From Microbacterium hydrocarbonoxydans (GTDB lineage: Bacteria > Actinomycetota > Actinomycetes > Actinomycetales > Microbacteriaceae), in the NCBI RefSeq assembly GCF_904831005.1, contig NZ_LR882982.1, positions 248,001-312,000 on the forward strand: a stretch of 64,000 nt of DNA, given 5' to 3'. Below are positions 1 to 64,000 of this stretch, one piece after another. The notes beneath the pieces were generated by a model. That model had not been told where the DNA came from. It did not search any database and saw only the letters and a list, made by a program, of their open reading frames with translations. The position numbers were made by a program, and so were the translations under genes. Numbering within the stretch: position 1 is the stretch's first letter; each line of letters begins with the position of its first letter.

Positions 1-1148
1 ATCACGGTCGTCGCCGCACGTGCGCGTGCGAGGCCGATGACGGTGTCGGGCTTGTTCGGGGTGTTCGGGCCGATGCCCTCGCCCTGGGGGTTGTCGTCGG
101 TCAGCGCCAGACGCGAGGCGTGGCGCACGACGTCGTGGTTCGACAACACCCACGTGCTCGGGGCGCCGACCTCGCCGAAGGCGTCGAGGGATTCGCGGAT
201 GACATCGCCGAGAGCCTTCGCGTCCCACTCGGTCATGAGGTAGGGGAAGTTGAAGGTCTGGTGCATCTCGTCAGGGCGCACCCACAGGGCGGTCTGCTTG
301 AGCGTCGGCATCCACGCCTCGCCGCACAGCGCCCGGTCGCCGTCGTACTCGGCGAGCACCTTGTGCCAGTCGCGGTAGATGTCGTGCACACCCTCCTGGC
401 CCCAGTACGGCACGTCGGCCTCGCCGCCGCCCATCGAGTCGGCGTCTGCCGGGGGCGTGTAGTCGGGCAGGCCCTCGGCCTTGATCATGCCGTGCGCCAC
501 GTCGACTCGGAAGCCGTCGACGCCGCGGTCGAGCCAGAAGCGCAGGATCGAGCGGAACTCCTCGCGCACCTCTTCGTTGTTCCAGTCGAAGTCGGGCTGC
601 GTCGGGTCGAAGATGTGCAGGTACCACTGGCCCGGCGTGCCGTCGGCCTCGGTGACGCGCTCCCACATGCCGCCGCCGAACACCGACTCCCAGTTGTTGG
701 GGGGCAGCTCGCCGTTCTTGCCCTTGCCGTCGCGGAAGATGTAGCGCGCTCGCTCGGGGCTGCCCGGGGCCGCCTTCAGGGCCTCCTGGAACCAGGCGTG
801 CTGCGCCGACGAGTGGTTGGGAACGAGGTCGACCACCACGCGGATGCCACGGGCATGCGCGGCGTTCAGCATCGTGTCGAAGTCGTCGAGGGTGCCGAAG
901 AGCGGGTCGACGTCGCGGTAGTCGGCGACGTCGTAGCCGGCGTCGCGCTGCGGGCTCGTCATGAAGGGGCTCAGCCAGATCGCGTCGACGCCGAGCTCCT
1001 TCAGGGAGTCGAGCCGGCTGGTGATGCCGGGCAGGTCGCCGATGCCGTCGCCCGAGGCGTCGGCGAACGAACGGGGGTAGATCTGGTAGATGACCGCGCT
1101 GCGCCACCACTCGGAACCGGGGGCTGCGATCTGCTCAAGCTGTGCCAT
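1..1148 (-). CDS. Alpha-glucosidase, GH13 family (3' part outside window)
   Basis: Hydrolyses alpha-linked glucose from malto- or isomalto-oligosaccharides. No signal peptide is seen, so it probably acts in the cytosol on imported sugar. The 382 visible codons hold all four GH13 signature regions: DLVPNHSS (107-114), GVDGFRVDVA with the nucleophile Asp216, GEAW with acid/base Glu277, and SNHDVVR with Asp339. The C-terminal part lies beyond the left edge. The ATG at 1148 sits 6 nt after a -10-like TAATCT, so the mRNA is probably leaderless. A LacI-type palindrome lies just upstream. The family resembles oligo-1,6-glucosidase/AglA enzymes; exact linkage preference cannot be read from the sequence. 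Confidence 0.93.
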   Translation of the reverse strand, partial: MAQLEQIAAPGSEWWRSAVIYQIYPRSFADASGDGIGDLPGITSRLDSLKELGVDAIWLSPFMTSPQRDAGYDVADYRDVDPLFGTLDDFDTMLNAAHARGIRVVVDLVPNHSSAQHAWFQEALKAAPGSPERARYIFRDGKGKNGELPPNNWESVFGGGMWERVTEADGTPGQWYLHIFDPTQPDFDWNNEEVREEFRSILRFWLDRGVDGFRVDVAHGMIKAEGLPDYTPPADADSMGGGEADVPYWGQEGVHDIYRDWHKVLAEYDGDRALCGEAWMPTLKQTALWVRPDEMHQTFNFPYLMTEWDAKALGDVIRESLDAFGEVGAPSTWVLSNHDVVRHASRLALTDDNPQGEGIGPNTPNKPDTVIGLARARAATTV

Positions 1149-1154
1149 GGCAAC

Positions 1155-1175
1155 AGATTAGTGCAAACGCTTACA
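1155..1175 (-). promoter_or_regulatory. Promoter -10 and LacI-type operator of the alpha-glucosidase gene
   Basis: On the minus strand the -10 TAATCT (1160-1155) lies 6 nt before the start codon. Directly upstream is TGCAAACGCTTACA (1162-1175), an imperfect palindrome with a central CG typical of LacI/GalR-family operators. A bound repressor would cover the -35/-10 spacer. This site differs from the ceb palindromes, so it should answer to a different regulator, which is not in the window. Confidence 0.65.
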
Positions 1176-1286
1176 TGATTGCCAGAGCGAGCATCGAATC
1201 GATTCGGTGCCGTGATGCTCGACGTCGGTCCGTGGCGGCTTGCAGTCCGGGAGTATGCTTCGGGCATCCGAGCACTGGAGGCTGTC

Positions 1287-1715
1287 ATGGTTCCTGAGAT
1301 CAACTACTGGGCTGTTCTGCTCGCGACCGCCTCGAGCATGATCATCGGCTCGATCTGGTACGCGCCGAAGGTGTTCGGCACCCGCTGGTCGAAACTCGCG
1401 AACGTCGACATGGACCGCCCCGGTTCGAGCGCGACGATGGCGATCATCACGACGGTGATCGTGAGCTTCGTGACGGCATGGGTCCTGGCCGGAGCATCCG
1501 CGATCGCCTGGCACTTCTATGACGGGTCGTTCTTCTGGGCCGCGGTCGTCACCGGTGTGCTGCTGTGGGCTGGGTTCACGGCCGCCCGGTTCATCACGCA
1601 CGACGCCTTCGAAGGTCGTCCGACGGCGCTGACCACCATGAACATCGCACACGAGATCGTCACGATCGTGGTCATGGCCGTGATCATCGGGGTCTGGCCG
1701 CCCGCGCTCGGCTAG
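1287..1715 (+). CDS. DUF1761 family small membrane protein
   Basis: A 142-residue integral membrane protein that matches the DUF1761 pattern: an N-terminal helix, then the SIWYAPKVFGTRWSKL segment, then three more hydrophobic stretches. Function is unknown for the family. The ATG at 1287 is chosen because GGAG lies 6-9 nt upstream (1277-1280); an upstream in-frame start would add a non-hydrophobic tail without a ribosome site. The stop codon overlaps the stop codon of the convergent VOC gene. Confidence 0.8.
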   Translation: MVPEINYWAVLLATASSMIIGSIWYAPKVFGTRWSKLANVDMDRPGSSATMAIITTVIVSFVTAWVLAGASAIAWHFYDGSFFWAAVVTGVLLWAGFTAARFITHDAFEGRPTALTTMNIAHEIVTIVVMAVIIGVWPPALG

Positions 1716-2161
1716 CCCGCCGGGGCATCCTTCGTGAGGTCCTGCGCGAACATCACGAGAATCCCGCTCGGGCCGCGCAGGTAGGTGAGCCGGTAGACGT
1801 CCTGGTAGTTCGCGACTCCGCGCAGCGGGTGGTACCCGTGCCGAGCGGCAACGGCCAGCGACTCGTCGATGTCGTCGACGGAGAACGCCACCCGGTGCAT
1901 CCCGATCTCGTTCGGCAGCGTCGGCTCGGTCTCGATCGCCTCGGGATGGATGTATTCGAACAGCTCGAGCTGGCCGTGGCCGTCGGGTGTCTGCAGCACG
2001 GCGATCTTCGCGTGGTTGCCGTCGAGGCCGACGGCGGTGTCGGCCCACTCGCCGCTGACCTCGTCACGGCCGAGCACCGTGAGGCCGAGATCGGTGAAGA
2101 AGGCGATCGTCGCCTCGAGGTCGCGCACGGCGATGCCGACGTTCTCCAGTGTGATGGGCAT
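1712..2161 (-). CDS. VOC (glyoxalase/bleomycin resistance) family protein
   Basis: A 149-residue single VOC module of two beta-alpha-beta-beta-beta repeats. It begins with ENVGIAVRDLEATIAFFTDL and has the second-repeat motif MHRVAFSVDDIDESLA. The metal-ligand pattern fits (His and Glu in the ELFEYIHPE and GMHRVAF regions), so it may be a metal-dependent lyase, isomerase or dioxygenase-like enzyme. The substrate cannot be inferred. The start is probably leaderless: TAGCAT (2173-2168) ends 6 nt before the ATG. The 3' end overlaps the DUF1761 gene by 4 nt. Confidence 0.85.
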   Translation of the reverse strand: MPITLENVGIAVRDLEATIAFFTDLGLTVLGRDEVSGEWADTAVGLDGNHAKIAVLQTPDGHGQLELFEYIHPEAIETEPTLPNEIGMHRVAFSVDDIDESLAVAARHGYHPLRGVANYQDVYRLTYLRGPSGILVMFAQDLTKDAPAG

Positions 2162-2315
2162 GGCCGCATGCTACTCGCGGGGCACGACACGCCCGATACG
2201 ACGAAAGACTAGACGTTCGCCACTTCCGCCGAGACTTCCTGGTATGCCAGCATTTTGGACGTGACCTCCTGGTCGCCTGCGGTCGCCGACTGCGGTTCGG
2301 ATCGAGGGGGAGTTC

Positions 2316-3572
2316 ATGTCGGGTTCATCGCGCCGCTCAGCGCCCTGGATGATCGCCGCCGCATTCATCGCCGCCGCGCTGGTCGCGGGGGCTGCGACCG
2401 CGGCATCCGGCGATGCGCCCGCCGACGACCCGACCGCCGCACCGGATCCCACACTGTCGGTCGCTCTGGCCTATGAGTTCCTCGACGCGCGCGTCGACCA
2501 GTTCTGCGACGGGGAAGGGCACTGCCTTCCGCGCAGCTACGAGGGCGGCTTCTTCACCGACCTGCCCACCTGGGACTTCACCCCCTCGTTCGTCTACGAC
2601 GACGCCCTCGTGGTGATCGCATACACGGCGCGCGGGCTTCCCGACGACATCCGCCGGGCCAGGACCATCGGCGACACCCTGCTCTTCGTGCAGGCCAACG
2701 ACCCGATCGGCGACGGCCGGGTGCGCACGTCGTACGAGCCCCACGGCATCCGCCAGGGGCGGGTCGAGATCACGGGCCCAGGCACGTTCACGGGCAATCA
2801 GGCGTGGGCGGGCATGGCACTCGCGCGTCTCTTCCACGCGACCGGCGAATCGAAGTATCTCGACGGAGCCGTGCAGATCGCCGAGTGGATCCAGGCCAAC
2901 ACCGCCGACATGGTGCGAGCGCCGCTCGGCTACACCGGCGGTCAGCTCGAGAACGGCTCGTCGCTGGAATGGAAGTCCACCGAGCACAACAGCGACATCG
3001 CCGGCTTCTTCACACAGCTCGCGCAGCTCACCGGTGACTCCGTGTGGGCCGAGCGGGCGGCCGTCGCCTCGGCCTTCGTGGCGGCGATGCAGAGCGCCGA
3101 CGGACATGTCGACACCGGCACCCTGCTCGACGGCTCGACGGTCAACACTCGACCCATCCCGCTCGACGCTCAGACGTGGAGCTCGCTCGCCACGCGCGAC
3201 GCCCGCTATGACACCTCGCTGGACTGGACGCTGGCGCACCTGATCGCGACGGACGGGCCGTACCAGGGTGCGTCGATCAGCGACGTCGACGTGTCGAAGG
3301 TCTGGTTCGAGGGTTCAGGCCACCTGGCGCTCGCCCTGAAGCTGCGCGACGACGCGGGCGACGCGGACCGTGCCGAGGCGCTGCTCGACAGCATCCGCCT
3401 CGGTCAGCGCGATGCGGCGAACGGTGACGGCAAGGGGATTGTCGCGACCTCGACCGACGGCCTCGACTCGGGCTTCGGCGACCTCTACTACGCCAGCCTG
3501 CACACCGGCGCGACGGCCTGGTACCTGCTCGCCGCGGCGGGCGACAATCCGTTCCAGCTGCCCGCCGACTGA
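2316..3572 (+). CDS. Secreted six-hairpin glycosidase-like protein
   Basis: A 418-residue exported protein. The N-terminus has a Ser/Arg-rich start, a hydrophobic core (about 11-30) and an AxA-like cleavage region near ATAASGD, which is a signal peptide. The mature part shows repeated amphipathic helices with motifs common in (alpha/alpha)6-barrel carbohydrate-active proteins: FVYDDALVVIAYTARG, GNQAWAGMALARLFHATGE and FEGSGHLALAL. Conserved acidic residues at the helix ends could be catalytic. A GAGGGGGAG ribosome site precedes the ATG. No neighbour indicates a substrate. It could be a glycoside hydrolase, or a noncatalytic relative. Confidence 0.7.
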   Translation: MSGSSRRSAPWMIAAAFIAAALVAGAATAASGDAPADDPTAAPDPTLSVALAYEFLDARVDQFCDGEGHCLPRSYEGGFFTDLPTWDFTPSFVYDDALVVIAYTARGLPDDIRRARTIGDTLLFVQANDPIGDGRVRTSYEPHGIRQGRVEITGPGTFTGNQAWAGMALARLFHATGESKYLDGAVQIAEWIQANTADMVRAPLGYTGGQLENGSSLEWKSTEHNSDIAGFFTQLAQLTGDSVWAERAAVASAFVAAMQSADGHVDTGTLLDGSTVNTRPIPLDAQTWSSLATRDARYDTSLDWTLAHLIATDGPYQGASISDVDVSKVWFEGSGHLALALKLRDDAGDADRAEALLDSIRLGQRDAANGDGKGIVATSTDGLDSGFGDLYYASLHTGATAWYLLAAAGDNPFQLPAD

Positions 3573-3640
3573 TCGGGCGCGCGCGGCTACGCGTCGGGCG
3601 CGGTGCGGGGCCACTAGTGCACCGGATTCGGGTGATTCGG

Positions 3641-3730
3641 ATGCGGAACTGGCCCCGGCTGCGCGCGTGGATGCGGAACTGGCCCCGGCTGCGGGCGCGG
3701 ATGCGGAACTGGCCGCGGCTGCGCGCGCCT
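3641..3730. repeat. Three tandem 30-bp repeats
   Basis: Three near-identical units start at 3641, 3671 and 3701, each beginning ATGCGGAACTGGCC and continuing with a GC-only tail. Units 1 and 2 differ at two or three bases, and unit 3 has CGCGG for CCCGG. The block lies just beyond the purQ stop codon, in the gap to the secreted protein gene. All three units have the same orientation, so this is a tandem repeat and not a hairpin. A frame runs through it but has no other support as a gene. Confidence 0.85.
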
Positions 3731-3735
3731 ACCGC

Positions 3736-4443
3736 TTACGCGGCGACGCGGGCGACGGCGGCGATCGCGCTGGTGAAGAAGTCGACTCCGTCGATGCCCG
3801 AGCGCATGGCGGCCGAGGTGTCGGGACCGAAGCCCGCCTCGGTCGCGTGCTCGGGGTGCGGCATGAGCCCCACGACGTTGCCCGCCTCGTTGGTGAGCCC
3901 GGCGATGTCGCGCAGCGATCCGTTCGGGTTCACGCCCGCGTACCGGAACGCGACGAGGTTCTCGCCCTCGAGACGGTCGAGGGTCTCTTCGTCGGCGATG
4001 TATCCGCCGTCGGCGTTCTTGAGCGGGATCGTGATCTCCTGGCCCGTGCGGAACCGGTTGGTCCACGCCGTGTCGGAGTTCTCGACGATGAGCTTCTGGT
4101 CGCGACGCACGAAGTGCTGGTGGTCGTTGCGGATCAGCCCGCCGGGCAGCAGGTGCGCCTCGACCAGCATCTGGAAGCCGTTGCAGATGCCGAGGATCGG
4201 CATGCCCTTGGCCGCTGCGTCCTTGACCTCGGCCATGATCGGCGAGAGCGCGGCGATCGCACCGGCGCGCAGGTAGTCGCCGTAGCTGAATCCGCCCGGG
4301 AGCACGAGGGCATCGACGCCTTCGAGGTCGTGCGAGCCGTGCCAGAGGGCGACGGGCTCAGCGCCGGCGATGCGCACGGCGCGCTGCGCGTCGCGGTCGT
4401 CCAGCGAACCGGGGAAGGTGATGACGCCGATGCGCGTGGTCAC
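3736..4443 (-). CDS. purQ: Phosphoribosylformylglycinamidine synthase glutaminase subunit
   Basis: Class I glutamine amidotransferase subunit of FGAM synthase. It releases ammonia from glutamine for step 4 of purine synthesis, in complex with PurL and PurS. The 235-residue length fits the short PurQ type. The nucleophile Cys87 lies in GICNGFQ, and the His196/Glu198 pair in MPHPEHA. The start overlaps the purS stop by 4 nt (ATGA), so the two are translationally coupled. The large subunit gene purL is not in this window, so it must lie elsewhere. Confidence 0.97.
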
Positions 4444-4688
4444 TCGGCGACCTCGATGCCCACGACGTCTTCGATCACGGAGTTGGAGAGCACCTCATCG
4501 GCGATGCGGCGGGCCTCGGCGAGCACCTCATCGGTGACCTCGCCTTCGACGGTGAGCTCGAAGCGCTTGCCGATGCGGACATCGGAGAAGCCCTCGACGC
4601 CCAGACGGGAGAATGCGCCGGACACGGCCTTCCCCTGCGGGTCGAGCAGTTCGGGCTTGGGCATGACGTCGACGACGATGGTGGGCAT
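4440..4688 (-). CDS. purS: Phosphoribosylformylglycinamidine synthase subunit PurS
   Basis: An 82-residue small subunit that bridges PurL and PurQ in FGAM synthase and allows ammonia channelling. It begins [19 protein letters not shown], the usual PurS opening, with the [16 protein letters not shown] motif after it. An upstream in-frame start would add 11 residues. The ATG at 4688 is preferred because CCGGAG lies about 6 nt upstream and the family starts here. It is the first gene of a purS-purQ pair. Confidence 0.95.
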
Positions 4689-4769
4689 GAACGGCTCCGG
4701 AAGTCGCGGGCGGACGGGCACGTCGAGTCTACCGGCTCGGGACCCGCTCGATACGCGGGGTGTCGAGGC

Positions 4770-5300
4770 TCAGGCGTGGAAGACGGTGTGCAGGTCGCCG
4801 ATCGCCTCGCGGCCGCCCAGGCCGTCGATCTCGAACAGCACCGAGATGCCGACGACGTGGCTTCCCAGGCGCTCGACCAGCTCGCGGCCGGCGGCGAGCG
4901 TGCCACCCGTGGCGAGCACGTCGTCGATCAGCAGCACGCGCGACCCGGCGGGCAGGTCGTCGTGCATCTCGATCGTCGCGGTGCCGTATTCGAGGGCGTA
5001 GTCGACGGATGCCGCGGGGCGGGGCAGCTTGCCGGCCTTGCGGATCGGGATGAGGCCGACGCCCGCGGCGATCGCGGCCGCCCCGGCGAGGATGAAGCCG
5101 CGCGCCTCGATGCCCGCCACCACGTCGAACTGGCCGGCGAACGGGGCGATGATCGCGTCGGTCGTGGCCTGCAGTGCCTCGGCATCCGCGAGCAGAGGGG
5201 TGATGTCGCGGAAGATGATCCCCGCCTCGGGATAGTCCGGGATGCTGCGGATCAGCGATTCGGCGCGGACGAGGGCAGGGGAGAGTTCGGTGTCGGGCAC
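4770..5300 (-). CDS. apt: Adenine phosphoribosyltransferase
   Basis: Salvages adenine with PRPP to give AMP and pyrophosphate in the cytosol. The 176-residue protein has the type I phosphoribosyltransferase PRPP loop VLLIDDVLATGGT (about 120-132), the IRSIPDYPEAGIIFRDITPL start and the GIEARGF segment of APT enzymes. The GTG at 5300 is chosen over an upstream ATG. It matches the family start and lies 6 nt after a -10-like TACCCT (5312-5307), which implies a leaderless mRNA. It lies upstream of purS with an 81-nt gap, so co-transcription is possible. Confidence 0.95.
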   Translation of the reverse strand: MPDTELSPALVRAESLIRSIPDYPEAGIIFRDITPLLADAEALQATTDAIIAPFAGQFDVVAGIEARGFILAGAAAIAAGVGLIPIRKAGKLPRPAASVDYALEYGTATIEMHDDLPAGSRVLLIDDVLATGGTLAAGRELVERLGSHVVGISVLFEIDGLGGREAIGDLHTVFHA

Positions 5301-5426
5301 CGCACAAGGGTACGCCGCGTTGCGGTCGCCGGACGATTCGCGGAGCACCGGACGATTACCGGAGTATTCGGTGCGCATCCTCCGCGATCCGTCTCATGAT
5401 CCGCGAAGCGTCGCCCAGCATGGGGC

Positions 5427-5484
5427 TTGACATTCGTGGGAGCGCTCCCATAGAGTCGCTGCACAGTGCGTGGGAGCGCTCCCA
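5427..5484 (+). promoter_or_regulatory. ceb promoter with two identical CebR operators
   Basis: The -35 TTGACA (5427-5432) and -10 TAGAGT (5451-5456) are 18 nt apart. The perfect 14-bp palindrome TGGGAGCGCTCCCA fills the spacer (5437-5450). An identical copy lies downstream of the expected transcription start (5471-5484), 34 bp centre to centre. This is exactly the CebR operator known from Streptomyces cellobiose operons, so the CebR-like repressor encoded four genes downstream is the expected ligand. Confidence 0.9.
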
Positions 5485-5555
5485 TGGAGACCACCGCACA
5501 CACCCCGAGCACCATCTGCACCACCACCGCACGACCCACCACAAAGGAGTGAACC

Positions 5556-6860
5556 GTGAACACACGCGCCCGCAAGCGGATCCTGACGACAGCAGCCGTC
5601 GCATCCGTCTCCGCCCTGGCCCTCGCCGGCTGTGCCGCCGGTGGCGGCGACGCCGAAGCCGGAGACGAGAAGGTCACCCTGACCGTCACCACCTTCGGCA
5701 CCTTCGGATACGACGACCTCTACGACGAGTACGAGAAGGCGAACCCGAACGTCACGATCGAGGCGACCAACATCGACACCGGCGGCAACGCCCGCACCGA
5801 CGCGTTCACCAAGATCGCGGCCGGCTCCGGCCTCAGCGACGTCGTGGCGATCGAAGAGGGATGGCTCGGCGCCATCATGGACGTCTCCGACACCTTCGTC
5901 GACCTGCGCGACTACGGCATCGAAGACCGCAAGTCCGACTGGGTCGACTGGAAGTACGGACAGGCGACGGATGCCGAGGGCCGCGTGATCGGCTACGGCA
6001 CCGACATCGGTCCGAGCGGCATCTGCTACAACGGCGCAGCCTTCGAGGCCGCCGGCCTGCCGAGCGACCGCGAGTCCGTCGCCGAGCTGCTCAACGGCGA
6101 CTGGGAGAACTACTTCGCCGTCGGCGCCGACTACACGGCGAAGACCGGCAAGGCCTGGTACGACCACTCCGGCTTCGTCTGGAACGCCATGGTCAACCAG
6201 CTCGACGAGGGCTACTACACCACTGACGGCGAGCTGAACGTCGAGGACAACGCCGAACTCAAGGAGCGCTTCGAACTGCTCGGAGCGGCCACCGAGGGCG
6301 GCCAGTCCGCGGCACAGACCGCGTGGGACTGGAACGGCGGCAAGTCGTTCGTCGACGGCACCTTCGCCACGTTCGTCTGCCCGGGCTGGATGCTGGGTGT
6401 CGTGCAGGGTCAGGTCGAGGCCGGCGGCGGCGACGCCTCCACCGGATGGGACTTCGCCGACGTGTTCCCCGGCGGCGCGGCCAACTGGGGTGGGGCGTTC
6501 CTGTCGATCCCCGAGAGCTCGCAGCACAAGGAAGAGGCGGCGAAGCTGGCCGACTGGCTGACGCAGCCCGAGCAGCAGGTCGAGCAGTCCGCCGCGGCGG
6601 GCAACTTCCCGTCGACGATCGGCGCTCAGGAGACGCTCGCCTCGGAGGCCACTCCGAACGAGTTCTTCAACGACGCACCCACCGGCGCGATCCTCGCGGA
6701 GCGTGCGAAGGGCGTCGTCGCCCAGTTCAAGGGCGCCGATGACTCGGTGATCCAGGAGAACGTCTTCGGTCCGGCCCTCAGCGGCCTGGACCGCGGCGAG
6801 ACCGACACCCAGGGCGCCTGGGATGCCGCGGTCGAGCTCCTGAACGAGCTGGTCGACTGA
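5556..6860 (+). CDS. cebE: Cello-oligosaccharide ABC transporter substrate-binding lipoprotein
   Basis: Binds sugar outside the membrane and delivers it to the CebF-CebG permease. It is 434 residues long, with an N-terminal signal (charged RARKR, then a hydrophobic run) and the lipobox ALAGC, so Cys25 would be lipidated. The remainder fits the family 1 extracellular solute-binding fold, with TVTTFGTFGYDDLYDEY early and the WDWNGGKSF region later. It is the first gene of the ceb operon, directly behind two CebR palindromes. The cellobiose specificity is inferred from operator identity and the GH1 enzyme. AAAGGAG precedes the start codon. Confidence 0.92.
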   Translation: MNTRARKRILTTAAVASVSALALAGCAAGGGDAEAGDEKVTLTVTTFGTFGYDDLYDEYEKANPNVTIEATNIDTGGNARTDAFTKIAAGSGLSDVVAIEEGWLGAIMDVSDTFVDLRDYGIEDRKSDWVDWKYGQATDAEGRVIGYGTDIGPSGICYNGAAFEAAGLPSDRESVAELLNGDWENYFAVGADYTAKTGKAWYDHSGFVWNAMVNQLDEGYYTTDGELNVEDNAELKERFELLGAATEGGQSAAQTAWDWNGGKSFVDGTFATFVCPGWMLGVVQGQVEAGGGDASTGWDFADVFPGGAANWGGAFLSIPESSQHKEEAAKLADWLTQPEQQVEQSAAAGNFPSTIGAQETLASEATPNEFFNDAPTGAILAERAKGVVAQFKGADDSVIQENVFGPALSGLDRGETDTQGAWDAAVELLNELVD

Positions 6861-6877
6861 CCCAGCCACCGCATCCG

Positions 6878-6937
6878 TTCCGGTCGCAGTTCGTGCCGCG
6901 CCGCCCCCTGCTGGAGCGACACGGACTGCGACCGGAG
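6878..6937. repeat. Inverted repeat between cebE and cebF
   Basis: Left arm TTCCGGTCGCAGTTCGTGCC (from 6878) is mirrored on the right by GACACGGACTGCGACCGGAG (ending 6937). Over 22 nt the arms pair with about four mismatches, around a loop of about 16 nt. It is a stable RNA hairpin in the 113-nt cebE-cebF gap. The same arm sequence recurs many times at 39180-39456, so it belongs to a dispersed family. It may limit read-through or protect cebE mRNA. Confidence 0.85.
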
Positions 6938-6973
6938 CACCTCGGAAGCCCGGACCAGGACCAAGGAAGAGTC

Positions 6974-8092
6974 ATGACCCTCACGCACGAGCGCTCGGAG
7001 ACGGCATCCACGTCGTCGCACGATGCGAAGAGCCCGAAGACGGATGCCGCGGGCCGGCGTCCCTGGCGGCACCGGTTGTCGCGGTTCGACCAGAACGCCT
7101 CTCCGTACTTCTACATCTCGCCGTTCTTCCTGCTCTTCGGACTGGTCGGACTCTTCCCGCTGCTCTACACGGTGTGGGTGGCCGTGCACGAGTGGGACCT
7201 GCTCAAGGGGCAGGGCGAGTTCATCGGCGCCGGCAACTTCGTCGAGATCCTCGGCGACCCGATGTTCTGGAACTCGATCTTCAACACCCTGAGCATCTTC
7301 CTGCTCTCGGCCATCCCGCAGCTCGCGGTGGCCCTGGTGATCGCCTACCTCCTCGACCGCGGCCTGCGAGCCCCGACGTTCTGGCGCATGAGCGTGCTCA
7401 TCCCGTTCGTGGTCACGCCGGTGGCCGTCGCCATCATCTTCTCGAGCATCTTCAATGAGGCCGACGGCCTCGCCAACAACCTGCTCAACCTGATCGGCAT
7501 CGCCGACCAGGAGTGGAAGCACGACACAGCCCTGTCGCACATCGCGATCGCCGTGATGGTGAACTTCCGCTGGACCGGCTACAACGCGCTCATCCTCCTC
7601 GCCGCGATGCAGGCCGTGCCGCGCGACCTCTACGAGTCCGCTGCCCTCGACGGCGCGGGCGCCGCGCGCCGGTTCTTCTCGATCACGATCCCCACGATCC
7701 GCCCGACCCTGATCTTCGTGATCATCACCGCGACGATCGGCGGTCTGCAGATCTTCGCGGAGCCGCGTCTGTTCGACGTCTCGACCGCGGGCGGCATCGG
7801 CGGCAGCGACCGGCAGTTCCAGACGACCGTGCTGTTCCTGTGGGAGCTCGCCTTCTTCCGACGAGACCTCGGCGAAGCATCCGCCGTGGCGATCCTGCTG
7901 TTCCTGCTGATCGTCGGCATCGGAGTGATCAACTTCCTGATCTCCCGACGGATCTCGACCGGGGATGCTCCCAAGAATCGCGCCGCACGCAGACGAGCCC
8001 GCACGGCCGGTGCCCGCACGGCCGGTGACCCGGTCGCGACGGCCGCCGCCGGAACGACGATCGCCACCACGACCGAGGAGAATGCGCGATGA
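6974..8092 (+). CDS. cebF: Cello-oligosaccharide ABC transporter permease 1
   Basis: Integral membrane permease of the MalF/UgpA type, 372 residues, with six predicted membrane helices and a charged N-terminal tail. The EAA loop that contacts the ATPase is visible as ESAALDGAGAARRFFSITIP. The ATG at 6974 follows AAGGAAGA; upstream in-frame codons lie in the cebE-cebF hairpin and are rejected. The C-terminal tail is Ala/Thr/Arg-rich. The stop overlaps the cebG start by 4 nt. No ATPase gene is in the operon, as expected if a shared MsiK-like ATPase is encoded elsewhere. Confidence 0.93.
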   Translation: MTLTHERSETASTSSHDAKSPKTDAAGRRPWRHRLSRFDQNASPYFYISPFFLLFGLVGLFPLLYTVWVAVHEWDLLKGQGEFIGAGNFVEILGDPMFWNSIFNTLSIFLLSAIPQLAVALVIAYLLDRGLRAPTFWRMSVLIPFVVTPVAVAIIFSSIFNEADGLANNLLNLIGIADQEWKHDTALSHIAIAVMVNFRWTGYNALILLAAMQAVPRDLYESAALDGAGAARRFFSITIPTIRPTLIFVIITATIGGLQIFAEPRLFDVSTAGGIGGSDRQFQTTVLFLWELAFFRRDLGEASAVAILLFLLIVGIGVINFLISRRISTGDAPKNRAARRRARTAGARTAGDPVATAAAGTTIATTTEENAR

Positions 8093-8976
8093 CCGCCACC
8101 CAGGCGCTGAGCGTCCCCGAGAAGATCCGTCGGCGCCGAGGCGCCGTCGGCAATGCCGGAATCGGCAGCCGTCCCGGCTTCCTGACCTACGGTCTGCTCG
8201 CCGCGTTCATCATCGGCAGCGTCTACCCGCTGTGGTGGTCGGTCGTCGTGGCGAGCGGCACCAACGCCACCCGCGGCGAGACCCTGCCGCTGATCCCCGG
8301 CGGCAACTTCTTCGCGAACGCCGCGAAGGTGTTCGACGCGATCCCGTTCTGGCTCGCGCTGGGCAACTCGTTCCTCATCTCGGCGATCATCACTGTCTCG
8401 GTCGTCACGTTCTCGACCCTCGCCGGCTACGCCTTCGCCAAGCTGCGCTTCAAGGGCCGCGACGGCCTGATGATCTTCGTGATCGCGACCATGGCGATCC
8501 CGACGCAGCTCGGCATCATCCCGTTGTTCATGCTGATGCGCGAGCTCGGCTGGACGGGGTCGATCGGCGCGGTCATCGTGCCGACCCTGGTCACCGCGTT
8601 CGGCGTCTTCTTCATGCGTCAGTATCTGGTCGACGTGATCCCCGACGAGCTGATCGAGGCGGCGCGGATGGACGGCGCGAACCAGTTCCGCACCTTCCTG
8701 ACCGTCGGCATCCCTGCCGCTCGACCGGCCATGGCGATCCTCGGACTCTTCACCTTCATGACGGCGTGGACCGACTACCTATGGCCGCTGATCGTGCTCT
8801 CCCCGCAGAACCCGACGCTGCAGACGGCGCTCAGCCAGCTGCAGTCCGGCTACTACATCGACTACTCCATCGTGCTCGCCGGTGCCGTGCTCGCGACCCT
8901 TCCGCTGCTCGTCCTGTTCGTCGTGGCGGGCCGGCAGCTGGTCAGTGGCATCATGGCCGGCGCGGTGAAAGGATGA
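8089..8976 (+). CDS. cebG: Cello-oligosaccharide ABC transporter permease 2
   Basis: Second permease subunit of the MalG type, 295 residues with six membrane helices. The EAA loop reads EAARMDGANQFRTFLTVGIP. It pairs with CebF to form the channel for sugar delivered by CebE. The start overlaps cebF (ATGA), so translation is coupled. It ends 5 nt before the beta-glucosidase start. Assignment to cello-oligosaccharides rests on operon context. Confidence 0.93.
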   Translation: MTATQALSVPEKIRRRRGAVGNAGIGSRPGFLTYGLLAAFIIGSVYPLWWSVVVASGTNATRGETLPLIPGGNFFANAAKVFDAIPFWLALGNSFLISAIITVSVVTFSTLAGYAFAKLRFKGRDGLMIFVIATMAIPTQLGIIPLFMLMRELGWTGSIGAVIVPTLVTAFGVFFMRQYLVDVIPDELIEAARMDGANQFRTFLTVGIPAARPAMAILGLFTFMTAWTDYLWPLIVLSPQNPTLQTALSQLQSGYYIDYSIVLAGAVLATLPLLVLFVVAGRQLVSGIMAGAVKG

Positions 8977-8981
8977 CCCCT

Positions 8982-10418
8982 ATGACCCGCGCCTTCCCCG
9001 AGAACTTCCTGTTCGGCGCCGCGACAGCGGCGTACCAGATCGAAGGGGCGGCTTTCGAAGACGGGCGCACCGCGTCGATCTGGGACGCCTTCAGCCGCGA
9101 GCCGGGTGCCGTCATCGGCGGCGACAACGGCGACGTGGCGTGCGATCACTATCACCGCTACCCGCAGGACGTCGCGCTCATGAAGGAGCTCGGTCTGCAG
9201 ACGTACCGCTTCTCGACCTCATGGTCGCGCGTGCGGCCCGACGGCGGCGCGGTCAATGCGAAGGGCGTCGACTTCTACGAGCGCCTGGTCGACGAGCTGC
9301 TCGCGAACGACATCCTGCCCTGGCTCACGCTCTATCACTGGGACATGCCGCAGGCGCTGCAGGGGACGGGCGGGTGGACCAACCGCGACACCGTCGGCCG
9401 CTTCCTCGAGTACGCGGGCACGATGCACGATGCCCTGGGTGATCGCGTCAACGTGTGGACGACGCTGAACGAGCCCTGGTGCTCGTCGTTCCTCTCCTAC
9501 ACGGGCGGCGAGCATGCGCCCGGCCACACCAGCGTCGCCGAGGGGCTGCTCTCGGCGCACCACCTGCTGCTCGCGCACGGCGAGACGGTGCGTGAGCTGC
9601 GCGGTCGTGATGCCGACCTCAACCTCGGCATCACGCTGAACCACACGGTCGCAGACCCCGCCGACCCGACCAACCCGGCCGACATCGATGCCGCGCGACG
9701 CATCGACGGCCAGTTCAACCGCTGGTTCCTCGACCCGATCTACCGCGGCGTGTACCCCGACGACATCATCAGGGACATCAGAGCGGTGGATGCCGACGCG
9801 GTGGCGCGCTTCACGGAGGCGGTGCACGACGGCGACCTCGACGTGATCTCGCAGCGCATCGACACGCAGGGCGTCAACTACTATCACGGCGACTTCATCT
9901 CAGGCACGGCTCCGAGCGCGGACCGCACCCCGGTCAGCGGCGGTCCTGCCACGGACCGGCCCGGTCGTAGCCCCTACCCGTCGAGCGACGGCATCCACTC
10001 GGTCGAGCGCGGGCTGCCGCGCACCGCGCAGAACTGGGAGGTGCAGCCCGAGGGGCTCACCCGCCTGCTGCAGCGCGTGTGGACCGAGTACGCCGAGCCC
10101 GCGGGGACCGTGCTCTACATGACCGAGAACGGCGCGGCCTACGACGACGTCGCGGTCGTCGAAGACGGCGAGACGCGTGTGCATGACGCCGACCGCACCG
10201 AGTTCCTGCGACTGCACCTCGCCGCCGTGCTCGACGCGGCGGATGCCGGGGTCGACGTGCGCGGCTACTTCTACTGGTCGATGTTCGACAACTTCGAATG
10301 GGCCTGGGGCTACGACAAGCGCTTCGGGATCGTGCGCGTCGACTACGACACCCAGGAGCGGTCTCTCAAGGACTCCGGCCGGGAGTACGCTCGCATCATC
10401 GCCGCTCGCTCGCTCTGA
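8982..10418 (+). CDS. bglC: Beta-glucosidase, GH1 family
   Basis: Cytosolic retaining beta-glucosidase, 478 residues, that would split imported cellobiose and cellotriose to glucose. GH1 hallmarks are present: the N-terminal FLFGAATAAYQIEGA, acid/base Glu164 in TLNEP and nucleophile Glu382 in TENG. There is no signal peptide. Two starts are possible; the ATG at 8982 is preferred because AAAGGA (8968-8973) lies 8 nt upstream, while the ATG at 8973 would sit within that site. It follows cebG by 5 nt and precedes cebR, the standard order of actinobacterial ceb clusters. Confidence 0.95.
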   Translation: MTRAFPENFLFGAATAAYQIEGAAFEDGRTASIWDAFSREPGAVIGGDNGDVACDHYHRYPQDVALMKELGLQTYRFSTSWSRVRPDGGAVNAKGVDFYERLVDELLANDILPWLTLYHWDMPQALQGTGGWTNRDTVGRFLEYAGTMHDALGDRVNVWTTLNEPWCSSFLSYTGGEHAPGHTSVAEGLLSAHHLLLAHGETVRELRGRDADLNLGITLNHTVADPADPTNPADIDAARRIDGQFNRWFLDPIYRGVYPDDIIRDIRAVDADAVARFTEAVHDGDLDVISQRIDTQGVNYYHGDFISGTAPSADRTPVSGGPATDRPGRSPYPSSDGIHSVERGLPRTAQNWEVQPEGLTRLLQRVWTEYAEPAGTVLYMTENGAAYDDVAVVEDGETRVHDADRTEFLRLHLAAVLDAADAGVDVRGYFYWSMFDNFEWAWGYDKRFGIVRVDYDTQERSLKDSGREYARIIAARSL

Positions 10419-10474
10419 CGCCGGGCGGCGGCACCAGGGAGCATCCGGCTTCGCGGCCGGACGGAGGGAGAGCT

Positions 10475-11470
10475 GTGTCGTCACGAGCGACCATCGAAGA
10501 GGTGGCATCGGCCGCCGGCGTCTCACGATCGACCGTCTCGCGTGTGGTGAACGGCTCGACGGCGGTGAGTCCCGAGGCGCTCGTGGCCGTGCAGCGCGCG
10601 ATCGAGGACCTCAGCTATGTGCCGAACCGTGCGGCTCGCTCGCTCGCGTCGAAGCAGACGCACGCGATCGCGCTGATCGTTCCTGAAGACACCACGCGCT
10701 TCTTCGGAGACCCCTTCTTCGCCGAGATCGTCGCCGGGATCACCGGAGCGCTCCGGCGCTCCGACTACCTGCTGAACCTGCTCATCGCCAGTGACGACCC
10801 CGGCGACAAGATGACGAGCTTCGTGCGCAACGGCGGCGTCGACGGGGCGCTCATCGTGTCGCACCACACCAGCGACGCGTTCATCGATCGGGTGGCAGAC
10901 GCGGTGCCGGTCGTCTGGGGTGGCCGCCCGACCCGGTTCCGTGACGGCGACTACGTCGTCGATGTCGACAACGTCGCGGGCGCGCGCACAGCGACGACCC
11001 ATCTGATCGAGCGAGGGCGTCGGCGCATTGCGACGATCGGCGGCCCCGTGACGATGGTCTCGTCCGTCGACCGCGTGCAGGGCTTCCGCAGCGCCCTGGC
11101 GGACGCCGGGCTCACACCCTTCGCCGAAGAGGCGGGCGACTACAGCGAAGAGAGCGGGGCGGATGCCGCGCGGCGCATCCTCGCGACCGGGCGTCCTGAC
11201 GCGATCTTCGTGGCGAGCGATCTCATGGCTCGCGGCGCGCTCACGGCTCTGCGAAGCGCCGGCATCCGGGTGCCCGAAGACATCGCCATCGTCGGTTTCG
11301 ACGACTCGTCCGTCGCTGTGAGCACGGATCCGCAGCTCACCACGATGCGACAGCCGATGTACGCGCAGGGCGAGGCGATGGCGGGTGTGCTGCTCTCGCG
11401 TCTTGCCGGTCGAGACCCCGCGCACCAGACGATCCTGCCGACCGAGCTCGTGGTGCGCGCATCGGCATAG
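10475..11470 (+). CDS. cebR: LacI-family repressor of the ceb operon
   Basis: A 331-residue transcription factor with an N-terminal LacI helix-turn-helix (TIEEVASAAGVSRSTVSRVV, 5-24) and hinge region, then a periplasmic-binding-like sensor domain ending LTTMRQPMYAQGE. It is expected to bind the two palindromes upstream of cebE and release them on binding cellobiose. The GTG at 10475 follows GGAGG at 10463-10467. A 6-bp TCCGGC/GCCGGA hairpin (10444-10461) precedes it. It is the last gene of the operon, so it should repress itself through read-through control. Confidence 0.9.
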   Translation: MSSRATIEEVASAAGVSRSTVSRVVNGSTAVSPEALVAVQRAIEDLSYVPNRAARSLASKQTHAIALIVPEDTTRFFGDPFFAEIVAGITGALRRSDYLLNLLIASDDPGDKMTSFVRNGGVDGALIVSHHTSDAFIDRVADAVPVVWGGRPTRFRDGDYVVDVDNVAGARTATTHLIERGRRRIATIGGPVTMVSSVDRVQGFRSALADAGLTPFAEEAGDYSEESGADAARRILATGRPDAIFVASDLMARGALTALRSAGIRVPEDIAIVGFDDSSVAVSTDPQLTTMRQPMYAQGEAMAGVLLSRLAGRDPAHQTILPTELVVRASA

Positions 11471-11587
11471 GCTGTAGTCGAGCGCGGATGCGGACCCCAC
11501 GCCCCTCGAAGAAGTCCGCACCCGTCGATGCCCGGTCACCCGAAACCGGAGTGAATGTCGTCAGGTGTTCTCAGCCCCCGCTTAGCC

Positions 11588-11637
11588 TGAACGGTCATTC
11601 AAGGACTAATATATAGGCTTGGCTTCGATTTTCGAAG
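11588..11637 (+). promoter_or_regulatory. Candidate promoter and operators of the TetR gene
   Basis: An AT-rich patch in otherwise GC-rich DNA gives a -10-like TAATAT/TATATA (11608-11615). It is flanked by the imperfect palindrome TGAACGGTCATTCA (11588-11601) and by the perfect inverted repeat CTTCGATTTTCGAAG (11623-11637). Either could bind the TetR protein encoded 28 nt downstream. The rest of the 195-nt gap after cebR shows no other signal. Confidence 0.5.
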
Positions 11638-11665
11638 TCGTCCGATTTCTGGGGAAGAGGACGCA

Positions 11666-12331
11666 GTGGCACGATCTGACGATCGCAACCAGCAGGTGCG
11701 CGAGCGAGCACGAGAGAACATTCTGCTCTCGGCCACCGAGGTCTTCGGTGAGAAGGGTGTCGCAGGCGCCAGCATCGCAGAGATCACGAGACGCGCCGGT
11801 GTCGCCCAGGGGCTCGCCAACTACCACTTCGGTGCCAAGGACCAGCTCGTCGGTGCGGTGATCGACCGATGGTTCGAAGCACTGTTCGACATCCCCACAC
11901 GAGCGGGTTCGCCCGATGACATGCTCGCCGGCATCATCGACGGGGTGCTCAGGGCCACCGGGTTCGCTCTGCCACTGCAACGCGCCGTGCTGGCCATGCA
12001 GCAGCAACCCGACACCCATCGGATCTTCGCCGAGTCCGAGCAGCGGTTCGACGAGCAGGCGACGGCCTCGGAGGAGATCGTGCGCGGCATCTTCCGCGCG
12101 CGCGGCGCCGACGACCCCGCGCTCGAGGAGATCATGCTGCGCAGCAACCTCGAGGGCATCGTGATCAAGTACGCCGTCTACGGCGACTCGTTCCCTCTCG
12201 AAGATGCGCGACGGTGGATGTACCGTCTCTACGACCTCCGTGAGCCCGAGGAGCCGCTGCCGCTGGATCTTCCGCCGCGTGACGCCGACCTCAGGCTGCG
12301 AGCGATCCGCGCGGTACGCCCCTCCCACTGA
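11666..12331 (+). CDS. TetR/AcrR family transcriptional regulator
   Basis: A 221-residue repressor-type protein. The N-terminal DNA-binding domain is clear (ILLSATEVFGEKGVAGASIA, then EITRRAGVAQGLANYHFGAK). The C-terminal ligand domain is helical and not recognisable to a subgroup. The GTG at 11666 follows GAAGAGG. There is no obvious target beside it: cebR lies upstream and a GntR gene is convergent downstream. It may therefore regulate itself or distant genes. The ligand is unknown. Confidence 0.88.
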   Translation: MARSDDRNQQVRERARENILLSATEVFGEKGVAGASIAEITRRAGVAQGLANYHFGAKDQLVGAVIDRWFEALFDIPTRAGSPDDMLAGIIDGVLRATGFALPLQRAVLAMQQQPDTHRIFAESEQRFDEQATASEEIVRGIFRARGADDPALEEIMLRSNLEGIVIKYAVYGDSFPLEDARRWMYRLYDLREPEEPLPLDLPPRDADLRLRAIRAVRPSH

Positions 12332-12352
12332 GGCGTCACGCCGGGCCCGCGG

Positions 12353-13009
12353 TCACCCGAGCTGCATCCGCGCGAACGCACCGAGCACGACGCGCTCGGA
12401 CTGCACCAGGTAGCGTTCGAGCTCGGTCGCGCCGGCCTGCGCGCCGCGCGTGAGGAAGGTGTCGAGAACGGCACGGTTCTTGCGCACGAACGGCTCGTGG
12501 AGCGACCGAGGGTCGTCGATCTTCAGGAACGCGAGTCTCAGCTCCGCGGCGAGGTCGCGATAGGTGCGCGCCAGGCGGGGGCTGTCGGCGAGCGACACCA
12601 GGGCGACGTGGAACGCCATGTTGGCGCTGCCGACCGCACGCCAGGTCTCGGTGTCGTCGAGGACTGCATCCGCGGCCGCAGCCTCTGCGGCGAGCACCGC
12701 CTCCTGCATCTGCTGGACCGCGGGGTGCTCGGGCTCGGAGTGCAGCAGCGCGGTGCACTCGATGATGCGTCGGGCGCGATAGATGTCGATGACGTCGGCG
12801 ATCGACGGCGAGGCGACGGAGACTCCTCGGTGCGGCACGTGCTCGAGCAGACCCTGTTCGGAGAGGGTGCGGAACGCTTCGCGCAGCGTGTTGCGAGCGA
12901 CGCCGAAGTGCTCGGCGATGGCCGATTCCGACAGTCGCGAACCGGGCGCGAAGGCTCCGTCGATGATCTGCTGTCGGAGCGCATCGGCGAGCATGCCCTG
13001 CTGGTTCAT
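12353..13009 (-). CDS. GntR-family regulator, FadR/FCD subgroup, of the 5-oxoproline operon
   Basis: A 218-residue regulator with an N-terminal winged helix (LRQQIIDGAFAPGSRLSESA, then AEHFGVARNTLREAFRTLSEQGLL) and a C-terminal helical FCD ligand domain. It is divergent from the NRAMP-pxp operon, with an FCD-type palindrome in the shared gap, so it most likely represses or senses that operon. The start is uncertain: ATGs at 13009 and 13057 are both in frame and neither has a good ribosome site. The shorter form is given because it matches the usual distance to the winged helix. Confidence 0.85.
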   Translation of the reverse strand: MNQQGMLADALRQQIIDGAFAPGSRLSESAIAEHFGVARNTLREAFRTLSEQGLLEHVPHRGVSVASPSIADVIDIYRARRIIECTALLHSEPEHPAVQQMQEAVLAAEAAAADAVLDDTETWRAVGSANMAFHVALVSLADSPRLARTYRDLAAELRLAFLKIDDPRSLHEPFVRKNRAVLDTFLTRGAQAGATELERYLVQSERVVLGAFARMQLG

Positions 13010-13107
13010 GCCTTCATCGTAGGCGCGGCCGGGGAGGGGTCGTTCGACCATCCGCATCCGACATCACGCGAATGCAACCCTTCCGTAGCACAGCGGAAAC
13101 AAAGTTG

Positions 13108-13138
13108 TTGAACAATATTGCTCAATCCGTTCTACACT
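13108..13138 (+). promoter_or_regulatory. Operator and promoter of the pxp operon
   Basis: The near-perfect palindrome TTGAACAATATTGCTCAA (13108-13125; two mismatched pairs) contains a TTGAAC -35 and lies just ahead of the -10 TACACT (13133-13138; spacer 19). A shorter perfect repeat, TTGTTGAACAA (13105-13115), overlaps it. Binding here would block the promoter. The divergent GntR/FCD protein is the obvious candidate. Confidence 0.65.
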
Positions 13139-13183
13139 GGGTGACACTCGACACCCACCAACGACGATGGGAAATCCCCCGCA

Positions 13184-14461
13184 ATGTCTGAGAACACCGC
13201 AGCCCCGCTCTCCGCCGAAGACGGAGTGCGCCTGTCCGCCGCCAAGAGGCGTGCGGGCCGCAGCGCCGTGATCGGTGCGATCTTCCTGATGGCCACCAGC
13301 GCCATCGGCCCCGGTTTCATCACGCAGACCGCCACCTTCACCGCGACGATGGGGGCGGCGTTCGCGTTCGCGATCCTCATCTCGATCGTCGTCGACATCG
13401 CCGTGCAGCTGAATGTGTGGCGCATGATCACCTCCTCCGGCATGCGCGCCGGGGAACTCGCCAACAGAGCCATCCCCTTCTCGGGGCATGTGATCGCCGT
13501 GCTCGTCGTCATCGGAGGCCTCGCGTTCAACATCGGCAACATCGCGGGTGGCGGCCTGGGCATGAACGCGCTGCTCGGCATCGACCCCAAGCTCGGCGGA
13601 GCGCTGACCGCCGCCCTCGCGATCATCATCTTCCTGATCAAGAAGGCCGGTCCGGTGATGGACATCGTGCTCGTCGTGCTCGGTGTCGGCATGATCGTGA
13701 TGACCGTGATCGTCGCGGTGATCGCCCAGCCGCCCATCGGCGAGGCGCTGCGCCAGACGTTCGCGCCGGACGAGCTCAACTTCGCCACGATCACGACGAT
13801 CGTCGGCGGAACGGTCGGCGGATACATCACCTACTCGGGTGCCCACCGCTACCTCGACTCGGGTCACACCGGTCCCGAGCAGGCGGGTCCGGTGATGCGT
13901 GCCGCCGCGAACGGCATCCTCGTCACCGGCATCATGCGCTACGTGCTGTTCCTCGCGATCCTCGGCGTGGTCGCCTCGGGCGTCTCGCTCGACCTGTCGA
14001 GCCAGGCTGCGAACCCGGCCGGACAGGCCTTCGGCGCCGTGCTCGGCGATGCCGGGCTGCGCCTCTTCGGTGCGATCTTCTGGGCTGCCGCGATCAGCTC
14101 GGTCATCGGCGCGGCGTACACGTCGGCGACCTTCCTCTCGACCTTCACGAAGAAGCTCCGGGGCGGCTGGGCGCTGCAGCTGGCGACGGTCGCCTTCATC
14201 GTCGTGTCGCTGATCGTCTACCTGTCGATCGGCACGGCGCCGGCCGCGATCCTCGTGTTCGTCGGCGGCTTCAACGGACTCATCCTCCCCATCGGCCTCA
14301 CGGTCTTCATGTACATCGGCTGGTTCCGCCGTGACCTGCTCGGCTCGAAGAAGTACCCGATGTGGCTGCTCATCGCCGGTACGCTCGTGACGCTGCTGAC
14401 CTGGTACATGGGGATCGTCTCGGTCGGCCCCATCTTCGCCTTCCTCGGAATCGGAGCGTGA
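13184..14461 (+). CDS. NRAMP-like membrane transporter (YcsG type)
   Basis: A 425-residue multi-helix transporter with the LeuT-like NRAMP fold, closest in context to Bacillus YcsG. The first helix reads [14 protein letters not shown] where metal-transporting NRAMPs have DPGN, so the metal-binding Asp and Asn are missing and a non-metal substrate is likely. As first gene of a 5-oxoproline operon it may import 5-oxoproline or a related organic acid; this is inference. The ATG at 13184 lies 46 nt after the -10. pxpA follows 4 nt after its stop. Confidence 0.82.
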
Positions 14462-14465
14462 CCCC

Positions 14466-15230
14466 ATGACGACGATCGACCTCAACTCCGACCTCGGCGA
14501 GAACGTCCCGGACCGCGTGGTCAGCGACGACGAGAGCATGCTGCGCCTGGTGACGAGCGCGAACGTGGCGTGCGGCTTCCACGCCGGCAGCCCCGAAGGC
14601 ATCCGTTCGACGCTGGCGAGCGCCGTCGCCGGAGGAGTCGTGATCGGCGCGCACCCCGGCTACCGCGACTACGAGAACTTCGGCCGCACCAAGGTCGAGA
14701 TCGACTCGGCCACGCTGCAGGCGCACGTCGAGTACCAGCTCGGAGCCCTGATCGGGCTTGCCGCAGCGGTCGGCGGCACGGTCGCCTACGTCAAGCCGCA
14801 CGGAGCGCTGTACAACACCATCGCGCGTGACGAGCGGCAGTCGAAGGATGTGGTGGCGGCGATCCGCGCGATCGATCCGAGTCTCGTGCTTCTGGGCCTG
14901 GCCGGCGGCGTCGTGCTCGACGTCGCCGAGCGCGCGGGCCTGCAGATCGCGGCCGAGGCCTTCGCCGATCGGGCGTATCACCCCGACGGCCAGCTCGTCT
15001 CGCGTACCGAGCCCGGTTCTGTGCTGCACGATCCCGCTCTGGTCGCCCAGCGCATGGTGCGCCTCGCCGGCGAAGGAGTGATCAGGGCGATCGACGGCAC
15101 CGACGTGCCCGTCAGCGCGCAGTCGATCTGCGTGCACGGCGACAGTCCCGGCTCGGTGGCGATGGCGGCAGAGACCAAGCGGATGCTGCAGGACGCCGGC
15201 ATCACGATCGCGCCGTTCGCGGGAGTCTGA
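14466..15230 (+). CDS. pxpA: 5-oxoprolinase subunit A (LamB/YcsF family)
   Basis: A 254-residue LamB/YcsF protein, subunit of the PxpABC enzyme that opens 5-oxoproline to glutamate using ATP. Family motifs are intact: the start [53 protein letters not shown] and the C-terminal [10 protein letters not shown]. It lies 4 nt after the transporter and 1 nt before the ycsI-like gene, so it is translationally coupled to its neighbours. Confidence 0.95.
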
Positions 15231-15231
15231 C

Positions 15232-16032
15232 ATGGCGGTTCTCGCCACTGCCGACCAGCTCGCCGACGCGCGTGCGGCGCGTGCCGCCATCCGTGCGGGG
15301 CACGCCGAGCCGACCAGCGGCGTCGCCGCCGGGCTGACGCAGGCGAACCTCATCTCGGTGCCGGCGGACTGGGCGTTCGAGACCCTGCTCTTCGCGCAGC
15401 GCAACCCCAAGCCGTGCCCCGTGCTCGAGGTGATCGAACGGGGCGAGGTCGAGTCGCGTCTGGCGCCGGGCAGCGACATCCGCACCGACATCGGCCGGTA
15501 TCGCATCTGGCGCGACGGTGAACTGGTCGACGAGGTCGCCGACGCCACCGCGGCATGGGCGGAGCACTCCGACCTCGTCTCGTTCCTCATCGGGTGCAGC
15601 TTCACGTTCGAGTCCGGACTCGTGCAGGCGGGCATCCCGATCCGTCACCAGGAGCTCGGTCGCAACGTGCCGATGTACCGCACCGCGGTGCCGTGCACCC
15701 CGGCCGGGCGCCTCGGCGGCGAGATGGTCGTGTCGATGCGGCCTGTTCCGGCGGATCGAGTCGCGGATGCCGTGCAGATCTCCGGCCGGACCCCAGCCGT
15801 GCACGGCGCTCCGGTGCACATCGGGGATCCCGCATCGCTCGGCATCGTCGACCTGGCCCGCCCCGATTTCGGCGATGCCCCCGAGGTTCGGGAGGGTGAG
15901 ATCCCGGTTTTCTGGGCGTGCGGCGTCACCCCGCAGGCTGCCATCATGGCCTCGAAGCCGCCTTTCGCCATCACCCACGCGCCCGGCTACATGTTCATCA
16001 CCGACGTGCCCGATGCGGAGTACCTCGTCTGA
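15232..16032 (+). CDS. YcsI-like putative hydro-lyase (DUF1445)
   Basis: A 266-residue protein of the YcsI/DUF1445 family, annotated as putative hydro-lyase and related to the D-glutamate cyclase domain. Characteristic segments are [34 protein letters not shown] and [15 protein letters not shown] near the end. If it acts like D-glutamate cyclase it would interconvert 5-oxo-D-proline and D-glutamate, which suits the operon, but this is inference. The stop (TGA 16030-16032) overlaps the next ATG by one base. Confidence 0.88.
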
Positions 16033-17621
16033 TGCGCATCCTCACGGCATCCGACCGCGCGCTTCTCGTCGAAGCGTCCGACCTCGACGAGGCGATGCGA
16101 CTGAACCTCGCGTGGGAAGGCATGCATGGCGTGGTCGAGCGCATCCCCGGCGCGCGCACCGTGCTCGTGAGGTTCGATCCGCTCGTCGTCTCGGCGGGGG
16201 ATCTCGCCCGCGCGCTGGCGGCGACCGAGGTCGACGGCGCCCATCTGCCGGCCACCGGTGAGGTCACGGTGCCTGTGCAGTACGACGGGGAAGACCTCGC
16301 CGAGGCGGCATCCCTGCTGGGCGTGTCTGCGGCGGAGCTCGTGAACCGCCACCTCGCGGCCGACTGGAAGGTCGCCTTCTCGGGCTTCGCCCCGGGCTTC
16401 GGATACGTGGTGAGCAGCGACCCGCTGTTCGACGTGCCCCGCCGCTCGTCGCCCCGCACGCGTGTGCCGGCCGGGTCCGTGGCCCTCGCCGGACAGTTCA
16501 CCGGCGTGTATCCGCGTGAGAGTCCGGGCGGATGGCAGCTCATCGGACACACGGATGCCGCGATGTGGGACATCGACCGCGACCCTCCCGCGCTGCTGTC
16601 GCCCGGCACGACAGTGCGGTTCGCGCAGGGGCGGGCGCAGGTGGTGATGTCGGAGAACGCAGACGAACGCGCCGACGCGCGGCGAGTCACCGAGCGACAC
16701 GCCGCTGCACGCGCGAAGGACCTGGGTTATCCGACATCCGGTGCGGTCGAGGTCGTGCGGGCATCGATGCAGCTGCTGGTGCAGGATGCCGGACGACCCG
16801 GGTTCGCGGCACTCGGCGTCTCGGCGTCCGGTGTCGCCGATCGCCGCGCCATGCGCGAGGCGAACCGCGCAGTGGGCAACGCCTCCGCAACTGCGGTGCT
16901 CGAGAGCGTCGGCGGCGCCGTGCTGCGCTTCCGGGGCGCCGGGGTCGCCGCTGTCACGGGAGCCGTCGGCGCGCTCGACCTGATCGATGCCACCGGTGTG
17001 CCGCGTCGCATCGCCCATGGCGCGCCCTTCGCCACCGTCGAGGGCGACGAGCTGACGCTCGCGCATCCGACCAGCGGGCTGCGCTACGTCATCGCGGTCC
17101 GTGGCGGAGTGGCCGTCGAACCGGCGCTCGACAGCCGGGCGAGCGACACCCTCGCCGGACTTGGGCCCGATCCGCTGGCGGCGGGCGATGTGCTCGGTGT
17201 CGGCGACTGCGCACGGCACCCCGTCGAGCCGGATGTCACACCGCGAGCGCTTCCGGCATCCGGTGACCTCGTCGACCTCGAGATCACCCTCGGCCCTCGT
17301 GACGACTGGTTCACCCCCGCAGCGCTCGCGACGCTCACCGGCCAGGACTGGACCGTGACCCCGCGATCCGACAGGGTCGGCATCCGGCTCGAAGGCGACG
17401 CGCCCCTCCAGCGATCCGTCAGCGGCGAGCTGCCCAGCGAAGGGGCGGTCACGGGGGCGATCCAGGTTCCGCCCGACGGTCAGCCCGTGCTGTTCCTCCC
17501 CGATCACCCGCTCACGGGCGGATATCCGATCATCGGCGCGCTCACCGACCGCAGCCTCGATCTGGCCGGGCAGCTGCCGCCCGGCGTGCGCATCCGTTTC
17601 ATCGTCAAGGAGACCTCATGA
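16032..17621 (+). CDS. pxpBC: Fused 5-oxoprolinase subunits B and C
   Basis: A 529-residue fusion. Residues about 1-205 are PxpB/KipI (AHS1; FSGFAPGFGYV and PRRSSPRTRVPAGSVALAG motifs). About 240-529 are PxpC/KipA (AHS2; VQDAGRPGFAALGVSASGV, and VPPDGQPVLFLPDHPLTGGY near the end). The halves are separate proteins in E. coli and Bacillus. AHS1 and AHS2 together also form the carboxyltransferase domain of urea carboxylase, and the next gene supplies a biotin carboxylase with carrier. The 3' end overlaps that gene by 4 nt. Confidence 0.93.
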   Translation: MRILTASDRALLVEASDLDEAMRLNLAWEGMHGVVERIPGARTVLVRFDPLVVSAGDLARALAATEVDGAHLPATGEVTVPVQYDGEDLAEAASLLGVSAAELVNRHLAADWKVAFSGFAPGFGYVVSSDPLFDVPRRSSPRTRVPAGSVALAGQFTGVYPRESPGGWQLIGHTDAAMWDIDRDPPALLSPGTTVRFAQGRAQVVMSENADERADARRVTERHAAARAKDLGYPTSGAVEVVRASMQLLVQDAGRPGFAALGVSASGVADRRAMREANRAVGNASATAVLESVGGAVLRFRGAGVAAVTGAVGALDLIDATGVPRRIAHGAPFATVEGDELTLAHPTSGLRYVIAVRGGVAVEPALDSRASDTLAGLGPDPLAAGDVLGVGDCARHPVEPDVTPRALPASGDLVDLEITLGPRDDWFTPAALATLTGQDWTVTPRSDRVGIRLEGDAPLQRSVSGELPSEGAVTGAIQVPPDGQPVLFLPDHPLTGGYPIIGALTDRSLDLAGQLPPGVRIRFIVKETS

Positions 17622-19330
17622 CCAAGGTGCTGATCGCGAATCGCGGAGAGATCGCCGTGCGCGTCATCCGCGCGTGCGCCGAAGCCGGGTACACCTCGAT
17701 CGCGGTGTACGCCGATCAGGATGCCGATGCGCTGCACGTGCGGCTCGCCGACGAGGCCCTGGGTCTGGGGGGAGACACCGCTGCGACGACGTATCTCTCG
17801 ATCGAGGCGCTGGTGGGCGCGGCTCGCACGAGCGGCGCGGATGCTGTGCACCCGGGGTACGGCTTCCTCTCGGAGAGCGCCGAGTTCGCGCGCGCTGTGG
17901 AAGGTGCGGGGCTCATCTGGATCGGCCCGTCGCCCGAGAGCATCGACGCGCTCGGCGACAAGATGACCGCGCGCCGGATCGCGCAGCGCGTCGGGGCGCC
18001 CCTGGCCGCCGGCACCGACCAGCCTCTCGCCGGCCCCGAAGAGGCCGTGGCCTTCGCCGAGGAGCACGGGCTTCCGATCGCGATCAAGGCGGCGTTCGGC
18101 GGAGGCGGCCGAGGTCTGAAGGTGGTGCGTGAGCTGTCGGAGGTCGCGGATGCCTTCGAGGCGGCGACGCGCGAGGCCATCGCCGCCTTCGGGCGAGGCG
18201 AGTGCTTCGTCGAGCGGTTCCTCGAGAGCCCTCGCCACATCGAGGTGCAGGTGCTCGGTGACGGACAGGGCGGCGTCGTGGTCGTCGGTGATCGCGACTG
18301 CTCGATGCAGCGCCGCAACCAGAAGCTCATCGAAGAGGCGCCCGCGCCGGGGCTGACGAGCGATCAGCGTGCGCGGTTCCACGACGCGGCCAGGGCGATC
18401 TGTGCCGAGGTGCGGTACCGCGGGGCAGGAACCGTGGAGTTCCTGCTCGCGGCCGACGGCACGATCTCGTTCCTCGAGGTGAACACCAGACTTCAGGTCG
18501 AGCATCCGGTCACCGAGGAGGTCACGGGCACTGATCTCGTGCGTGAGCAGTTCCGCATCGCGTTCGGCGAGGGGATATCGTTCACCGAGACCCCGGCGCC
18601 GACCGGGCACGCCTTCGAGTTCCGGATCAACGCCGAAGATCCGGGCCGCGGTTTCCTGCCCAGCCCCGGTCGTGTCGAGTCGCTGAGGATCCCCGGCGGA
18701 CCCGGCGTGCGCTGGGACAGCGGCATCGAGGCGGGCGACGTCGTGCAGCCGGCCTTCGACTCGATGATCGCGAAGCTCGTCGTGCATGCCGACAGCCGCG
18801 ACGCGGCAATCGTACGAGCGCGTCGAGCGCTGCGCGAACTCGTCGTCGAGGGGCCGGCCACAGTCATCCCGTTCGATCTGCTCGCGCTCGACGACGCGGC
18901 GTTCGCCACCGAGACCTTCGCGGTGCACACGCAGTGGATCGAGAGCACGCTGCTGCCTCGCCTCGAGCCGCAGCTGCGACCGGCTCCGGCATCGGATGCG
19001 GCACTCCAGCGCTTCCCCGTCGAGATCGACGGACGCCGCGTCGTGCTCGGACTCCCGATCGCCCTGCTCGCGGGACTCGGCGGACTCGCGGATGCCGGAG
19101 GCACGGTGCCCGCATCCGATCCGACCGAACTGCGTGCTCCGGCACCGGGCACACTCGTGCGCTGGCTCGCAGACGACGGGGCGAGCGTCGCAGAAGGCGA
19201 TCCGGTCGCGGTGCTCGATGCGATGAAGATGGAGACGACGGTCACAGCTCACCGGGCCGGCACGCTCTCGCACCGGGCGGAGCTCTCTGCGGCGGTCGCG
19301 CCCGAGGCGGTGCTCGCCGTCATCGCCTGA
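17618..19330 (+). CDS. Biotin carboxylase fused to biotin carboxyl carrier domain
   Basis: A 570-residue protein. The N-terminal two thirds is an ATP-grasp biotin carboxylase (KVLIANRGEIAVRVIRAC, the glycine loop FGGGGRGLKVV, and EVNTRLQVEHPVTEEVTG). The C-terminus is a carrier domain with the biotinylation site AMKMET. It resembles acyl-CoA carboxylase alpha chains. It is translationally coupled to pxpBC and no acyl-CoA carboxyltransferase gene is near. Its partner here is therefore probably PxpBC and not an acyl-CoA carboxylase beta chain. Last gene of the operon; a stable hairpin follows. Confidence 0.93.
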   Translation: MTKVLIANRGEIAVRVIRACAEAGYTSIAVYADQDADALHVRLADEALGLGGDTAATTYLSIEALVGAARTSGADAVHPGYGFLSESAEFARAVEGAGLIWIGPSPESIDALGDKMTARRIAQRVGAPLAAGTDQPLAGPEEAVAFAEEHGLPIAIKAAFGGGGRGLKVVRELSEVADAFEAATREAIAAFGRGECFVERFLESPRHIEVQVLGDGQGGVVVVGDRDCSMQRRNQKLIEEAPAPGLTSDQRARFHDAARAICAEVRYRGAGTVEFLLAADGTISFLEVNTRLQVEHPVTEEVTGTDLVREQFRIAFGEGISFTETPAPTGHAFEFRINAEDPGRGFLPSPGRVESLRIPGGPGVRWDSGIEAGDVVQPAFDSMIAKLVVHADSRDAAIVRARRALRELVVEGPATVIPFDLLALDDAAFATETFAVHTQWIESTLLPRLEPQLRPAPASDAALQRFPVEIDGRRVVLGLPIALLAGLGGLADAGGTVPASDPTELRAPAPGTLVRWLADDGASVAEGDPVAVLDAMKMETTVTAHRAGTLSHRAELSAAVAPEAVLAVIA

Positions 19331-19356
19331 GGTGGGATCGGCCCGCTGAACGCAGA

Positions 19357-19390
19357 GATCCCGGATGCCGCGGCGGCAGCATCCGGGATC
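19357..19390. terminator. Bidirectional hairpin terminator between pxp operon and uraA
   Basis: A perfect 12-bp stem GATCCCGGATGC/GCATCCGGGATC (19357-19368, 19379-19390) closes a 10-nt loop. It sits between two convergent genes. No U tract follows on either strand, as is common for actinobacterial terminators. Confidence 0.8.
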
Positions 19391-19414
19391 GTCGCGTCCG
19401 CGATCAGAGCGTGT

Positions 19415-20770
19415 CTACGCGGGGTCTCCGCCCAGCGGTCCCACGGCCTCGAGAGGGCGAGGGTCGTCGGCGCCGGTCCTGCGCGCACGGGCGATGAGGT
19501 TGCCCACGTGGTAGATCAGGAGAGCCGCGACCGTGCCGAGCACGATGCCGCCGAACGAGAAGTCGCCCAGCTGCATAGAGAAGCCGGCGATGCCGATCAC
19601 GAGCGAGACGGCTGCGGTGTACTGGTTGACCGGGCGGGAGAAGTCGACCTTGCTGTCGACCCAGATCTTGATGCCGATGATGCCGATCAGGCCGTACAGC
19701 GCGGTGGTCGCGCCGCCGAGCACGCCCGCAGGGATCGAGTTGAAGACCTCGCCGACCTTGGGTGAGAAAGCGAGCAGGATCGCGAAGAGACCGGCGACCC
19801 AGTACACGGCGGTCGAGTAGACGCGGGTCGCCGCCATGACGCCGATGTTCTCGCCGTACGTCGTCGTGCCCGATCCGCCGAAGCCGCCGGCGATAGTGGT
19901 GGCCACGCCGTCGGCGATCAGCGCACGACCGGTGTGCTTGTTGATCGCCGGGTCTTCGGTCATGGTCGCGACGCCGCGCACGTGGCCGACGTTCTCGGCG
20001 ACGAGCACCAGCACGACAGGCAGGAACATCGCGATGGTCGACCAGGTGCCGGGAGCGATGAAGTCGGGAAGCTGGAACTCGGGCAGGCCGACCCACGGGG
20101 CGTCGGAGATGAGCTCTGCCGGCGTCTTGCCACCGCGCAGCGCGTTGGGCACGTCGAACGAGCCGGTGAAGGCCGCGTAGATGAAGCCCACGGCGACGCC
20201 GAGGAAGATCGAGATGCGTCCGAGGAAGCCGCGGAAGAGCACCGCGAACAGGATGATGGCGACGAGCGTGATGGTCGCGGTCACCGGGTCGAGCTGGAAG
20301 TTGTTCCACGCGGTGGGTGCGAGGTTGAAGCCGATCAGGGCCACGATCGCGCCGGCGACCACCGGGGGCATGAGCGCGTCGACCCACCGCAGGCCGGCGA
20401 ACTGCACGACCAGGCCGACGACGGTGAGCAGGATGCCGACGGCGACCACGCCCGCGAGGGCGGATCCGGTGCCGCCCGCGGCGACTGCGGCGGTGATCGG
20501 CGCGATGAACGCGAACGAGGAGCCGAGGTAGCTGGGCAGCTGGTTCTTCGTGATCAGCAGGAAGATCAGGGTGCCGAGACCGCTGAACAGCAGCGTCGTC
20601 GAGACCGGGAAGCCGGTCAGCGTCGGCACCAGGAATGTGGCGCCGAACATCGCGACGACGTGCTGGGCGCCGATCGCGATCGTGGCTGGCCAGTTCAGGC
20701 GCTCTTCGGGCTTCACGACGGCGCCGGGTTCGACGGTGCGGCCGTTTCCGTGGGTCTTCCACAGAGGCAT
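19415..20770 (-). CDS. uraA: Uracil/xanthine permease, NCS2 family
   Basis: A 451-residue nucleobase:proton symporter with about 14 membrane helices. NCS2 hallmarks include QHVVAMFGATFLVPTLTGFP near the N-terminus, VLVAENVGHVRGVA, GFGGSGTTTYGENIGVMAATRV (conserved Glu of the substrate site) and NSIPAGVLGGATTALYGLIG. The sequence is closest to uracil permeases, but xanthine cannot be excluded. It lies downstream of purC on the same strand, with a 178-nt gap occupied by a long inverted repeat. No purine or pyrimidine riboswitch was recognised upstream. Confidence 0.9.
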   Translation of the reverse strand: MPLWKTHGNGRTVEPGAVVKPEERLNWPATIAIGAQHVVAMFGATFLVPTLTGFPVSTTLLFSGLGTLIFLLITKNQLPSYLGSSFAFIAPITAAVAAGGTGSALAGVVAVGILLTVVGLVVQFAGLRWVDALMPPVVAGAIVALIGFNLAPTAWNNFQLDPVTATITLVAIILFAVLFRGFLGRISIFLGVAVGFIYAAFTGSFDVPNALRGGKTPAELISDAPWVGLPEFQLPDFIAPGTWSTIAMFLPVVLVLVAENVGHVRGVATMTEDPAINKHTGRALIADGVATTIAGGFGGSGTTTYGENIGVMAATRVYSTAVYWVAGLFAILLAFSPKVGEVFNSIPAGVLGGATTALYGLIGIIGIKIWVDSKVDFSRPVNQYTAAVSLVIGIAGFSMQLGDFSFGGIVLGTVAALLIYHVGNLIARARRTGADDPRPLEAVGPLGGDPA

Positions 20771-20830
20771 GCGGGCTCCTCAGGATCGGGGGGAGGGGGA
20801 GTGCTGGAGCAACACTACCGATTGCAGTTC

Positions 20831-20934
20831 CGGTCGTTGAGCGAGCCCGGCGGAGCCGAGCGAGACGAAACGCACTCCTCCCGGCTCGCGACGTTTCGTC
20901 TCAGGCGACTTCGTCGGCTTCGCTCAACGACCTG
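20831..20934. repeat. Long inverted repeat, family of GTCGTTGAGCGAG/GAGACGAAACG elements
   Basis: The left arm runs from CGGTCGTTGAGCGAG (20831) to CGAGACGAAACG (20872). The right arm starts CGTTTCGTCTC (20892) and ends TTCGCTCAACGACC (near 20930). About 19 nt separate the arms. In RNA this gives a long imperfect hairpin downstream of purC and upstream of uraA. Related copies occur at 42907-43270 and inside the ECF ATPase gene at 61691-61771. Confidence 0.85.
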
Positions 20935-20948
20935 GAACGCGAGCGCCG

Positions 20949-21827
20949 TCAGGCCCCGAGGCGCTCGATCAGCTCGCGATACCGGGCGGCGGTGCGCTCG
21001 ACGACATCGTCGGGCAGTGCGGGCGGTTCGCCCTGCTTGTCCCAGTTCGCGGCCAGCCAGTCGCGCACGATCTGCTTGTCGAAGCTCGCCATGCGCTCGC
21101 TCGGGGTCGTGCCGGTGCGCCAGGCCTCGGCATCCCAGTACCGGGAGGAATCGCTCGTGAGCACCTCGTCGGCCAGGTGCAGCACGCCGTCGGCATCCGT
21201 CCCGAACTCGAACTTGGTGTCGGCGAGGATCAGGCCGCGCTCTTCGGCGATCGCCGCTGCGCGCGTGTAGAGCGACAGCGAGGCGTCGCGCAGCTCGACC
21301 GCCCGGTCAGCGCCGACGAGTTCGACGGTCTGCGCGAAGGTGATGTTCTCGTCGTGCTCGCCCATCGGCGCCTTGTAGGCGGGGGTGAACAGCGGCTCGG
21401 GGAGCCGGTCGCCGTTCTGCAGGCCTTCGGGCAGGGGGATGCCGCACACGGTGCCGTTCTCGGTGTACTCGGCCCAGCCGGATCCGGTGATGTAGCCGCG
21501 CACGACGCACTCGACAGGCAGCATCTCGAGCGACTGCGCGAGCATGGCGCGGTCAGCGACGCTCGCCGGGATCTCGCCCTCGGCGAGGTGGTTGGGAACA
21601 TCGTCGAGCTGGTCGAACCACCAGCGGCTGAGACGTGTGAGCAGCGCGCCCTTCTCGGGGATGCCGGGGGAGAGCACGAAGTCGAATGCGCTCACCCGGT
21701 CTGAGGCGACCACGAGGATGCGGGTGTCGGCGGCGTCTTCCGAGGCATACAGGTCGCGGACCTTGCCCGAATAGATGTGGCGCCAGCCGGGGATGGTCTG
21801 CGCGGTGCTGTCCGAATGTGTGCTCAC
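20949..21827 (-). CDS. purC: Phosphoribosylaminoimidazole-succinocarboxamide synthase
   Basis: SAICAR synthetase joins CAIR and aspartate with ATP in purine synthesis. The 292-residue protein opens GWRHIYSGKVRDLYA and has VVASDRVSAFD, ECVVRGYITGSGWAEY and ADTKFEFG motifs of the family. The GTG at 21827 is chosen: a -10-like GATAAT (21839-21834) ends 6 nt upstream, giving a leaderless message, and the family normally starts here. An upstream extension of the frame has no support. It is not adjacent to other purine genes, and a long inverted repeat follows it. Confidence 0.96.
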   Translation of the reverse strand: MSTHSDSTAQTIPGWRHIYSGKVRDLYASEDAADTRILVVASDRVSAFDFVLSPGIPEKGALLTRLSRWWFDQLDDVPNHLAEGEIPASVADRAMLAQSLEMLPVECVVRGYITGSGWAEYTENGTVCGIPLPEGLQNGDRLPEPLFTPAYKAPMGEHDENITFAQTVELVGADRAVELRDASLSLYTRAAAIAEERGLILADTKFEFGTDADGVLHLADEVLTSDSSRYWDAEAWRTGTTPSERMASFDKQIVRDWLAANWDKQGEPPALPDDVVERTAARYRELIERLGA

Positions 21828-21960
21828 CCGCCCATTATCCCGGTTCGCCGCGCAGGGCCCGGCCGCTGCGCGATCGAAGTCCCCGCCCTGGCGCCTGTCA
21901 AGGCCTGGTGGACCTCTGCGGCATGGGCGAGGCTCGACGCACGACGATCGGAGGAGAGCC

Positions 21961-22176
21961 ATGACGAAGCACCTGTCCGAAGGCGACCGGGTGAGCTGGA
22001 ACACGTCGCAGGGGCGCACGCAGGGCACCGTCGAGGAGAAGCGGACGAAGGACTTCCGGTTCGCCGGGCACAGCTTCACCGCCTCCGAAGACGATCCCGC
22101 ATACATCGTGAAGTCGGAGAAGAGCGGCGACTCGGCGGCGCACAAGGGGTCGGCGCTGCGCAAGCTGGGCGGATGA
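21961..22176 (+). CDS. DUF2945 (hypervirulence-associated TUDOR-like) protein
   Basis: A 71-residue small basic protein. The sequence LSEGDRVSWNTSQGRTQGTV followed by EDDPAYIVKSEKSG matches the DUF2945 SH3/TUDOR-like domain, found mainly as a single small domain in bacteria and fungi. The molecular role is unknown. GGAGGAGAG lies 4-12 nt before the ATG, a strong ribosome site. It stands alone between the purC promoter and an acetyltransferase. Confidence 0.85.
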   Translation: MTKHLSEGDRVSWNTSQGRTQGTVEEKRTKDFRFAGHSFTASEDDPAYIVKSEKSGDSAAHKGSALRKLGG

Positions 22177-22228
22177 GCCCGTCGCAACGGCACGCCGCGA
22201 TGTCGGCGGGCCTCTCTAGCGTGGAACT

Positions 22229-22777
22229 GTGACTGACGACCTCTTCACCGACCGGCTGCGGCTGTCGCGCGCTGTTCCCGCCGACCTCGATGCGGTGTTC
22301 GCGATCCAGAGCGATCCGCGCGTGTGGGCGCACTATCCGACCCTTCGGCACACCGACGCCGAGATGACGATCCGGATGATGCAGCGGTGGGAGCGGAGCT
22401 GGCAGACGGCGGGCCTCGGGTCGTGGGTCGCTCGCCTGCGAGACACCGATGGGGTGATCGGCAACGGCGGCTGCACTCTGCTGGACGGCGGCGTGTGGAA
22501 CGTGGGCTACCGGATCGCCGCCGATCATCACGGCCACGGATACGCGACCGAGCTCGCGATCGCCGGGATCGAGCGCGCACGCGCGATCGCCCCCGAGCGT
22601 CCGGTCATCGCGTACCTGGTCGAGCACAATCGCGGATCGGCCCGTGTGGCCGAGAAGCTCGGTCTCGAACTCGTGCACCGGGCGCCGGACGCCGGCAATC
22701 CCGACCCCGCGGCGATCAGGCTCGTGTACGCGGATCGCGCGCTCACTCGGCCCCAGCTCGAGGCGGCGCTGCGGTAG
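22229..22777 (+). CDS. GNAT family N-acetyltransferase (RimJ/RimL-like)
   Basis: A 182-residue acetyl-CoA-dependent transferase. The fold signature is visible: TDRLRLSRAVPADLDAVFAI start, the acetyl-CoA loop around VGYRIAADHHGHGYATELAI (Q/RxxGxG/A variant) and EHNRGSARVAEKLGLE. RimJ/RimL-type enzymes act on protein N-termini or small molecules; the substrate is unknown. The GTG at 22229 has no ribosome site but lies 6 nt after TAGCGT (22217-22222), so it is probably leaderless. Confidence 0.85.
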   Translation: MTDDLFTDRLRLSRAVPADLDAVFAIQSDPRVWAHYPTLRHTDAEMTIRMMQRWERSWQTAGLGSWVARLRDTDGVIGNGGCTLLDGGVWNVGYRIAADHHGHGYATELAIAGIERARAIAPERPVIAYLVEHNRGSARVAEKLGLELVHRAPDAGNPDPAAIRLVYADRALTRPQLEAALR

Positions 22778-22800
22778 ACGCCCGCAGCCCGTCGGGCGTC

Positions 22801-22842
22801 TTGTCGATGTCGGACAGCAGGCGTATAGTCCACATGGACTAT
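22801..22842 (+). promoter_or_regulatory. Promoter and operator of the PadR-MFS operon
   Basis: The -35 TTGTCG (22801-22806) and -10 TATAGT (22824-22829) are 17 nt apart. The inverted repeat ATAGTCC-ACAT-GGACTAT (22825-22842) overlaps the -10 and the expected start of transcription. It has 7-bp perfect arms, and the PadR protein encoded just downstream is the likely ligand. Confidence 0.8.
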
Positions 22843-22869
22843 TTGAGCGGACCATCTGGGGAGGGGCCG

Positions 22870-23481
22870 ATGCAGCGACTGACGCCGATGGCCGTGATGA
22901 TCCTCGCGCTACTGCGTGAGGGCGACATGCATCCCTACGAGATGGTGCGCCTGATGCGAGCGCGCCGCGATGAGCGACTGCTCACGATCACGAACGGCAC
23001 GCTCTATCACACGGTCGGTCGGCTGCTGCGGGCAGGACTCATCGACGAGGTGGGCAGCGATCGCGAAGGGAATCGGCCTGAGCGCACCACCTATTCGCTC
23101 ACGGATGCCGGTCGCGACGCCCTGCTCAGCTGGCTGCGTCAGGAGCTCTCCGAGGTCGAGCGGCCTTCGGAGTTCCGCGTCGCACTTGCAGAGGCCCACA
23201 ATCTCGAGCGCACCGACACGATCGAGTGTCTGCGCACCAGGCGAGCGGCCCTCGACGAGGCGCATGTCTCGCACCGCGACGGGCTGACCGGAGCACGGCA
23301 CAAGAACGTGCCCGAGCAGGTGCTCGTCGAGTTCGAGCGCCAGGAGGTGCTGCTCGACGCCGAGCTGCGCTGGATCGACTCCCTGATCGACCGACTCGAG
23401 GCCGAGGAGTTCCCGTGGGGACCCGAGGCCTTCGACTACTCAGACCGCTACCGCGCACAGCGAAAGGCTGCACAGCAATGA
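22870..23481 (+). CDS. PadR-family transcriptional regulator of the adjacent efflux pump
   Basis: A 203-residue PadR repressor. The winged helix lies at about 5-85 (LTPMAVMILALLREGDMHPY, then TITNGTLYHTVGRLLRAGLI), and the C-terminal half is an extended helical dimerisation region (PadR subfamily with Vir_act_alpha_C). The ATG at 22870 follows GGGGAGGGG at good distance. Its stop overlaps the start of the DHA2 transporter gene by 4 nt, and a perfect-armed operator covers the promoter. Autoregulation with drug-induced release, as for LmrR, is likely. Confidence 0.92.
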   Translation: MQRLTPMAVMILALLREGDMHPYEMVRLMRARRDERLLTITNGTLYHTVGRLLRAGLIDEVGSDREGNRPERTTYSLTDAGRDALLSWLRQELSEVERPSEFRVALAEAHNLERTDTIECLRTRRAALDEAHVSHRDGLTGARHKNVPEQVLVEFERQEVLLDAELRWIDSLIDRLEAEEFPWGPEAFDYSDRYRAQRKAAQQ

Positions 23482-25019
23482 CAGACCCCACCTCGACCGG
23501 AGGCCAGCCCGTGGCATCCGCGTCATCCGGTCCCTCGACCGGAACCTTCGCCGCAGGCCACCGGCCCGCGAGTCCATGGCCCGCCCTCTGGGCGCTGGTC
23601 ATCGGGTTCTTCATGATCCTCGTCGACACCACGATCGTCTCTGTCGCGAACCCCGCGATCAAGGCCGCCCTCGACCCCAGCACCAACAACCTCGACAACG
23701 TCGTATGGGTCACCAGCGCCTACCTGCTCGCCTACGCCGTGCCGCTGCTGATCACCGGGCGTCTCGGTGATCGATTCGGGCCGAAGAACATCTACCTCAT
23801 CGGACTCGCGATCTTCACTCTCGCGTCACTCTGGTGCGGGCTCTCGGACTCGCTCGAGATGCTGATCGCGGCGCGCGCGGTGCAGGGTCTCGGCGCCGCG
23901 TTCATGACGCCGCAGACGATGGCCGTGATCACCCGCACCTTCCCGCCGGATCGCCGTGGCGCCGCCATGGGCCTGTGGGGTGCGACCGCCGGCGTCGCGA
24001 CGCTCGTCGGACCGCTCGTCGGCGGCCTGCTCGTCGACGGCTTCGGCTGGGAGTGGATCTTCTTCGTCAACATCCCCGTCGGCATCGTCGCCTTCGTGCT
24101 CGCATGGCGGCTCGTGCCGAAGCTGCAGACCAGCCCGCACCGCTTCGACATCCTGGGTGTGATCCTCAGTGCGGTCGCGCTGTTCCTGATCGTCTTCGGA
24201 CTGCAGGAGGGTGAGAAGTTCGACTGGGGCGTCATCTGGGGGCCGATCTCGGTGTGGAGCCTGATCATCACCGGTCTCGTCGTGCTCGCGCTGTTCATCG
24301 TGCAGCAGGCGCGCACGCGCAGCGAGGCACTGGTGCCGCTCGCGCTCTTCCGCGACCGCAACTTCTCAGGAGCGAACGTCGCGATCGCCGCGGTCGGCTT
24401 CACCGTGACGAGCATGTCGCTGCCGATGATGTTCTTCCTGCAGACGGCTCGAGGACTCACTCCCACCGAGGCGGCACTGCTGCTCATCCCGATGGCGGTG
24501 CTGTCGGGTGTGCTCGCGCCCTTCGCCGGCAAGCTGCTCGACCGCGTCGACCCGCGCATCATCCTGATCCCCGGTCTGCTGTGCGTCGTGGTCGCCCTGA
24601 TCTGGTATTCGACGCTGATCAACATGCAGACCGAGATCTGGATGTTCCTGCTGCCGTCGGCGCTCATGGGCGTCGGCAACGCCGGCATGTGGGGACCTCT
24701 CGCGACCACTGCGACCCGCAAGCTGCCGCCGCGTCAGGCCGGTGCCGGCGCAGGCATCTACAACACGACCCGCACGATGGGATCGGTGATCGGCTCGGCA
24801 TCCATCGCGACGTTCATGCAGTCGCGTCTCGAGGCGAATCTGCCGGGTCTGTCCGACGCGCCTGCCGGCATCAGCGGTGGGGCGCTGCCGCCGCAGGTCG
24901 CCGAAGGCTTCACTGCCGGCATGTCGCAGGCGATCCTGCTGCCCGCATGCGTGATGGTGGTCGCGCTCGTCGCCTCGCTCTTCCTCGGCCGCTATGACAA
25001 GGCGGATGCCGCGAGCTGA
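23478..25019 (+). CDS. MFS drug exporter, DHA2 (EmrB/QacA) family
   Basis: A 513-residue proton-driven exporter with 14 predicted helices. Motifs of the family are present: FFMILVDTTIVSVANPAI in helix 1, GRLGDRFGPK (motif A), RAVQGLGAAFMTPQTMAVI, and the antiporter motif C region GATAGVATLVGPLVGGLLVD. The first 33 residues are a hydrophilic tail. It is co-transcribed with the preceding PadR gene, which suggests export of toxic compounds that bind PadR. The substrate range is unknown. Confidence 0.94.
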   Translation: MTDPTSTGGQPVASASSGPSTGTFAAGHRPASPWPALWALVIGFFMILVDTTIVSVANPAIKAALDPSTNNLDNVVWVTSAYLLAYAVPLLITGRLGDRFGPKNIYLIGLAIFTLASLWCGLSDSLEMLIAARAVQGLGAAFMTPQTMAVITRTFPPDRRGAAMGLWGATAGVATLVGPLVGGLLVDGFGWEWIFFVNIPVGIVAFVLAWRLVPKLQTSPHRFDILGVILSAVALFLIVFGLQEGEKFDWGVIWGPISVWSLIITGLVVLALFIVQQARTRSEALVPLALFRDRNFSGANVAIAAVGFTVTSMSLPMMFFLQTARGLTPTEAALLLIPMAVLSGVLAPFAGKLLDRVDPRIILIPGLLCVVVALIWYSTLINMQTEIWMFLLPSALMGVGNAGMWGPLATTATRKLPPRQAGAGAGIYNTTRTMGSVIGSASIATFMQSRLEANLPGLSDAPAGISGGALPPQVAEGFTAGMSQAILLPACVMVVALVASLFLGRYDKADAAS

Positions 25020-25090
25020 ACCGCCTTCGGTCGCGTGGCTCGCCCTGACCGGTTTTGCGCCTCGGATGACGGGTGTGATCTCATCGGGCG

Positions 25091-25621
25091 ATGACGATCG
25101 CGCTCACGAGGCCCACGACCGAACTCTTCGACTCCTGGGCGGCCGCCGTGGCCGAGTTCGGCGATGCGCACATCGACGGGTCGGGGCTGCACGCGCCCGT
25201 CGCTCCCGACCGTGCGACGCTCGACGCGCTGATCGAGAAGTCGACGATCCTCTCCGACACCACGATCACGCCGCCAGAGGGGGCCGTGCACAACGACCTC
25301 TACTGGATCGTCGACGAGGGTGAGGTCGTCGGTTTCCTGTCGTTCCGGCATGAGCTCAACGACTATCTGCGCGAGGTCGGCGGGCACATCGGCTACTCCG
25401 TGCGAGAGTCCCGGCGGCGGCAGGGCCATGCGTCGGCGGCGCTGAGTCTCGCACTCGAGCGGGCGCGCGAGATCGGACTCGACCGAGTGCTGATCACGTG
25501 CGACGACGACAACGTCGCCTCCTCCCGCACCATCGAGGGCGCCGGCGGGGTGCTGCACGATGTGACCGACCGGTCCGAGCGTGGTCACGCGATGCTCCGG
25601 CGGTACTGGATCACGCTCTAA
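25091..25621 (+). CDS. GNAT family N-acetyltransferase
   Basis: A 176-residue acetyltransferase. The segment GGHIGYSVRESRRRQGHASA holds the acetyl-CoA pyrophosphate-binding loop (RRRQGHA), followed by LDRVLITCDDDNVASSRTIE as in predicted YesJ-like or ElaA-type small-molecule acetyltransferases. The substrate is unknown. The start ATG lacks a strong ribosome site. It stands between the efflux gene and the amino acid transporter without overlap. Confidence 0.83.
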   Translation: MTIALTRPTTELFDSWAAAVAEFGDAHIDGSGLHAPVAPDRATLDALIEKSTILSDTTITPPEGAVHNDLYWIVDEGEVVGFLSFRHELNDYLREVGGHIGYSVRESRRRQGHASAALSLALERAREIGLDRVLITCDDDNVASSRTIEGAGGVLHDVTDRSERGHAMLRRYWITL

Positions 25622-25742
25622 CGTCGAGCCCGCGCGCCGCCCTCCGAACACGGTCGACTCGCCGCCTCCGGTTAGGGTGGATGGTCGACGACCATCCCGG
25701 TGGCAGCATCCTGCCGCCCACCCGATCCGAGGAGAATCCGTC

Positions 25743-27221
25743 GTGATCCCACATCCATCCCCTGCTTCCGCGCGCCTGCGCGCGCTCGGACGCACCGTCG
25801 GGGCGATGGCGCTCACGGCGCTGATCGCTGCCGGTGCCGTGCTCGGCGGAGCATCCGCCGCGACGGCCGCCGATGATTCCGAGACCTTCGTCGTGGGCAC
25901 CGACACGACGTTCGCTCCGTTCGAGTTCACCTCTCCCGAGGGCGACCTCGTCGGCATCGACATGGACCTTCTGCGCGCGATCGCCGAAGACCAGGGCTTC
26001 GAGGTCGAGATCCGCCAGCTCGGGTTCGACGCGGCGCTTCAGGCTCTGCAGTCGAATCAGGTGGATGCCGTCATGGCCGGCATGTCGATCACCGAGGATC
26101 GTCAGCAGACCTTCGACTTCAGCGATCCGTACTTCACCAGCGGCATCCAGCTGGGCGTCCTCGATGAGAGCGACATCGACTCGCTCGACGACCTCGACGG
26201 CAAGACGGTCGCAGTCAAGACCGGCACGCAGGGGCAGACCTTCGCCGAGGAGAACCAGGACGAGTTCGGCTTCCGCGTCACCCCCTACTCCGACACCACC
26301 GACATGGTGGACGCCGTCAAGGCCGGCCAGGCCGTGGGCTACTTCGAGGACTTCCCGGTGCTCGCCTACGGCATCCAGCAGGGATCCGGCTTCCGCCTCG
26401 TCGGCGACCCGGAGCTGGGCGGCGAGTACGGCTTCGCGGTCAACAAGGGGCAGAATCCCGAACTGATCGAGATGTTCAACGAGGGTCTCGCGAATCTCCA
26501 GGAGTCCGGCGAGTACGACGAGATCGTCGACGCCTACCTCGCCGGCGGCGAGGAGACCACGCAGGCCACGGACATCTTCTCGGTCGCTGTGAAGTACTGG
26601 CCGGCGCTGATGGAGGGCCTCTGGCTCACGATTCTCGCCACTCTCGTCGCCCTCGTCGCCGCGTTCATCCTCGGCGTCATCTTCGGCTTCGGACGTATCT
26701 CCAAGTTCGCGCCGTTCCGCTGGCTCGCGACCGCCTACGTGTTCATCTTCCGCGGCACGCCGATCCTCGTGCAGGCGTTCTTCGTGTTCTTCGCGATCCC
26801 CCAGCTGATCCCCGATCTGAAGTTCGATCCCTTCGTCGCGGGAGCCATCACGCTCTCGCTGAACACGGGTGCGTACATGACCGAGATCATCCGCGGCGGC
26901 ATCCAGGCCGTCGACCCCGGCCAGTCCGAGGCGTCGCGGTCGCTCGGACTCGGCCACTGGAAGACGATGCAGAAGGTCGTGCTGCCGCAGGCGTTCCGCA
27001 TCATGATCCCGTCGTTCGTCAACCAGGGCATCATCACCCTCAAGGACACCTCGCTCATCAGCGTCATCGGTCTCGCCGAGCTGACGTTCGTGTCGCGTCA
27101 GATCATCGCCTCGACGTATCTGTCGGCGCAGGTGCTGACGATCGTCGCCATCATCTACTTCGTCGTGATCACGCTTCTGACGCTGCTCGCGAACCGCCTG
27201 GAGAGGAAGTTCACCGCATGA
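25743..27221 (+). CDS. Amino acid ABC transporter, fused substrate-binding and permease protein
   Basis: A 492-residue fusion. After an N-terminal signal (about 1-40, ending ASAATAADD), residues about 45-275 form a polar amino acid binding domain ([20 protein letters not shown], then [20 protein letters not shown]). About 285-490 form a HisM/GlnP-type permease (the EAA loop lies near [20 protein letters not shown]). This layout is known from lactococcal GlnP, which takes up glutamine and glutamate. The GTG at 25743 follows GAGGAG. It overlaps the ATPase gene by 4 nt. Confidence 0.93.
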
Positions 27222-27946
27222 GCAAGATCGAGGTCAGAGACCTGCACAAGTCGTTCGGCGACAACCACGTGCTCAAGGGCATCGATCTGACCGTCGACGA
27301 CGGCGAGGTCGTCGCGGTCATCGGTCCGTCGGGTTCGGGCAAGTCGACCCTGCTGCGCTGTCTCAACAAGCTCGAGGAGCCCACGTCGGGCCACGTCATC
27401 GTCGACGGCGTCGACCTGACCGACAAGAGCGTCAAGCTCGACGAGGTGCGCCAGCGCATCGGCATGGTGTTCCAGCACTTCAATCTGTTCCCCCACATGA
27501 CGGTGCTCGAGAACATCACACTCGCCCCCGTCGAGCTCGGCAAGCTGTCGAAGGCCGAGGCGAAGCAGCGCGCACTGGCTCTGCTGGATCGCGTCGGTCT
27601 CGCCGAGAAGGCGGATGCCAAGCCCGCATCGCTCTCGGGAGGTCAGAAGCAGCGCGTGGCGATCGCTCGCGCGCTCGCGATGGACCCCGAGGTCATGCTG
27701 TTCGACGAAGCGACCAGCGCTCTCGACCCCGAGATGGTCGGCGAGGTCCTGCAGGTCATCCGCGACCTCGCGTCCGGCGGCATGACGATGGTCCTCGTGA
27801 CGCACGAGATGGGCTTCGCCCGCGAGGTCTCGGGTCGCACGGTGTTCATGGATGCCGGTGTCGTCGTCGAAGAGGCGCCGCCCGCCGAGCTGTTCGGCGC
27901 CCCGAAGAACGAGCGCCTGAAGGACTTCCTCTCGAAGGTTCTCTGA
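27218..27946 (+). CDS. glnQ: Amino acid ABC transporter ATP-binding protein
   Basis: A 242-residue ATPase that powers the preceding fused transporter. Walker A is GPSGSGKST (about 36-44), the signature is LSGGQKQR, and Walker B is [15 protein letters not shown], with the switch His in [11 protein letters not shown]. The family match is to polar amino acid ATPases (GlnQ/HisP). Start and upstream stop overlap (ATGA). A 19-bp tandem repeat and the convergent purD gene follow. Confidence 0.94.
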
Positions 27947-27979
27947 GCGGTCCCTCGGTCGGCGCGGAGCCTCGATCGG

Positions 27980-28017
27980 CCGGGCGCCGCCGGGGTTCCC
28001 GGGCGCCGCCGGGGTTC
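27980..28017. repeat. Tandem 19-bp duplication
   Basis: The sequence CCGGGCGCCGCCGGGGTTC occurs twice back to back (27980-27998 and 27999-28017) in the 108-nt gap between convergent glnQ and purD. Each unit holds a GC-rich self-complementary core (GGGCGCC), so it might contribute to termination. No other signal is seen in the gap. Confidence 0.7.
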
Positions 28018-28054
28018 TTCGAAAGCGTCCGGGGGCCGACTCGTCAGCGCCGGA

Positions 28055-29332
28055 CTACTCGGCGACGCGTGCGGCGATGTCGGTGCGGAAGTGCGAGCCC
28101 TCGAGCGACAGGAGTGCGATCGCCTCGTATGCGCGGTCGCGGGCGGTGCGGAAGTCGGATGCCACGGCGACGACGTTGAGCACGCGTCCGCCGGTGGCGA
28201 TCAGCGAGCCGCCGGGCGCATCGGGACTGGCGGTCGCGGCGTGCACGAGACGCACACCCTCGACGGCGGCGGCCGCGGCCAGACCCTCGATCGGGCGCCC
28301 GGTCCGAGGCGCCTCGGGGTACCCCTCGCTGGCGAGCACCACGGTGATCGCGACGTCGTCGCTGAACACGGGCTGGGGCTGATCCTCGAGCGTTCCGGAT
28401 GCCGCGGCGAACAGCAGCTCCGACAGCGGGGTCACGAGTCGCGGCAGCACGATCTGCGTCTCGGGATCGCCGAAGCGGGCATTGAACTCGATCACGCGCA
28501 CGCCCGCGGGCGTGAGGATGAGCCCTGCGTACAGGAGGCCGATGAACGGCGTGCCCTCTTCGTCGAGCTGTCGGATCACGGGCAGTGCGACGTCGCGCGT
28601 GACTTCGTCGACGAAGGCCTGCTCACTGCCGAACTGCTCCGTGAGCCAGGGGAGAGGCGAGTAGGCGCCCATGCCGCCGGTGTTGGGTCCCTCATCGCCG
28701 TCGAGTGCGCGCTTGAAGTCCTGCGCAGGGCTGAGGGCGCGCACCGTGTCGCCGTCGCTGAGGAAGAACAGAGAGACCTCGGGGCCTGAGAGGAACTCCT
28801 CGATCAGCACGGGACCAGCGGGCAGATACTGCTCGGCGTGGGCGAGCGCTTCGGCGCGGTCCGACGTGACGACGACGCCCTTGCCGGCCGCGAGTCCGTC
28901 GGCCTTCACCACGTGCGGGGCGCCCAGGTCGTCGAACGCGGCCTCGACCTCGGCGGTCGTGGTGGCACGCACCGCTCGCCCGGTCGGCACGCCCGCGGCA
29001 TCCATGATGCGCTTCGCGAACGACTTGGATCCCTCGAGCTGCGCCGCGGCCTTGCCGGGGCCGAACACCGGGATGCCGTGCGCGCGCAGCACGTCGGCTA
29101 CGCCGGCGACCAGCGGGGCCTCGGGCCCGACGACCACGAGGTCGATGGCGTGCTCGTTCGCGAACGACGTCACCGCGGCGCCGTCGAGCATGTCGAGGGT
29201 CACCGGGGTCGCGTCCTGCGCCATCCCGGCGTTGCCGGGGGCGACGAAGACCTCGTGCTCCGCCTGCTCGGCTCGCAGAGCGAGGATGATCGCGTGCTCA
29301 CGGGCACCGGAACCGAGGACGAGAATCTTCAC
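28055..29332 (-). CDS. purD: Phosphoribosylamine-glycine ligase
   Basis: GAR synthetase joins phosphoribosylamine and glycine with ATP, step 2 of purine synthesis. The 425-residue ATP-grasp protein begins KILVLGSGAREHAI and has the PurD signatures KADGLAAGKGVVV, EFLSGPEVSLF and EFNARFGDPETQ. The GTG at 29332 is preceded by TAGTCT (29344-29339) ending 6 nt upstream, so it is leaderless. It is monocistronic and separated from purM/purF by divergent genes. Confidence 0.96.
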   Translation of the reverse strand: MKILVLGSGAREHAIILALRAEQAEHEVFVAPGNAGMAQDATPVTLDMLDGAAVTSFANEHAIDLVVVGPEAPLVAGVADVLRAHGIPVFGPGKAAAQLEGSKSFAKRIMDAAGVPTGRAVRATTTAEVEAAFDDLGAPHVVKADGLAAGKGVVVTSDRAEALAHAEQYLPAGPVLIEEFLSGPEVSLFFLSDGDTVRALSPAQDFKRALDGDEGPNTGGMGAYSPLPWLTEQFGSEQAFVDEVTRDVALPVIRQLDEEGTPFIGLLYAGLILTPAGVRVIEFNARFGDPETQIVLPRLVTPLSELLFAAASGTLEDQPQPVFSDDVAITVVLASEGYPEAPRTGRPIEGLAAAAAVEGVRLVHAATASPDAPGGSLIATGGRVLNVVAVASDFRTARDRAYEAIALLSLEGSHFRTDIAARVAE

Positions 29333-29379
29333 CCGTCCAGACTACCGACGCACGCGTGCGGGTTTCGCGGGGTTGCGGC

Positions 29380-30060
29380 TCAGAGCTCGACAGGGCGCTC
29401 GACCGTCGAATCCCAGGGCAGCGTCCACCCGGCCGCGTCGAACAGCGCATCGAGCACCATCGCGGTGAAACCCCACACGATCGTGCCGTCGATGTCGAAC
29501 GCCGGGCCCTTCCACGATCGACCCATGCGGTGGATGGTCGACGTGTGCCGGTTCGCAGGTTCGAGCAGCTGCGCCACCGGCACGCGGAAGACGTCGACCG
29601 TCTCGGCATGATCGACGGCTGCGACGCGAGACGGCGACCGCCACCAGCCCAGCACGGGGGTGACGACGTGGTTGCTCGCGGCGAGGGGAAGCTCGGGCAG
29701 GGTGGCGAGGATCTCGACGCCGGCCGGGTCGAGACCGGTCTCCTCCTCGGCCTCGCGCAGCGCTGTCGCGACCGCATCGGCGTCGGCCGTCTCGGCTCGG
29801 CCGCCGGGGAACGACACCTGGCCGGGGTGCGACGACAGCGTGGCCGCGCGGCGCTGCAGCAGCACGTCGAGGTCGGCGGCCATGGTCGCGGAGTCGGTCT
29901 GCGCCGGGATGCTGTCGAGCCGCCCGAACAGCACGAGCACGGATGCCGGGTGCGCACTGCCGACGACCGGCGGGAACGGTCGGGCCCAGCCCTCGCTGCG
30001 TGTGGCCGCGGCGATCAGCTCGGCGCGCGCGCCGTGCAGGGTGTCGGGGTTCTGGCTCAT
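29380..30060 (-). CDS. Nudix hydrolase, CoA pyrophosphatase-like
   Basis: A 226-residue Nudix enzyme. The Nudix box is near residues 85-107 (GGRAETADADAV, then ALREAEEETGL), preceded by SSHPGQVSFPGG, a pattern typical of NudL-type coenzyme A diphosphatases. It would hydrolyse a nucleoside diphosphate linked to another group, CoA being the best guess. The ATG at 30060 has a -10-like TAGGCT 7 nt upstream, so it is leaderless. It shares a 54-nt gap with the divergent SCP-like gene. Confidence 0.9.
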   Translation of the reverse strand: MSQNPDTLHGARAELIAAATRSEGWARPFPPVVGSAHPASVLVLFGRLDSIPAQTDSATMAADLDVLLQRRAATLSSHPGQVSFPGGRAETADADAVATALREAEEETGLDPAGVEILATLPELPLAASNHVVTPVLGWWRSPSRVAAVDHAETVDVFRVPVAQLLEPANRHTSTIHRMGRSWKGPAFDIDGTIVWGFTAMVLDALFDAAGWTLPWDSTVERPVEL

Positions 30061-30114
30061 CGTCACGAGCCTATGCCCGCGGTGCCCCCTCGGGTCCGGC
30101 GTAACCTGGGCTGC

Positions 30115-30486
30115 ATGGCATCCCGCAAGATCGACATCGTCGACGGTCGCGCCGCTCTCGACGCGGTGCGTGCCGCCGAGCTCGCCGGAGAGAAGCCGCA
30201 GCGCACCGCGCTCGCGACCACGGTGCGCTATCTTCTGCAGCTGCTCGACGAGAAGGCGCCGGGCAACAGCGTCGAGGTGCGCGTACCGCCCTTCGGCGCG
30301 GTGCAGGTGATCCAGGGGCCGCGCCATACGCGCGGCACTCCTCCCAACGTCGTGGAGATGGACGCCGCCACCTGGATCGCCGTCGCGACGGGTGCCGAGC
30401 ACTGGGCCGATGCCGCGGCGTCCGGTCGGGTGCAGGCCTCGGGCACGCGGGCCGATCTCGCAGACGTCCTGCCGCTGCGTCCCTGA
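30115..30486 (+). CDS. Sterol carrier family (SCP-like) protein
   Basis: A 123-residue cytosolic protein of the actinobacterial sterol carrier family, recognisable by RTALATTVRYLLQLLDEKAP, VRVPPFGAVQVIQGPRHTRG and a C-terminal region WADAAASGRVQASGTRADL that resembles the SCP2-like fold of MDMPI-type proteins. The ligand and role are unknown. The start is leaderless: TAACCT (30102-30107) ends 7 nt before the ATG. It is often found close to purine genes in this group, which may only reflect conserved order. Confidence 0.75.
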   Translation: MASRKIDIVDGRAALDAVRAAELAGEKPQRTALATTVRYLLQLLDEKAPGNSVEVRVPPFGAVQVIQGPRHTRGTPPNVVEMDAATWIAVATGAEHWADAAASGRVQASGTRADLADVLPLRP

Positions 30487-30545
30487 TCGGGATCTCCGTC
30501 GCAGATCCGCATCCGGCACACATGCATCGGTGGGACAATGGATGC

Positions 30546-30860
30546 ATGTCCTCCCACGATTCCTCCGAGACGGTCGAGGCGACCGTACGACGCGTACCGC
30601 GATTCGGCGTGTTCATGGGCATCGGCGTCGTCCTCGGCATCATCGCCGCGGGCATCCTCACGATGATCGGCAGCTACGAGCCGTCAGAGGCGGTCAACGT
30701 CGTCTACCCTCCGGGCCAGGTGTTCGGATTCCTGCTGCTGTGGACGGTGCCGATCGGTGTCGCACTCGCCAGCATCGTGGCGCTGATCCTCGAGCGCACC
30801 GCCCGTCGTCACGATCACGTCGTGCGCGTCGAGCACGAGACCATCATCGCGAACGACTGA
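30546..30860 (+). CDS. Small two-helix membrane protein
   Basis: A 104-residue protein of unknown function with two predicted membrane helices (about 20-42 and 58-82). A cytosolic N-terminus is rich in Ser/Glu, and a charged C-terminal tail ends in His/Glu-rich sequence. No catalytic motif is visible. The start at 30546 lies 6 nt after GACAAT, again suggesting a leaderless mRNA; an ATG 24 nt further upstream would lie within the promoter. It follows the SCP-like gene by 59 nt and is convergent with the next gene. Confidence 0.7.
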   Translation: MSSHDSSETVEATVRRVPRFGVFMGIGVVLGIIAAGILTMIGSYEPSEAVNVVYPPGQVFGFLLLWTVPIGVALASIVALILERTARRHDHVVRVEHETIIAND

Positions 30861-30891
30861 CGCCGACGACCGACCGTGTTCAGAGTCGCCG

Positions 30892-31524
30892 TCATGCCAG
30901 CTCGGCGATGATCGGCCTGATCGCCGCGTCGAACGAGACGACATCGCGTCGAAGCCCGTCGGTCACAGCCACCGTCAGTGCACCGATCCACCAGATGCCG
31001 CGCTGCGAGAACGGCAGAACCTGCACGTTCAGCTCGAAAGAGTGCGCGCGGCGTCCGACGTCGCGCTCGAACTCCGCGATCGCACTCGCATACGCGCGGT
31101 AGGCCTCGCCGCCGATGGTGCCGCTGCCCGAGCGGGTCGCGATCGAACTGCGGATCGACGACACGTACCGGTCGTGCGCGACGCGGGCGAAATGCAGTGC
31201 CGATGCCGCGTGGGGCCCGATCGCCTCTGTCAGCTGCTCGGCCCCGGTCGCCGGCAGCGCCACCAGCGTGTCGAAACCGTCGATCAGCTCGAGAGGCACG
31301 CCGGAGGGGTGTGCACGTGGCTCGATCGTCATGTCCCAGTAGTCGCGCCACTGCTTCTCGAGCTCGGGCGTGACATCGACGGCGTCCGGTGCCCTGACGG
31401 GCAGATCCCGCAGGCTCGGCAGGTCGTCGGGGGCGCGGATGCCGAGAGATTGCCGCAGTGCGAGCGCCACGAGCACCGGGACGCTCGCGTCTTCGCGTAT
31501 CAACCACTGCGGCTTGTCGGCCAT
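30892..31524 (-). CDS. Conserved hypothetical protein beside purM
   Basis: A 210-residue soluble protein that I do not recognise. It has no signal peptide or membrane helix. The central part (LEKQWRDYWDMTIEPRAHPS, then GFDTLVALPATGAEQLTEAI) and the C-terminal FELNVQVLPFSQRGIWWIG look like a compact alpha/beta protein. The start at 31524 lies 6 nt after TACGAT (31536-31531) and is divergent from purM across 62 nt, so both may share regulation. Codon use matches its neighbours, which supports a real gene. Confidence 0.7.
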   Translation of the reverse strand: MADKPQWLIREDASVPVLVALALRQSLGIRAPDDLPSLRDLPVRAPDAVDVTPELEKQWRDYWDMTIEPRAHPSGVPLELIDGFDTLVALPATGAEQLTEAIGPHAASALHFARVAHDRYVSSIRSSIATRSGSGTIGGEAYRAYASAIAEFERDVGRRAHSFELNVQVLPFSQRGIWWIGALTVAVTDGLRRDVVSFDAAIRPIIAELA

Positions 31525-31586
31525 GGCCCCATCGTAGGAGATGCGGGGAGGGGAGAGGAGGCCTCGGCGGGCGGTAGGCTGGAGAG

Positions 31587-32702
31587 GTGGCTGCCTCCCC
31601 CACCAATCCCTATTCCGAAGCCGGCGTCGATACCGCTGCAGGCGATCTCGCCGTCGAGCTGATGAAGTCCTCCGTGCGCGCGACGCACGGTCCTGAAGTG
31701 CTGGGCGGTGTCGGCGGGTTCGCCGGGCTGTTCGATGCGAGTGCACTGCGCGACTTCCGTCGCCCGCTGCTCGCGACCAGCACCGACGGCGTCGGCACGA
31801 AGGTCGCCATCGCGCAGGCCATCGACAAGCACGACACGATCGGTCAGGACCTCGTCGGCATGGTCGTCGACGACATCGTGGTGGTCGGCGCGAAGCCGCT
31901 CTTCATGACCGACTACATCGCGTGCGGCAAGGTCTTCCCCCAGCGCATCGCCGACATCGTGCGTGGTATCGCCGAAGCCTGCTCCGCCACCGGCACCGCG
32001 CTGGTCGGCGGCGAGACGGCCGAGCACCCGGGTCTGCTCGGTCCGCGCGACTACGACGTGGCGGGAGCTGCGACCGGGGTCGTCGAGGCCGACGGCATCC
32101 TCGGTGCCGACCGCGTGCAGGACGGCGACGTCGTGCTCGGGATCGAATCGAGCGGTCTGCACTCCAACGGCTACTCGCTCGTGCGTCACATCGTGACGAA
32201 CGCCGGCATCGCCTACGCCGACAACGCCGCCGACTTCGGCACGACCTGGGGCGAGGCGCTCCTCGAGCCGACGCGCCTGTACACGCTTCCGCTGCTGCGT
32301 CTGATCGAGCAGCTCGGCGGCGGCGTCCACTCGCTCAGCCATGTCACCGGCGGCGGTATCGCCGCGAACCTCGCACGCGTGCTTCCGCAGGGGACCTGGG
32401 CAGAGGTCGATCGCAGCACCTGGTCGCCGAGTCCGGTCTTCCGCGTGCTCAGCGACATCGCGGGATCCACGCTCGAATCCGCCGAGGGCACCTGGAACCT
32501 CGGCATCGGATTCCTCGCGGTCGTCGCGGCTGACAAGAAGGATGCCGCGATCGCGGCGCTCGCCGCCGAGGGGATGCCCGCATGGCAGGTCGCGACGGTG
32601 GGCTTCGGTGCACGTCCGGCCGGAGAGTTCGAACAGGGCGCCAAGGGCGTCGATGGTGGAGCAGTGCGCCTGGTCGGCGCCTACGCGGACGGAGCGAAGT
32701 AA
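31587..32702 (+). CDS. purM: Phosphoribosylformylglycinamidine cyclo-ligase
   Basis: AIR synthetase closes the imidazole ring, step 5 of purine synthesis. The 371-residue protein has the PurM motifs LLATSTDGVGTK (about 63-74), DLVGMVVDDIVVVGAKPLF, GGETAEHPG and GLHSNGYSLVR. The GTG at 31587 lies 6 nt after TAGGCT (31575-31580), giving a leaderless mRNA. purF follows 6 nt after its stop, so the two form an operon. Confidence 0.96.
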   Translation: MAASPTNPYSEAGVDTAAGDLAVELMKSSVRATHGPEVLGGVGGFAGLFDASALRDFRRPLLATSTDGVGTKVAIAQAIDKHDTIGQDLVGMVVDDIVVVGAKPLFMTDYIACGKVFPQRIADIVRGIAEACSATGTALVGGETAEHPGLLGPRDYDVAGAATGVVEADGILGADRVQDGDVVLGIESSGLHSNGYSLVRHIVTNAGIAYADNAADFGTTWGEALLEPTRLYTLPLLRLIEQLGGGVHSLSHVTGGGIAANLARVLPQGTWAEVDRSTWSPSPVFRVLSDIAGSTLESAEGTWNLGIGFLAVVAADKKDAAIAALAAEGMPAWQVATVGFGARPAGEFEQGAKGVDGGAVRLVGAYADGAK

Positions 32703-32708
32703 GAGCCC

Positions 32709-34181
32709 ATGTGCGGCATCGTCGGAATGGTGGGCTCTGCCCCGGTCAATCAGGACATCTACGACGCACTCCTGCTGCTGCAGCACCGCGGCCAGGATGC
32801 GACGGGCATCGCCACCGCCGAGGCGAACGGTGTGATGCACAACGCCAAGGCGCAGGGCATGGTGCGCGAGGCGTTCCGCACGCGTGACATGCGGGGCCTG
32901 CTCGGCAACGTCGGGCTCGGTCACGTGCGATACGCGACGAAGGGCACGGCCTCGAACGAAGAGGAGATGCAGCCGTTCTACGTGAACGCGCCGTACGGCA
33001 TCATCCTCATCCACAACGGCAACCTGACCAACACGCGCGAGCTCACGGCCGACATGGCCAAGCGCGATCGCCGTCACCTGAACTCCTCGAGCGACACCGA
33101 GCTGCTGCTCAATGTGCTCGCCGGTGAGCTGCAGAACACCACGTCGACGGTCGACCTCGATGCCGATCGCGTCTTCGAAGCCGTCGCGCGCACGCATGAG
33201 CGCATCGAGGGCGCCTACGCCGTGATCGCCGTGATCGCCGGATACGGTCTGCTCGCGTTCCGCGACCCGTTCGGCATCCGCCCGCTCATCCTCGGACGCC
33301 GGCCATCGACCGTCGCCGGTTCCGAAGGCCGCGACGAGTGGGTCGTGGCGAGCGAGTCGCTGGTGCTCGAGAACGCCGACTACGAGGTCGTGCGCGAGGT
33401 CGAGCCGGGCGAGGCGATCTTCATCACGAACGAGGGCGAGCTGCACAGTCGGCAATGCGCCACCGAGGCCGTGCTCGCGCCGTGCGCATTCGAGTACGTG
33501 TATCTCGCGCGTCCCGACTCTGTCATGAACGGCGTCTCGGTCTACGAGTCGCGCCTGCGCATGGGCGACAAGCTGGCCGACACCATCGCCAAGCATGTGC
33601 CCATGGACAAGATCGACGTCGTCATGCCGATCCCCGACTCCGCGCGTCCTGCTGCCATGGAGGTCGCGCGCAAGCTCGGCATCGAATACCGCGAGGGCTT
33701 CTACAAGAACCGCTACGTCGGCCGCACCTTCATCATGCCCGGCCAGGCCGTGCGCAAGAAGAGCGTGCGTCAGAAGCTGAACGCCATGTCGACCGAGTTC
33801 CAGGGCAAGAACGTGCTCCTGATCGACGACTCGATCGTGCGCGGCACGACCTCGAAGCAGATCATCCAGATGGCCCGTGACGCAGGTGCCACGTCGGTGA
33901 CGTTCGCCTCTGCGGCGCCCCCCGTGCGGCATCCGCACGTCTACGGCATCAACATGCCCTCGCGGCACGAGCTGATCGCGCACGGCCGCACGATTCCCGA
34001 GATCGCTCAGGAGCTGGGCTGCGACCACCTGGTCTATCAAGAGGTGGATGACCTGAAGGCCGCGATCACCGAGGGCTCCGTGCTCAGTGATCTCGACATG
34101 AGCTGCTTCGACGGTCGGTACGTCACCGGAACCGTCTCCGACGAGTACCTCGCGTGGGTGGAGGGGTCGCAGACATCGTGA
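32709..34181 (+). CDS. purF: Amidophosphoribosyltransferase
   Basis: Commits PRPP to purine synthesis by transferring glutamine ammonia to give phosphoribosylamine. The 490-residue enzyme begins MCGIVGMVG, so Cys2 becomes the N-terminal nucleophile after Met removal without a propeptide. The PRPP loop VLLIDDSIVRGTTS lies near 370, and the phosphoribosyltransferase half ends with the MPSRHELIAHG segment. It follows purM and overlaps the MFS gene start by 4 nt. Confidence 0.97.
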   Translation: MCGIVGMVGSAPVNQDIYDALLLLQHRGQDATGIATAEANGVMHNAKAQGMVREAFRTRDMRGLLGNVGLGHVRYATKGTASNEEEMQPFYVNAPYGIILIHNGNLTNTRELTADMAKRDRRHLNSSSDTELLLNVLAGELQNTTSTVDLDADRVFEAVARTHERIEGAYAVIAVIAGYGLLAFRDPFGIRPLILGRRPSTVAGSEGRDEWVVASESLVLENADYEVVREVEPGEAIFITNEGELHSRQCATEAVLAPCAFEYVYLARPDSVMNGVSVYESRLRMGDKLADTIAKHVPMDKIDVVMPIPDSARPAAMEVARKLGIEYREGFYKNRYVGRTFIMPGQAVRKKSVRQKLNAMSTEFQGKNVLLIDDSIVRGTTSKQIIQMARDAGATSVTFASAAPPVRHPHVYGINMPSRHELIAHGRTIPEIAQELGCDHLVYQEVDDLKAAITEGSVLSDLDMSCFDGRYVTGTVSDEYLAWVEGSQTS

Positions 34182-35479
34182 CCTCGAGTGCGCAACCGCT
34201 CTGGCGGGGGCGTGCTCTCGCCCTGATCGGGATCGTGCTGGTCGCCTTCTCGCTGCGATCTGCGGTGGCATCGCTGTCTCCGGTGATCGATCATGTCGCC
34301 GAGGACTTCCCCGTGTCGTCGGTCGTGGTCGGCCTGATCGGCGCGGCGCCGCCGGTGTGCTTCGCGGTGTTCGGCCTGCTCACGCCGCTGTTCGAGCGGC
34401 GGTTCGGGCTCGAGCGCGTCGCGGTGGTGGCGATCGGCCTGATCGCGGCGGGCCTGCTGCTGCGCAGCCTCGCCGGCGACTCGACCGCGCTGCTCGCCGC
34501 GACCGCGGTGGTCTTCGCGGGCGTCGGATCGGGCAACGTGCTGCTGCCGCCGCTGGTCAAGAAGTACTTCCCCGATCGCCTCGGGCTGATGATGACCGTC
34601 TACTCGACCACCATGGCGGTGTCGACGTTCGTGCCGCCGCTGGTCGCGGTGCCCATCGCCGACTCTGCGGGGTGGCGGGTCTCGCTGGGACTGTGGGGGG
34701 TCTTCGCCGCGATCGCCCTGGTGCCGTGGGTCGCGATGCTGCTGACCAGCAGAGCGGATGCCTCCGCCGCCTCGGCGCGCGTCGAGTCGCCCGCCTCGCG
34801 CGAGGACGAACACCACGACGCCGCGTCCGTCGCGACCGGGCCGATCTCGACGAGTCGCCCGAGTCCCCGCGTGTTCGGGCGCCTCTGGCGCCTCCCGCTG
34901 GCCTGGTCGATCGCTCTCGTGTTCGGCGCGTCGTCGACCGTGGCGTATGTGTCGTTCTCCTGGCTCCCCACCATCATGATCGACGTGGGCGGGGTCTCCC
35001 CGGCGAACGCCGGTCTGCTGCTGTCTCTGTTCGGTCTGATGGGGCTGCCGTGCTCACTGCTCGTGCCGATCCTGATCGTGCGATTCCAGGCGACCCGTCC
35101 GGTGTTCTTCATCGCGATCGCCTGCGGTCTGACCGGTCTCGCCGGATTCCTCTTCCTGCCGACCGTGGCGATGCCCCTGTGGGTGGTGCTGTTCGGACTC
35201 TCGCCGGCGCTGTTCCCGCTCGCGCTGGTGCTCCTCAGCATCCGCGCCCGCACTCCCGAGAGCGCCGTCGCTCTGAGCGGATTCGTGCAGAGCGTCGGCT
35301 ATGCGGTCGCCGCGGCCTTCCCCCTGCTGATCGGGCTGATCCACGACCTCACGGACAGCTGGCAGATCCCCCTGTGGGTGCTCGTCGGCGTGCTGGTCGC
35401 TGTGATCCCCGCAGGGTGGGTAGCCGGGCGCCGACGCACGATCGAAGAGGACTGGGAGCGCCGGCACGGTCGCTGGTGA
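34178..35479 (+). CDS. MFS transporter, CynX/NimT-like
   Basis: A 433-residue transporter with 12 predicted helices and a hydrophilic central loop (about 190-232, rich in Ser, Ala, Arg and His). The early motif LIGIVLVAFSLRSAVASLSP resembles the CynX/NimT subfamily, which includes cyanate and 2-nitroimidazole carriers. The GTG at 34178 overlaps the purF stop (GTGA), with GGAGGGG 11 nt upstream; an earlier GTG at 34154 is less likely. Its place after purF suggests co-transcription, but the substrate is unknown. Confidence 0.85.
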   Translation: MTSSAQPLWRGRALALIGIVLVAFSLRSAVASLSPVIDHVAEDFPVSSVVVGLIGAAPPVCFAVFGLLTPLFERRFGLERVAVVAIGLIAAGLLLRSLAGDSTALLAATAVVFAGVGSGNVLLPPLVKKYFPDRLGLMMTVYSTTMAVSTFVPPLVAVPIADSAGWRVSLGLWGVFAAIALVPWVAMLLTSRADASAASARVESPASREDEHHDAASVATGPISTSRPSPRVFGRLWRLPLAWSIALVFGASSTVAYVSFSWLPTIMIDVGGVSPANAGLLLSLFGLMGLPCSLLVPILIVRFQATRPVFFIAIACGLTGLAGFLFLPTVAMPLWVVLFGLSPALFPLALVLLSIRARTPESAVALSGFVQSVGYAVAAAFPLLIGLIHDLTDSWQIPLWVLVGVLVAVIPAGWVAGRRRTIEEDWERRHGRW

Positions 35480-35524
35480 TCTGAGTCCGCCGGTCTGAGA
35501 CCTGAGACGCACGCGCCCGCGGCG

Positions 35525-36346
35525 TCACGCGCCGATGTGCACCTCGTCGCCGACGCTGATGATGCCGCCCGCCCAGGAGTCCTGCGCACCGGAGTCGGCG
35601 CCGGGCAGCAGGAGACGGCCGAGAGTGGGCTCGTCCTGCCCGAGCGCGCCTGTGAGCGTGGTCAGCACCTTGGCGTCGCGAACGCCGGTGTCGGGGTTGG
35701 CATGCGTCGCGAGGCACCGCACGATCGGTCCGGCCGCCTCGAAGGCGACCTGTCCGACGGTCACCGTGCCGTTCCAGTCGAGTTCGGACCAGGGCCCGGC
35801 ATCGTCGATGACGATGTTCGAGCGGAATCGTCGGTCGTCGATCCCGAGGCCGAGCGCGTCACCGAGGGCGTTCACGCTCGCGCGGCTGTGCACCGACACA
35901 TACCCGCGCGCGCGATCCTGGAACCGAGAGGTGATGCCATCGCCGACCACGACCAGCGGCAGTCGGCCCGGGCGTCGCAGACGGCGCCCCTCGGGCGTGG
36001 CGAGGACGAAGTCCGCCACGGCATCCGCCAGTTCGGCGCGACCCGCGTCATCGAGTCCCGCCTCGACGAGGGGCGATCCGTCGAGGTCGATCCGTACGGT
36101 GCGAGACCGATCGTCGTAGGTCGTCTTCAGCGTGGCCAGCGCAGGGAAGTCCTGCAGCGACAGGCCCTTCGCCTTCGGCCAGTGGTCGAGCCCGTCGTGA
36201 ACCTCGGGAATCGCAGCGTCGGCGAAACGGAAGGCGAGCACGCGGTCGCCGGCGATGCGACCATCGGGCTGCACCGTCATCGAGTCGACGGACTCGGGGG
36301 TGAGCCCTTTGACGGGGTGGCGGTAGAGAGAGACGACACGAGCCAT
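35525..36346 (-). CDS. MOSC domain-containing protein
   Basis: A 273-residue protein with an N-terminal MOSC beta-barrel (VVSLYRHPVKGLTPESVDSM) and a C-terminal MOSC domain (RGYVSVHSRASVNALGDALG, then FRSNIVIDDAGPWSE and VRCLATHANPDTG). The Cys in RCLATHA fits the conserved sulfur-carrier cysteine of MOSC proteins. Such proteins handle sulfur for molybdenum cofactor enzymes or act as amidoxime-type reductases. No Moco gene is nearby, so the role stays open. Confidence 0.9.
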   Translation of the reverse strand: MARVVSLYRHPVKGLTPESVDSMTVQPDGRIAGDRVLAFRFADAAIPEVHDGLDHWPKAKGLSLQDFPALATLKTTYDDRSRTVRIDLDGSPLVEAGLDDAGRAELADAVADFVLATPEGRRLRRPGRLPLVVVGDGITSRFQDRARGYVSVHSRASVNALGDALGLGIDDRRFRSNIVIDDAGPWSELDWNGTVTVGQVAFEAAGPIVRCLATHANPDTGVRDAKVLTTLTGALGQDEPTLGRLLLPGADSGAQDSWAGGIISVGDEVHIGA

Positions 36347-36434
36347 GAGAAGAGTCTCTCAGCAGCGACCGTCGCACCCGCATTCGCATCCTCGGCAAGA
36401 AGTCCAGGGAGGGTTTCTTTCGGACACGACGAAA

Positions 36435-36455
36435 CCCCCGTGCGACGCACGGGGG
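36435..36455 (-). terminator. Hairpin terminator after the DUF3073 gene
   Basis: A 9-bp perfect stem CCCCCGTGC/GCACGGGGG closes a 3-nt loop. On the minus strand it is followed by TTTCGTC, a short U-rich tail, 25 nt beyond the DUF3073 stop. Confidence 0.8.
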
Positions 36456-36479
36456 ATTCGACGACGAGCGAAACGGCGG

Positions 36480-36668
36480 TCAGGCCTTTTCGAGTTCGTC
36501 CTCGTCTTCGTCGGCATACTCGTCTGCCCACTTGTCGACGTATGCGTCTTCCGAGTCACTCGGGTGCGCGAGCTCGCGCTCGAGCGCCGAGTAGTTCACC
36601 GACGGACTGAATGACTTCAGTTCGCGGGCGATCTTGGTGTGTTTCGCCTTTTGACGGCCACGGCCCAT
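36480..36668 (-). CDS. DUF3073 family protein
   Basis: A 62-residue protein. The basic start MGRGRQKAKHTKIARELK and the very acidic end (YADEDEDELEKA) are diagnostic for DUF3073, a small actinobacterial family of unknown function that is usually found beside purM/purF. An upstream in-frame ATG would add 29 residues not seen in the family, so the start at 36668 is chosen. A hairpin terminator follows. Here it is separated from purF by an MFS gene and a MOSC gene. Confidence 0.92.
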   Translation of the reverse strand: MGRGRQKAKHTKIARELKSFSPSVNYSALERELAHPSDSEDAYVDKWADEYADEDEDELEKA

Positions 36669-36817
36669 GCCTGAGACCCCCTCACGAGTTAAGCTGCGGG
36701 CAGCTGGCGGCCCGATGCATTCACGACACCGGCTCAAGGCCGGTAAGAGTAGCATTCAGAATAGCACGCGGCTAGGCGGCCACGGCCGATGCCGGGCCGG
36801 TGAAGGGAGCGATCATC

Positions 36818-37360
36818 ATGACCGAGAACACCTCCACGCACTCCGACGAGGCTGCTCAGAACGCCACGTTGCAGAAAGCCGTGATCGTCGGGATGCAGCC
36901 GGGGCAGTCCGCGCACGTCATCCACGAGGCGGCGCGCTTCGCCCGGCTCCTGCGCGTGCCGCTCGTGGTCGCTCACGTCGACGTCACGCGCTTCGTGACG
37001 TATGAGGATCCCGACGGATACGTGCATTCGGCGCCCATCGATCTCAACCTCGACGCGGGCGCTGCCGAGTTCGAGACCGTGCAGGCAGAGGCGGCAGCCG
37101 CACTCGACGGCACGGGAATCACCTGGACGGCCCGCCAGCTCGTGGGCGATCCCGCTCTCGCGATCAAGCAGCTCGCGAACAAGGTCGACGCACAGCTCAT
37201 CGTCGTGGGAACCCGCAAGCGCGGCATCGGAGAGTCGATCCGCGAGTTCTTCACCGGATCGGTCGCAGCCCGACTTGCGCACCGCCAGCATCGCTCGGTG
37301 CTCGTCGTTCCGCTCGGCGAGCCGGTGCCCGACACCGAACCCGAGATCTGGACCGAGTAG
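36818..37360 (+). CDS. Universal stress protein (UspA family)
   Basis: A 180-residue single-domain universal stress protein. The ATP-binding pattern is seen near the C-terminus: VVGTRKRGIGESIREFFTGS and then VAARLAHRQHRSVLVVP, corresponding to G-x2-G-x9-G-S/T. ATP binding is therefore expected. The ATG at 36818 follows GAAGGGAG with 8 nt spacing; the upstream in-frame codons overlap this site. It is divergent from the DUF3073 gene. Induction by starvation or low oxygen is typical of the family but is not shown by sequence. Confidence 0.9.
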   Translation: MTENTSTHSDEAAQNATLQKAVIVGMQPGQSAHVIHEAARFARLLRVPLVVAHVDVTRFVTYEDPDGYVHSAPIDLNLDAGAAEFETVQAEAAAALDGTGITWTARQLVGDPALAIKQLANKVDAQLIVVGTRKRGIGESIREFFTGSVAARLAHRQHRSVLVVPLGEPVPDTEPEIWTE

Positions 37361-37580
37361 GGCGCGAAGCGGCAACAGGTGCCAGGTGAGGGATGCCGTC
37401 GCCGCTCATTGAGTTGGCGCCTCGTGCCGGTATTCGGGGCGCGAAGCGGCAACACGTGCCAAGTGAGGGGTGCCGTGCGGCACAGAGTTGGCGCCTCTTG
37501 TCGGTATTCGGGGCGTGAAGCGGCAACAGGTGCCAGGTGAGGGATGCCGTGCGGCACGTGATGCGGCAACGGCAGCCCTC
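37361..37580. repeat. Tandem repeats of about 75 bp downstream of the usp gene
   Basis: Three units start GGCGCGAAGCGGCAACAGG at about 37361, GGGCGCGAAGCGGCAACACG at about 37437 and GGGCGTGAAGCGGCAACAGG at about 37510. The first two also share GTTGGCGCCTCxTGxCGGTATTCG at their ends. The third is cut short after the GCGGCAAC motif. The units share one orientation, and each has internal complementarity around GGTGCC/GGCGCC. The block fills the 233-nt gap between convergent usp and PadR genes. Confidence 0.85.
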
Positions 37581-37593
37581 ACGCAGCGGGGCG

Positions 37594-38220
37594 TCAGCGA
37601 CCGAGAGACGCCAATGCCGTGGTGATGCCGCGAGCCGCGGCATCCAGTCCGTCTTCCAGGTCTGAGACGACCGATGCGGGAAGGGCGCCGCCCTGGGCGA
37701 CGTGCGTGCGCAGATCCGTGCGCACCCGTGCGCGGAAGGCGTTGATGATGGCATCGGCCCTGTGCATCTCTTCGCGACTCACGATGCGTTCGTCGTCTCC
37801 CGCGCTTCGCGGGCGCGACTTGGATGCTGCGCGGTCGTCTTTCTCGGCGGTGGCGAGATCGGCACGCAGGCTCTTCATCGCCTCTTTGACGCTCTGGCGC
37901 ACCTCGTTGGCGATCAGCCGCACAGAGTCGGTGAGCCCCGCCTCGATGCCCGCGAGGTCACCTTCGCGGGACGCGAGCTCGGCGCGTCCGGCATCCGTGA
38001 TCGCGTAGATCGTGGTGCGGCCGTCGACGGTCTTGGTGACCAGGCCCTCTTCCTCGAGCTTCGCGAGTCGCGGGTAGATGGTGCCGGCGCTCGGCGTGTA
38101 GGTTCCGCCCGTGCGATCGGTCAGTGCCTGGATGATGCCGTAGCCGTGCTGGGGCGATTCGGCGAGCAGCGACAGCAGGTAGAGCCTGAGATCACCGTGC
38201 GAGAAGACTGCGGGACTCAT
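37594..38220 (-). CDS. PadR-family transcriptional regulator
   Basis: A 208-residue PadR regulator. The winged helix covers about 5-85 (LRLYLLSLLAESPQHGYGII, then YTPSAGTIYPRLAKLEEEGL), followed by a long helical region rich in Lys, Glu and Arg. The ATG at 38220 overlaps the stop codon of the upstream DUF4097 gene by 4 nt; an in-frame start 9 nt earlier is less likely. Two palindromes upstream of the pair are the probable operators, so it should control both genes. Confidence 0.92.
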   Translation of the reverse strand: MSPAVFSHGDLRLYLLSLLAESPQHGYGIIQALTDRTGGTYTPSAGTIYPRLAKLEEEGLVTKTVDGRTTIYAITDAGRAELASREGDLAGIEAGLTDSVRLIANEVRQSVKEAMKSLRADLATAEKDDRAASKSRPRSAGDDERIVSREEMHRADAIINAFRARVRTDLRTHVAQGGALPASVVSDLEDGLDAAARGITTALASLGR

Positions 38221-39056
38221 GCTTCCCACTCCGCATCATCTGCGATCGAGGCCGGGGTGCGTCGCAGCACGGTCACGCCGCCCGAGACGGAGTTGGCGCG
38301 CAGGTCGACGAAGCGTCCGGCGAGCTCGCCCGTCGATCCGGTGTAGTTGTTGATGCCTGAAGATCCTCGTTCGACGCCGTCGATCAGCAGGCGGCCGCTG
38401 AGCGAGCGGATCACGTAGTTCGCCGCGAGCGACTCGTCGAGACGCACCGTGCTGCCGCCCGACACCGAGTTGATGTTGATCGTGTTCACGTCGCCGGCGG
38501 CGTCGACGAGCGTCGAGCCCGAGACGATGTCGACCGTGGCCTTGCGCACCGTCCCGGTGACGGCCACGTCTCCCGAGACGCTGTTCGCCGTGATCGAGCC
38601 CGTGAGCCCGCGCACCTGCACGTCACCCGAGACCGAGTTGACCGACAGATCGCCGATGAGCGTGTCGACGATGATGTCGCCCGAGACGGTGTTGAGGCGA
38701 GCGTCGTTGCGGATGCCCGAGACCAGGGCGCCGGCGCTGACGACGCCGAGGTTGAGGGCGATCGACCGAGGGACCGCGACGCTGACCTCTGCCTTGGGGC
38801 CGCCGGAGCCGAAGTTGCGGAACACCTCGAGGAAGTTGTCCCAGCCGAGCTGCGGGTGGTCGATCTCGACCTCGCCGTCGCGCGCCTCGATGCGGAGGTC
38901 TTTGGTGGTGACGCCGTGCACTTCGATGCGGACGCCGGGTTCGTCGTGCGCGATGACGTCGACCTGTCCGCCGACCAGACCGATCTTCAGTCGGGTGACG
39001 TTCTCGATGTCGATCACGCGTTCTTCGCCCGGGGCGATGAGCCACTTCTCGGTCAT
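38217..39056 (-). CDS. DUF4097 beta-strand repeat protein
   Basis: A 279-residue protein of DUF4097, with repeated NSVSGDV-like units (about 125-215) that would stack as a right-handed beta-helix. There is no signal peptide or membrane helix, so it is likely cytosolic. The family commonly occurs with PadR regulators and envelope-stress genes. The role is unknown; membrane or envelope homeostasis has been suggested for related bacilli and actinobacteria. An AGGAGA ribosome site precedes the ATG. It is the first gene of the pair. Confidence 0.88.
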   Translation of the reverse strand: MTEKWLIAPGEERVIDIENVTRLKIGLVGGQVDVIAHDEPGVRIEVHGVTTKDLRIEARDGEVEIDHPQLGWDNFLEVFRNFGSGGPKAEVSVAVPRSIALNLGVVSAGALVSGIRNDARLNTVSGDIIVDTLIGDLSVNSVSGDVQVRGLTGSITANSVSGDVAVTGTVRKATVDIVSGSTLVDAAGDVNTININSVSGGSTVRLDESLAANYVIRSLSGRLLIDGVERGSSGINNYTGSTGELAGRFVDLRANSVSGGVTVLRRTPASIADDAEWEA

Positions 39057-39081
39057 GTCTGCTTCTCCTGTGTCGAGGGAT

Positions 39082-39133
39082 CACGATATATCGTGTCCGA
39101 CGAGAGTAACACGATATATCTCGATCTTGTCAA
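39082..39133 (-). promoter_or_regulatory. Promoter and twin operators of the DUF4097-PadR operon
   Basis: On the minus strand, -35 TTGACA (39133-39128) and a weak -10 GTTACT (39110-39105) are 17 nt apart. The perfect palindrome CACGATATATCGTG (39082-39095) lies downstream of the start of transcription. A second copy with an imperfect right half, CACGATATATCTCG (39110-39123), fills the -35/-10 spacer. The centres are 28 bp apart. The PadR protein of the operon is the likely ligand. Confidence 0.82.
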
Positions 39134-39179
39134 GGGTTCGCGTGCCTCGGAGCGGCGCGTCGGCGCCCCGTGTCGTGCA

Positions 39180-39456
39180 TTCCGGTCGCAGTTCGTGCCG
39201 CTGTGGCTGGTTCCGGTCGCAGTTTGTGCCGCCGAAATCATCCGGAAGCGGCACGAACTGCGACGGGAGCGGGCGGCACGCGCGCGGGGGCGGCACGAAC
39301 TGCGACGGGAGCGGGCGCACGCGAGCGGGGGCGGCACGAACTGCGACGGGAGCGGGCGCACGCGAGCGGGGGCGGCACGAACTGCGACGGGAGCGGGCGC
39401 ACGCAAGTGGGGGCGGCACGAACTGCGACGGGAGGGAGCGGCACACGCGAGCGGGA
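39180..39456. repeat. Array of inverted and tandem GTCGCAGTTCGTGCCGC elements
   Basis: Two copies in one orientation (39180-39201 and 39211-39232, TTCCGGTCGCAGTTxGTGCC) face five in the other (GCGGCACGAACTGCGAC at 39248, 39290, 39331, 39372 and 39413). Copies from 39290 on are spaced exactly 41 bp. The outer copies can pair to form hairpins. A related inverted pair lies between cebE and cebF. The array occupies the 425-nt stretch between the DUF4097 promoter and the glgP stop; I see no gene in it. Units are contiguous, so it is not a CRISPR array. Confidence 0.88.
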
Positions 39457-39481
39457 CCGTCCGGCGCGGCCGCGAGCGTCG

Positions 39482-41968
39482 TCAGATCAGGGGCGCGGTG
39501 TGCCAGATCCGGTCGATGTAGTCGCGGATCGAGCGGTCGGACGAGAAGAACCCGGTGCGGGCGACGTTGAGGATCGCCGAGCGGGTCCACGCATCCTGGT
39601 CGGCGTATGCGGCATCGACCTTTCCTTGCGCACCGATGTACGACGCATAGTCGGCGAGCACCATGAAGCGATCTTCGTAGAGCAGGTTCGAGACGACGGG
39701 CTCGAACACCGAGCGGTCGCCACGCGAGAACGCACCGGATGCGATCAGGTCGATGGCCCGCCGCAGGCCCTCGTCGGCCTGGTAGAACTCCTGGGGTCGA
39801 TAGCCGCGGGTGCTGAGCGCCTCGACTTCGGGCTCGCTCATGCCGAAGAGGAAGAAGTGGTCGTCGCCGACGAGCTCGCGGATCTCGACGTTCGCCCCGT
39901 CATCGGTGCCGACGGTGAGCGCGCCGTTCAGGGCGAACTTCATGTTGCCTGTGCCCGACGCCTCTTTGCCGGCGAGGGAGATCTGCTCCGACAGGTCTGC
40001 CGCAGGGATCACGCGCTCGGCCAGGGTCACGTTGTAGTTCGGCGGGAAGACGACCTTCAGCCGGCCCTCGATGCGCGGGTCGGTGTTCACGACCTCTCCG
40101 ACCGCGTTGATGAGATGGATGATGTGCTTCGCCATCGCATACCCCGGGGCCGCCTTCGCGCCGAAGATCGCGGTGCGAGGAACGACCTCCGTCACCGCGA
40201 TGCGGCCCGAGACCACGCCCTCGTAGGTCGTGACGATGTGCAGCACCTTCAGCAGCTGGCGCTTGTACTCGTGCAGCCGCTTGACCATGACGTCGAGCAT
40301 GTGGCCGTCGCTGATCTCGATGCCGTCGCGCTCGCGCAGCACCTCGCTGAGACGCCTCTTGTTCGCGGCCTTGACCCCGGCGAACGCGGCTCGGAACTCG
40401 GTATCTTCTGCGAACGGCTCGAGTTCGCGCAGACGCTCGAGGTCGGTGACCCAGCCGTCGCCGATCGCGGCGGTGATGAGTGACGACAGCTCAGGATTGG
40501 CGAGGCGCAGGAACCGTCGCGGCGTGACGCCGTTCGTGACATTGGTGAACTTGCCGGGGAAGAACGCGTCGAAGTCGCTGAGCACCTTGTCCCGCAGCAG
40601 CTGCGAGTGCAGCTCGGCGACGCCGTTGACCTTCGCGCCGGCGACGGTCGCGAGGTATGCCATGCGCACGGACCGCACGGGATGCTCGGCGATGATCGAC
40701 ATGTTGCGCACCAGCATCTCGTCGTCGCCGAATCGCTCACGCACCGCCACGAGGAACTCGTCGTTGATGCGGTAGATGATCTCGAGGTGACGGGGCAGCA
40801 GCCGGCCGAGCAGCTCGACCGGCCACACCTCGAGCGCCTCGGGCAGCAGCGTGTGGCAGGTATAGGCGAAGCACCGCTGGGTGATCGCCCACGCGGCATC
40901 CCACTCGAGGTGCTTCTCGTCGATGAGCACGCGCATGAACTCGGGCACGGCGATCACCGGGTGAGTGTCGTTGAGCTGGAAGATGACGCGGTCGGGAAGG
41001 TTCGCGAGGTCGAAGCCGTCGGCGAGCATGTTGTCGAGGAAGTCGTGGATCGAGGCGGCCACGAAGAAGTACTGCTGCTGCAGACGCAGCTCTTTGCCCT
41101 GCGGGGTGGAGTCTTCGGGATAGAGCACCTTCGAGATGTTCTCGGCGTAGGTCTGCGCACGCACCGCCTCTTCGTAGTCGCCCGAGTTGAAGATGCGCAG
41201 GTCGAAAGCGCTGGTGGCGACGGCACTCCACAGTCGCAGCGTGTTGACGCGGCCGTTCTGGAACCCCGGGACCATGTAGTTGTACGGCACGGCCTGCACG
41301 TTCCACGCAGGCACCCATCGGCTGCGGGTGACGCCCTCATCGTCGTACTTCTCGGTGTGACCGCCGAAGGCGATGGTCTGCGCGTCTTCGGGGCGCGCGA
41401 ACTCCCACGGCGAGCCCAGCGCGAGCCAGGCGTCGGGTTGCTCGACCTGCCGGCCATCGACGAACGTCTGGCGGAAGATGCCGTATTCGTAGCGGATGCC
41501 GTAGCCGATGCTCGGCACCGCCATCGTGGCGAGCGAGTCGATGAAGCAGGCCGCGAGGCGCCCGAGTCCGCCGTTGCCGAGGCCGGGCTCGACCTCGTGA
41601 GCACGCAGCTCATCGAGCGAGACGCCGCATGAGGCGAGCGCTTCGGCCGCGACCTCGGTGAGATCGGCCGCAAGAAGGTTGTTGTCGAGCTGACGCCCCA
41701 GCAGGTACTCGGCCGAGAGGTAGCAGACCCCCTTCGCCTGCACCTCCTTCTGGTGCCGCACGTCTTCGAGCCAGCGTGCCATCAGGTAGTCGCGCACGGT
41801 GTGTGCGAGAGCGAGGTAGCGATCGTTCGCGCTGGATGCCGACAGGGCGACGCCCCGGTCGAAGTTGAGGTTGTGCAGGAAGCGCTTGGCGAACTCGTCT
41901 GCGGTGCTCGGCGGAGCGATCACCGGAGCGAGAGCGAGCGGATGCAGGGGAGAGTGTGATTCGGGCAC
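39482..41968 (-). CDS. glgP: Glycogen/alpha-glucan phosphorylase
   Basis: Releases glucose 1-phosphate from glycogen or maltodextrin with a pyridoxal phosphate cofactor. The 828-residue length is typical of the GT35 family. Visible motifs are KGVCYLSAEYLLGRQL (about 80), EPGLGNGGLGRLAACFIDS, the QLNDTHP segment, TNVTNGVTPRRF and the PLP-lysine region EASGTGNMKFALNG (about 665). The GTG at 41968 lies 6 nt after TACGGT (41980-41975), so it is leaderless. No other glycogen gene is near. Confidence 0.96.
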   Translation of the reverse strand: MPESHSPLHPLALAPVIAPPSTADEFAKRFLHNLNFDRGVALSASSANDRYLALAHTVRDYLMARWLEDVRHQKEVQAKGVCYLSAEYLLGRQLDNNLLAADLTEVAAEALASCGVSLDELRAHEVEPGLGNGGLGRLAACFIDSLATMAVPSIGYGIRYEYGIFRQTFVDGRQVEQPDAWLALGSPWEFARPEDAQTIAFGGHTEKYDDEGVTRSRWVPAWNVQAVPYNYMVPGFQNGRVNTLRLWSAVATSAFDLRIFNSGDYEEAVRAQTYAENISKVLYPEDSTPQGKELRLQQQYFFVAASIHDFLDNMLADGFDLANLPDRVIFQLNDTHPVIAVPEFMRVLIDEKHLEWDAAWAITQRCFAYTCHTLLPEALEVWPVELLGRLLPRHLEIIYRINDEFLVAVRERFGDDEMLVRNMSIIAEHPVRSVRMAYLATVAGAKVNGVAELHSQLLRDKVLSDFDAFFPGKFTNVTNGVTPRRFLRLANPELSSLITAAIGDGWVTDLERLRELEPFAEDTEFRAAFAGVKAANKRRLSEVLRERDGIEISDGHMLDVMVKRLHEYKRQLLKVLHIVTTYEGVVSGRIAVTEVVPRTAIFGAKAAPGYAMAKHIIHLINAVGEVVNTDPRIEGRLKVVFPPNYNVTLAERVIPAADLSEQISLAGKEASGTGNMKFALNGALTVGTDDGANVEIRELVGDDHFFLFGMSEPEVEALSTRGYRPQEFYQADEGLRRAIDLIASGAFSRGDRSVFEPVVSNLLYEDRFMVLADYASYIGAQGKVDAAYADQDAWTRSAILNVARTGFFSSDRSIRDYIDRIWHTAPLI

Positions 41969-42041
41969 GAGACGACCGTAGCGAGGGCAGGGCTCGTTCG
42001 TGTGACGAGCGGATGAAGAATATCGGTTCAGTGCGGTGGGG

Positions 42042-42072
42042 TTGACCTTGACGCAGCGTCAACTTCTACCGT
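42042..42072 (+). promoter_or_regulatory. MerR-type promoter of the TipA-like gene
   Basis: The -35 TTGACC (42042-42047) and -10 TACCGT (42067-42072) are separated by 19 nt, the long spacer typical of MerR-activated promoters. The spacer holds the palindrome TTGACGCAGCGTCAA (42048-42062) with 7-bp perfect arms. The MerR/TipA-like protein encoded 39 nt downstream is the expected autoactivator. Confidence 0.88.
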
Positions 42073-42110
42073 GGAGTCATCGAAGAACGTATCCACGGAA
42101 GGAGGACGCG

Positions 42111-42899
42111 ATGACAGGTCGTGAGTGGTCGATCCAAGAGATCGCCCGACTCGCGGGCACCACCAGCAGAACGCTGCGTCACTATGACGACGTCGGCCTG
42201 TTGCCGCCCTCGCGCATCGCGCACAACGGCTATCGCCACTACGACGAGGCGGCTCTCGTGCGCCTGCAGCGCATTCTGCTGCTGCGCGAGCTCGGGCTCG
42301 GACTGCCGCAGATCGCCGAGGTGCTGAACCCGACGACTGCGCGGCAGAGCGAGGAGTCGGCTCTCGAGACGCACCTCGCGCTGCTGCGCGAGGAGCAGAA
42401 CCGGCTGGCGCGCCAGATCGCGTCGGTCGAGAACACCATCAACGCATTGAGAGGAGGTGAAGAACTCATGGCAGAGAACATGTTCGACGGTTTCGACCAC
42501 ACCCAGTACAAGGAGGAGGTCGAGCAGCGCTGGGGTCGCAAGACCTACGCCGACAGCGACCGTTGGTGGCGCGGGATGACCGACGCCGAACGCGCCGACT
42601 GGCAGCAGCGCGTCTCCGACCTCGGTCGGGACTGGATCGCCGCCGCTGAGAGCGGCATCGACCCGGCATCCGACGAGGCTCAGGACATCGCCCGTCGCCA
42701 CGTCGAGTGGCTCACCGGCATCCCGGGTACTCCCGCGGCCGTGCCGGACGGCGACGTCAAGGCCTACGTCATCGGCCTCGGCGAGATGTACGTCGCGGAC
42801 CCGCGTTTCGGCGCGAACTACGCGACGTCCGCCGGGGGCGCGCACGGAGCGGAGTTCGTCCGCGACGCACTCCGCATCTACGCGGAGGGCCACCTGTGA
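42111..42899 (+). CDS. TipA-like MerR-family activator with TipAS ligand domain
   Basis: A 262-residue regulator. The MerR helix-turn-helix is at about 6-75 (WSIQEIARLAGTTSRTLRHY, then GLLPPSRIAHNGYRHYDEAA), with a coiled coil at about 75-118. The C-terminal half is a TipAS-type ligand domain (MFDGFDHTQYKEEVEQRWG). In Streptomyces TipAS traps thiopeptide antibiotics and the full protein then activates its own promoter. The ATG at 42111 follows GGAAGGAGG. A second strong in-frame start inside the gene would make the ligand domain alone. Confidence 0.92.
   Translation: MTGREWSIQEIARLAGTTSRTLRHYDDVGLLPPSRIAHNGYRHYDEAALVRLQRILLLRELGLGLPQIAEVLNPTTARQSEESALETHLALLREEQNRLARQIASVENTINALRGGEELMAENMFDGFDHTQYKEEVEQRWGRKTYADSDRWWRGMTDAERADWQQRVSDLGRDWIAAAESGIDPASDEAQDIARRHVEWLTGIPGTPAAVPDGDVKAYVIGLGEMYVADPRFGANYATSAGGAHGAEFVRDALRIYAEGHL
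42452..42470 (+). promoter_or_regulatory. Internal ribosome site and start for a TipAS-like short form
   Basis: Within the TipA-like gene, AGGAGGTGA (42452-42460) is a full Shine-Dalgarno match, 7 nt before an in-frame ATG (42468-42470). Translation from here gives a 143-residue protein beginning MAENMFDGFDH, the isolated ligand domain. Streptomyces tipA makes its 144-residue TipAS in the same way. Such a perfect site is not needed for the full protein, which supports a functional second product. Confidence 0.85.
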
Positions 42900-42906
42900 G
42901 GCATCT

Positions 42907-43270
42907 CGGTCGTTGAGCGACGACGACGGAGTCGACGGAGACGAAACGTGTGTGTGTGTGGCGCGTTTCGTCTCGCTCGGCTTCGCCGTGCTCGCTCGAC
43001 GACCGGGGAGGCGCGTTTCGGTCGTTGAGCGACGACGACGGAGTCGGCGGAGGCGAGACGCGAGTGTGTGGCGCGTTTCGTCTCGCTCGGCTTCGCCGTG
43101 CTCGCTCGACGACCGGGGAGGCGCGTTTCGGTCGTTGAGCGACGACGACGGAGTCGACGGAGACGAAACGTGTTTGTGTGTGTGTGTGGCGCGTTTCGTC
43201 TCGCTCGGCTTCGCCGTGCTCGCTCAACGACCGGGGGCTCGGCTTCGCCGTGCTCGCTCGACGACCGGGG
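42907..43270. repeat. Three direct copies of a 110-bp hairpin element
   Basis: Units start at 42907, 43019 and 43129 with CGGTCGTTGAGCGACGACGA. Each runs through GAGACGAAACG, or GAGGCGAGACG in unit 2, then a short (GT)n stretch of variable length, then CGTTTCGTCTCGCTCGGCTT and a closing CTCGACGACCGG, or CTCAACGACCGG in unit 3. Each unit is a long imperfect inverted repeat. An extra partial right arm follows the last unit. This fills most of the 442-nt gap between the MerR gene and the next gene; no coding potential is credible here. Confidence 0.88.
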
Positions 43271-43341
43271 GCGCTTTGCACAGATCCGCACGCCGGATCA
43301 AGGCCGAGAGCGGATGCCGAGGGTGGGCGTAGGGTCATGAC

Positions 43342-43716
43342 ATGGGCCACCGACGCAGACGCACGGATGCCGCGCCGCTGTTCGCCGCGGCGGCCGTCGC
43401 CTACACCGCCAACGTGGCGCTCGGCTCGGCGGTCGCCGCCAGACTCATCGATACGAGCAACTTCCGCTGGCTGCACCACGCGATCTACATCGCCACCTGC
43501 GTGACCTCGGCCGCCGCATTCTCGTCGGTCTTCTGGGGTCGACCGTCTCATGCGAGCCGCCGCGCGGCCCTTGCTCTCGCGCCGGCCGCCGCGCCGCTCG
43601 CCGCCATCCCGTATCTCGGCACGCACAGCCGACGGCATCCGCTCATCGCGCTCGCCGCAGCCCCCTTCATCGTCGCGGGCCTCGTCTGCTCGCGCCTCGC
43701 CACCGACCGGAAGTGA
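43342..43716 (+). CDS. Small hypothetical membrane protein
   Basis: A 124-residue protein with a basic start (GHRRRRTD) and three or four hydrophobic segments (about 11-30, 43-62, 72-88 and 98-115). I do not recognise a family. The start is leaderless: TAGGGT (43330-43335) ends 6 nt before the ATG. It ends 4 nt before the nitroreductase gene, so the two are probably one transcript. Codon use with G/C in third positions supports a real gene. Confidence 0.72.
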
Positions 43717-43720
43717 ACGC

Positions 43721-44545
43721 ATGGAACTGCTCGACGCCATCCGCCGCCGCAAGACCACGAACGGGCCGTTCCTGCCCGACCCGGTGTCGGAGGAGCATCA
43801 GCGCATCCTGCTCGAAGCGGCGGGACGCGCGCCCTCGCAGCTGAACAGCCAGCCGTGGCGGTTCGTGGTCATCGAGAACCGCGACACGATCGACAAGATC
43901 GCGCGCATCTCGGGCGACAGCATGACCGAGGCGATGTCGAACGGCACGTTCTTCGAACGCTACAAGCCGTACTTCCGCTTCAGCCAGGCCGAGATGGAGG
44001 AGAAGCGCAGCGGGATGCTGTTCGACAAGCTTCCCGCGGCGCTCCGCCCGTTCACGAGCCAGGTGTTCACCAAGCGCGGCCAGAAGCTGATGAACACGTT
44101 CGGGGTGCCCAAGACCCTGGGGGAGGAGAACCACAAGCTCGTCGCCGGCTCGCCGCTGCTGCTCGGCGTGATGCTCGATCGCAGCGAATACCGACCGGGC
44201 CAGCTGTCGTCGTTCTACTCGGTGTTCAGCATGGGTGCGGCGATGGAGAACGTCTGGCTCACCACGGTCGAGCTGGGCATGGGCATCCAGTTCATCTCGT
44301 TCCCGATGGAGGTTCCTGGGCAGTGGGACGAGATCGTGAAGCTGCTGCGCGTGCCCGACGACCTCGAGCTCATGGCGGTCTACCGCCTGGGCTACCTGCC
44401 CCCCGAGCAGCGCCGCCCCGCCATCGACTGGTCGAGTCATCAGCGCAAGCTCGCCTCGCAGTACGTGTTCCGCGAGAACTGCGAAGAGCCGCAGCAGGGG
44501 TGGGACGCGCCGCCGCCCGGCGCAGGTGCACCGACGGCGGACTGA
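43721..44545 (+). CDS. Nitroreductase family flavoprotein
   Basis: A 274-residue FMN-dependent reductase. Family motifs are [18 protein letters not shown], then [17 protein letters not shown] (FMN site) and the [12 protein letters not shown] region. It is longer than most nitroreductases, with an insertion of about 70 residues after the N-terminal motif (about 75-145) that could shape the substrate site. It follows a small membrane protein gene by 4 nt. The ATG at 43721 lacks a strong ribosome site, so translation may be coupled. The substrate is unknown. Confidence 0.9.
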
Positions 44546-44548
44546 CCG

Positions 44549-46078
44549 TCAGCTCTCGCTCGTGCGGGGCAGGGGCTTCAGATCCTGCAGCGCCGGCCCT
44601 TCGATGCGCGTGCCCTCGGCGGTGAAACGCGAGGCGTGCAGCGGGCAGTCCCACGTGCACTCGGCGTCGTTCCAGTCGAGCACTCCGCCCAGGTGCGGGC
44701 ACACGGCCGAGACTGCTCGGGTGACGCCGTCGACCGTCGAGATGCCCACCGGGCGCCCGGCCCGGTTCGCGACGACGCCCTCGCCCTCGGCCGGCTTCGG
44801 CACGGGCACGGGCCTGCGTTCGGCGTCGACCCATCCGGTCGTCGCGGCGGCGGCCACCTTCGCACCCTCGACCGCTCCTCGAGCGAGGTCGGCGGGCACT
44901 GTCAGTCGCGTGCCGATCTTCACCATCCACGACGGTCGGTCATGCCAGCTCGCACCGAGGATCTCGGTCGTGAGTCGCAGGGCCGCGGCGGGCGCGTTCG
45001 ACAGGCCCCACTTGGCGTAACCCGTCGCGAAGCGGATGCGACCGAGGCCACGGGGCATCGCGCCGACGAACGGGATCTGATTGTTGGACTGATAGTCCTG
45101 TGCAGACCAGCGGTGGGTCTCTTCAGCGTCCGGGAAGTACTGCCGCGTCCACTCGACCAGATCGTCGATCGCGGCGGTCTCGCCGTCGGAGCGCCCGACC
45201 GGGTGGCCGTTGCCGCCGACCACCAGGCGCGCGGGGCCGCCGGGGCCATCGGCATCCGACACGGGCCGGATCGAGCGCGTGGGGCTGTCGACCGAGATGA
45301 ACGTGCTGTCGGGCACGCCGCCGGGGAGGCGGAACGAGACGCAGTACGAGCGGAAGGCGCGCATCTTCGCGAAGTAGAGTCCGCGGTCGAGGATCGGGTA
45401 CCCGGTGGCGATCACGATGTGGTCGGCGAAGAGGGGGCCGACCGGCGTCTCGACGCGCGGGTCGGGGAGCGCATGGGTGGCCGTCACCCGCACTCCGGTG
45501 TGCAGTGTTCCCCCGGAGGCGAGGAGCTCGCTCGCGAGCGCGTGGGTCACGAGCGCCGGATCGATCGTCACCTGGTCGTCGAGCGCCACGGCCGCCGCTG
45601 CGGGGAAGGCGGCTCCCGACAGTTCGCCTCGCGTGAGCATCCGCGTCTCGAGTCCCGCTTCGCGCGCGGCCTCGTGCACTTCGCGCACCGAGTCGACACC
45701 GCTCTCATCCTGGGCGTACGAGTGATCGGTGCGTCGTTCGTAGGTGACTCCCGCATGGTCGGCGAAGCCGAGCAGCCAGTCCATGCCTTCGCGGTTGCCC
45801 TCGACGTACGCCTGCACGAGTGCGGCGGAGTGGTGCCGGCGGATCTCGGCGAGCCGTTTTCCCTGCAGCAGGGTGAGCTTGCCGGTGTTGCCGCCGGTCG
45901 CGAGTTCGGCGACGGATCCCGCCTCGATCACGGCCACATCGAGACCCGCGCGCGTGAGCATGACAGCGGTGCTGAGACCGGTGAGCCCCGCGCCGACGAT
46001 GATCACGTCATGTCGTGCGCCGGGATCGAACGGTGTGCCGATGGGCGGGGTCCGGTCGAGCTTCCACAGTGGCTTCAT
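44549..46078 (-). CDS. FAD-dependent oxidoreductase with C-terminal Rieske domain
   Basis: A 509-residue protein. The N-terminal FAD domain has the dinucleotide motif DVIIVGAGLTGLSTAVMLTR (about 24-43). The C-terminal Rieske domain has CPHLGG and CPLHASRF, supplying the two Cys and two His ligands of a 2Fe-2S cluster. Proteins of this layout (YhfW-like) are of uncertain function; they probably oxidise an amine or sugar-derived substrate. The start at 46078 is chosen since sequence upstream is not conserved. It is convergent with the nitroreductase gene and 3 nt from it. Confidence 0.9.
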   Translation of the reverse strand: MKPLWKLDRTPPIGTPFDPGARHDVIIVGAGLTGLSTAVMLTRAGLDVAVIEAGSVAELATGGNTGKLTLLQGKRLAEIRRHHSAALVQAYVEGNREGMDWLLGFADHAGVTYERRTDHSYAQDESGVDSVREVHEAAREAGLETRMLTRGELSGAAFPAAAAVALDDQVTIDPALVTHALASELLASGGTLHTGVRVTATHALPDPRVETPVGPLFADHIVIATGYPILDRGLYFAKMRAFRSYCVSFRLPGGVPDSTFISVDSPTRSIRPVSDADGPGGPARLVVGGNGHPVGRSDGETAAIDDLVEWTRQYFPDAEETHRWSAQDYQSNNQIPFVGAMPRGLGRIRFATGYAKWGLSNAPAAALRLTTEILGASWHDRPSWMVKIGTRLTVPADLARGAVEGAKVAAAATTGWVDAERRPVPVPKPAEGEGVVANRAGRPVGISTVDGVTRAVSAVCPHLGGVLDWNDAECTWDCPLHASRFTAEGTRIEGPALQDLKPLPRTSES

Positions 46079-46165
46079 GGTGACAGTCTCGACCCGCCGC
46101 CCGTCTGGGCGCACCCGGTTGACAAGCGGGCCGATGCGTCGGAAGGGCGCGACTAGAGTTGCCGC

Positions 46166-46555
46166 GTGACCCCTCGACGCCTGCTCCTCGTCTTCGTGGG
46201 CGGCAGCATCGGCACGGCGGCACGGCTGGCCATCGGGCTCTGGATCCCGGATGCCGGTGGCTTTCCCGTGGCGACCCTCGCCGTCAACGTCATCGGCTCT
46301 CTGCTGATCGGCGTGGTCGCCGCGCGCCTGGCCTCGACCGCCGCCCCGCGGGTGTTCCTCGGCACCGGGGTGCTCGGGGGATTCACGACGTACAGCGCGT
46401 TCACGACCGGGGCGATCTCGCTGTCGACGCATGCTCCGATCCTGGCGTTCGCGTATGCCGCGAGCAGCCTCGTGCTCGGCCTCGCCGCCGCGGCGCTCGG
46501 ACTCCGCGCGGGCCGCCCGCGCTCGTCGGCACCTCACGTCGGAGCCGACGCGTGA
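46166..46555 (+). CDS. crcB: Fluoride efflux channel CrcB/FluC, subunit 1
   Basis: A 129-residue protein with four membrane helices. Fluc family motifs are GGSIGTAARLAIGLW in helix 1, the Asn of LAVNVIGSLLIGV in helix 2 and GVLGGFTTYSAFTTGA in helix 3. It is the first of two adjacent paralogs that together probably form a heterodimeric channel. The GTG at 46166 lies 6 nt after TAGAGT (46154-46159), so it is leaderless. I see no fluoride riboswitch upstream. The stop overlaps the second gene. Confidence 0.94.
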   Translation: MTPRRLLLVFVGGSIGTAARLAIGLWIPDAGGFPVATLAVNVIGSLLIGVVAARLASTAAPRVFLGTGVLGGFTTYSAFTTGAISLSTHAPILAFAYAASSLVLGLAAAALGLRAGRPRSSAPHVGADA

Positions 46556-46911
46556 GCCCCCTGCTGTTCCTCGGCGCCGCGCTCGCCGGCGGCGCGGGGG
46601 CGGTACTGCGCTACCTCGTCGATCGCGGTGTCGCGAAGATCGCGCGCGGCCGTTTTCCCTGGGGCATCCTGCTCGTGAACCTCAGTGGATCGTTCGCGCT
46701 CGGCCTCGTGACCGCGGCGTTGCCCGATCAGGCGTTCCTGCTGGGAGCAGGGCTGCTCGGCGGATACACCACCTTCAGCACGGCCATGCTCGACACGGTC
46801 GCGCTGTGGGGCGACGGTGCGCGCCGAGCATCCGCGTTCAATGCCGTCGGGATGCTGCTGATGGGGCTCGTCGCCGCCGGTCTCGGTCTCGCCGTCGGCT
46901 CGGCCATCTGA
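46552..46911 (+). CDS. crcB: Fluoride efflux channel CrcB/FluC, subunit 2
   Basis: A 119-residue paralog of the preceding channel protein, with GAALAGGAGAVLRYLVDRGV, the Asn of LLVNLSGSFALGLV and LLGGYTTFSTAMLDTV. The GTG start overlaps the first gene by 4 nt. Paired genes of this kind encode subunits of opposite membrane orientation, with the Phe and Thr of the FTTYSAF/YTTFSTA segments lining the fluoride path. Confidence 0.94.
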   Translation: MSPLLFLGAALAGGAGAVLRYLVDRGVAKIARGRFPWGILLVNLSGSFALGLVTAALPDQAFLLGAGLLGGYTTFSTAMLDTVALWGDGARRASAFNAVGMLLMGLVAAGLGLAVGSAI

Positions 46912-46962
46912 CCGCTGGGCAGGCGAGCGCACCCGGCGAATCTCCAGCTTCTCGCGGCAGAA

Positions 46963-46990
46963 TGTACAAACGTACATGTACGCGCGTACA
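46963..46990 (+). promoter_or_regulatory. Tandem TetR operators upstream of the RND operon
   Basis: Two abutting 14-bp palindromes occur: TGTACAAACGTACA (46963-46976) and TGTACGCGCGTACA (46977-46990; fully symmetric). The shared arms are TGTAC/GTACA. They end 19 nt before the TetR start codon and match the style of TetR autoregulatory sites. Confidence 0.88.
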
Positions 46991-47009
46991 GGCGAGGGCG
47001 GGGGATCGG

Positions 47010-47603
47010 ATGAGCGAGGGCACACGCCGCCGCCGGGATCCCGAAGCGCGCCGCCTCGAGATCGTGACCGCAGCTGCCGAGCTGATCGTCGAGATCGGTG
47101 TCGACGCGCTCACCCACCGCAAGGTCGCCGCGCGCGCCGGTGTGCCGCTCGGCGCCACCACGCAGTACTTCGCGACACTCGACGACCTGCGTGAGGCAGC
47201 CATCGGCGCGCTCGCCGCAGAGATCGAGACCCGCATCGATGAGACCAGGCGCGCGGTGGTCGTCGAGGGCGTGACGCCCGAAGGACTAGCGAGGCTCGTG
47301 CACCAGGGACTCACGGATGCGCGGGCGATCCAAGCCGACCGTGCCGTCGTCACCGCCGCCGTGCACGACCCGCGCGTACGGCAGTTCGCCAGGCTCTGGT
47401 CCGACGAGATCGTCGGGTTCATCGCCCCGGTTCACGGGGTGGACCGCGCCAGGGCCGCTGCCGTCTTCATCGACGGCGTACTGTGGCATGCACAGATCCA
47501 CGACGAGCCGCTCGACGAAGAGCTCATCCGCGACGCCCTCGCCGGGATCCTCATCCCTCGACAGGCGTCCTCCTCAGCATCCACCGCCGCAGCATCCTCC
47601 TGA
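47010..47603 (+). CDS. TetR-family repressor of the RND exporter
   Basis: A 197-residue TetR protein. The DNA-binding domain lies at about 10-55 (RRLEIVTAAAELIVEIGVDA, then KVAARAGVPLGATTQYFATL). The C-terminal ligand domain is helical. The ATG at 47010 follows GGGGGA. Tandem palindromes 19 nt upstream are the likely operators. The efflux gene starts 23 nt after its stop, which suggests one operon that is opened when the repressor binds a pump substrate. Confidence 0.9.
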   Translation: MSEGTRRRRDPEARRLEIVTAAAELIVEIGVDALTHRKVAARAGVPLGATTQYFATLDDLREAAIGALAAEIETRIDETRRAVVVEGVTPEGLARLVHQGLTDARAIQADRAVVTAAVHDPRVRQFARLWSDEIVGFIAPVHGVDRARAAAVFIDGVLWHAQIHDEPLDEELIRDALAGILIPRQASSSASTAAASS

Positions 47604-47626
47604 TCCCACCGAGAGAGAATCCGCCC

Positions 47627-50600
47627 TTGTCGAACCTCGCCGTCCTGAGTCTCAAGAACCGCGCGCTGATCGCCCTGATCACGATCGTCGCCGCCGTGTT
47701 CGGTGGGCTCGCTCTGACGAACCTCAAGCAGGAGCTCATCCCCTCGCTCGAGCTGCCCAACCTGATGGTCATGACGACCTACCCCGGTGCCTCGCCCGAG
47801 GTCGTCGAGAACGACGTCTCGACGCCCATCGAGTCAGCGATCCAGGGGGTTCCCGGCCTCGAGGGCACGACTGCCACGAGCACGACGAACGCCTCGATCG
47901 TGCAGGCGACGTTCGCATACGGCACCAACCTCGCCACGGCCGAGCAGAAGATCCAGCAGGCCATCAACCGCATCTCGGGTCAGCTGCCCGAAGACCTGAG
48001 CCCCCAGGTGCTCGCGGTGTCGATCGACGATTTCCCCGTGATCCAGGTCGCGGTGACGGGATTCGACGATGCCGAGAACGCGCAGGCCGAGCTGACGAGC
48101 GTCGCGATCCCCGAACTCGAAGACGTCGACGGCGTCAACGCCGCGCAGCTCATCGGAGGGGTCGGCCAGCGCATCACGATCACGCCCGATGTCGCGGCGC
48201 TCGCCGCGCAGGGGCAGACCCCGCAGGCCATCAGCACGGCGCTGCAGCAGAACGGCACTCTGTTCCCGGGTGGTGAGATCACCGAGAACGGTCAGACCCT
48301 CACGGTGCAGACGGGAGCGAAGATCACCTCCGTCGAGGAGATCGCGGCACTGCCGCTCGTGGGCACGACGGCGACCGTCGGAGACGTGGCGACGGTGGTG
48401 CAGGAGACCGATCCTGTCTCATCGATCTCGCGCGTCGACGGCAAGGATGCGCTCTCGATCTCGATCACCAAGCTGCCCGCCGCCAACACGGTCGAGGTCT
48501 CGCAGGGTGTCATCGCCGCTCTCGACACGATCGGCGAGGCGTTCCCCGACGCCGAGTTCACGATCATCTTCGACCAGGCGCCGTTCATCCAGCAGTCGAT
48601 CGAGACGCTCGCGACCGAGGGGCTGCTCGGGCTCGTCTTCGCCGTGATCATCATCCTCGTCTTCCTGCTCTCGATCAGATCGACGCTCGTGACCGCGATC
48701 TCGATCCCGACCAGCGTGCTGATCACCTTCATCGGACTGCAGGCGTTCGGATACTCGCTCAACATCCTGACCCTCGGAGCGCTCACGATCGCGATCGGCC
48801 GCGTGGTCGACGACTCGATCGTCGTGATCGAGAACATCAAACGGCACTATGTGGGCGACGCGGACAAGGGCGATGCGATCCGCCTCGCGGTGCGCGAGGT
48901 CGCGATGGCGGTGACCTCGTCGACCATCACCACGGTCGCGGTGTTCCTGCCGATCGTGTTCGTCGGCGACATGGTCGGCGAGCTGTTCCGTCCGTTCGCC
49001 ATGACCGTCTCGATCGCGATGGTGGCCTCGCTGCTCGTGTCGCTGACGATCGTGCCGGTGCTCGCCTACTGGTTCCTGCGACCCGGCAAGCCGCTGCTCG
49101 ACGAGAACGGCGTGCAGATCGATCCGGAGGACCCGGCTGCGCCGCCGACCCCGCTGCAGCGCGCGTACCGGCCGATTCTCGGGTGGACGCTCAAGCACTC
49201 GGGGCTCACCGTGATCCTCGCCGTCGTCGTGCTCGGCGCGACGCTCGCCGCCGCGCCGCTGATGAAGGTGAACTTCCTCAGCGACTCGGGGCAGAACACC
49301 ATGACCGTGACTCAGGACCTCGGGCCGACCGCGAGCCTGGAGACCAAGTCGGAGGCGGCTGTCGCCGTCGAGGACGCCCTGATGGAGATCGACGGCGTCA
49401 CCACGGTGCAGGCGTCGATCGGGTCGAGCGGCTCCGCGCTGCGCGACGCGTTCTCGGGAGGCGCCGGAATCACCTACTCGGTGCTCACCGACGCCGACGC
49501 CGATCAGGAGGAGCTGAGGGCAGCGGTGCAGGATGCCGTCGCCGACCTCACCGACGTCGGAGAGGTGTCGGTCGCATCGTCTGCGGGCTTCGGGTCGAGC
49601 GACATCGAGATCTCCGTCTCCGCCTCGAACGCCGAGGACCTGCAGGCTGCGACGACCGCCGTGGCGGACGAGCTCGACGGGCGAGACGGCATCGGACAGA
49701 TCACCGACAACCTCGCCGCAGCTCTGCCGTACCTGGCTGTGGTCGTGGATCGGGATGCCGCGGCACAGCGGGGTCTCTCAGAGGCCGCTGTCGGATCGAT
49801 CGTGTCGAACACCATGCGTCCGCAGCAGGTCGGCACTGTCGAGATCGATGACACGTCCCTCACGATCTACCTCGCGTCGGCCGAACCGCCCACCACGGCA
49901 CAGGCTCTGCGCGAGCTGGCGATTCCGACCCCGCTCGGCGTGGTGCAGCTGCAGGAGATCGCGACGGTCGAGGAGCGCAACGGCCCCACCTCGATCACGA
50001 CCGAGCAGGGACGCCGCACCGCCACGATCACCGTGCCCCCGGCATCCGACAACCTGGCCGTGGCCACCCAGTCGGTCACCGAGGCGCTCGCCGCGGTCGA
50101 ACTGCCCGACGGTGCCTCGGCCGAGGTCGGCGGTGTGGCGACCCAGCAGGCGGACTCGTTCTCACAGCTGGGCCTTGCGATGCTCGCGGCGATCCTGATC
50201 GTCTACGTCGTGATGGTGGCGACCTTCAAGTCGCTGCGCCAGCCGCTGCTGCTGCTCGTGTCGGTGCCGTTCGCGGCGACCGGAGCGATCCTGCTGCAGA
50301 TCATCACCGGCGTGCCGCTCGGTGTGGCGTCGCTCATCGGCGTGCTGATGCTCATCGGCATCGTGGTCACCAACGCGATCGTGCTCATCGACCTCGTCAA
50401 CCAGTACCGCGAGAAGGGGCTGTCGACGCTCGACGCCGTGAAGGCGGGTGGGGAGAAGCGACTGCGTCCGATCCTCATGACGGCGCTCGCGACGATCTTC
50501 GCGCTGACCCCGATGGCGCTCGGCATCACAGGGCACGGCGGCTTCATCTCGCAGCCGCTGGCGATCGTCGTGATCGGCGGACTCATCTCGTCGACCGTGC

Positions 50601-50842
50601 TGACGCTGATCGTGCTGCCCACGCTCTACAACCTCGTCGAGGGCGCGAAGGAGCGACGACGCGCTCGCAAGGCGGGATCAGGCGACGACGGGTCGGCGCC
50701 GGCCGAGGGTGCTGAGCCCTCGGACGGGCCCGCCCCCGCGGGTGCTCCGGCGCTGGCCGGCGCGGGTGCGACGGGTTCGGATCACGGATTGCCGCACGCG
50801 AACCAGCTGACCCGGCGCGAGCTGCGCGAGCGCGGCGAGTAG
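47627..50842 (+). CDS. RND (AcrB/HAE1-like) efflux transporter
   Basis: A 1071-residue RND permease with 12 helices and two large extracellular loops. Typical motifs are LIPSLELPNLMVMTTYPGAS, the helix 4 proton relay GRVVDDSIVVIEN and the second-half repeat LMLIGIVVTNAIVLIDLV. The C-terminal tail is Ala/Pro/Gly-rich. The TTG at 47627 is chosen: it follows GAGAGAG and gives the usual SNLAVLSLKNRALI opening. No adaptor or outer-membrane partner is nearby, as expected for a monoderm. It probably exports hydrophobic compounds under TetR control. Confidence 0.93.
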   Translation: MSNLAVLSLKNRALIALITIVAAVFGGLALTNLKQELIPSLELPNLMVMTTYPGASPEVVENDVSTPIESAIQGVPGLEGTTATSTTNASIVQATFAYGTNLATAEQKIQQAINRISGQLPEDLSPQVLAVSIDDFPVIQVAVTGFDDAENAQAELTSVAIPELEDVDGVNAAQLIGGVGQRITITPDVAALAAQGQTPQAISTALQQNGTLFPGGEITENGQTLTVQTGAKITSVEEIAALPLVGTTATVGDVATVVQETDPVSSISRVDGKDALSISITKLPAANTVEVSQGVIAALDTIGEAFPDAEFTIIFDQAPFIQQSIETLATEGLLGLVFAVIIILVFLLSIRSTLVTAISIPTSVLITFIGLQAFGYSLNILTLGALTIAIGRVVDDSIVVIENIKRHYVGDADKGDAIRLAVREVAMAVTSSTITTVAVFLPIVFVGDMVGELFRPFAMTVSIAMVASLLVSLTIVPVLAYWFLRPGKPLLDENGVQIDPEDPAAPPTPLQRAYRPILGWTLKHSGLTVILAVVVLGATLAAAPLMKVNFLSDSGQNTMTVTQDLGPTASLETKSEAAVAVEDALMEIDGVTTVQASIGSSGSALRDAFSGGAGITYSVLTDADADQEELRAAVQDAVADLTDVGEVSVASSAGFGSSDIEISVSASNAEDLQAATTAVADELDGRDGIGQITDNLAAALPYLAVVVDRDAAAQRGLSEAAVGSIVSNTMRPQQVGTVEIDDTSLTIYLASAEPPTTAQALRELAIPTPLGVVQLQEIATVEERNGPTSITTEQGRRTATITVPPASDNLAVATQSVTEALAAVELPDGASAEVGGVATQQADSFSQLGLAMLAAILIVYVVMVATFKSLRQPLLLLVSVPFAATGAILLQIITGVPLGVASLIGVLMLIGIVVTNAIVLIDLVNQYREKGLSTLDAVKAGGEKRLRPILMTALATIFALTPMALGITGHGGFISQPLAIVVIGGLISSTVLTLIVLPTLYNLVEGAKERRRARKAGSGDDGSAPAEGAEPSDGPAPAGAPALAGAGATGSDHGLPHANQLTRRELRERGE

Positions 50843-50958
50843 TCGCTTCGCCGCGCACGGCCCGTCACGACGATGCTCGATGCCCGCCCGGAACTGTTCT
50901 CCGGGTGGGCATCGGCATGCTCCTGCGGGGTCGGGTGCGCGTCAGCGAGCGCCCGCGC

Positions 50959-51855
50959 TCATTCGAACGTGATGCCCCACTCCAGCGTCCAGGTATCGCC
51001 AGGGGCGAGGCGGCGGATGCCGATGCTGCTGTTGAGGGCATCGGCGGGGGCGGTCATGGGCTCGATCGCCACCGCGAGCGACTGCCCCGGGTACTTGTCG
51101 GTGATGTAGACCTGCACGAAGTCGAAGCCCGCGCCCTGCCAGAGCGTCAGTCGGCGCCCGTCCGGAGCCGTCAGCGAGTGCCGCACAAGGCCGTCGGCGT
51201 CGCGCTCGAGGTCGGTGAACCCGGTGTCGAGGGTCACGTCGCCCACCCGCACGCCGTCGCGCAGCGCGGCATCCGCCGGGCGCGTGCCCGTGGGCAGCAT
51301 CCGTTCGTCGGTGTCGAACGCGGTCTGCGCGGGCACCCGCAACACGAGGTCGTGCGGATCGACATCGCCGATCGTCACGAAGGGGTGTGTGCCGAGCGCC
51401 ACCGGCGCCGCCGTGGCGGAACGGTTGGTCAGGGCATGGGTCACGTCGATCCCGTCTGCGCGCAGCACGTACGTGACGCTGGTCTCGATCAGATACGGGT
51501 AGCCCGTCTGCGGCACGATCGTGGCACTCAACGTCGCCGCCGACGCCGACTCCTCGATCGCGTAGGCCGTGAAGCGCAGGAGCCCGTGGCTGGCGTTCAT
51601 GAACTTCGGCTCGGTGATGGCGAGCTGCCGCTCGGTGCCCTCGTCTGTCCAGAGGCCGTCGCGTACGCGATTCGGCCAGGGCGTGAGCACGACGCCCGAA
51701 CATGAGGGCGTCGGAGAGTCAAGGGGATACGGGGAGATCAGGTCGACGGAGCCGATGCGCAGCGAGCGGAGGGACGCGCCGACCTGGGCGATCTGAGCGC
51801 TGACGTCGCCGAGCTGCAGGTGCACCTGGGTGCCGGTGGGGGATGCGGAGTTCAC
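50959..51855 (-). CDS. Aldose 1-epimerase family protein
   Basis: A 298-residue galactose mutarotase-like protein that interconverts sugar anomers. Family features are GVVLTPWPNRVRDGLW (substrate Arg), FMNASHGLLRFTAY with the first catalytic His, LGTHPF with the second, and the Glu of AVAIEPMTAP near the end. The GTG at 51855 lies 6 nt after TACGAT, giving a leaderless mRNA. It is convergent with the RND gene and divergent from the helicase leader region. Confidence 0.9.
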   Translation of the reverse strand: MNSASPTGTQVHLQLGDVSAQIAQVGASLRSLRIGSVDLISPYPLDSPTPSCSGVVLTPWPNRVRDGLWTDEGTERQLAITEPKFMNASHGLLRFTAYAIEESASAATLSATIVPQTGYPYLIETSVTYVLRADGIDVTHALTNRSATAAPVALGTHPFVTIGDVDPHDLVLRVPAQTAFDTDERMLPTGTRPADAALRDGVRVGDVTLDTGFTDLERDADGLVRHSLTAPDGRRLTLWQGAGFDFVQVYITDKYPGQSLAVAIEPMTAPADALNSSIGIRRLAPGDTWTLEWGITFE

Positions 51856-51987
51856 CCCGCAATCGTATGGCGAGCCGCGCCCGCCCGGGAGACTGGGTGG
51901 TTTTTCAGGTGCGCCCGCTACACTTAATGCGTCGGCTTCGGACACCCGCGCAGTGCGCGGACGTTTTGTGTAAGAAGTGTGAGTCCA

Positions 51988-52130
51988 GGGGCCGATGGTG
52001 AGCGTCGCTCGACGCTAATCAACCATCACATGAATGGCCCCGGCCGCTGACAGTCCGGAACCCCGCCGATCGCATCCGATCCGGCGCAGGGTGCTCGCGC
52101 GTGTGCGCGGCGCCGTTCTCGTGCGAGAAC
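51988..52130 (+). ncRNA. Structured 5' leader of the DEAD-box helicase mRNA
   Basis: A long nested hairpin can form. The outer stem is GGGGCC/GGCCCC (51988-51993 with 52036-52041), the middle stem GATGGT/ACCATC (51994-51999 with 52022-52027), and the tip AGCGTCG/CGACGCT (52001-52007 with 52010-52016). A second stem-loop GTTCTC/GAGAAC (52115-52120 with 52125-52130) lies directly ahead of the AGAAGGAC ribosome site. A -10-like TACACT (51919-51924) gives a leader of about 215 nt. Long leaders on RNA helicase genes often control cold or feedback regulation. Structure is predicted by eye. Confidence 0.6.
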
Positions 52131-52146
52131 TCAGAAGGACATCCCC

Positions 52147-54426
52147 ATGCCCAAGAACAAGAAGCCCCGCGGCGGGCGTCCCGCCGCCAACTTCGAGCCG
52201 CGCTACGGCGCGAACAAGACCTCGTTCCACGACCGCCACTCCGGAGGCCGCGACAGTGGCCGCGCCACGCGTGACTCGCGTGATGCCCGCGGCGGACGTC
52301 CGGATGCCGGCGAGCGGCGCACCCCGGCGGCCGGTTTCGATCGGCGCCCCGGCAGCCGCAGCGCCGGCCACCGCGGATACCGTCCCGCCGAAGAAGCCGG
52401 CGCACCCAAGCAGCGCTGGAGCGCTCAGGAGCGTGCCGGTCGCGATGAGGCCCGCGGCATCCGCAATCGTGCCGAGTCGGGTCGCCGCGAGGCGCCGCAC
52501 AACCGCGATGACCGTGCGCGGTACACCGACCGCTCCACGGGCTTCGACCGTCCGCGCCGCGATGACCGCGGCCAGCGTCCGACCGGTCCCGGCACGTACC
52601 GTGATGAGCGGGGCGGCCAGCGTGACGAGCGTCCGCGCCGTGACGACCGCGGTGCCGGCACGCAGCGCCAGGGCTTCCGCGACAACGATCACCGCGATGG
52701 CGGACGTCCGGGTCGTGACGACCGCCGCGACCAGCGTTCCGGTGGTTTCCGCGACGACCGCGGTGGCCAGCGCTTCTCCCGCGACGACCGTCCTGCCCGC
52801 TCGGGCGACCGCACCGAGCGTCCGCGCTTCGACCGTGGCGCGTCCGAGCGTCCGCGCTTCGACCGTGACGATCGTCCCCGTCGTGACGACCGTGGCGCAA
52901 GCCCGCGGCGTGATGACCGTGGCGGCGCCGAGCGCCCTGAGCGTTCGTACGATGCCGACCGTGCGCGCCGTGCTTTCGACCGTGACCGCACTCAGCGTTC
53001 GATCGAGGGTGGCCGCGACGAGCGTTCACGTCCCTCGACCGGTGGCGCGTACCGCACCGAGCGTCCCCGCCCGTTGACGTCGGACACCCGCGGGCGGCCG
53101 TCGCGCAACGAGCGACCGAGCCGCAACGACTGGAACGCCACTGCGAGCTCGTCGCCCGCCAAGAAGTTCGAGCCGACCGACGACGTCGTGCACGAGCGCC
53201 TCGAGGCGAAGTCGATCGCCGCAGTGGAGGTCGACGGTGTGACTTTCGGCGACCTCGGTCTGGGATCGAACATCGTCGAGACCCTCGTCGGCATGGGTGC
53301 GGCGACGCCGTTCCCGATCCAGGCGGCCAGTATCCCCGCCGTGCTCGCGGGTCGCGACGTTCTTGCGCGCGGCCGCACCGGTTCGGGCAAGACCATCGCC
53401 TTCGGTGCTCCGCTCGTCGAGCGCGTGCTGCAGTCGCAGGCGGGCAAGCGTCGTGAGTTCGGCCGGTCGCCCCGCGCGATCATCCTCGCTCCGACCCGCG
53501 AGCTCGCGCTGCAGATCGACCGCACCATTCAGCCGATCGCGCGCAGCGTCGGTCTGTTCACCACGCAGATCTACGGTGGCGTGCCCCAGGGACGCCAGGT
53601 CGGTGCGCTCAAGAAGGGCGTCGACATCGTGATCGGCACCCCCGGTCGTATCGAGGACCTCATCAACCAGGGCAAGCTCGACCTTTCGGACTGCCGCATC
53701 GCGGTGCTCGACGAGGCGGACCACATGTGCGAGCTCGGATTCGTCGAGCCCGTGCAGCGCATCCTGCGTCACACTGCCGACGGCAGCCAGAAGCTCCTGT
53801 TCTCGGCCACGCTCGACCGCGAGGTCGCCGCGCTCGTCGACGAGTTCCTCGTCGACCCGGCCGTGTACGAGGTCGCCGGAGAGGACCAGGACTCGAGCAC
53901 CATCGAGCACCGCGTGCTCGTGATCGAGCACCGCGACAAGGCCGACATCCTCACCTCGCTGGTCGACCGCGAGGGCAAGACCCTGGTCTTCGCCCGCACA
54001 CGTGCCTACGCCGACATGCTCGCCGAGCAGTTCGACGACGCCGGCATCCCCGCGGTGTCGCTGCACGGCGACCTCAACCAGGCCAAGCGCACGCGCAACC
54101 TCGAGCGTCTGACCTCGGGCCGCGTCAACGTGCTCGTCGCGACCGACGTCGCCGCCCGCGGCATCCACGTGGACGACATCGATCTGGTCGTGCAGGCCGA
54201 TGCTCCCGATGAGTACAAGACCTACCTGCACCGCTCCGGCCGCACCGGCCGCGCGGGTCGCTCAGGTCGCGTCGTGACCCTCATCACGCGTCAGCGTCAG
54301 CGCCGCATGACCGAGCTGCTCGAGCGCGCCGAGATCGATGCGCCGTTCGAGAACGCCCGCATCGACGACGACCTGATCGAGGAGATCGCCGGTCGCGTGC
54401 CGACCGCCGCAGACCTCACGGCCTGA
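52147..54426 (+). CDS. DEAD-box ATP-dependent RNA helicase with long RG/RDD-rich N-terminus
   Basis: A 759-residue helicase for RNA remodelling, probably in ribosome assembly or mRNA decay. The core (about 365-730) has all motifs: RTGSGKT, PTRELALQ, TPGR, LDEADHMCELGF, FSATLD, and HRSGRTGRAG. About 340 N-terminal residues are low complexity, rich in Arg, Asp and Gly with repeats such as RDDRG and ERPRFDR. This is unusual because such tails are normally C-terminal. It may drive RNA binding or condensate formation. AGAAGGAC precedes the ATG. Confidence 0.94.
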   Translation: MPKNKKPRGGRPAANFEPRYGANKTSFHDRHSGGRDSGRATRDSRDARGGRPDAGERRTPAAGFDRRPGSRSAGHRGYRPAEEAGAPKQRWSAQERAGRDEARGIRNRAESGRREAPHNRDDRARYTDRSTGFDRPRRDDRGQRPTGPGTYRDERGGQRDERPRRDDRGAGTQRQGFRDNDHRDGGRPGRDDRRDQRSGGFRDDRGGQRFSRDDRPARSGDRTERPRFDRGASERPRFDRDDRPRRDDRGASPRRDDRGGAERPERSYDADRARRAFDRDRTQRSIEGGRDERSRPSTGGAYRTERPRPLTSDTRGRPSRNERPSRNDWNATASSSPAKKFEPTDDVVHERLEAKSIAAVEVDGVTFGDLGLGSNIVETLVGMGAATPFPIQAASIPAVLAGRDVLARGRTGSGKTIAFGAPLVERVLQSQAGKRREFGRSPRAIILAPTRELALQIDRTIQPIARSVGLFTTQIYGGVPQGRQVGALKKGVDIVIGTPGRIEDLINQGKLDLSDCRIAVLDEADHMCELGFVEPVQRILRHTADGSQKLLFSATLDREVAALVDEFLVDPAVYEVAGEDQDSSTIEHRVLVIEHRDKADILTSLVDREGKTLVFARTRAYADMLAEQFDDAGIPAVSLHGDLNQAKRTRNLERLTSGRVNVLVATDVAARGIHVDDIDLVVQADAPDEYKTYLHRSGRTGRAGRSGRVVTLITRQRQRRMTELLERAEIDAPFENARIDDDLIEEIAGRVPTAADLTA

Positions 54427-54439
54427 CCTGCGTGATTCG

Positions 54440-54473
54440 AGACCCCGTCGCCGCATCCGCGGTGGCGGGGTCT
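54440..54473 (+). terminator. Terminator of the helicase gene
   Basis: The stem AGACCCCG/CGGGGTCT (54440-54447, 54466-54473) with an inner CCGC/GCGG element is followed by a short pyrimidine-rich stretch. It starts 14 nt after the helicase stop codon. The same hairpin could serve the convergent YaeQ gene. Confidence 0.75.
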
Positions 54474-54524
54474 TCGCGATCTCCTTCGGAGCGCGCGGGG
54501 CTGCACGCCGACGTCGCGCGCCGG

Positions 54525-55064
54525 TCAGCCCAGCTCGTGCTCGTGCACGCCGGTGGTCAGGCTCGTGCCGTTCAGATCGAGATAGAGCGTGCCCTCGGTG
54601 AGCGTGATCGTCATGGTGTTGCGGCGCTCGATGAGCGGCGCGGCGGAATCGATGAATCCGGGGTCGAAACTGAAGACCCGGATGTCTTCGGAGCGATGGA
54701 TGCGCTTGTCGGCCCACGGTGCCATGACCTTGAGCGGATCGCGATGCGTGTAGACCACGGTGCGGTCGGCGAGTCGACTGCCGTAGTGCAGGCGCTCGGC
54801 GTCGGGCGCGCCGACCTCGATCCACGCGGTGATCAGACCGGTGAGATCACGCACCAGAACGGCCGGCTCGTCGGTCTGCGAGATTCCGCCGCCGAACGTG
54901 ATGCCCTCGGTGAACTCGAGGCCGTAGGCGAGCACTCGCGTGAGCATATAGGCATCGGTCTCGGACGGATGCCGCGCGGCACGCAGCGAGAAGTCGTCGT
55001 ACACACCACGATCCATGTCGGCGAGCTGGACGTCGAACGTGTGCATCGTGGAGCCGGTAGCCAT
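54525..55064 (-). CDS. yaeQ: YaeQ family protein
   Basis: A 179-residue protein of the YaeQ family, with STMHTFDVQLADMDRGVYDD near the start, AARHPSETDAYMLTRVLAYG and the acidic/His segment FGGGISQTDEPAVLVRDLTG. YaeQ has a PD-(D/E)XK nuclease-like fold; the E/D and Q/K pattern in the DEPAV and IEVG strands fits. The cellular role is unclear. A second in-frame ATG lies 6 codons later, so the start may be at 55046. It is monocistronic and convergent with the helicase gene. Confidence 0.88.
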   Translation of the reverse strand: MATGSTMHTFDVQLADMDRGVYDDFSLRAARHPSETDAYMLTRVLAYGLEFTEGITFGGGISQTDEPAVLVRDLTGLITAWIEVGAPDAERLHYGSRLADRTVVYTHRDPLKVMAPWADKRIHRSEDIRVFSFDPGFIDSAAPLIERRNTMTITLTEGTLYLDLNGTSLTTGVHEHELG

Positions 55065-55103
55065 AACGAACGAGCCTACGCGCCCGCGACCCTCTCAGCC
55101 GCC

Positions 55104-56165
55104 TCAGAACAGCATCGGCTGTGCCGGCGAGGCCGACGGCGTGAAGGCGGGCGCCGGCCGCCCATGGGGTGCGGATGCGCGCATGCCGCGCACCGGGTAG
55201 TCGTCTTCATGCTGCGCATCGAGCCCGTGGAGTCGTATCAGAGGGCGTGCGCGCTTCGCGAGCCACTGGCGGTATCCCTTCGGAGCCTCGGCCGAGACCC
55301 CGGGATACAGGCCGCGATACGACGACACGAGATCGGGGCGGAACTCTCCGAGCCACTGCATGAACCACGGCTTCACTCCTGCGCGAAGATGCAGGGCGCC
55401 GTAGACGACGCTGCTGGCTCCGGCCTCTTTGATCCGGCGCAGCGCCGTGTCGATCGCCTCGAGCGAATCGGTCATGTGCGGCATGATCGGCATCAGGAAC
55501 ACCGTCACGCGGAACCCGGCGTCGCGCAGGGCTCGCACAGTGTCGAGCCGTGCCTGTGTCGTCGGGGTTCCGGGCTCGATCGTCTTCTGCAGCTCGTCGT
55601 CGTACATCGCGATGGACATCTGGATGTCGACGGGTACCCGCTGCGCGGCCTTCACCAGCAGAGGGATGTCGCGTCGGATCAGCGTGCCCTTGGTCAGGAT
55701 CGAGATCGGCGTGCCCGATGCCGCGAGCGCCTCGATGATCCCCGGCATGAGCTTGTAGCGGCCCTCGGCGCGCTGATACGGATCGGTGTTGGTTCCGAGT
55801 GCCACGGTCTCGTGCTGCCAACTGCCTCGCCGCAGCTCCTTCTGCAGCACCTCGACGATGTTCGTCTTGACGACGATCTGCGAGTCGAAGTCTGCTCCGC
55901 CGTCGAGGTCCAGGTACTCGTGCGTGCCGCGAGCGAAGCAGTAGACACATGCATGACTGCATCCGCGATACGGGTTGATCGTCCAGGCGAAGGGCATGCG
56001 CGACGCGCCCGGAACATGGTTGAGCGCGGACTTCGACAGCACCTCGTGAAAGGTCATCCCCGCGAAGTCGGGCGTGGTGACGGAGCGCACGATGCCGGCG
56101 CGGTTCTCGAGCCCGGGCAGCGCGGAGTCGTCGACCTCTCCGACCTTCTGTCCCTGCCAGCGCAT
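55104..56165 (-). CDS. Rv2578c family radical SAM protein
   Basis: A 353-residue radical SAM enzyme. The cluster motif GCSHACVYCFAR (CxxxCxxC, about 62-73) binds 4Fe-4S and S-adenosylmethionine. The N-terminal MRWQGQKVGE start and the C-terminal tail match the actinobacterial Rv2578c family, related to spore photoproduct lyase-like proteins. The reaction is unknown. The ATG at 56165 is chosen on the family start. It is divergent from the carboxypeptidase gene across 81 nt. Confidence 0.92.
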   Translation of the reverse strand: MRWQGQKVGEVDDSALPGLENRAGIVRSVTTPDFAGMTFHEVLSKSALNHVPGASRMPFAWTINPYRGCSHACVYCFARGTHEYLDLDGGADFDSQIVVKTNIVEVLQKELRRGSWQHETVALGTNTDPYQRAEGRYKLMPGIIEALAASGTPISILTKGTLIRRDIPLLVKAAQRVPVDIQMSIAMYDDELQKTIEPGTPTTQARLDTVRALRDAGFRVTVFLMPIMPHMTDSLEAIDTALRRIKEAGASSVVYGALHLRAGVKPWFMQWLGEFRPDLVSSYRGLYPGVSAEAPKGYRQWLAKRARPLIRLHGLDAQHEDDYPVRGMRASAPHGRPAPAFTPSASPAQPMLF

Positions 56166-56246
56166 GTGAACATTCGAACATAAGAACGAGACTCGCGCAA
56201 CCTGATCCGCACATCTCTTCGACCGCACTTAAGGGACAATGGAGCC

Positions 56247-57185
56247 ATGACTTCCGCGTTGCAGCCTCAGCACGCTGCCCCGCGATCTCCGATCCGCGGG
56301 GCAGCCGTTCCGGCAGGGCTCGCCGTCACGGCCATCGGCATCCTGCTCTCGCTCGCAGGTGCTCCCGCAGCGGTCCCCTCGCAGGCGGCGGTGCGGGTTC
56401 TGCCCGAACCGGTCGTGGTGCAGGCGGTGCCCGAGGTGCAGGTCGGAGCGACGACCGCGGCCGACCCGTGTTCCGAGCCGAGCGTGCTCGAGGCCATCGC
56501 GGTGGCCGACGATGCCGCGATCATCGCCGGGTTCGGCGGCGGCGAGAGCTTCAGGGCCGCGGTGGTGGCGGGCAATGCGCCGTGCATCTCGCTCTCCGAC
56601 CCCGCGCACGTCTGGGTCGTCGTCAACAAGGCGCGTCCGCTCGATCCGGTCGAGTTCGCCCCCGCATCGCTCGCCGACCTCCCCGTGCCGATGACCACGC
56701 GTTCGGGCCAGGCGCGTTCCGACGTCGCTGCGGCGATGGGCGCTCTGGCCGCGGATGCCGCCGCGGAGGGCGCGGGCAGCATCGGCGCGAACAACGGCTA
56801 TCGCTCCTACGATCTGCAGGTCGTGACGCACGCGTCGCACGTGCGCAACAGCGGCCAGGCGGGGGCCGATGCCTCGTCGGCGCGAGCGGGTCACAGCGAG
56901 CACCAGACGGGGCTCGCGCTCGACGTCGTGGCCTGCGACGGCTCGTGCGGCGGGATCGACGCCTTCGGGGGCACCGCTCAGGGTGCGTGGGTGGCCGAGA
57001 ACGCGTGGGAGTACGGATTCATCGTGCGCTACGAGCAGGTGGGCACGGGGATCACAGGGTACAAGCCGGAGCCCTGGCATCTGCGGTACCTGGGTCCCGA
57101 GCTCGCCGCTGCGTATCACCACGGGGGGTATCACACGCTCGAGGAGTTCTTCGCGCTCCCCGCTGCTCCTGATTACGCCCACTGA
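56247..57185 (+). CDS. Secreted D-Ala-D-Ala carboxypeptidase (VanY-like, M15B)
   Basis: A 312-residue exported zinc peptidase that trims peptidoglycan stem peptides. A signal sequence is at about 16-47 (hydrophobic core GLAVTAIGILLSLAGAP). The M15B zinc motifs GHSEHQTGLALDVV (HxxxxxxD) and EPWHLRYLG supply the ligands and catalytic Glu. The start at 56247 lies 6 nt after GACAAT, again with leaderless-type spacing, though GGAG also precedes it. The gene is divergent from the radical SAM gene. Confidence 0.92.
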   Translation: MTSALQPQHAAPRSPIRGAAVPAGLAVTAIGILLSLAGAPAAVPSQAAVRVLPEPVVVQAVPEVQVGATTAADPCSEPSVLEAIAVADDAAIIAGFGGGESFRAAVVAGNAPCISLSDPAHVWVVVNKARPLDPVEFAPASLADLPVPMTTRSGQARSDVAAAMGALAADAAAEGAGSIGANNGYRSYDLQVVTHASHVRNSGQAGADASSARAGHSEHQTGLALDVVACDGSCGGIDAFGGTAQGAWVAENAWEYGFIVRYEQVGTGITGYKPEPWHLRYLGPELAAAYHHGGYHTLEEFFALPAAPDYAH

Positions 57186-57216
57186 TCAGCCGTAAAGGTG
57201 TTCTGAGGGCTTTCGA

Positions 57217-57262
57217 CAATCGCGAGACCCAGTCTCACCGATTGTGGGATGCATTCCCACAA
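57217..57262. promoter_or_regulatory. Nested inverted repeats upstream of the acyl-CoA dehydrogenase
   Basis: Two repeats overlap. CAATCG/CGATTG with inner GAGAC/GTCTC (57217-57244) looks like a terminator of the carboxypeptidase gene. The 8-bp perfect arms TTGTGGGA/TCCCACAA with a 5-nt centre (57242-57262) look like an operator. A -10-like TAGAAT (57292-57297) lies downstream. The factor that binds is unknown. Confidence 0.6.
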
Positions 57263-57335
57263 CGCTGTGGAGCGGTGTCGGCGAACCGGCATAGAATCGC
57301 CGGAGCAATGACGCACGAACGTTCGGGAGGACGCA

Positions 57336-58499
57336 ATGGAACGCGACATCTACGAAGAGGATCACGAGGCATTCCGCGACCTCGTCAAGGACTTCGTCAA
57401 GCGCCACGTGAGCAACGAGGCGATCGAGCGGTGGGATGCCGCAGGCGAGATCGACCGGGCCACCATGCTGGCGGCAGGCGAGGCGGGTCTGATCGGCCTG
57501 TCCGTCCCCGAGGAGTTCGGCGGCGCCGGGATGCTGCAGGACTACCGCTTCCGCACCATCGTCATGGAAGAGGTCATCGCCTCCGGCGCCGGATCGCTCG
57601 CCGGAGCGTTCGGCATCCAGGACGACCTGGCGGTCCCCTACCTCGTGCACATGGGCACGCAGGAGCAGAAGGAGAAGTGGCTGCCCCGCATGGCCACGGG
57701 CGAGGTGCTCGGCGCACTCGCGATGACCGATCCCGGTGCGGGGTCTGACCTGCGCGGCATCAAGACCAATGCCAAGAAGGTCGACGGCGGCTACATCCTC
57801 AACGGCGCCAAGACGTTCATCTCATCGGGCTCGACGGCCGACGTCGTGGTGACGTTCGTCAAGACCGGCGAGGGCAACCGCCCCGACGCGTTCAGCCTGC
57901 TGCTCGTCGAGAAGGGCATGGAGGGCTTCGACCAGGGCAAGAAGCTCAGCAAGATGGGCTTCCACGGGTGGGACACGGCCGAGCTCAGCTTCACCGACGT
58001 GTTCATCCCCGACGAGAACCTCATCAGCGGCAAGGAGGGACAGGGCTTCATCCAGCTGATGCTGAACCTGCCGCTCGAGCGGCTGTCGATCGGCGTCGCT
58101 GCGGCTGCGGCCGCCCAGGCCGCCCTCGACTGGACCGTCGCCTACACGAAGGACCGCGAGGCGTTCGGGGAGCGCATCGCGGACTTCCAGAACACCCGCT
58201 TCCGCCTCGCCGACATGGCGGCGACCACCGACGCGATGTGGGCCTACATCGACCGCGCGCTGCTCGCCTACAAGAACAGCACTCTCACCGCCGAGGACGC
58301 GGCGAAGGTCAAGTTCTGGGCGACCGAGCGCGAGTGGGAGGTGCTCGACACGGGCGTGCAGCTGCACGGCGGCTACGGCTACATCATGGAGTACCCGATC
58401 GCCCGGGCCTTCACCGATGCCCGCGTGCACCGCATCTACGGTGGCACGAACGAGATCATGCGCGATCTCGTCGGTCGCCAGATCGTCGGCAAGCGCTGA
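57336..58499 (+). CDS. Acyl-CoA dehydrogenase
   Basis: A 387-residue flavoenzyme that introduces the trans-2 double bond into acyl-CoA. Typical motifs are MTDPGAGSDLRGIKT (FAD site), LPLERLSIG and the C-terminal QLHGGYGYIMEYPIARAFTD, RIYGGTNEIMRD. The Glu in GYGYIMEYP is at the position of the catalytic base in medium- and long-chain enzymes. GGGAGGA precedes the ATG. It is monocistronic, with a palindromic regulatory site upstream and a strong terminator after it. The chain length preferred is not readable. Confidence 0.95.
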   Translation: MERDIYEEDHEAFRDLVKDFVKRHVSNEAIERWDAAGEIDRATMLAAGEAGLIGLSVPEEFGGAGMLQDYRFRTIVMEEVIASGAGSLAGAFGIQDDLAVPYLVHMGTQEQKEKWLPRMATGEVLGALAMTDPGAGSDLRGIKTNAKKVDGGYILNGAKTFISSGSTADVVVTFVKTGEGNRPDAFSLLLVEKGMEGFDQGKKLSKMGFHGWDTAELSFTDVFIPDENLISGKEGQGFIQLMLNLPLERLSIGVAAAAAAQAALDWTVAYTKDREAFGERIADFQNTRFRLADMAATTDAMWAYIDRALLAYKNSTLTAEDAAKVKFWATEREWEVLDTGVQLHGGYGYIMEYPIARAFTDARVHRIYGGTNEIMRDLVGRQIVGKR

Positions 58500-58514
58500 C
58501 GCACGTCTCAGACG

Positions 58515-58546
58515 AAGGGCTTCGGATGTCGACATCCGGAGCCCTT
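58515..58546. terminator. Strong terminator between acd and the ECF operon
   Basis: A 14-bp stem AAGGGCTTCGGATG/CATCCGGAGCCCTT with one G-U pair closes the loop TCGA and is followed by TCTCTGTGTCTTG. It lies 16 nt after the acyl-CoA dehydrogenase stop, with the convergent ECF operon ending 60 nt further. Confidence 0.9.
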
Positions 58547-58605
58547 CTCTGTGTCTTGCACCCGCGACGGGAATGGATCGGGTGCCCGGAGTGCAGCGGG
58601 CTGGG

Positions 58606-59184
58606 TCAGCGCGGCAGGCGTGCTCCGACGCCGGCCTTGCGCAGCCGGTCGGCGATCAGGATGCCGAGGGCGGTGGCCCCGAGGCAGCTGGCGAGGGTCA
58701 CGGCGAAGAACGTGATCTGCAGGGAGAGCGCGAAGCTGCCGAGGTTGAACGATGCCCACGCGAGCACCGGGTAGACGATGCCGACGACTGCGGCGCCGAG
58801 GTAGTGCATCCAGGTTCCCCAGTAGCGCCACAGCACGAACAGGAACGGAAGCTCGGTGAACGCGGCCCACCACAGGTTGGTGGCCACGCTGCTGAAGCCG
58901 TACCCCGAGAACGGGACGATGACGAGTCCGGCCAGCAGGCCCACCAGCAGACCCACGAGGGGGCGGCGCAGCAGGCGCAGGGCGATGACCGAGGGAAGCA
59001 GCCACAGACCGGCCAGCCCGACGCTCACGAAGGGGAGACCCGGGAAGAGGATCGTCGAGATCCAGTTCGCCGGGGCCAGCAGCGCCCCACCGGCGACGCC
59101 CAATGCGGCACACGTCAGGAGGATCGCCGTCGGGAAGCGGAAGCGCGAGTGAGACCGCCGACCCGAAGCATCCGTGCCGCTCAC
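58606..59184 (-). CDS. ECF transporter S component, second copy (YkoE-like)
   Basis: A 192-residue membrane protein with five or six helices, last gene of the ECF operon. It is paralogous to the S component at 62724-63266: both share the start LLxCAAxGVAxGxL, the middle segment LRRPLVxLxxxLxA and the C-terminal IADRLRKAGV-like ending. Substrate-binding S components of this type partner with EcfT and EcfA. The start overlaps the SIP gene stop by 4 nt. The substrate is inferred from context to be linked to iron. Confidence 0.83.
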   Translation of the reverse strand: MSGTDASGRRSHSRFRFPTAILLTCAALGVAGGALLAPANWISTILFPGLPFVSVGLAGLWLLPSVIALRLLRRPLVGLLVGLLAGLVIVPFSGYGFSSVATNLWWAAFTELPFLFVLWRYWGTWMHYLGAAVVGIVYPVLAWASFNLGSFALSLQITFFAVTLASCLGATALGILIADRLRKAGVGARLPR

Positions 59185-60056
59185 GAGAGCGGCTCCGCAG
59201 CTGCCTCACGGGCGGCCTTCGACGTGGGCGACGACGCGCCGATCTTCCAGTATCCGCAGAAGCTCACGTCGTTCTTGTCGACCCCGCGCTCGCCGACCAG
59301 GTGCTTGCGGGCGCCTGAGGCGAGAGACTGCTCGCCCGCCGCATACGCGTGGAACGGCGCCTCGGGAAGCGTCAGTTCACGCAGGCGGGCGAGGGCGAAC
59401 GATCCCGGATCGAACTCATGCGGGCGCACGAGCCAGACCACGTCGACGCCGGCAGGATGCGGGAACTCGAGCGCGTCCTCCTCGGCCGGCACCTCGATGA
59501 TCGCGGTGCCCGTGGCGTCGCCGGGCAGCGAGGCGCAGATCGACGCGATCGCGGGCAGCGCCGTCTCGTCGCCGACCAGCACCACGCGGCTCGTTCCACG
59601 CTGCGGGTTGAACGTGAGCCCCTCGTCGATGATCAGCACGTGCTCACCGGGTTCGCATGTCTCGGCCCACCGCGAGGCGGGGCCGGCGGTGCCGTCGGAC
59701 GCCGACCCGTGCAGCACGAAGTCGACGTCGATCTCGGCGCCCGAGAGAGCCGTCGCGGCACGGTAGGCGCGCACGCTGTAGTTGCGCATCACGGGGCGCT
59801 CGCCGTCGGGGATGCGCAGGAACCTCAGGTATCCGAACATCTTGTTCGCCTTCGCGGGGACCCGATCGAGGCCCGCGTCGCCGCCGATCGGCAGGAACAG
59901 ACGGAACCACTGGTCGAAGCCCATCGGGCGGAACTTCTCGATCTCGCCTTCGCCGAGCGTCACCCTCATCCAGTGCTCCGAGAGACGCTCTGTGCGCACC
60001 ACGCTGAGATGGATGAGCTCGGAGGACTCGGGCTTGACCAGTTTGCTGTATGCCAT
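59181..60056 (-). CDS. Siderophore-interacting protein (FAD-dependent ferric reductase)
   Basis: A 291-residue SIP-family protein that reduces ferric iron bound to a siderophore (or heme-like carrier) in the cytosol. The FAD-binding motif RNYSVRAYR (about 98-106) and the NAD(P)H domain with HVLIIDEGLTFNP and VVLVGDETALPAIASI are typical, and the C-terminus holds the GYWKIGASSPTSK ending of the family. It lies between ecfT and the second S component and overlaps the latter by 4 nt. The start at 60056 matches the usual MAYSKLVKP opening. Confidence 0.93.
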   Translation of the reverse strand: MAYSKLVKPESSELIHLSVVRTERLSEHWMRVTLGEGEIEKFRPMGFDQWFRLFLPIGGDAGLDRVPAKANKMFGYLRFLRIPDGERPVMRNYSVRAYRAATALSGAEIDVDFVLHGSASDGTAGPASRWAETCEPGEHVLIIDEGLTFNPQRGTSRVVLVGDETALPAIASICASLPGDATGTAIIEVPAEEDALEFPHPAGVDVVWLVRPHEFDPGSFALARLRELTLPEAPFHAYAAGEQSLASGARKHLVGERGVDKNDVSFCGYWKIGASSPTSKAAREAAAEPLS

Positions 60057-60067
60057 GCGGGCGCCTT

Positions 60068-60886
60068 TCAGGGCAGCTGCCAGGGGAAGAAGGCCGCGAA
60101 GATCGCGGCGGACGCGGCGACGGACGCGACGATGAAGACGGTGTCGCGCACACGGAACGGCACCAGATGCCGCTCGGTGCGCGTCGTGTGGGCGCCGAAG
60201 GCGCGGGAGTCCATGGCGAGTGCCACGCGCTCGGCATGACGGATCGCGCCGGCGAGCAGCGGCACGATGTATCCCCAGCCGCGGGCGACCCGCGCGAACG
60301 GGCCGTTGCCGCCGTGGTGTCCGCGCACGCGGTGCGCGGCGCGGATCACCGAGAGCTCGTACCCGAAGCGCGGGACGAAGCGGAATGCGGCGAGAGCCGT
60401 ATAGCCGATCCGGTAGGGGACCCGCAGCTGCTGCACGCTGGCCCGCACGAGATCGGGGCCGGTGGTGGTCAGTCCGCCGATGAGCGCGAGCGCGATGATC
60501 GCGCCGAGACGCAGAGCCGTCGCGAAGCCGATGGCCAGGGCGCCCTGCCGCAGCGACCAGTCGCTGAGCTGCAGCACGACGGCGGTGTCGCGCACGAGGT
60601 CGGCATCGACCCACAGTGAGAACCCCGCTCCGATGGCGAGCATGCCGATCGGCAGAGCGAGGAACAGCAGGGCGGCGATGCGCCACGTGAGTCGGGAGCC
60701 GAGGGCGATCAGTGCGAGCGACAGCGCCAGGAAGACTGCGGGAGTCGCCAGGTCGCGCACGAAGATGAGCACCAGCATGGCGGGCACGACGCCCGCGACC
60801 TTCGCGAGCGGGTTCAGCCCGTACAGGAACTGACGCGGAGAGGATGCCGTCATGGCGGCATACGGATCGAAGGTCTGCGTGCTCAT
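60068..60886 (-). CDS. ecfT: ECF transporter transmembrane component (EcfT)
   Basis: A 272-residue membrane protein of the CbiQ/EcfT family with five or six helices. The coupling-helix signature SRAFGAH is visible near the C-terminal third (ALAMDSRAFGAHTTRT), after FARVARGWGYIVPLLAGAI. It transmits ATPase motion to the S components. The start overlaps the ATPase gene by 4 nt, and the SIP gene begins 11 nt after its stop. No promoter of its own is seen. Confidence 0.93.
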   Translation of the reverse strand: MSTQTFDPYAAMTASSPRQFLYGLNPLAKVAGVVPAMLVLIFVRDLATPAVFLALSLALIALGSRLTWRIAALLFLALPIGMLAIGAGFSLWVDADLVRDTAVVLQLSDWSLRQGALAIGFATALRLGAIIALALIGGLTTTGPDLVRASVQQLRVPYRIGYTALAAFRFVPRFGYELSVIRAAHRVRGHHGGNGPFARVARGWGYIVPLLAGAIRHAERVALAMDSRAFGAHTTRTERHLVPFRVRDTVFIVASVAASAAIFAAFFPWQLP

Positions 60887-62640
60887 GCGATCGCCTGCCC
60901 CGCCGCGGCCAGCACGCGTTGCAGCGGCGGAAGCCGGAGCCCCGCCTCGAGGAAGGGCGCCTCGTCGCGGAAGAGTACGTCCGTGCGATCGGCGGCGTGC
61001 ACACGTCCGTCCTTCAGGATCATGGTGTGCGACGTGTGCTCGGCGACGAGCTGCAGGTCATGCGTCACGATGACGATCGTGGTGCCCTCGTCGCGCAGAT
61101 CGTGCAGCAGCGCGAGGAGCTCGGATGCTCGGGCGCGATCCTGTCCGAACGTCGGCTCGTCGAGGGCGAGCACTCTCGGGCGCGTGATCAGTGCGGTACC
61201 GACCGACAGACGGCGCTTCTCACCCCCTGAGAGCAGGAAGGGATGCACGCCGGCCTTGGCCTCGAGGCCGAAGCGCGTGAGCATGGCATCGACGCGCTCG
61301 CCGACTTCGGCATCCGGTGTGTGCCGAAGCCTGAGCCCGTGCGCGAGCTCGTCGAAGACCGTGTGCGCGATGAACTGGTGCTCCGGATTCTGGAAGACGA
61401 AGCCGATGCGGTTCGAGAGCTCGCGCGGCGAGGCTGATCCCGGGTCGATGCCGTCGACCGTCACCTGCCGCGTGGGTGGCGCGACGACGCCGGCGAGGGC
61501 CTGCAGCAGAGTGGTCTTGCCCGCGCCGTTGGTGCCGATGATGGCGGTGAGGGTGCCCGGTCGGATGTCGAGGTCGATGCCGTGCAGGATCTCGGTGCGG
61601 CGGCGACGCACAGTGAGCCCCCGGGTGCTGATGATCGGGGTCTTGTGGTCGTTCTCAGTCCTCGAGCGAGCGGTCCCGGCCGCATCGGCGCGTTTCGTCT
61701 CGTCGCTGCGGTCCTCGCTCGACGAGCGGGTGCTCCCCTCGGTCGTCGAGCGAGCGGAGCGAGACGAAACGCGGTGCGTCGGGGCGGATGCCAGCGCTGC
61801 GGCGAGCTCCTCGGGGGTGAGCGGCAGCTCGTCGAGGTCGAGGGTTCCGGCATCCCGCATCCGCAGCGCCGCCAGAGTGGCCCCGGGCAGCCAGACCCCC
61901 ATCGAGGCGAGCTCAGCGGCGTGAGCGCGGATGACGTCGGCGGGCGGGCCGTCGAACGCGACCCGGCCTGCGCGATCGAGCACGATCGTGCGGGTGAGGA
62001 AGCCCATGGCCGCATCGAGGTTGTGCTCGACGAGAAGGATGCCGCGATCGCCGGCCGCGACGACGTCGCTCAACGCGGCATACACATCGTCGATGCCCTG
62101 AGGGTCGAGGTTCGCGGTGGGTTCGTCGAGCACGATGAGCGGCGAGCCCATGGCCAGGGCGCATGCGATCGCGAGCCGCTGTCGACCGCCTCCGGAGAGC
62201 CGGTCGGGGTTCTCGTCACGACGATCCCACAAGCCGACGCGCCGCACCGCGTCTTCCGTACGCCGGTGCACCTCGTCGAGGGGCAGTCGCAGATTCTCCG
62301 GGCCGAAGGCGACCTCGTCGTAGACCGTGCCGGTGACGATCTGGGCATCCGGATCCTGGAACACCATCGCGACCCGTGTGCTCAGCTCGGCCGTGGCGCT
62401 GCGCGCAGTGTCGAGCCCTCCGGCTTCGACCGTGCCGGTCATGGCGGCCGGCACGGCATGCGGGATGAGCCCGTTGAGCGCGAGCGTCAGCGTGGATTTG
62501 CCCGATCCCGAGGGGCCGAGCAGCAGCACGACCTCGCCGGCGGCGATGTCGAACGTGACGCCCTGGGGAGAGGGGTGCACGGCATCGGCGTGGGTGATCG
62601 TGAGGTCACGCACGCGGAGAAGAGGCGCAGATGAGCGCAC
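60883..62640 (-). CDS. ECF transporter fused ATPase (two ABC domains)
   Basis: A 585-residue protein with two ABC ATPase domains, as in YkoD. Domain 1 has Walker [10 protein letters not shown] (42-50), LSGGGRQR and Walker B IVLDEPTANLDP. Domain 2 has GTNGAGKTT, LSGGEKRRLS and VLALDEPTFG. The linker (about 280-325) is Ser/Arg/Glu-rich and includes 27 residues encoded by a dispersed repeat. The GTG at 62640 lies below an IdeR/DtxR-like box. It is the first gene of the ATPase-EcfT-SIP-S operon. Confidence 0.93.
   Translation of the reverse strand: MRSSAPLLRVRDLTITHADAVHPSPQGVTFDIAAGEVVLLLGPSGSGKSTLTLALNGLIPHAVPAAMTGTVEAGGLDTARSATAELSTRVAMVFQDPDAQIVTGTVYDEVAFGPENLRLPLDEVHRRTEDAVRRVGLWDRRDENPDRLSGGGRQRLAIACALAMGSPLIVLDEPTANLDPQGIDDVYAALSDVVAAGDRGILLVEHNLDAAMGFLTRTIVLDRAGRVAFDGPPADVIRAHAAELASMGVWLPGATLAALRMRDAGTLDLDELPLTPEELAAALASAPTHRVSSRSARSTTEGSTRSSSEDRSDETKRADAAGTARSRTENDHKTPIISTRGLTVRRRRTEILHGIDLDIRPGTLTAIIGTNGAGKTTLLQALAGVVAPPTRQVTVDGIDPGSASPRELSNRIGFVFQNPEHQFIAHTVFDELAHGLRLRHTPDAEVGERVDAMLTRFGLEAKAGVHPFLLSGGEKRRLSVGTALITRPRVLALDEPTFGQDRARASELLALLHDLRDEGTTIVIVTHDLQLVAEHTSHTMILKDGRVHAADRTDVLFRDEAPFLEAGLRLPPLQRVLAAAGQAIA
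61691..61771. repeat. Dispersed inverted-repeat element inserted in frame in the ECF ATPase
   Basis: The element starts CGTTTCGTCTCG and ends CGAGACGAAACG, perfect 12-bp inverted ends, and is 81 bp long, exactly 27 codons. It encodes RVSSRSARSTTEG followed by STRSSSEDRSDETKR in the linker between the two ATPase domains. The end sequences match the arms of the elements at 20831-20934 and 42907-43270. The insertion keeps the frame and lies where length variation is tolerated. Confidence 0.9.
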
Positions 62641-62678
62641 GGCATAACCCCGGTTCTGCGGATCGGTACCGTACTAAC

Positions 62679-62697
62679 TTAGCTGAGCCTTACCTGA
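62679..62697. promoter_or_regulatory. IdeR/DtxR-like iron box upstream of the ECF ATPase
   Basis: TTAGCTGAGCCTTACCTGA matches the 19-bp IdeR/DtxR consensus TTAGGTTAGCCTAACCTAA at 15 positions. It lies 39 nt before the ATPase start codon and overlaps the presumed -35/-10 spacer on the minus strand (GTGACA at 62706-62701). Repression by the iron-loaded regulator would switch the operon on under iron limitation. Confidence 0.82.
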
Positions 62698-62723
62698 ATT
62701 GTCACGGCGCTCAGGTGGCCCGC

Positions 62724-63266
62724 TCAGCGTCGGGCGACGCCCGCGCGGGAGAGCGCGGACCCGATCGCGAGTCCGACAGCCGTCCAGGCGAGGGGGCCGA
62801 GCACGGCGATCACGAGATAGGCGATCTGCACCCACGGGGCGAAGGTCGCGAGGTCGACCGCGAAGAAGACCACGACCGCGACGATCAGCCCGATCACACC
62901 GGCCGAGATGAAGAAGCGCCAGGCCCCCCACGAGCGATAGCGGGTGAGGGCGGCGATCCCCTCCTGGATCGCGCCGAAGAGCAGCGCCGTGCCGATGAAG
63001 CGCAGCGCCCACGCCGGGTTGAAAGCGCTCGAGATGAGCGCGGCGATCAGGTGGGTGATCAGGGCGACGAGCGGGCGACGCAGCACCTCCTGGGCGATGA
63101 TGCCGGGCAGCACGTGCGACCCCAGCACGAGCCCGTAGAGGTAGGGGGTGAGCACGATCACGCCCGGCGTGATGAGGCCGGCGATCCCGCCGAGGATGCC
63201 GGTGGCGACGCCGATCGCGGCGCAGATCAGCAGCACGCGGGTCGTCAGGACGGGGGAGGGGGCCAC
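62724..63266 (-). CDS. ECF transporter S component, first copy (YkoE-like)
   Basis: A 180-residue membrane protein with five or six helices, upstream of the fused ATPase and transcribed the same way. It resembles the second S component in the operon and YkoE-type S proteins. The GTG at 63266 lies 6 nt after TAGGCT (63278-63273), so it has its own leaderless promoter. The iron box lies in the 83-nt gap to the ATPase gene, so this gene may be expressed separately from the rest. The substrate is unknown. Confidence 0.83.
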   Translation of the reverse strand: MAPSPVLTTRVLLICAAIGVATGILGGIAGLITPGVIVLTPYLYGLVLGSHVLPGIIAQEVLRRPLVALITHLIAALISSAFNPAWALRFIGTALLFGAIQEGIAALTRYRSWGAWRFFISAGVIGLIVAVVVFFAVDLATFAPWVQIAYLVIAVLGPLAWTAVGLAIGSALSRAGVARR

Positions 63267-63410
63267 TCTCTCAGCCTACTGTCGACCAATGGCGAGGCGG
63301 CTGGCCGATCGTCCAGTAATAACCCCGGAGCCTGGAAACCGAGCCGAGCACGGGCTTAGCGTGAGCGACGGTGCGGCAAACGGTCGCATCCGGATCATCG
63401 GGAGAAGCAC

Positions 63411-64000
63411 ATGGGTCGAACACCCCTCCGGATGGCAGCGGTCACCACCGTGGCCACGCTGTTCATCGCATCGACGGCAACCGTCAGCTACGCGGCGACC
63501 GAGGAGGTGACTCACCCCACTCCGGTCGACGGAACGCCGGGCCATTACATCGTCGTGATGAAGTCCGATCCGCTCGCGAGCTACACCGGCGGGGTGAACG
63601 GCCTCGAAGCGACCAAGCCCGCCGAGGGCGAGCAGCTCGAGACGCAGTCGCAGGACTCGCAGCGGTACGTCGAGCACCTCGAGACGCAGCAGCAGACCCT
63701 TGCGCAGGAGGTGGGCGTGACGCCCGACACCACCTACCAGGTGGTCCTCAACGGCTTCAGCGCCGATCTCTCGGGCGAGCAGGTCGACAAGCTGCGCGCG
63801 TCGAAGGACGTCTACGGCGTCTACCCCGATCTCGTGCGGCATCCGGATGCGCAGACCTCGACGGACTTCCTCGGTCTGGGCGATGACAAGAAGGGCCGTG
63901 GCGGCATCTGGCAGCAGACCGGCGGCGTCGACAAGGCGGGCGAAGGCGTCGTCGTGGGCGTGATCGACACCGGCATCGCACCCGAGCACCCCTCGTTCGA
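63411..64000 (+). CDS. Secreted subtilisin-like S8 peptidase (3' part outside window)
   Basis: The first 196 codons of a secreted serine protease. A signal peptide is at about 1-29 (ending SYAATEE). An I9-type propeptide inhibitor follows (about 42-140: HYIVVMKSDPLASY, then VVLNGFSADLSGEQVDKLRA). The S8 domain begins with the catalytic Asp motif VVGVIDTGIAPEHPSF at the window edge. His and Ser of the triad lie outside. GGGAGAAG precedes the ATG. It is divergent from the S component gene across 144 nt. Confidence 0.92.
   Translation, partial: MGRTPLRMAAVTTVATLFIASTATVSYAATEEVTHPTPVDGTPGHYIVVMKSDPLASYTGGVNGLEATKPAEGEQLETQSQDSQRYVEHLETQQQTLAQEVGVTPDTTYQVVLNGFSADLSGEQVDKLRASKDVYGVYPDLVRHPDAQTSTDFLGLGDDKKGRGGIWQQTGGVDKAGEGVVVGVIDTGIAPEHPSF

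Follow-up and report, generated by a model that had tools for sequence, protein, structure and literature searches.

A five-gene operon in the window (the whole 64-kb stretch of Microbacterium hydrocarbonoxydans DNA analysed here) probably encodes an IdeR-controlled ECF (type III ABC) importer of an iron carrier, a reading that the sequence supports with a probability of about 0.78. The carrier is probably a ferric siderophore, taken up via the second S component (S2) and a siderophore-interacting reductase (SIP), and possibly heme, taken up via the first S component (S1). The order on the minus strand is S1, IdeR-type box, fused ATPase, EcfT, SIP and S2, and coordinates and domain matches agree with the arrangement of 4-nt overlaps and an 11-nt gap that the first-pass annotation had described. 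S1 (62724-63266, 180 aa; PF09819, 48 bits) lies 5' of the candidate iron box (62679-62697), which is followed by the ATPase (60883-62640, 585 aa), a protein with two ABC_tran stretches (PF00005) that scores above the cut-offs of two ECF ATPase models. EcfT (60068-60886, 272 aa; PF02361, CbiQ family) shares 4 nt with the ATPase frame, falls below the NCBIfam CbiQ model's own cut-off, and is spaced 11 nt from the predicted FAD-dependent SIP (59181-60056, 291 aa; PF08021 and PF04954), whose frame in turn shares 4 nt with S2 (58606-59184, 192 aa; PF09819, 43 bits). The ECF parts are complete by profile search (PF09819 twice, PF02361, and PF00005 in two stretches), and the same type of search returned neither a FecCD permease nor its binding protein among the five genes. 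Beyond the end of S2, between convergent genes, lies a predicted terminator-like hairpin of 15 pairs (58514-58547; strand '.', scored on the plus strand), in a scan that gave two sites against 1.1 expected.

The box, on the minus strand like the genes, matches 15 of 19 positions of the IdeR/DtxR consensus if both centre bases are allowed, and 14 of 19 against one consensus string, by which measure it is the only site with at least 12 matches in the 64-kb window. Twenty Markov shuffles of the 64 kb yielded 33 sites at 12 and one at 13; a search of the window allowing up to three mismatches returned nothing, as expected for a site with four. The box starts 26 nt past the S1 stop and ends 38 nt ahead of the ATPase start, and is thus upstream of ATPase-EcfT-SIP-S2 and downstream of S1. 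The first-pass annotation had claimed that a 15-of-19 box covers the promoter; its score and its place ahead of the four genes from the ATPase onwards hold, but S1 precedes it, with a top box score of 10/19 upstream of that gene. In Microbacterium the box does not lead into S1, and relatives have this gene shifted away by as much as 4.8 kb, so that S1 may or may not be under iron control. A sigma-70 promoter scan found no site. Two DtxR-family proteins are encoded in this genome, and the conserved 19-bp box in the putative promoter region is what would be expected of a member of the IdeR/DtxR regulon.

Scoring of boxes across relatives, as the first-pass annotation had suggested, placed a box of at least 13/19 ahead of most modules and ahead of none of the 19 canonical ykoEDC loci. 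Such a box precedes the module in 74/77 named loci (80 fetched, 76 of them titled Microbacterium, with 3/80 having no usable upstream stretch), in 13/22 Microbacteriaceae loci (32 fetched, of which the 22 with an A-T module were scored) and in 17/19 hand-picked wider loci, a set that omits L236 (short contig) and L241 and L242 (S without module). The three named loci below 13 (L129, L137 and L153) all start near a contig end, and L246 is tallied as a miss, yet a box scoring 15/19 stands some 350 nt ahead of its S match. Nine of the 22 Microbacteriaceae loci have no box of at least 13 upstream of S or A, among them L057, where the box stands before a heme oxygenase gene instead. Shuffled controls, one per locus, gave 0/137 with a box, and with 50 shuffles of each, 7/74 named loci had a top score of 13 and none had 14; the background count at other genes of the same loci is 11/332, and isolated 13-matches occur at unrelated places too, such as in L051, L053, L064 and L204. 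A TPP riboswitch is present in 9/9 canonical loci scanned (half of the 18 fetched) versus 0/9 iron-type loci scanned, and no Rfam family, the TPP riboswitch included, reached cut-off in the window or in those nine iron-type loci. This replacement of the riboswitch by the box, a regulatory swap, suggests iron-type rather than thiamine regulation.

The S components share their Pfam family and module type with the thiamine transporter YkoEDC, and YkoE (5edl) is the only significant match of the S profile among solved structures. A thiamine or HMP importer that came to be regulated by iron, for instance as a way of sparing the iron-sulfur enzyme ThiC, could account for this kinship but is very improbable, given that the genome already has a separate, TPP-riboswitched ykoEDC, that iron-type loci lack the riboswitch, and that the modules are coupled to SIP. 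The S components also fall outside the thiamine clade: on a midpoint-rooted phylogenetic tree, all 19 canonical YkoE sequences form one clade (support 1.0), and the remainder is made up of 79 iron-type rows (support 0.87); at least four rows of the tree are second copies of one gene. The conserved thiamine contacts of YkoE, Gln95 and Asp131 (PMC5037267), are lost from most iron-type rows: Q/E95 is found in 19/19 canonical versus 3/79 iron-type rows, and D/E131 in 17/19 versus 2/79, again with at least four second copies among the rows. The two positions are occupied by Phe and Val in the S1 of the window and by Trp and Ala in its S2, and Trp95 is shared by 48/49 S2 of the Microbacterium-type set, in an alignment from which a length filter removed 2/51 S2 and 1/19 canonical sequences. 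The Q95W substitution abolished thiamine binding in Bacillus subtilis YkoE, whereas alanine at 95 or 131 weakened it only 2- to 5-fold, according to the part of the report available (PMC5037267), and Trp49 of YkoE is kept in the S2 of the window. The position of Trp49 is occupied by His in the window S1, as in 76/76 S1 of the Microbacterium-type set, and by Tyr in 20/21 other S1. Thiamine import by the S1/S2 modules was rejected on regulation, pocket residues and phylogeny. The first-pass annotation had held that tight grouping with thiamine-specific YkoE would speak against an iron carrier, and the separate clade, altered pocket and missing riboswitch instead point to an iron-boxed ECF importer distinct from YkoEDC. 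Among the 120 of 294 S2 matches listed, source names are generic ('ECF transporter S component', 'hypothetical protein'), and nothing recurrent was recognised in the gene lists of orphan-S neighbourhoods that were read.

SIPs are known siderophore reductases, and the SIP of the window, with FAD_binding_9 and SIP domains, matches ViuB, 4yhb and the N-terminal part of IrtA chains by profile. In a tree of 48 SIPs, with input from 13 of the 80 named loci and from other SIP loci, all 22 ECF-linked SIPs, which represent four genera in two families, group in a single clade (support 0.86) that includes the SIP of the window. Among the 80 named loci, 49 have both S2 and SIP, 20 have SIP alone, 11 have neither (two of these being too short to tell) and none has S2 without SIP. 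SIP is found beside the module in 1/21 non-Microbacterium Microbacteriaceae loci and in 3/18 wider loci; given its absence beside many modules, and from 11/80 named loci as far as detected, it is not required for the module. SIP could accordingly be a neighbour of convenience of an importer for another iron-linked micronutrient, such as cobalamin, a flavin for SIP (which uses FAD) or a bare metal ion, and iron regulation by itself names no substrate. This alternative is improbable: the clade of ECF-linked SIPs goes with the module in four genera and two families, other members have an IrtAB-type pair or a heme oxygenase next to them, and neither the window nor any of the nine scanned iron-type loci gave an Rfam match at cut-off.

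Heme is the more serious competitor, although still rather unlikely. S1, and perhaps S2, would bind heme through an aromatic residue on the pocket floor, with SIP as an auxiliary reductase; this residue is His in Microbacterium S1 and Tyr in most other S1, but Trp in S2. One relative (G064, L057) carries box-heme oxygenase-S1-A-T on one strand. A heme oxygenase adjoins only 1/168 loci, some of which span only about 3 kb, and 0/20 further loci, and was rejected as a general neighbour, although 73/120 Microbacteriaceae genomes encode one somewhere. In the genome analysed here the heme oxygenase gene is at another place, where the 11 kb read contain no box of at least 13, and SIPs are known to act on siderophores. 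Staphylococcus lugdunensis has a heme-specific, iron-regulated ECF transporter, and its spectrum suggests His coordination, according to the part of its description available (PMC7299338).

An IdeR-controlled importer with a siderophore as the probable carrier of S2 would operate as follows. Under iron shortage, a repressor of the DtxR/IdeR family would leave the box and ATPase-EcfT-SIP-S2 would be made. S2 (and S1) would capture the carrier on the outer face, associate with EcfT and, by toppling, deliver it to the cell interior at the expense of ATP; SIP would then reduce Fe(III), freeing Fe(II). S2 with SIP would most likely handle a ferric siderophore, and S1 a second carrier, either another siderophore or heme. 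Counted in favour are the iron box, the separate, riboswitched ykoEDC in the genome, the S clade, residues 95 and 131, the SIP clade, the co-occurrence of S2 with SIP, the IrtAB-like pair of L235, and similar boxes at all four FecCD pairs together with two DtxR-family proteins. Counted against are the 9/22 box-less Microbacteriaceae loci, chance 13-matches, the lack of an IucA/IucC synthetase, the mild alanine effects in YkoE, the Trp49 kept in S2, the rarity of SIP beside non-Microbacterium modules, and the position of S1 ahead of the box in Microbacterium. This fold commonly takes up vitamins, beside which a ferric siderophore would be a large ligand.

To our knowledge, few iron-carrier importers of the ECF type have been described. 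ECF substrates include vitamins, nickel/cobalt and heme, as given in the available part of one description (PMC7299338); siderophores would join them if the present reading is true, and the locus would show the re-tooling of a thiamine-binding S component, a vitamin-transporter-like pump having apparently been rebuilt for an iron carrier with its own reductase and iron-controlled switch. YkoEDC (B. subtilis YkoE, 5EDL) resembles the system in S-component family, fused two-domain ATPase, CbiQ-type T and order S-A-T (17/21 non-Microbacterium Microbacteriaceae loci), but differs by its TPP riboswitch in place of the IdeR box, its intact pocket contacts, its single S, its lack of an embedded SIP and its separate clade. 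LhaSTA of S. lugdunensis is likewise an iron-regulated ECF importer for iron acquisition by its description, but has its own Fur box and one S gene, and the available part of that description mentions no SIP (PMC7299338). IrtAB/YbtPQ are exporter-fold ABC half-transporters, unlike the S/T components here, but IrtA includes a SIP-type domain, the window SIP matches the N-terminal part of IrtA chains, and in L235 an IrtA-/IrtB-like pair directly follows a related iron-boxed S-A-T. Bifidobacterium sifABCDE was rejected as a counterpart: the available part of its description gives FtsX-like permeases, and the term 'ECF' is absent from it.

The FecBCD(E)-SIP operons of the same genome share an iron box, an ABC importer and, in three of four, a SIP, but use FecCD permeases instead of S and T components, and their SIPs belong to other clades. 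Eight FecCD matches exceed the cut-off, corresponding to four pairs, all behind a similar box. The ECF system had been proposed to stand in place of FecCD, which the four pairs contradict; it adds to FecCD. An own NIS siderophore was rejected, as a search for IucA/IucC-type synthetases found none in the genome. It is conceivable, at slightly less than even odds, that a branch of the YkoE ECF family found widely in actinobacteria switched from vitamins to iron carriers and includes the first ECF ferric-siderophore importers, with one IdeR-controlled A-T motor shared by several interchangeable S proteins (S2 with SIP for siderophores, S1 for heme), coupled in some lineages to IrtAB-type half-transporters. 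The ATPase-EcfT pair belongs to a distinct clade, and the locus could serve to test whether actinobacterial S proteins share a module. That a single energising module serves both S proteins, as proposed earlier, is supported by the T profile, which has one match (E<=1e-15) in each of G000 and G483; G483 carries four iron-type S genes.

The iron-boxed ECF family is real and conserved and is distinct from YkoEDC, and its module, a fused ECF ATPase with EcfT, would function, with a probability of roughly 0.78 as judged from sequence, as an importer of iron carriers. The window operon runs on the minus strand through a first YkoE-family (PF09819) S component (S1, 62724-63266), an IdeR/DtxR-type iron box (62679-62697), the fused ATPase (60883-62640), EcfT (60068-60886), a siderophore-interacting reductase (SIP, 59181-60056) and a second S component (S2, 58606-59184) with 33 percent identity to S1. 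The overlaps and gaps between genes described in the first-pass annotation agree with these coordinates. The translations contain Walker A, signature and Walker B sequences in each of the two ATPase domains, and RNYSVR and YWKIG in the SIP. Within the ATPase gene, the interdomain linker has nested direct and inverted repeats at 61654-61773, with arms CGCGTTTCGTCTCG / CGAGACGAAACGCG; they resemble a palindromic repeat element that the coding sequence tolerates, and the 24-nt core (61747-61770) has no second copy within the window at up to 3 mismatches.

The box, situated downstream of S1 and upstream of the ATPase gene, matches 15 of 19 positions of the IdeR/DtxR consensus, as first annotated, and it recurs in related loci. 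Under one rule applied at every locus, with a threshold of at least 13/19, a box was found at 74 of 77 named loci (drawn from the best 80 of 388 and hence biased toward near relatives, 76 of the 80 being titled Microbacterium), at 13 of 22 Microbacteriaceae loci from a family draw that includes one locus of the window's genus, and at 17 of 19 wider loci hand-picked for variety from class and order draws. None of 19 canonical ykoEDC loci and none of 137 single shuffles reached the threshold. When 332 other genes from 33 of the loci were scored as a separate control, 11 had such a box, some of them where divergent genes share one intergenic stretch. Lone 13/19 matches appear at unrelated sites too, so a single 13 carries little weight and the evidence lies in recurrence at the same place; the box before the module exceeds chance. 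One locus, L239, has a perfect 19/19 box before its S gene, with transposase- and resolvase-like genes, named by eye, directly upstream of both (whole region 2761-7036). The window's genome encodes two DtxR-family proteins, and all four of its FecCD pairs have boxes of 14-15; the fourth pair (L276 4290-6439; G000:C1:662491-664477), with a 15/19 box upstream, adjoins none of the genome's SIP matches.

All 74 named loci that include the 250 nt upstream of the ATPase have a box of 13-16/19 there, and in 41 of them its start lies 50-59 nt upstream of the ATPase match. Shuffling each of these stretches 50 times gave a top score of 13 at 7 of the 74 loci and of 14 at none, and the best score upstream of S1 in the named loci was only 12. 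The S1 and ATPase matches lie 33-212 nt apart in 63 of 74 named loci and 489-4824 nt apart in 11, which indicates that S1 is detachable from the box. Among 21 other Microbacteriaceae loci with the module, 9 have a box of at least 13 before the S-ATPase-EcfT unit; of these 21, a further two (L065, L066) have the order box-ATPase-EcfT-S2, and at L061 the box precedes the ATPase only. Given this placement, S1 is regarded as a neighbourhood member, and iron control is not claimed for Microbacterium S1. In one Microbacterium (L119 5552-6030) S1 is apparently split into two frames, and SIP and S2 have no match there. The ATPase and EcfT are fused in one reading frame at L139 6144-8804, L143 6108-8792 and L246 8130-10616.

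The SIP is dedicated to the ECF module in most Microbacterium loci. A midpoint-rooted tree of 48 SIPs groups all 22 that are encoded within 3 kb of an EcfT or S match in an exclusive clade (support 0.86); they come from Microbacterium, two further genera of its family and one genus from another family. Of the four remaining strong SIP matches in the window's genome, three adjoin FecCD pairs. Among the 80 named loci, which are related and thus not independent events, 49 have S2 and SIP, 20 SIP only, 11 neither and none S2 only (43, 18, 9 and 0 of the 70 with room downstream). Few modules outside Microbacterium adjoin a SIP (1 of 21 Microbacteriaceae and 3 of 18 wider loci), and L065 and L066 have ATPase-EcfT-S2 without one. 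In the relative genome G483, the SIP between two S genes (L240 7749-8582) spans two overlapping frames, perhaps through a frameshift.

Thiamine was considered as the substrate and rejected on grounds of regulation, phylogeny and pocket residues. Elsewhere in the window's genome a TPP riboswitch immediately precedes a canonical ykoE-D-C; such a riboswitch was found in all 9 canonical loci scanned and in none of 9 scanned loci of the window kind (iron-type). A midpoint-rooted tree of 98 S sequences places the 19 canonical rows in a clade of their own (support 1.0); the other 79 rows, all iron-type and including at least 4 duplicates, make up the remainder (support 0.87), upholding the proposed distinction from YkoEDC. 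The pocket is also altered. According to PMC5037267, Tyr46, Trp49, Glu77, Gln95 and Asp131 contact thiamine in Bacillus subtilis YkoE, and Q95W abolishes binding, whereas alanine at 46, 77, 95 or 131 weakens it just 2- to 5-fold; the pocket argument is therefore strongest at position 95 of S2, where Microbacterium-type S2 has Trp in 48 of 49 while retaining Trp49 in 49 of 49. Gln or Glu occupies position 95 in 19/19 canonical versus 3/79 iron-type rows, and Asp or Glu position 131 in 17/19 versus 2/79 (both one gene, twice present). Glu77 is useless as a thiamine test, since 17 of 19 canonical rows have Ser. Microbacterium-type S1 has His at the Trp49 position in 76/76 and Phe or Ile at 95.

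The EcfT profile (E<=1e-15) has a single match in the window's genome (G000) and a single match in G483, which has four iron-type S genes, two flanking the SIP and two elsewhere; one module would thus energise several S proteins, in support of the shared module first proposed. G077 and G093 have a lone S gene on a contig other than the module's, that of G077 (L068) with its own 14/19 box. Among the matches listed in open-licence PMC literature, no title or abstract opening connected ECF transport to IdeR/DtxR or to the uptake of siderophores, nor did passages of PMC8269222, PMC7761784, PMC7181669 and PMC5449479.

Several clues point to iron carriers, and to no particular one, as probable substrates. 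The window SIP matches ViuB, 4yhb and the N-terminal part of IrtA. L235 encodes two half-ABC proteins right after an iron-boxed S-ATPase-EcfT unit: the first has IrtA as top match (4e-121), and for the second IrtB is the best half-size match (4e-80), with full-length eukaryotic ABCB proteins ranking higher. Comparable genes occur at L246 and L239; their highest match after eukaryotic ABCB proteins is IrtA. G064 has the gene order box (13/19), heme oxygenase, S1, ATPase, EcfT. For S2 with its SIP a ferric siderophore is slightly favoured as the putative substrate, and S1 may take heme or a second siderophore. A heme oxygenase beside the module occurred in 1 of 168 loci (G064) and then in 0 of 20 further loci, and this locus (L057, with box, heme oxygenase and S1 at 4784-6136) provides one natural gene order tying this S family to heme.
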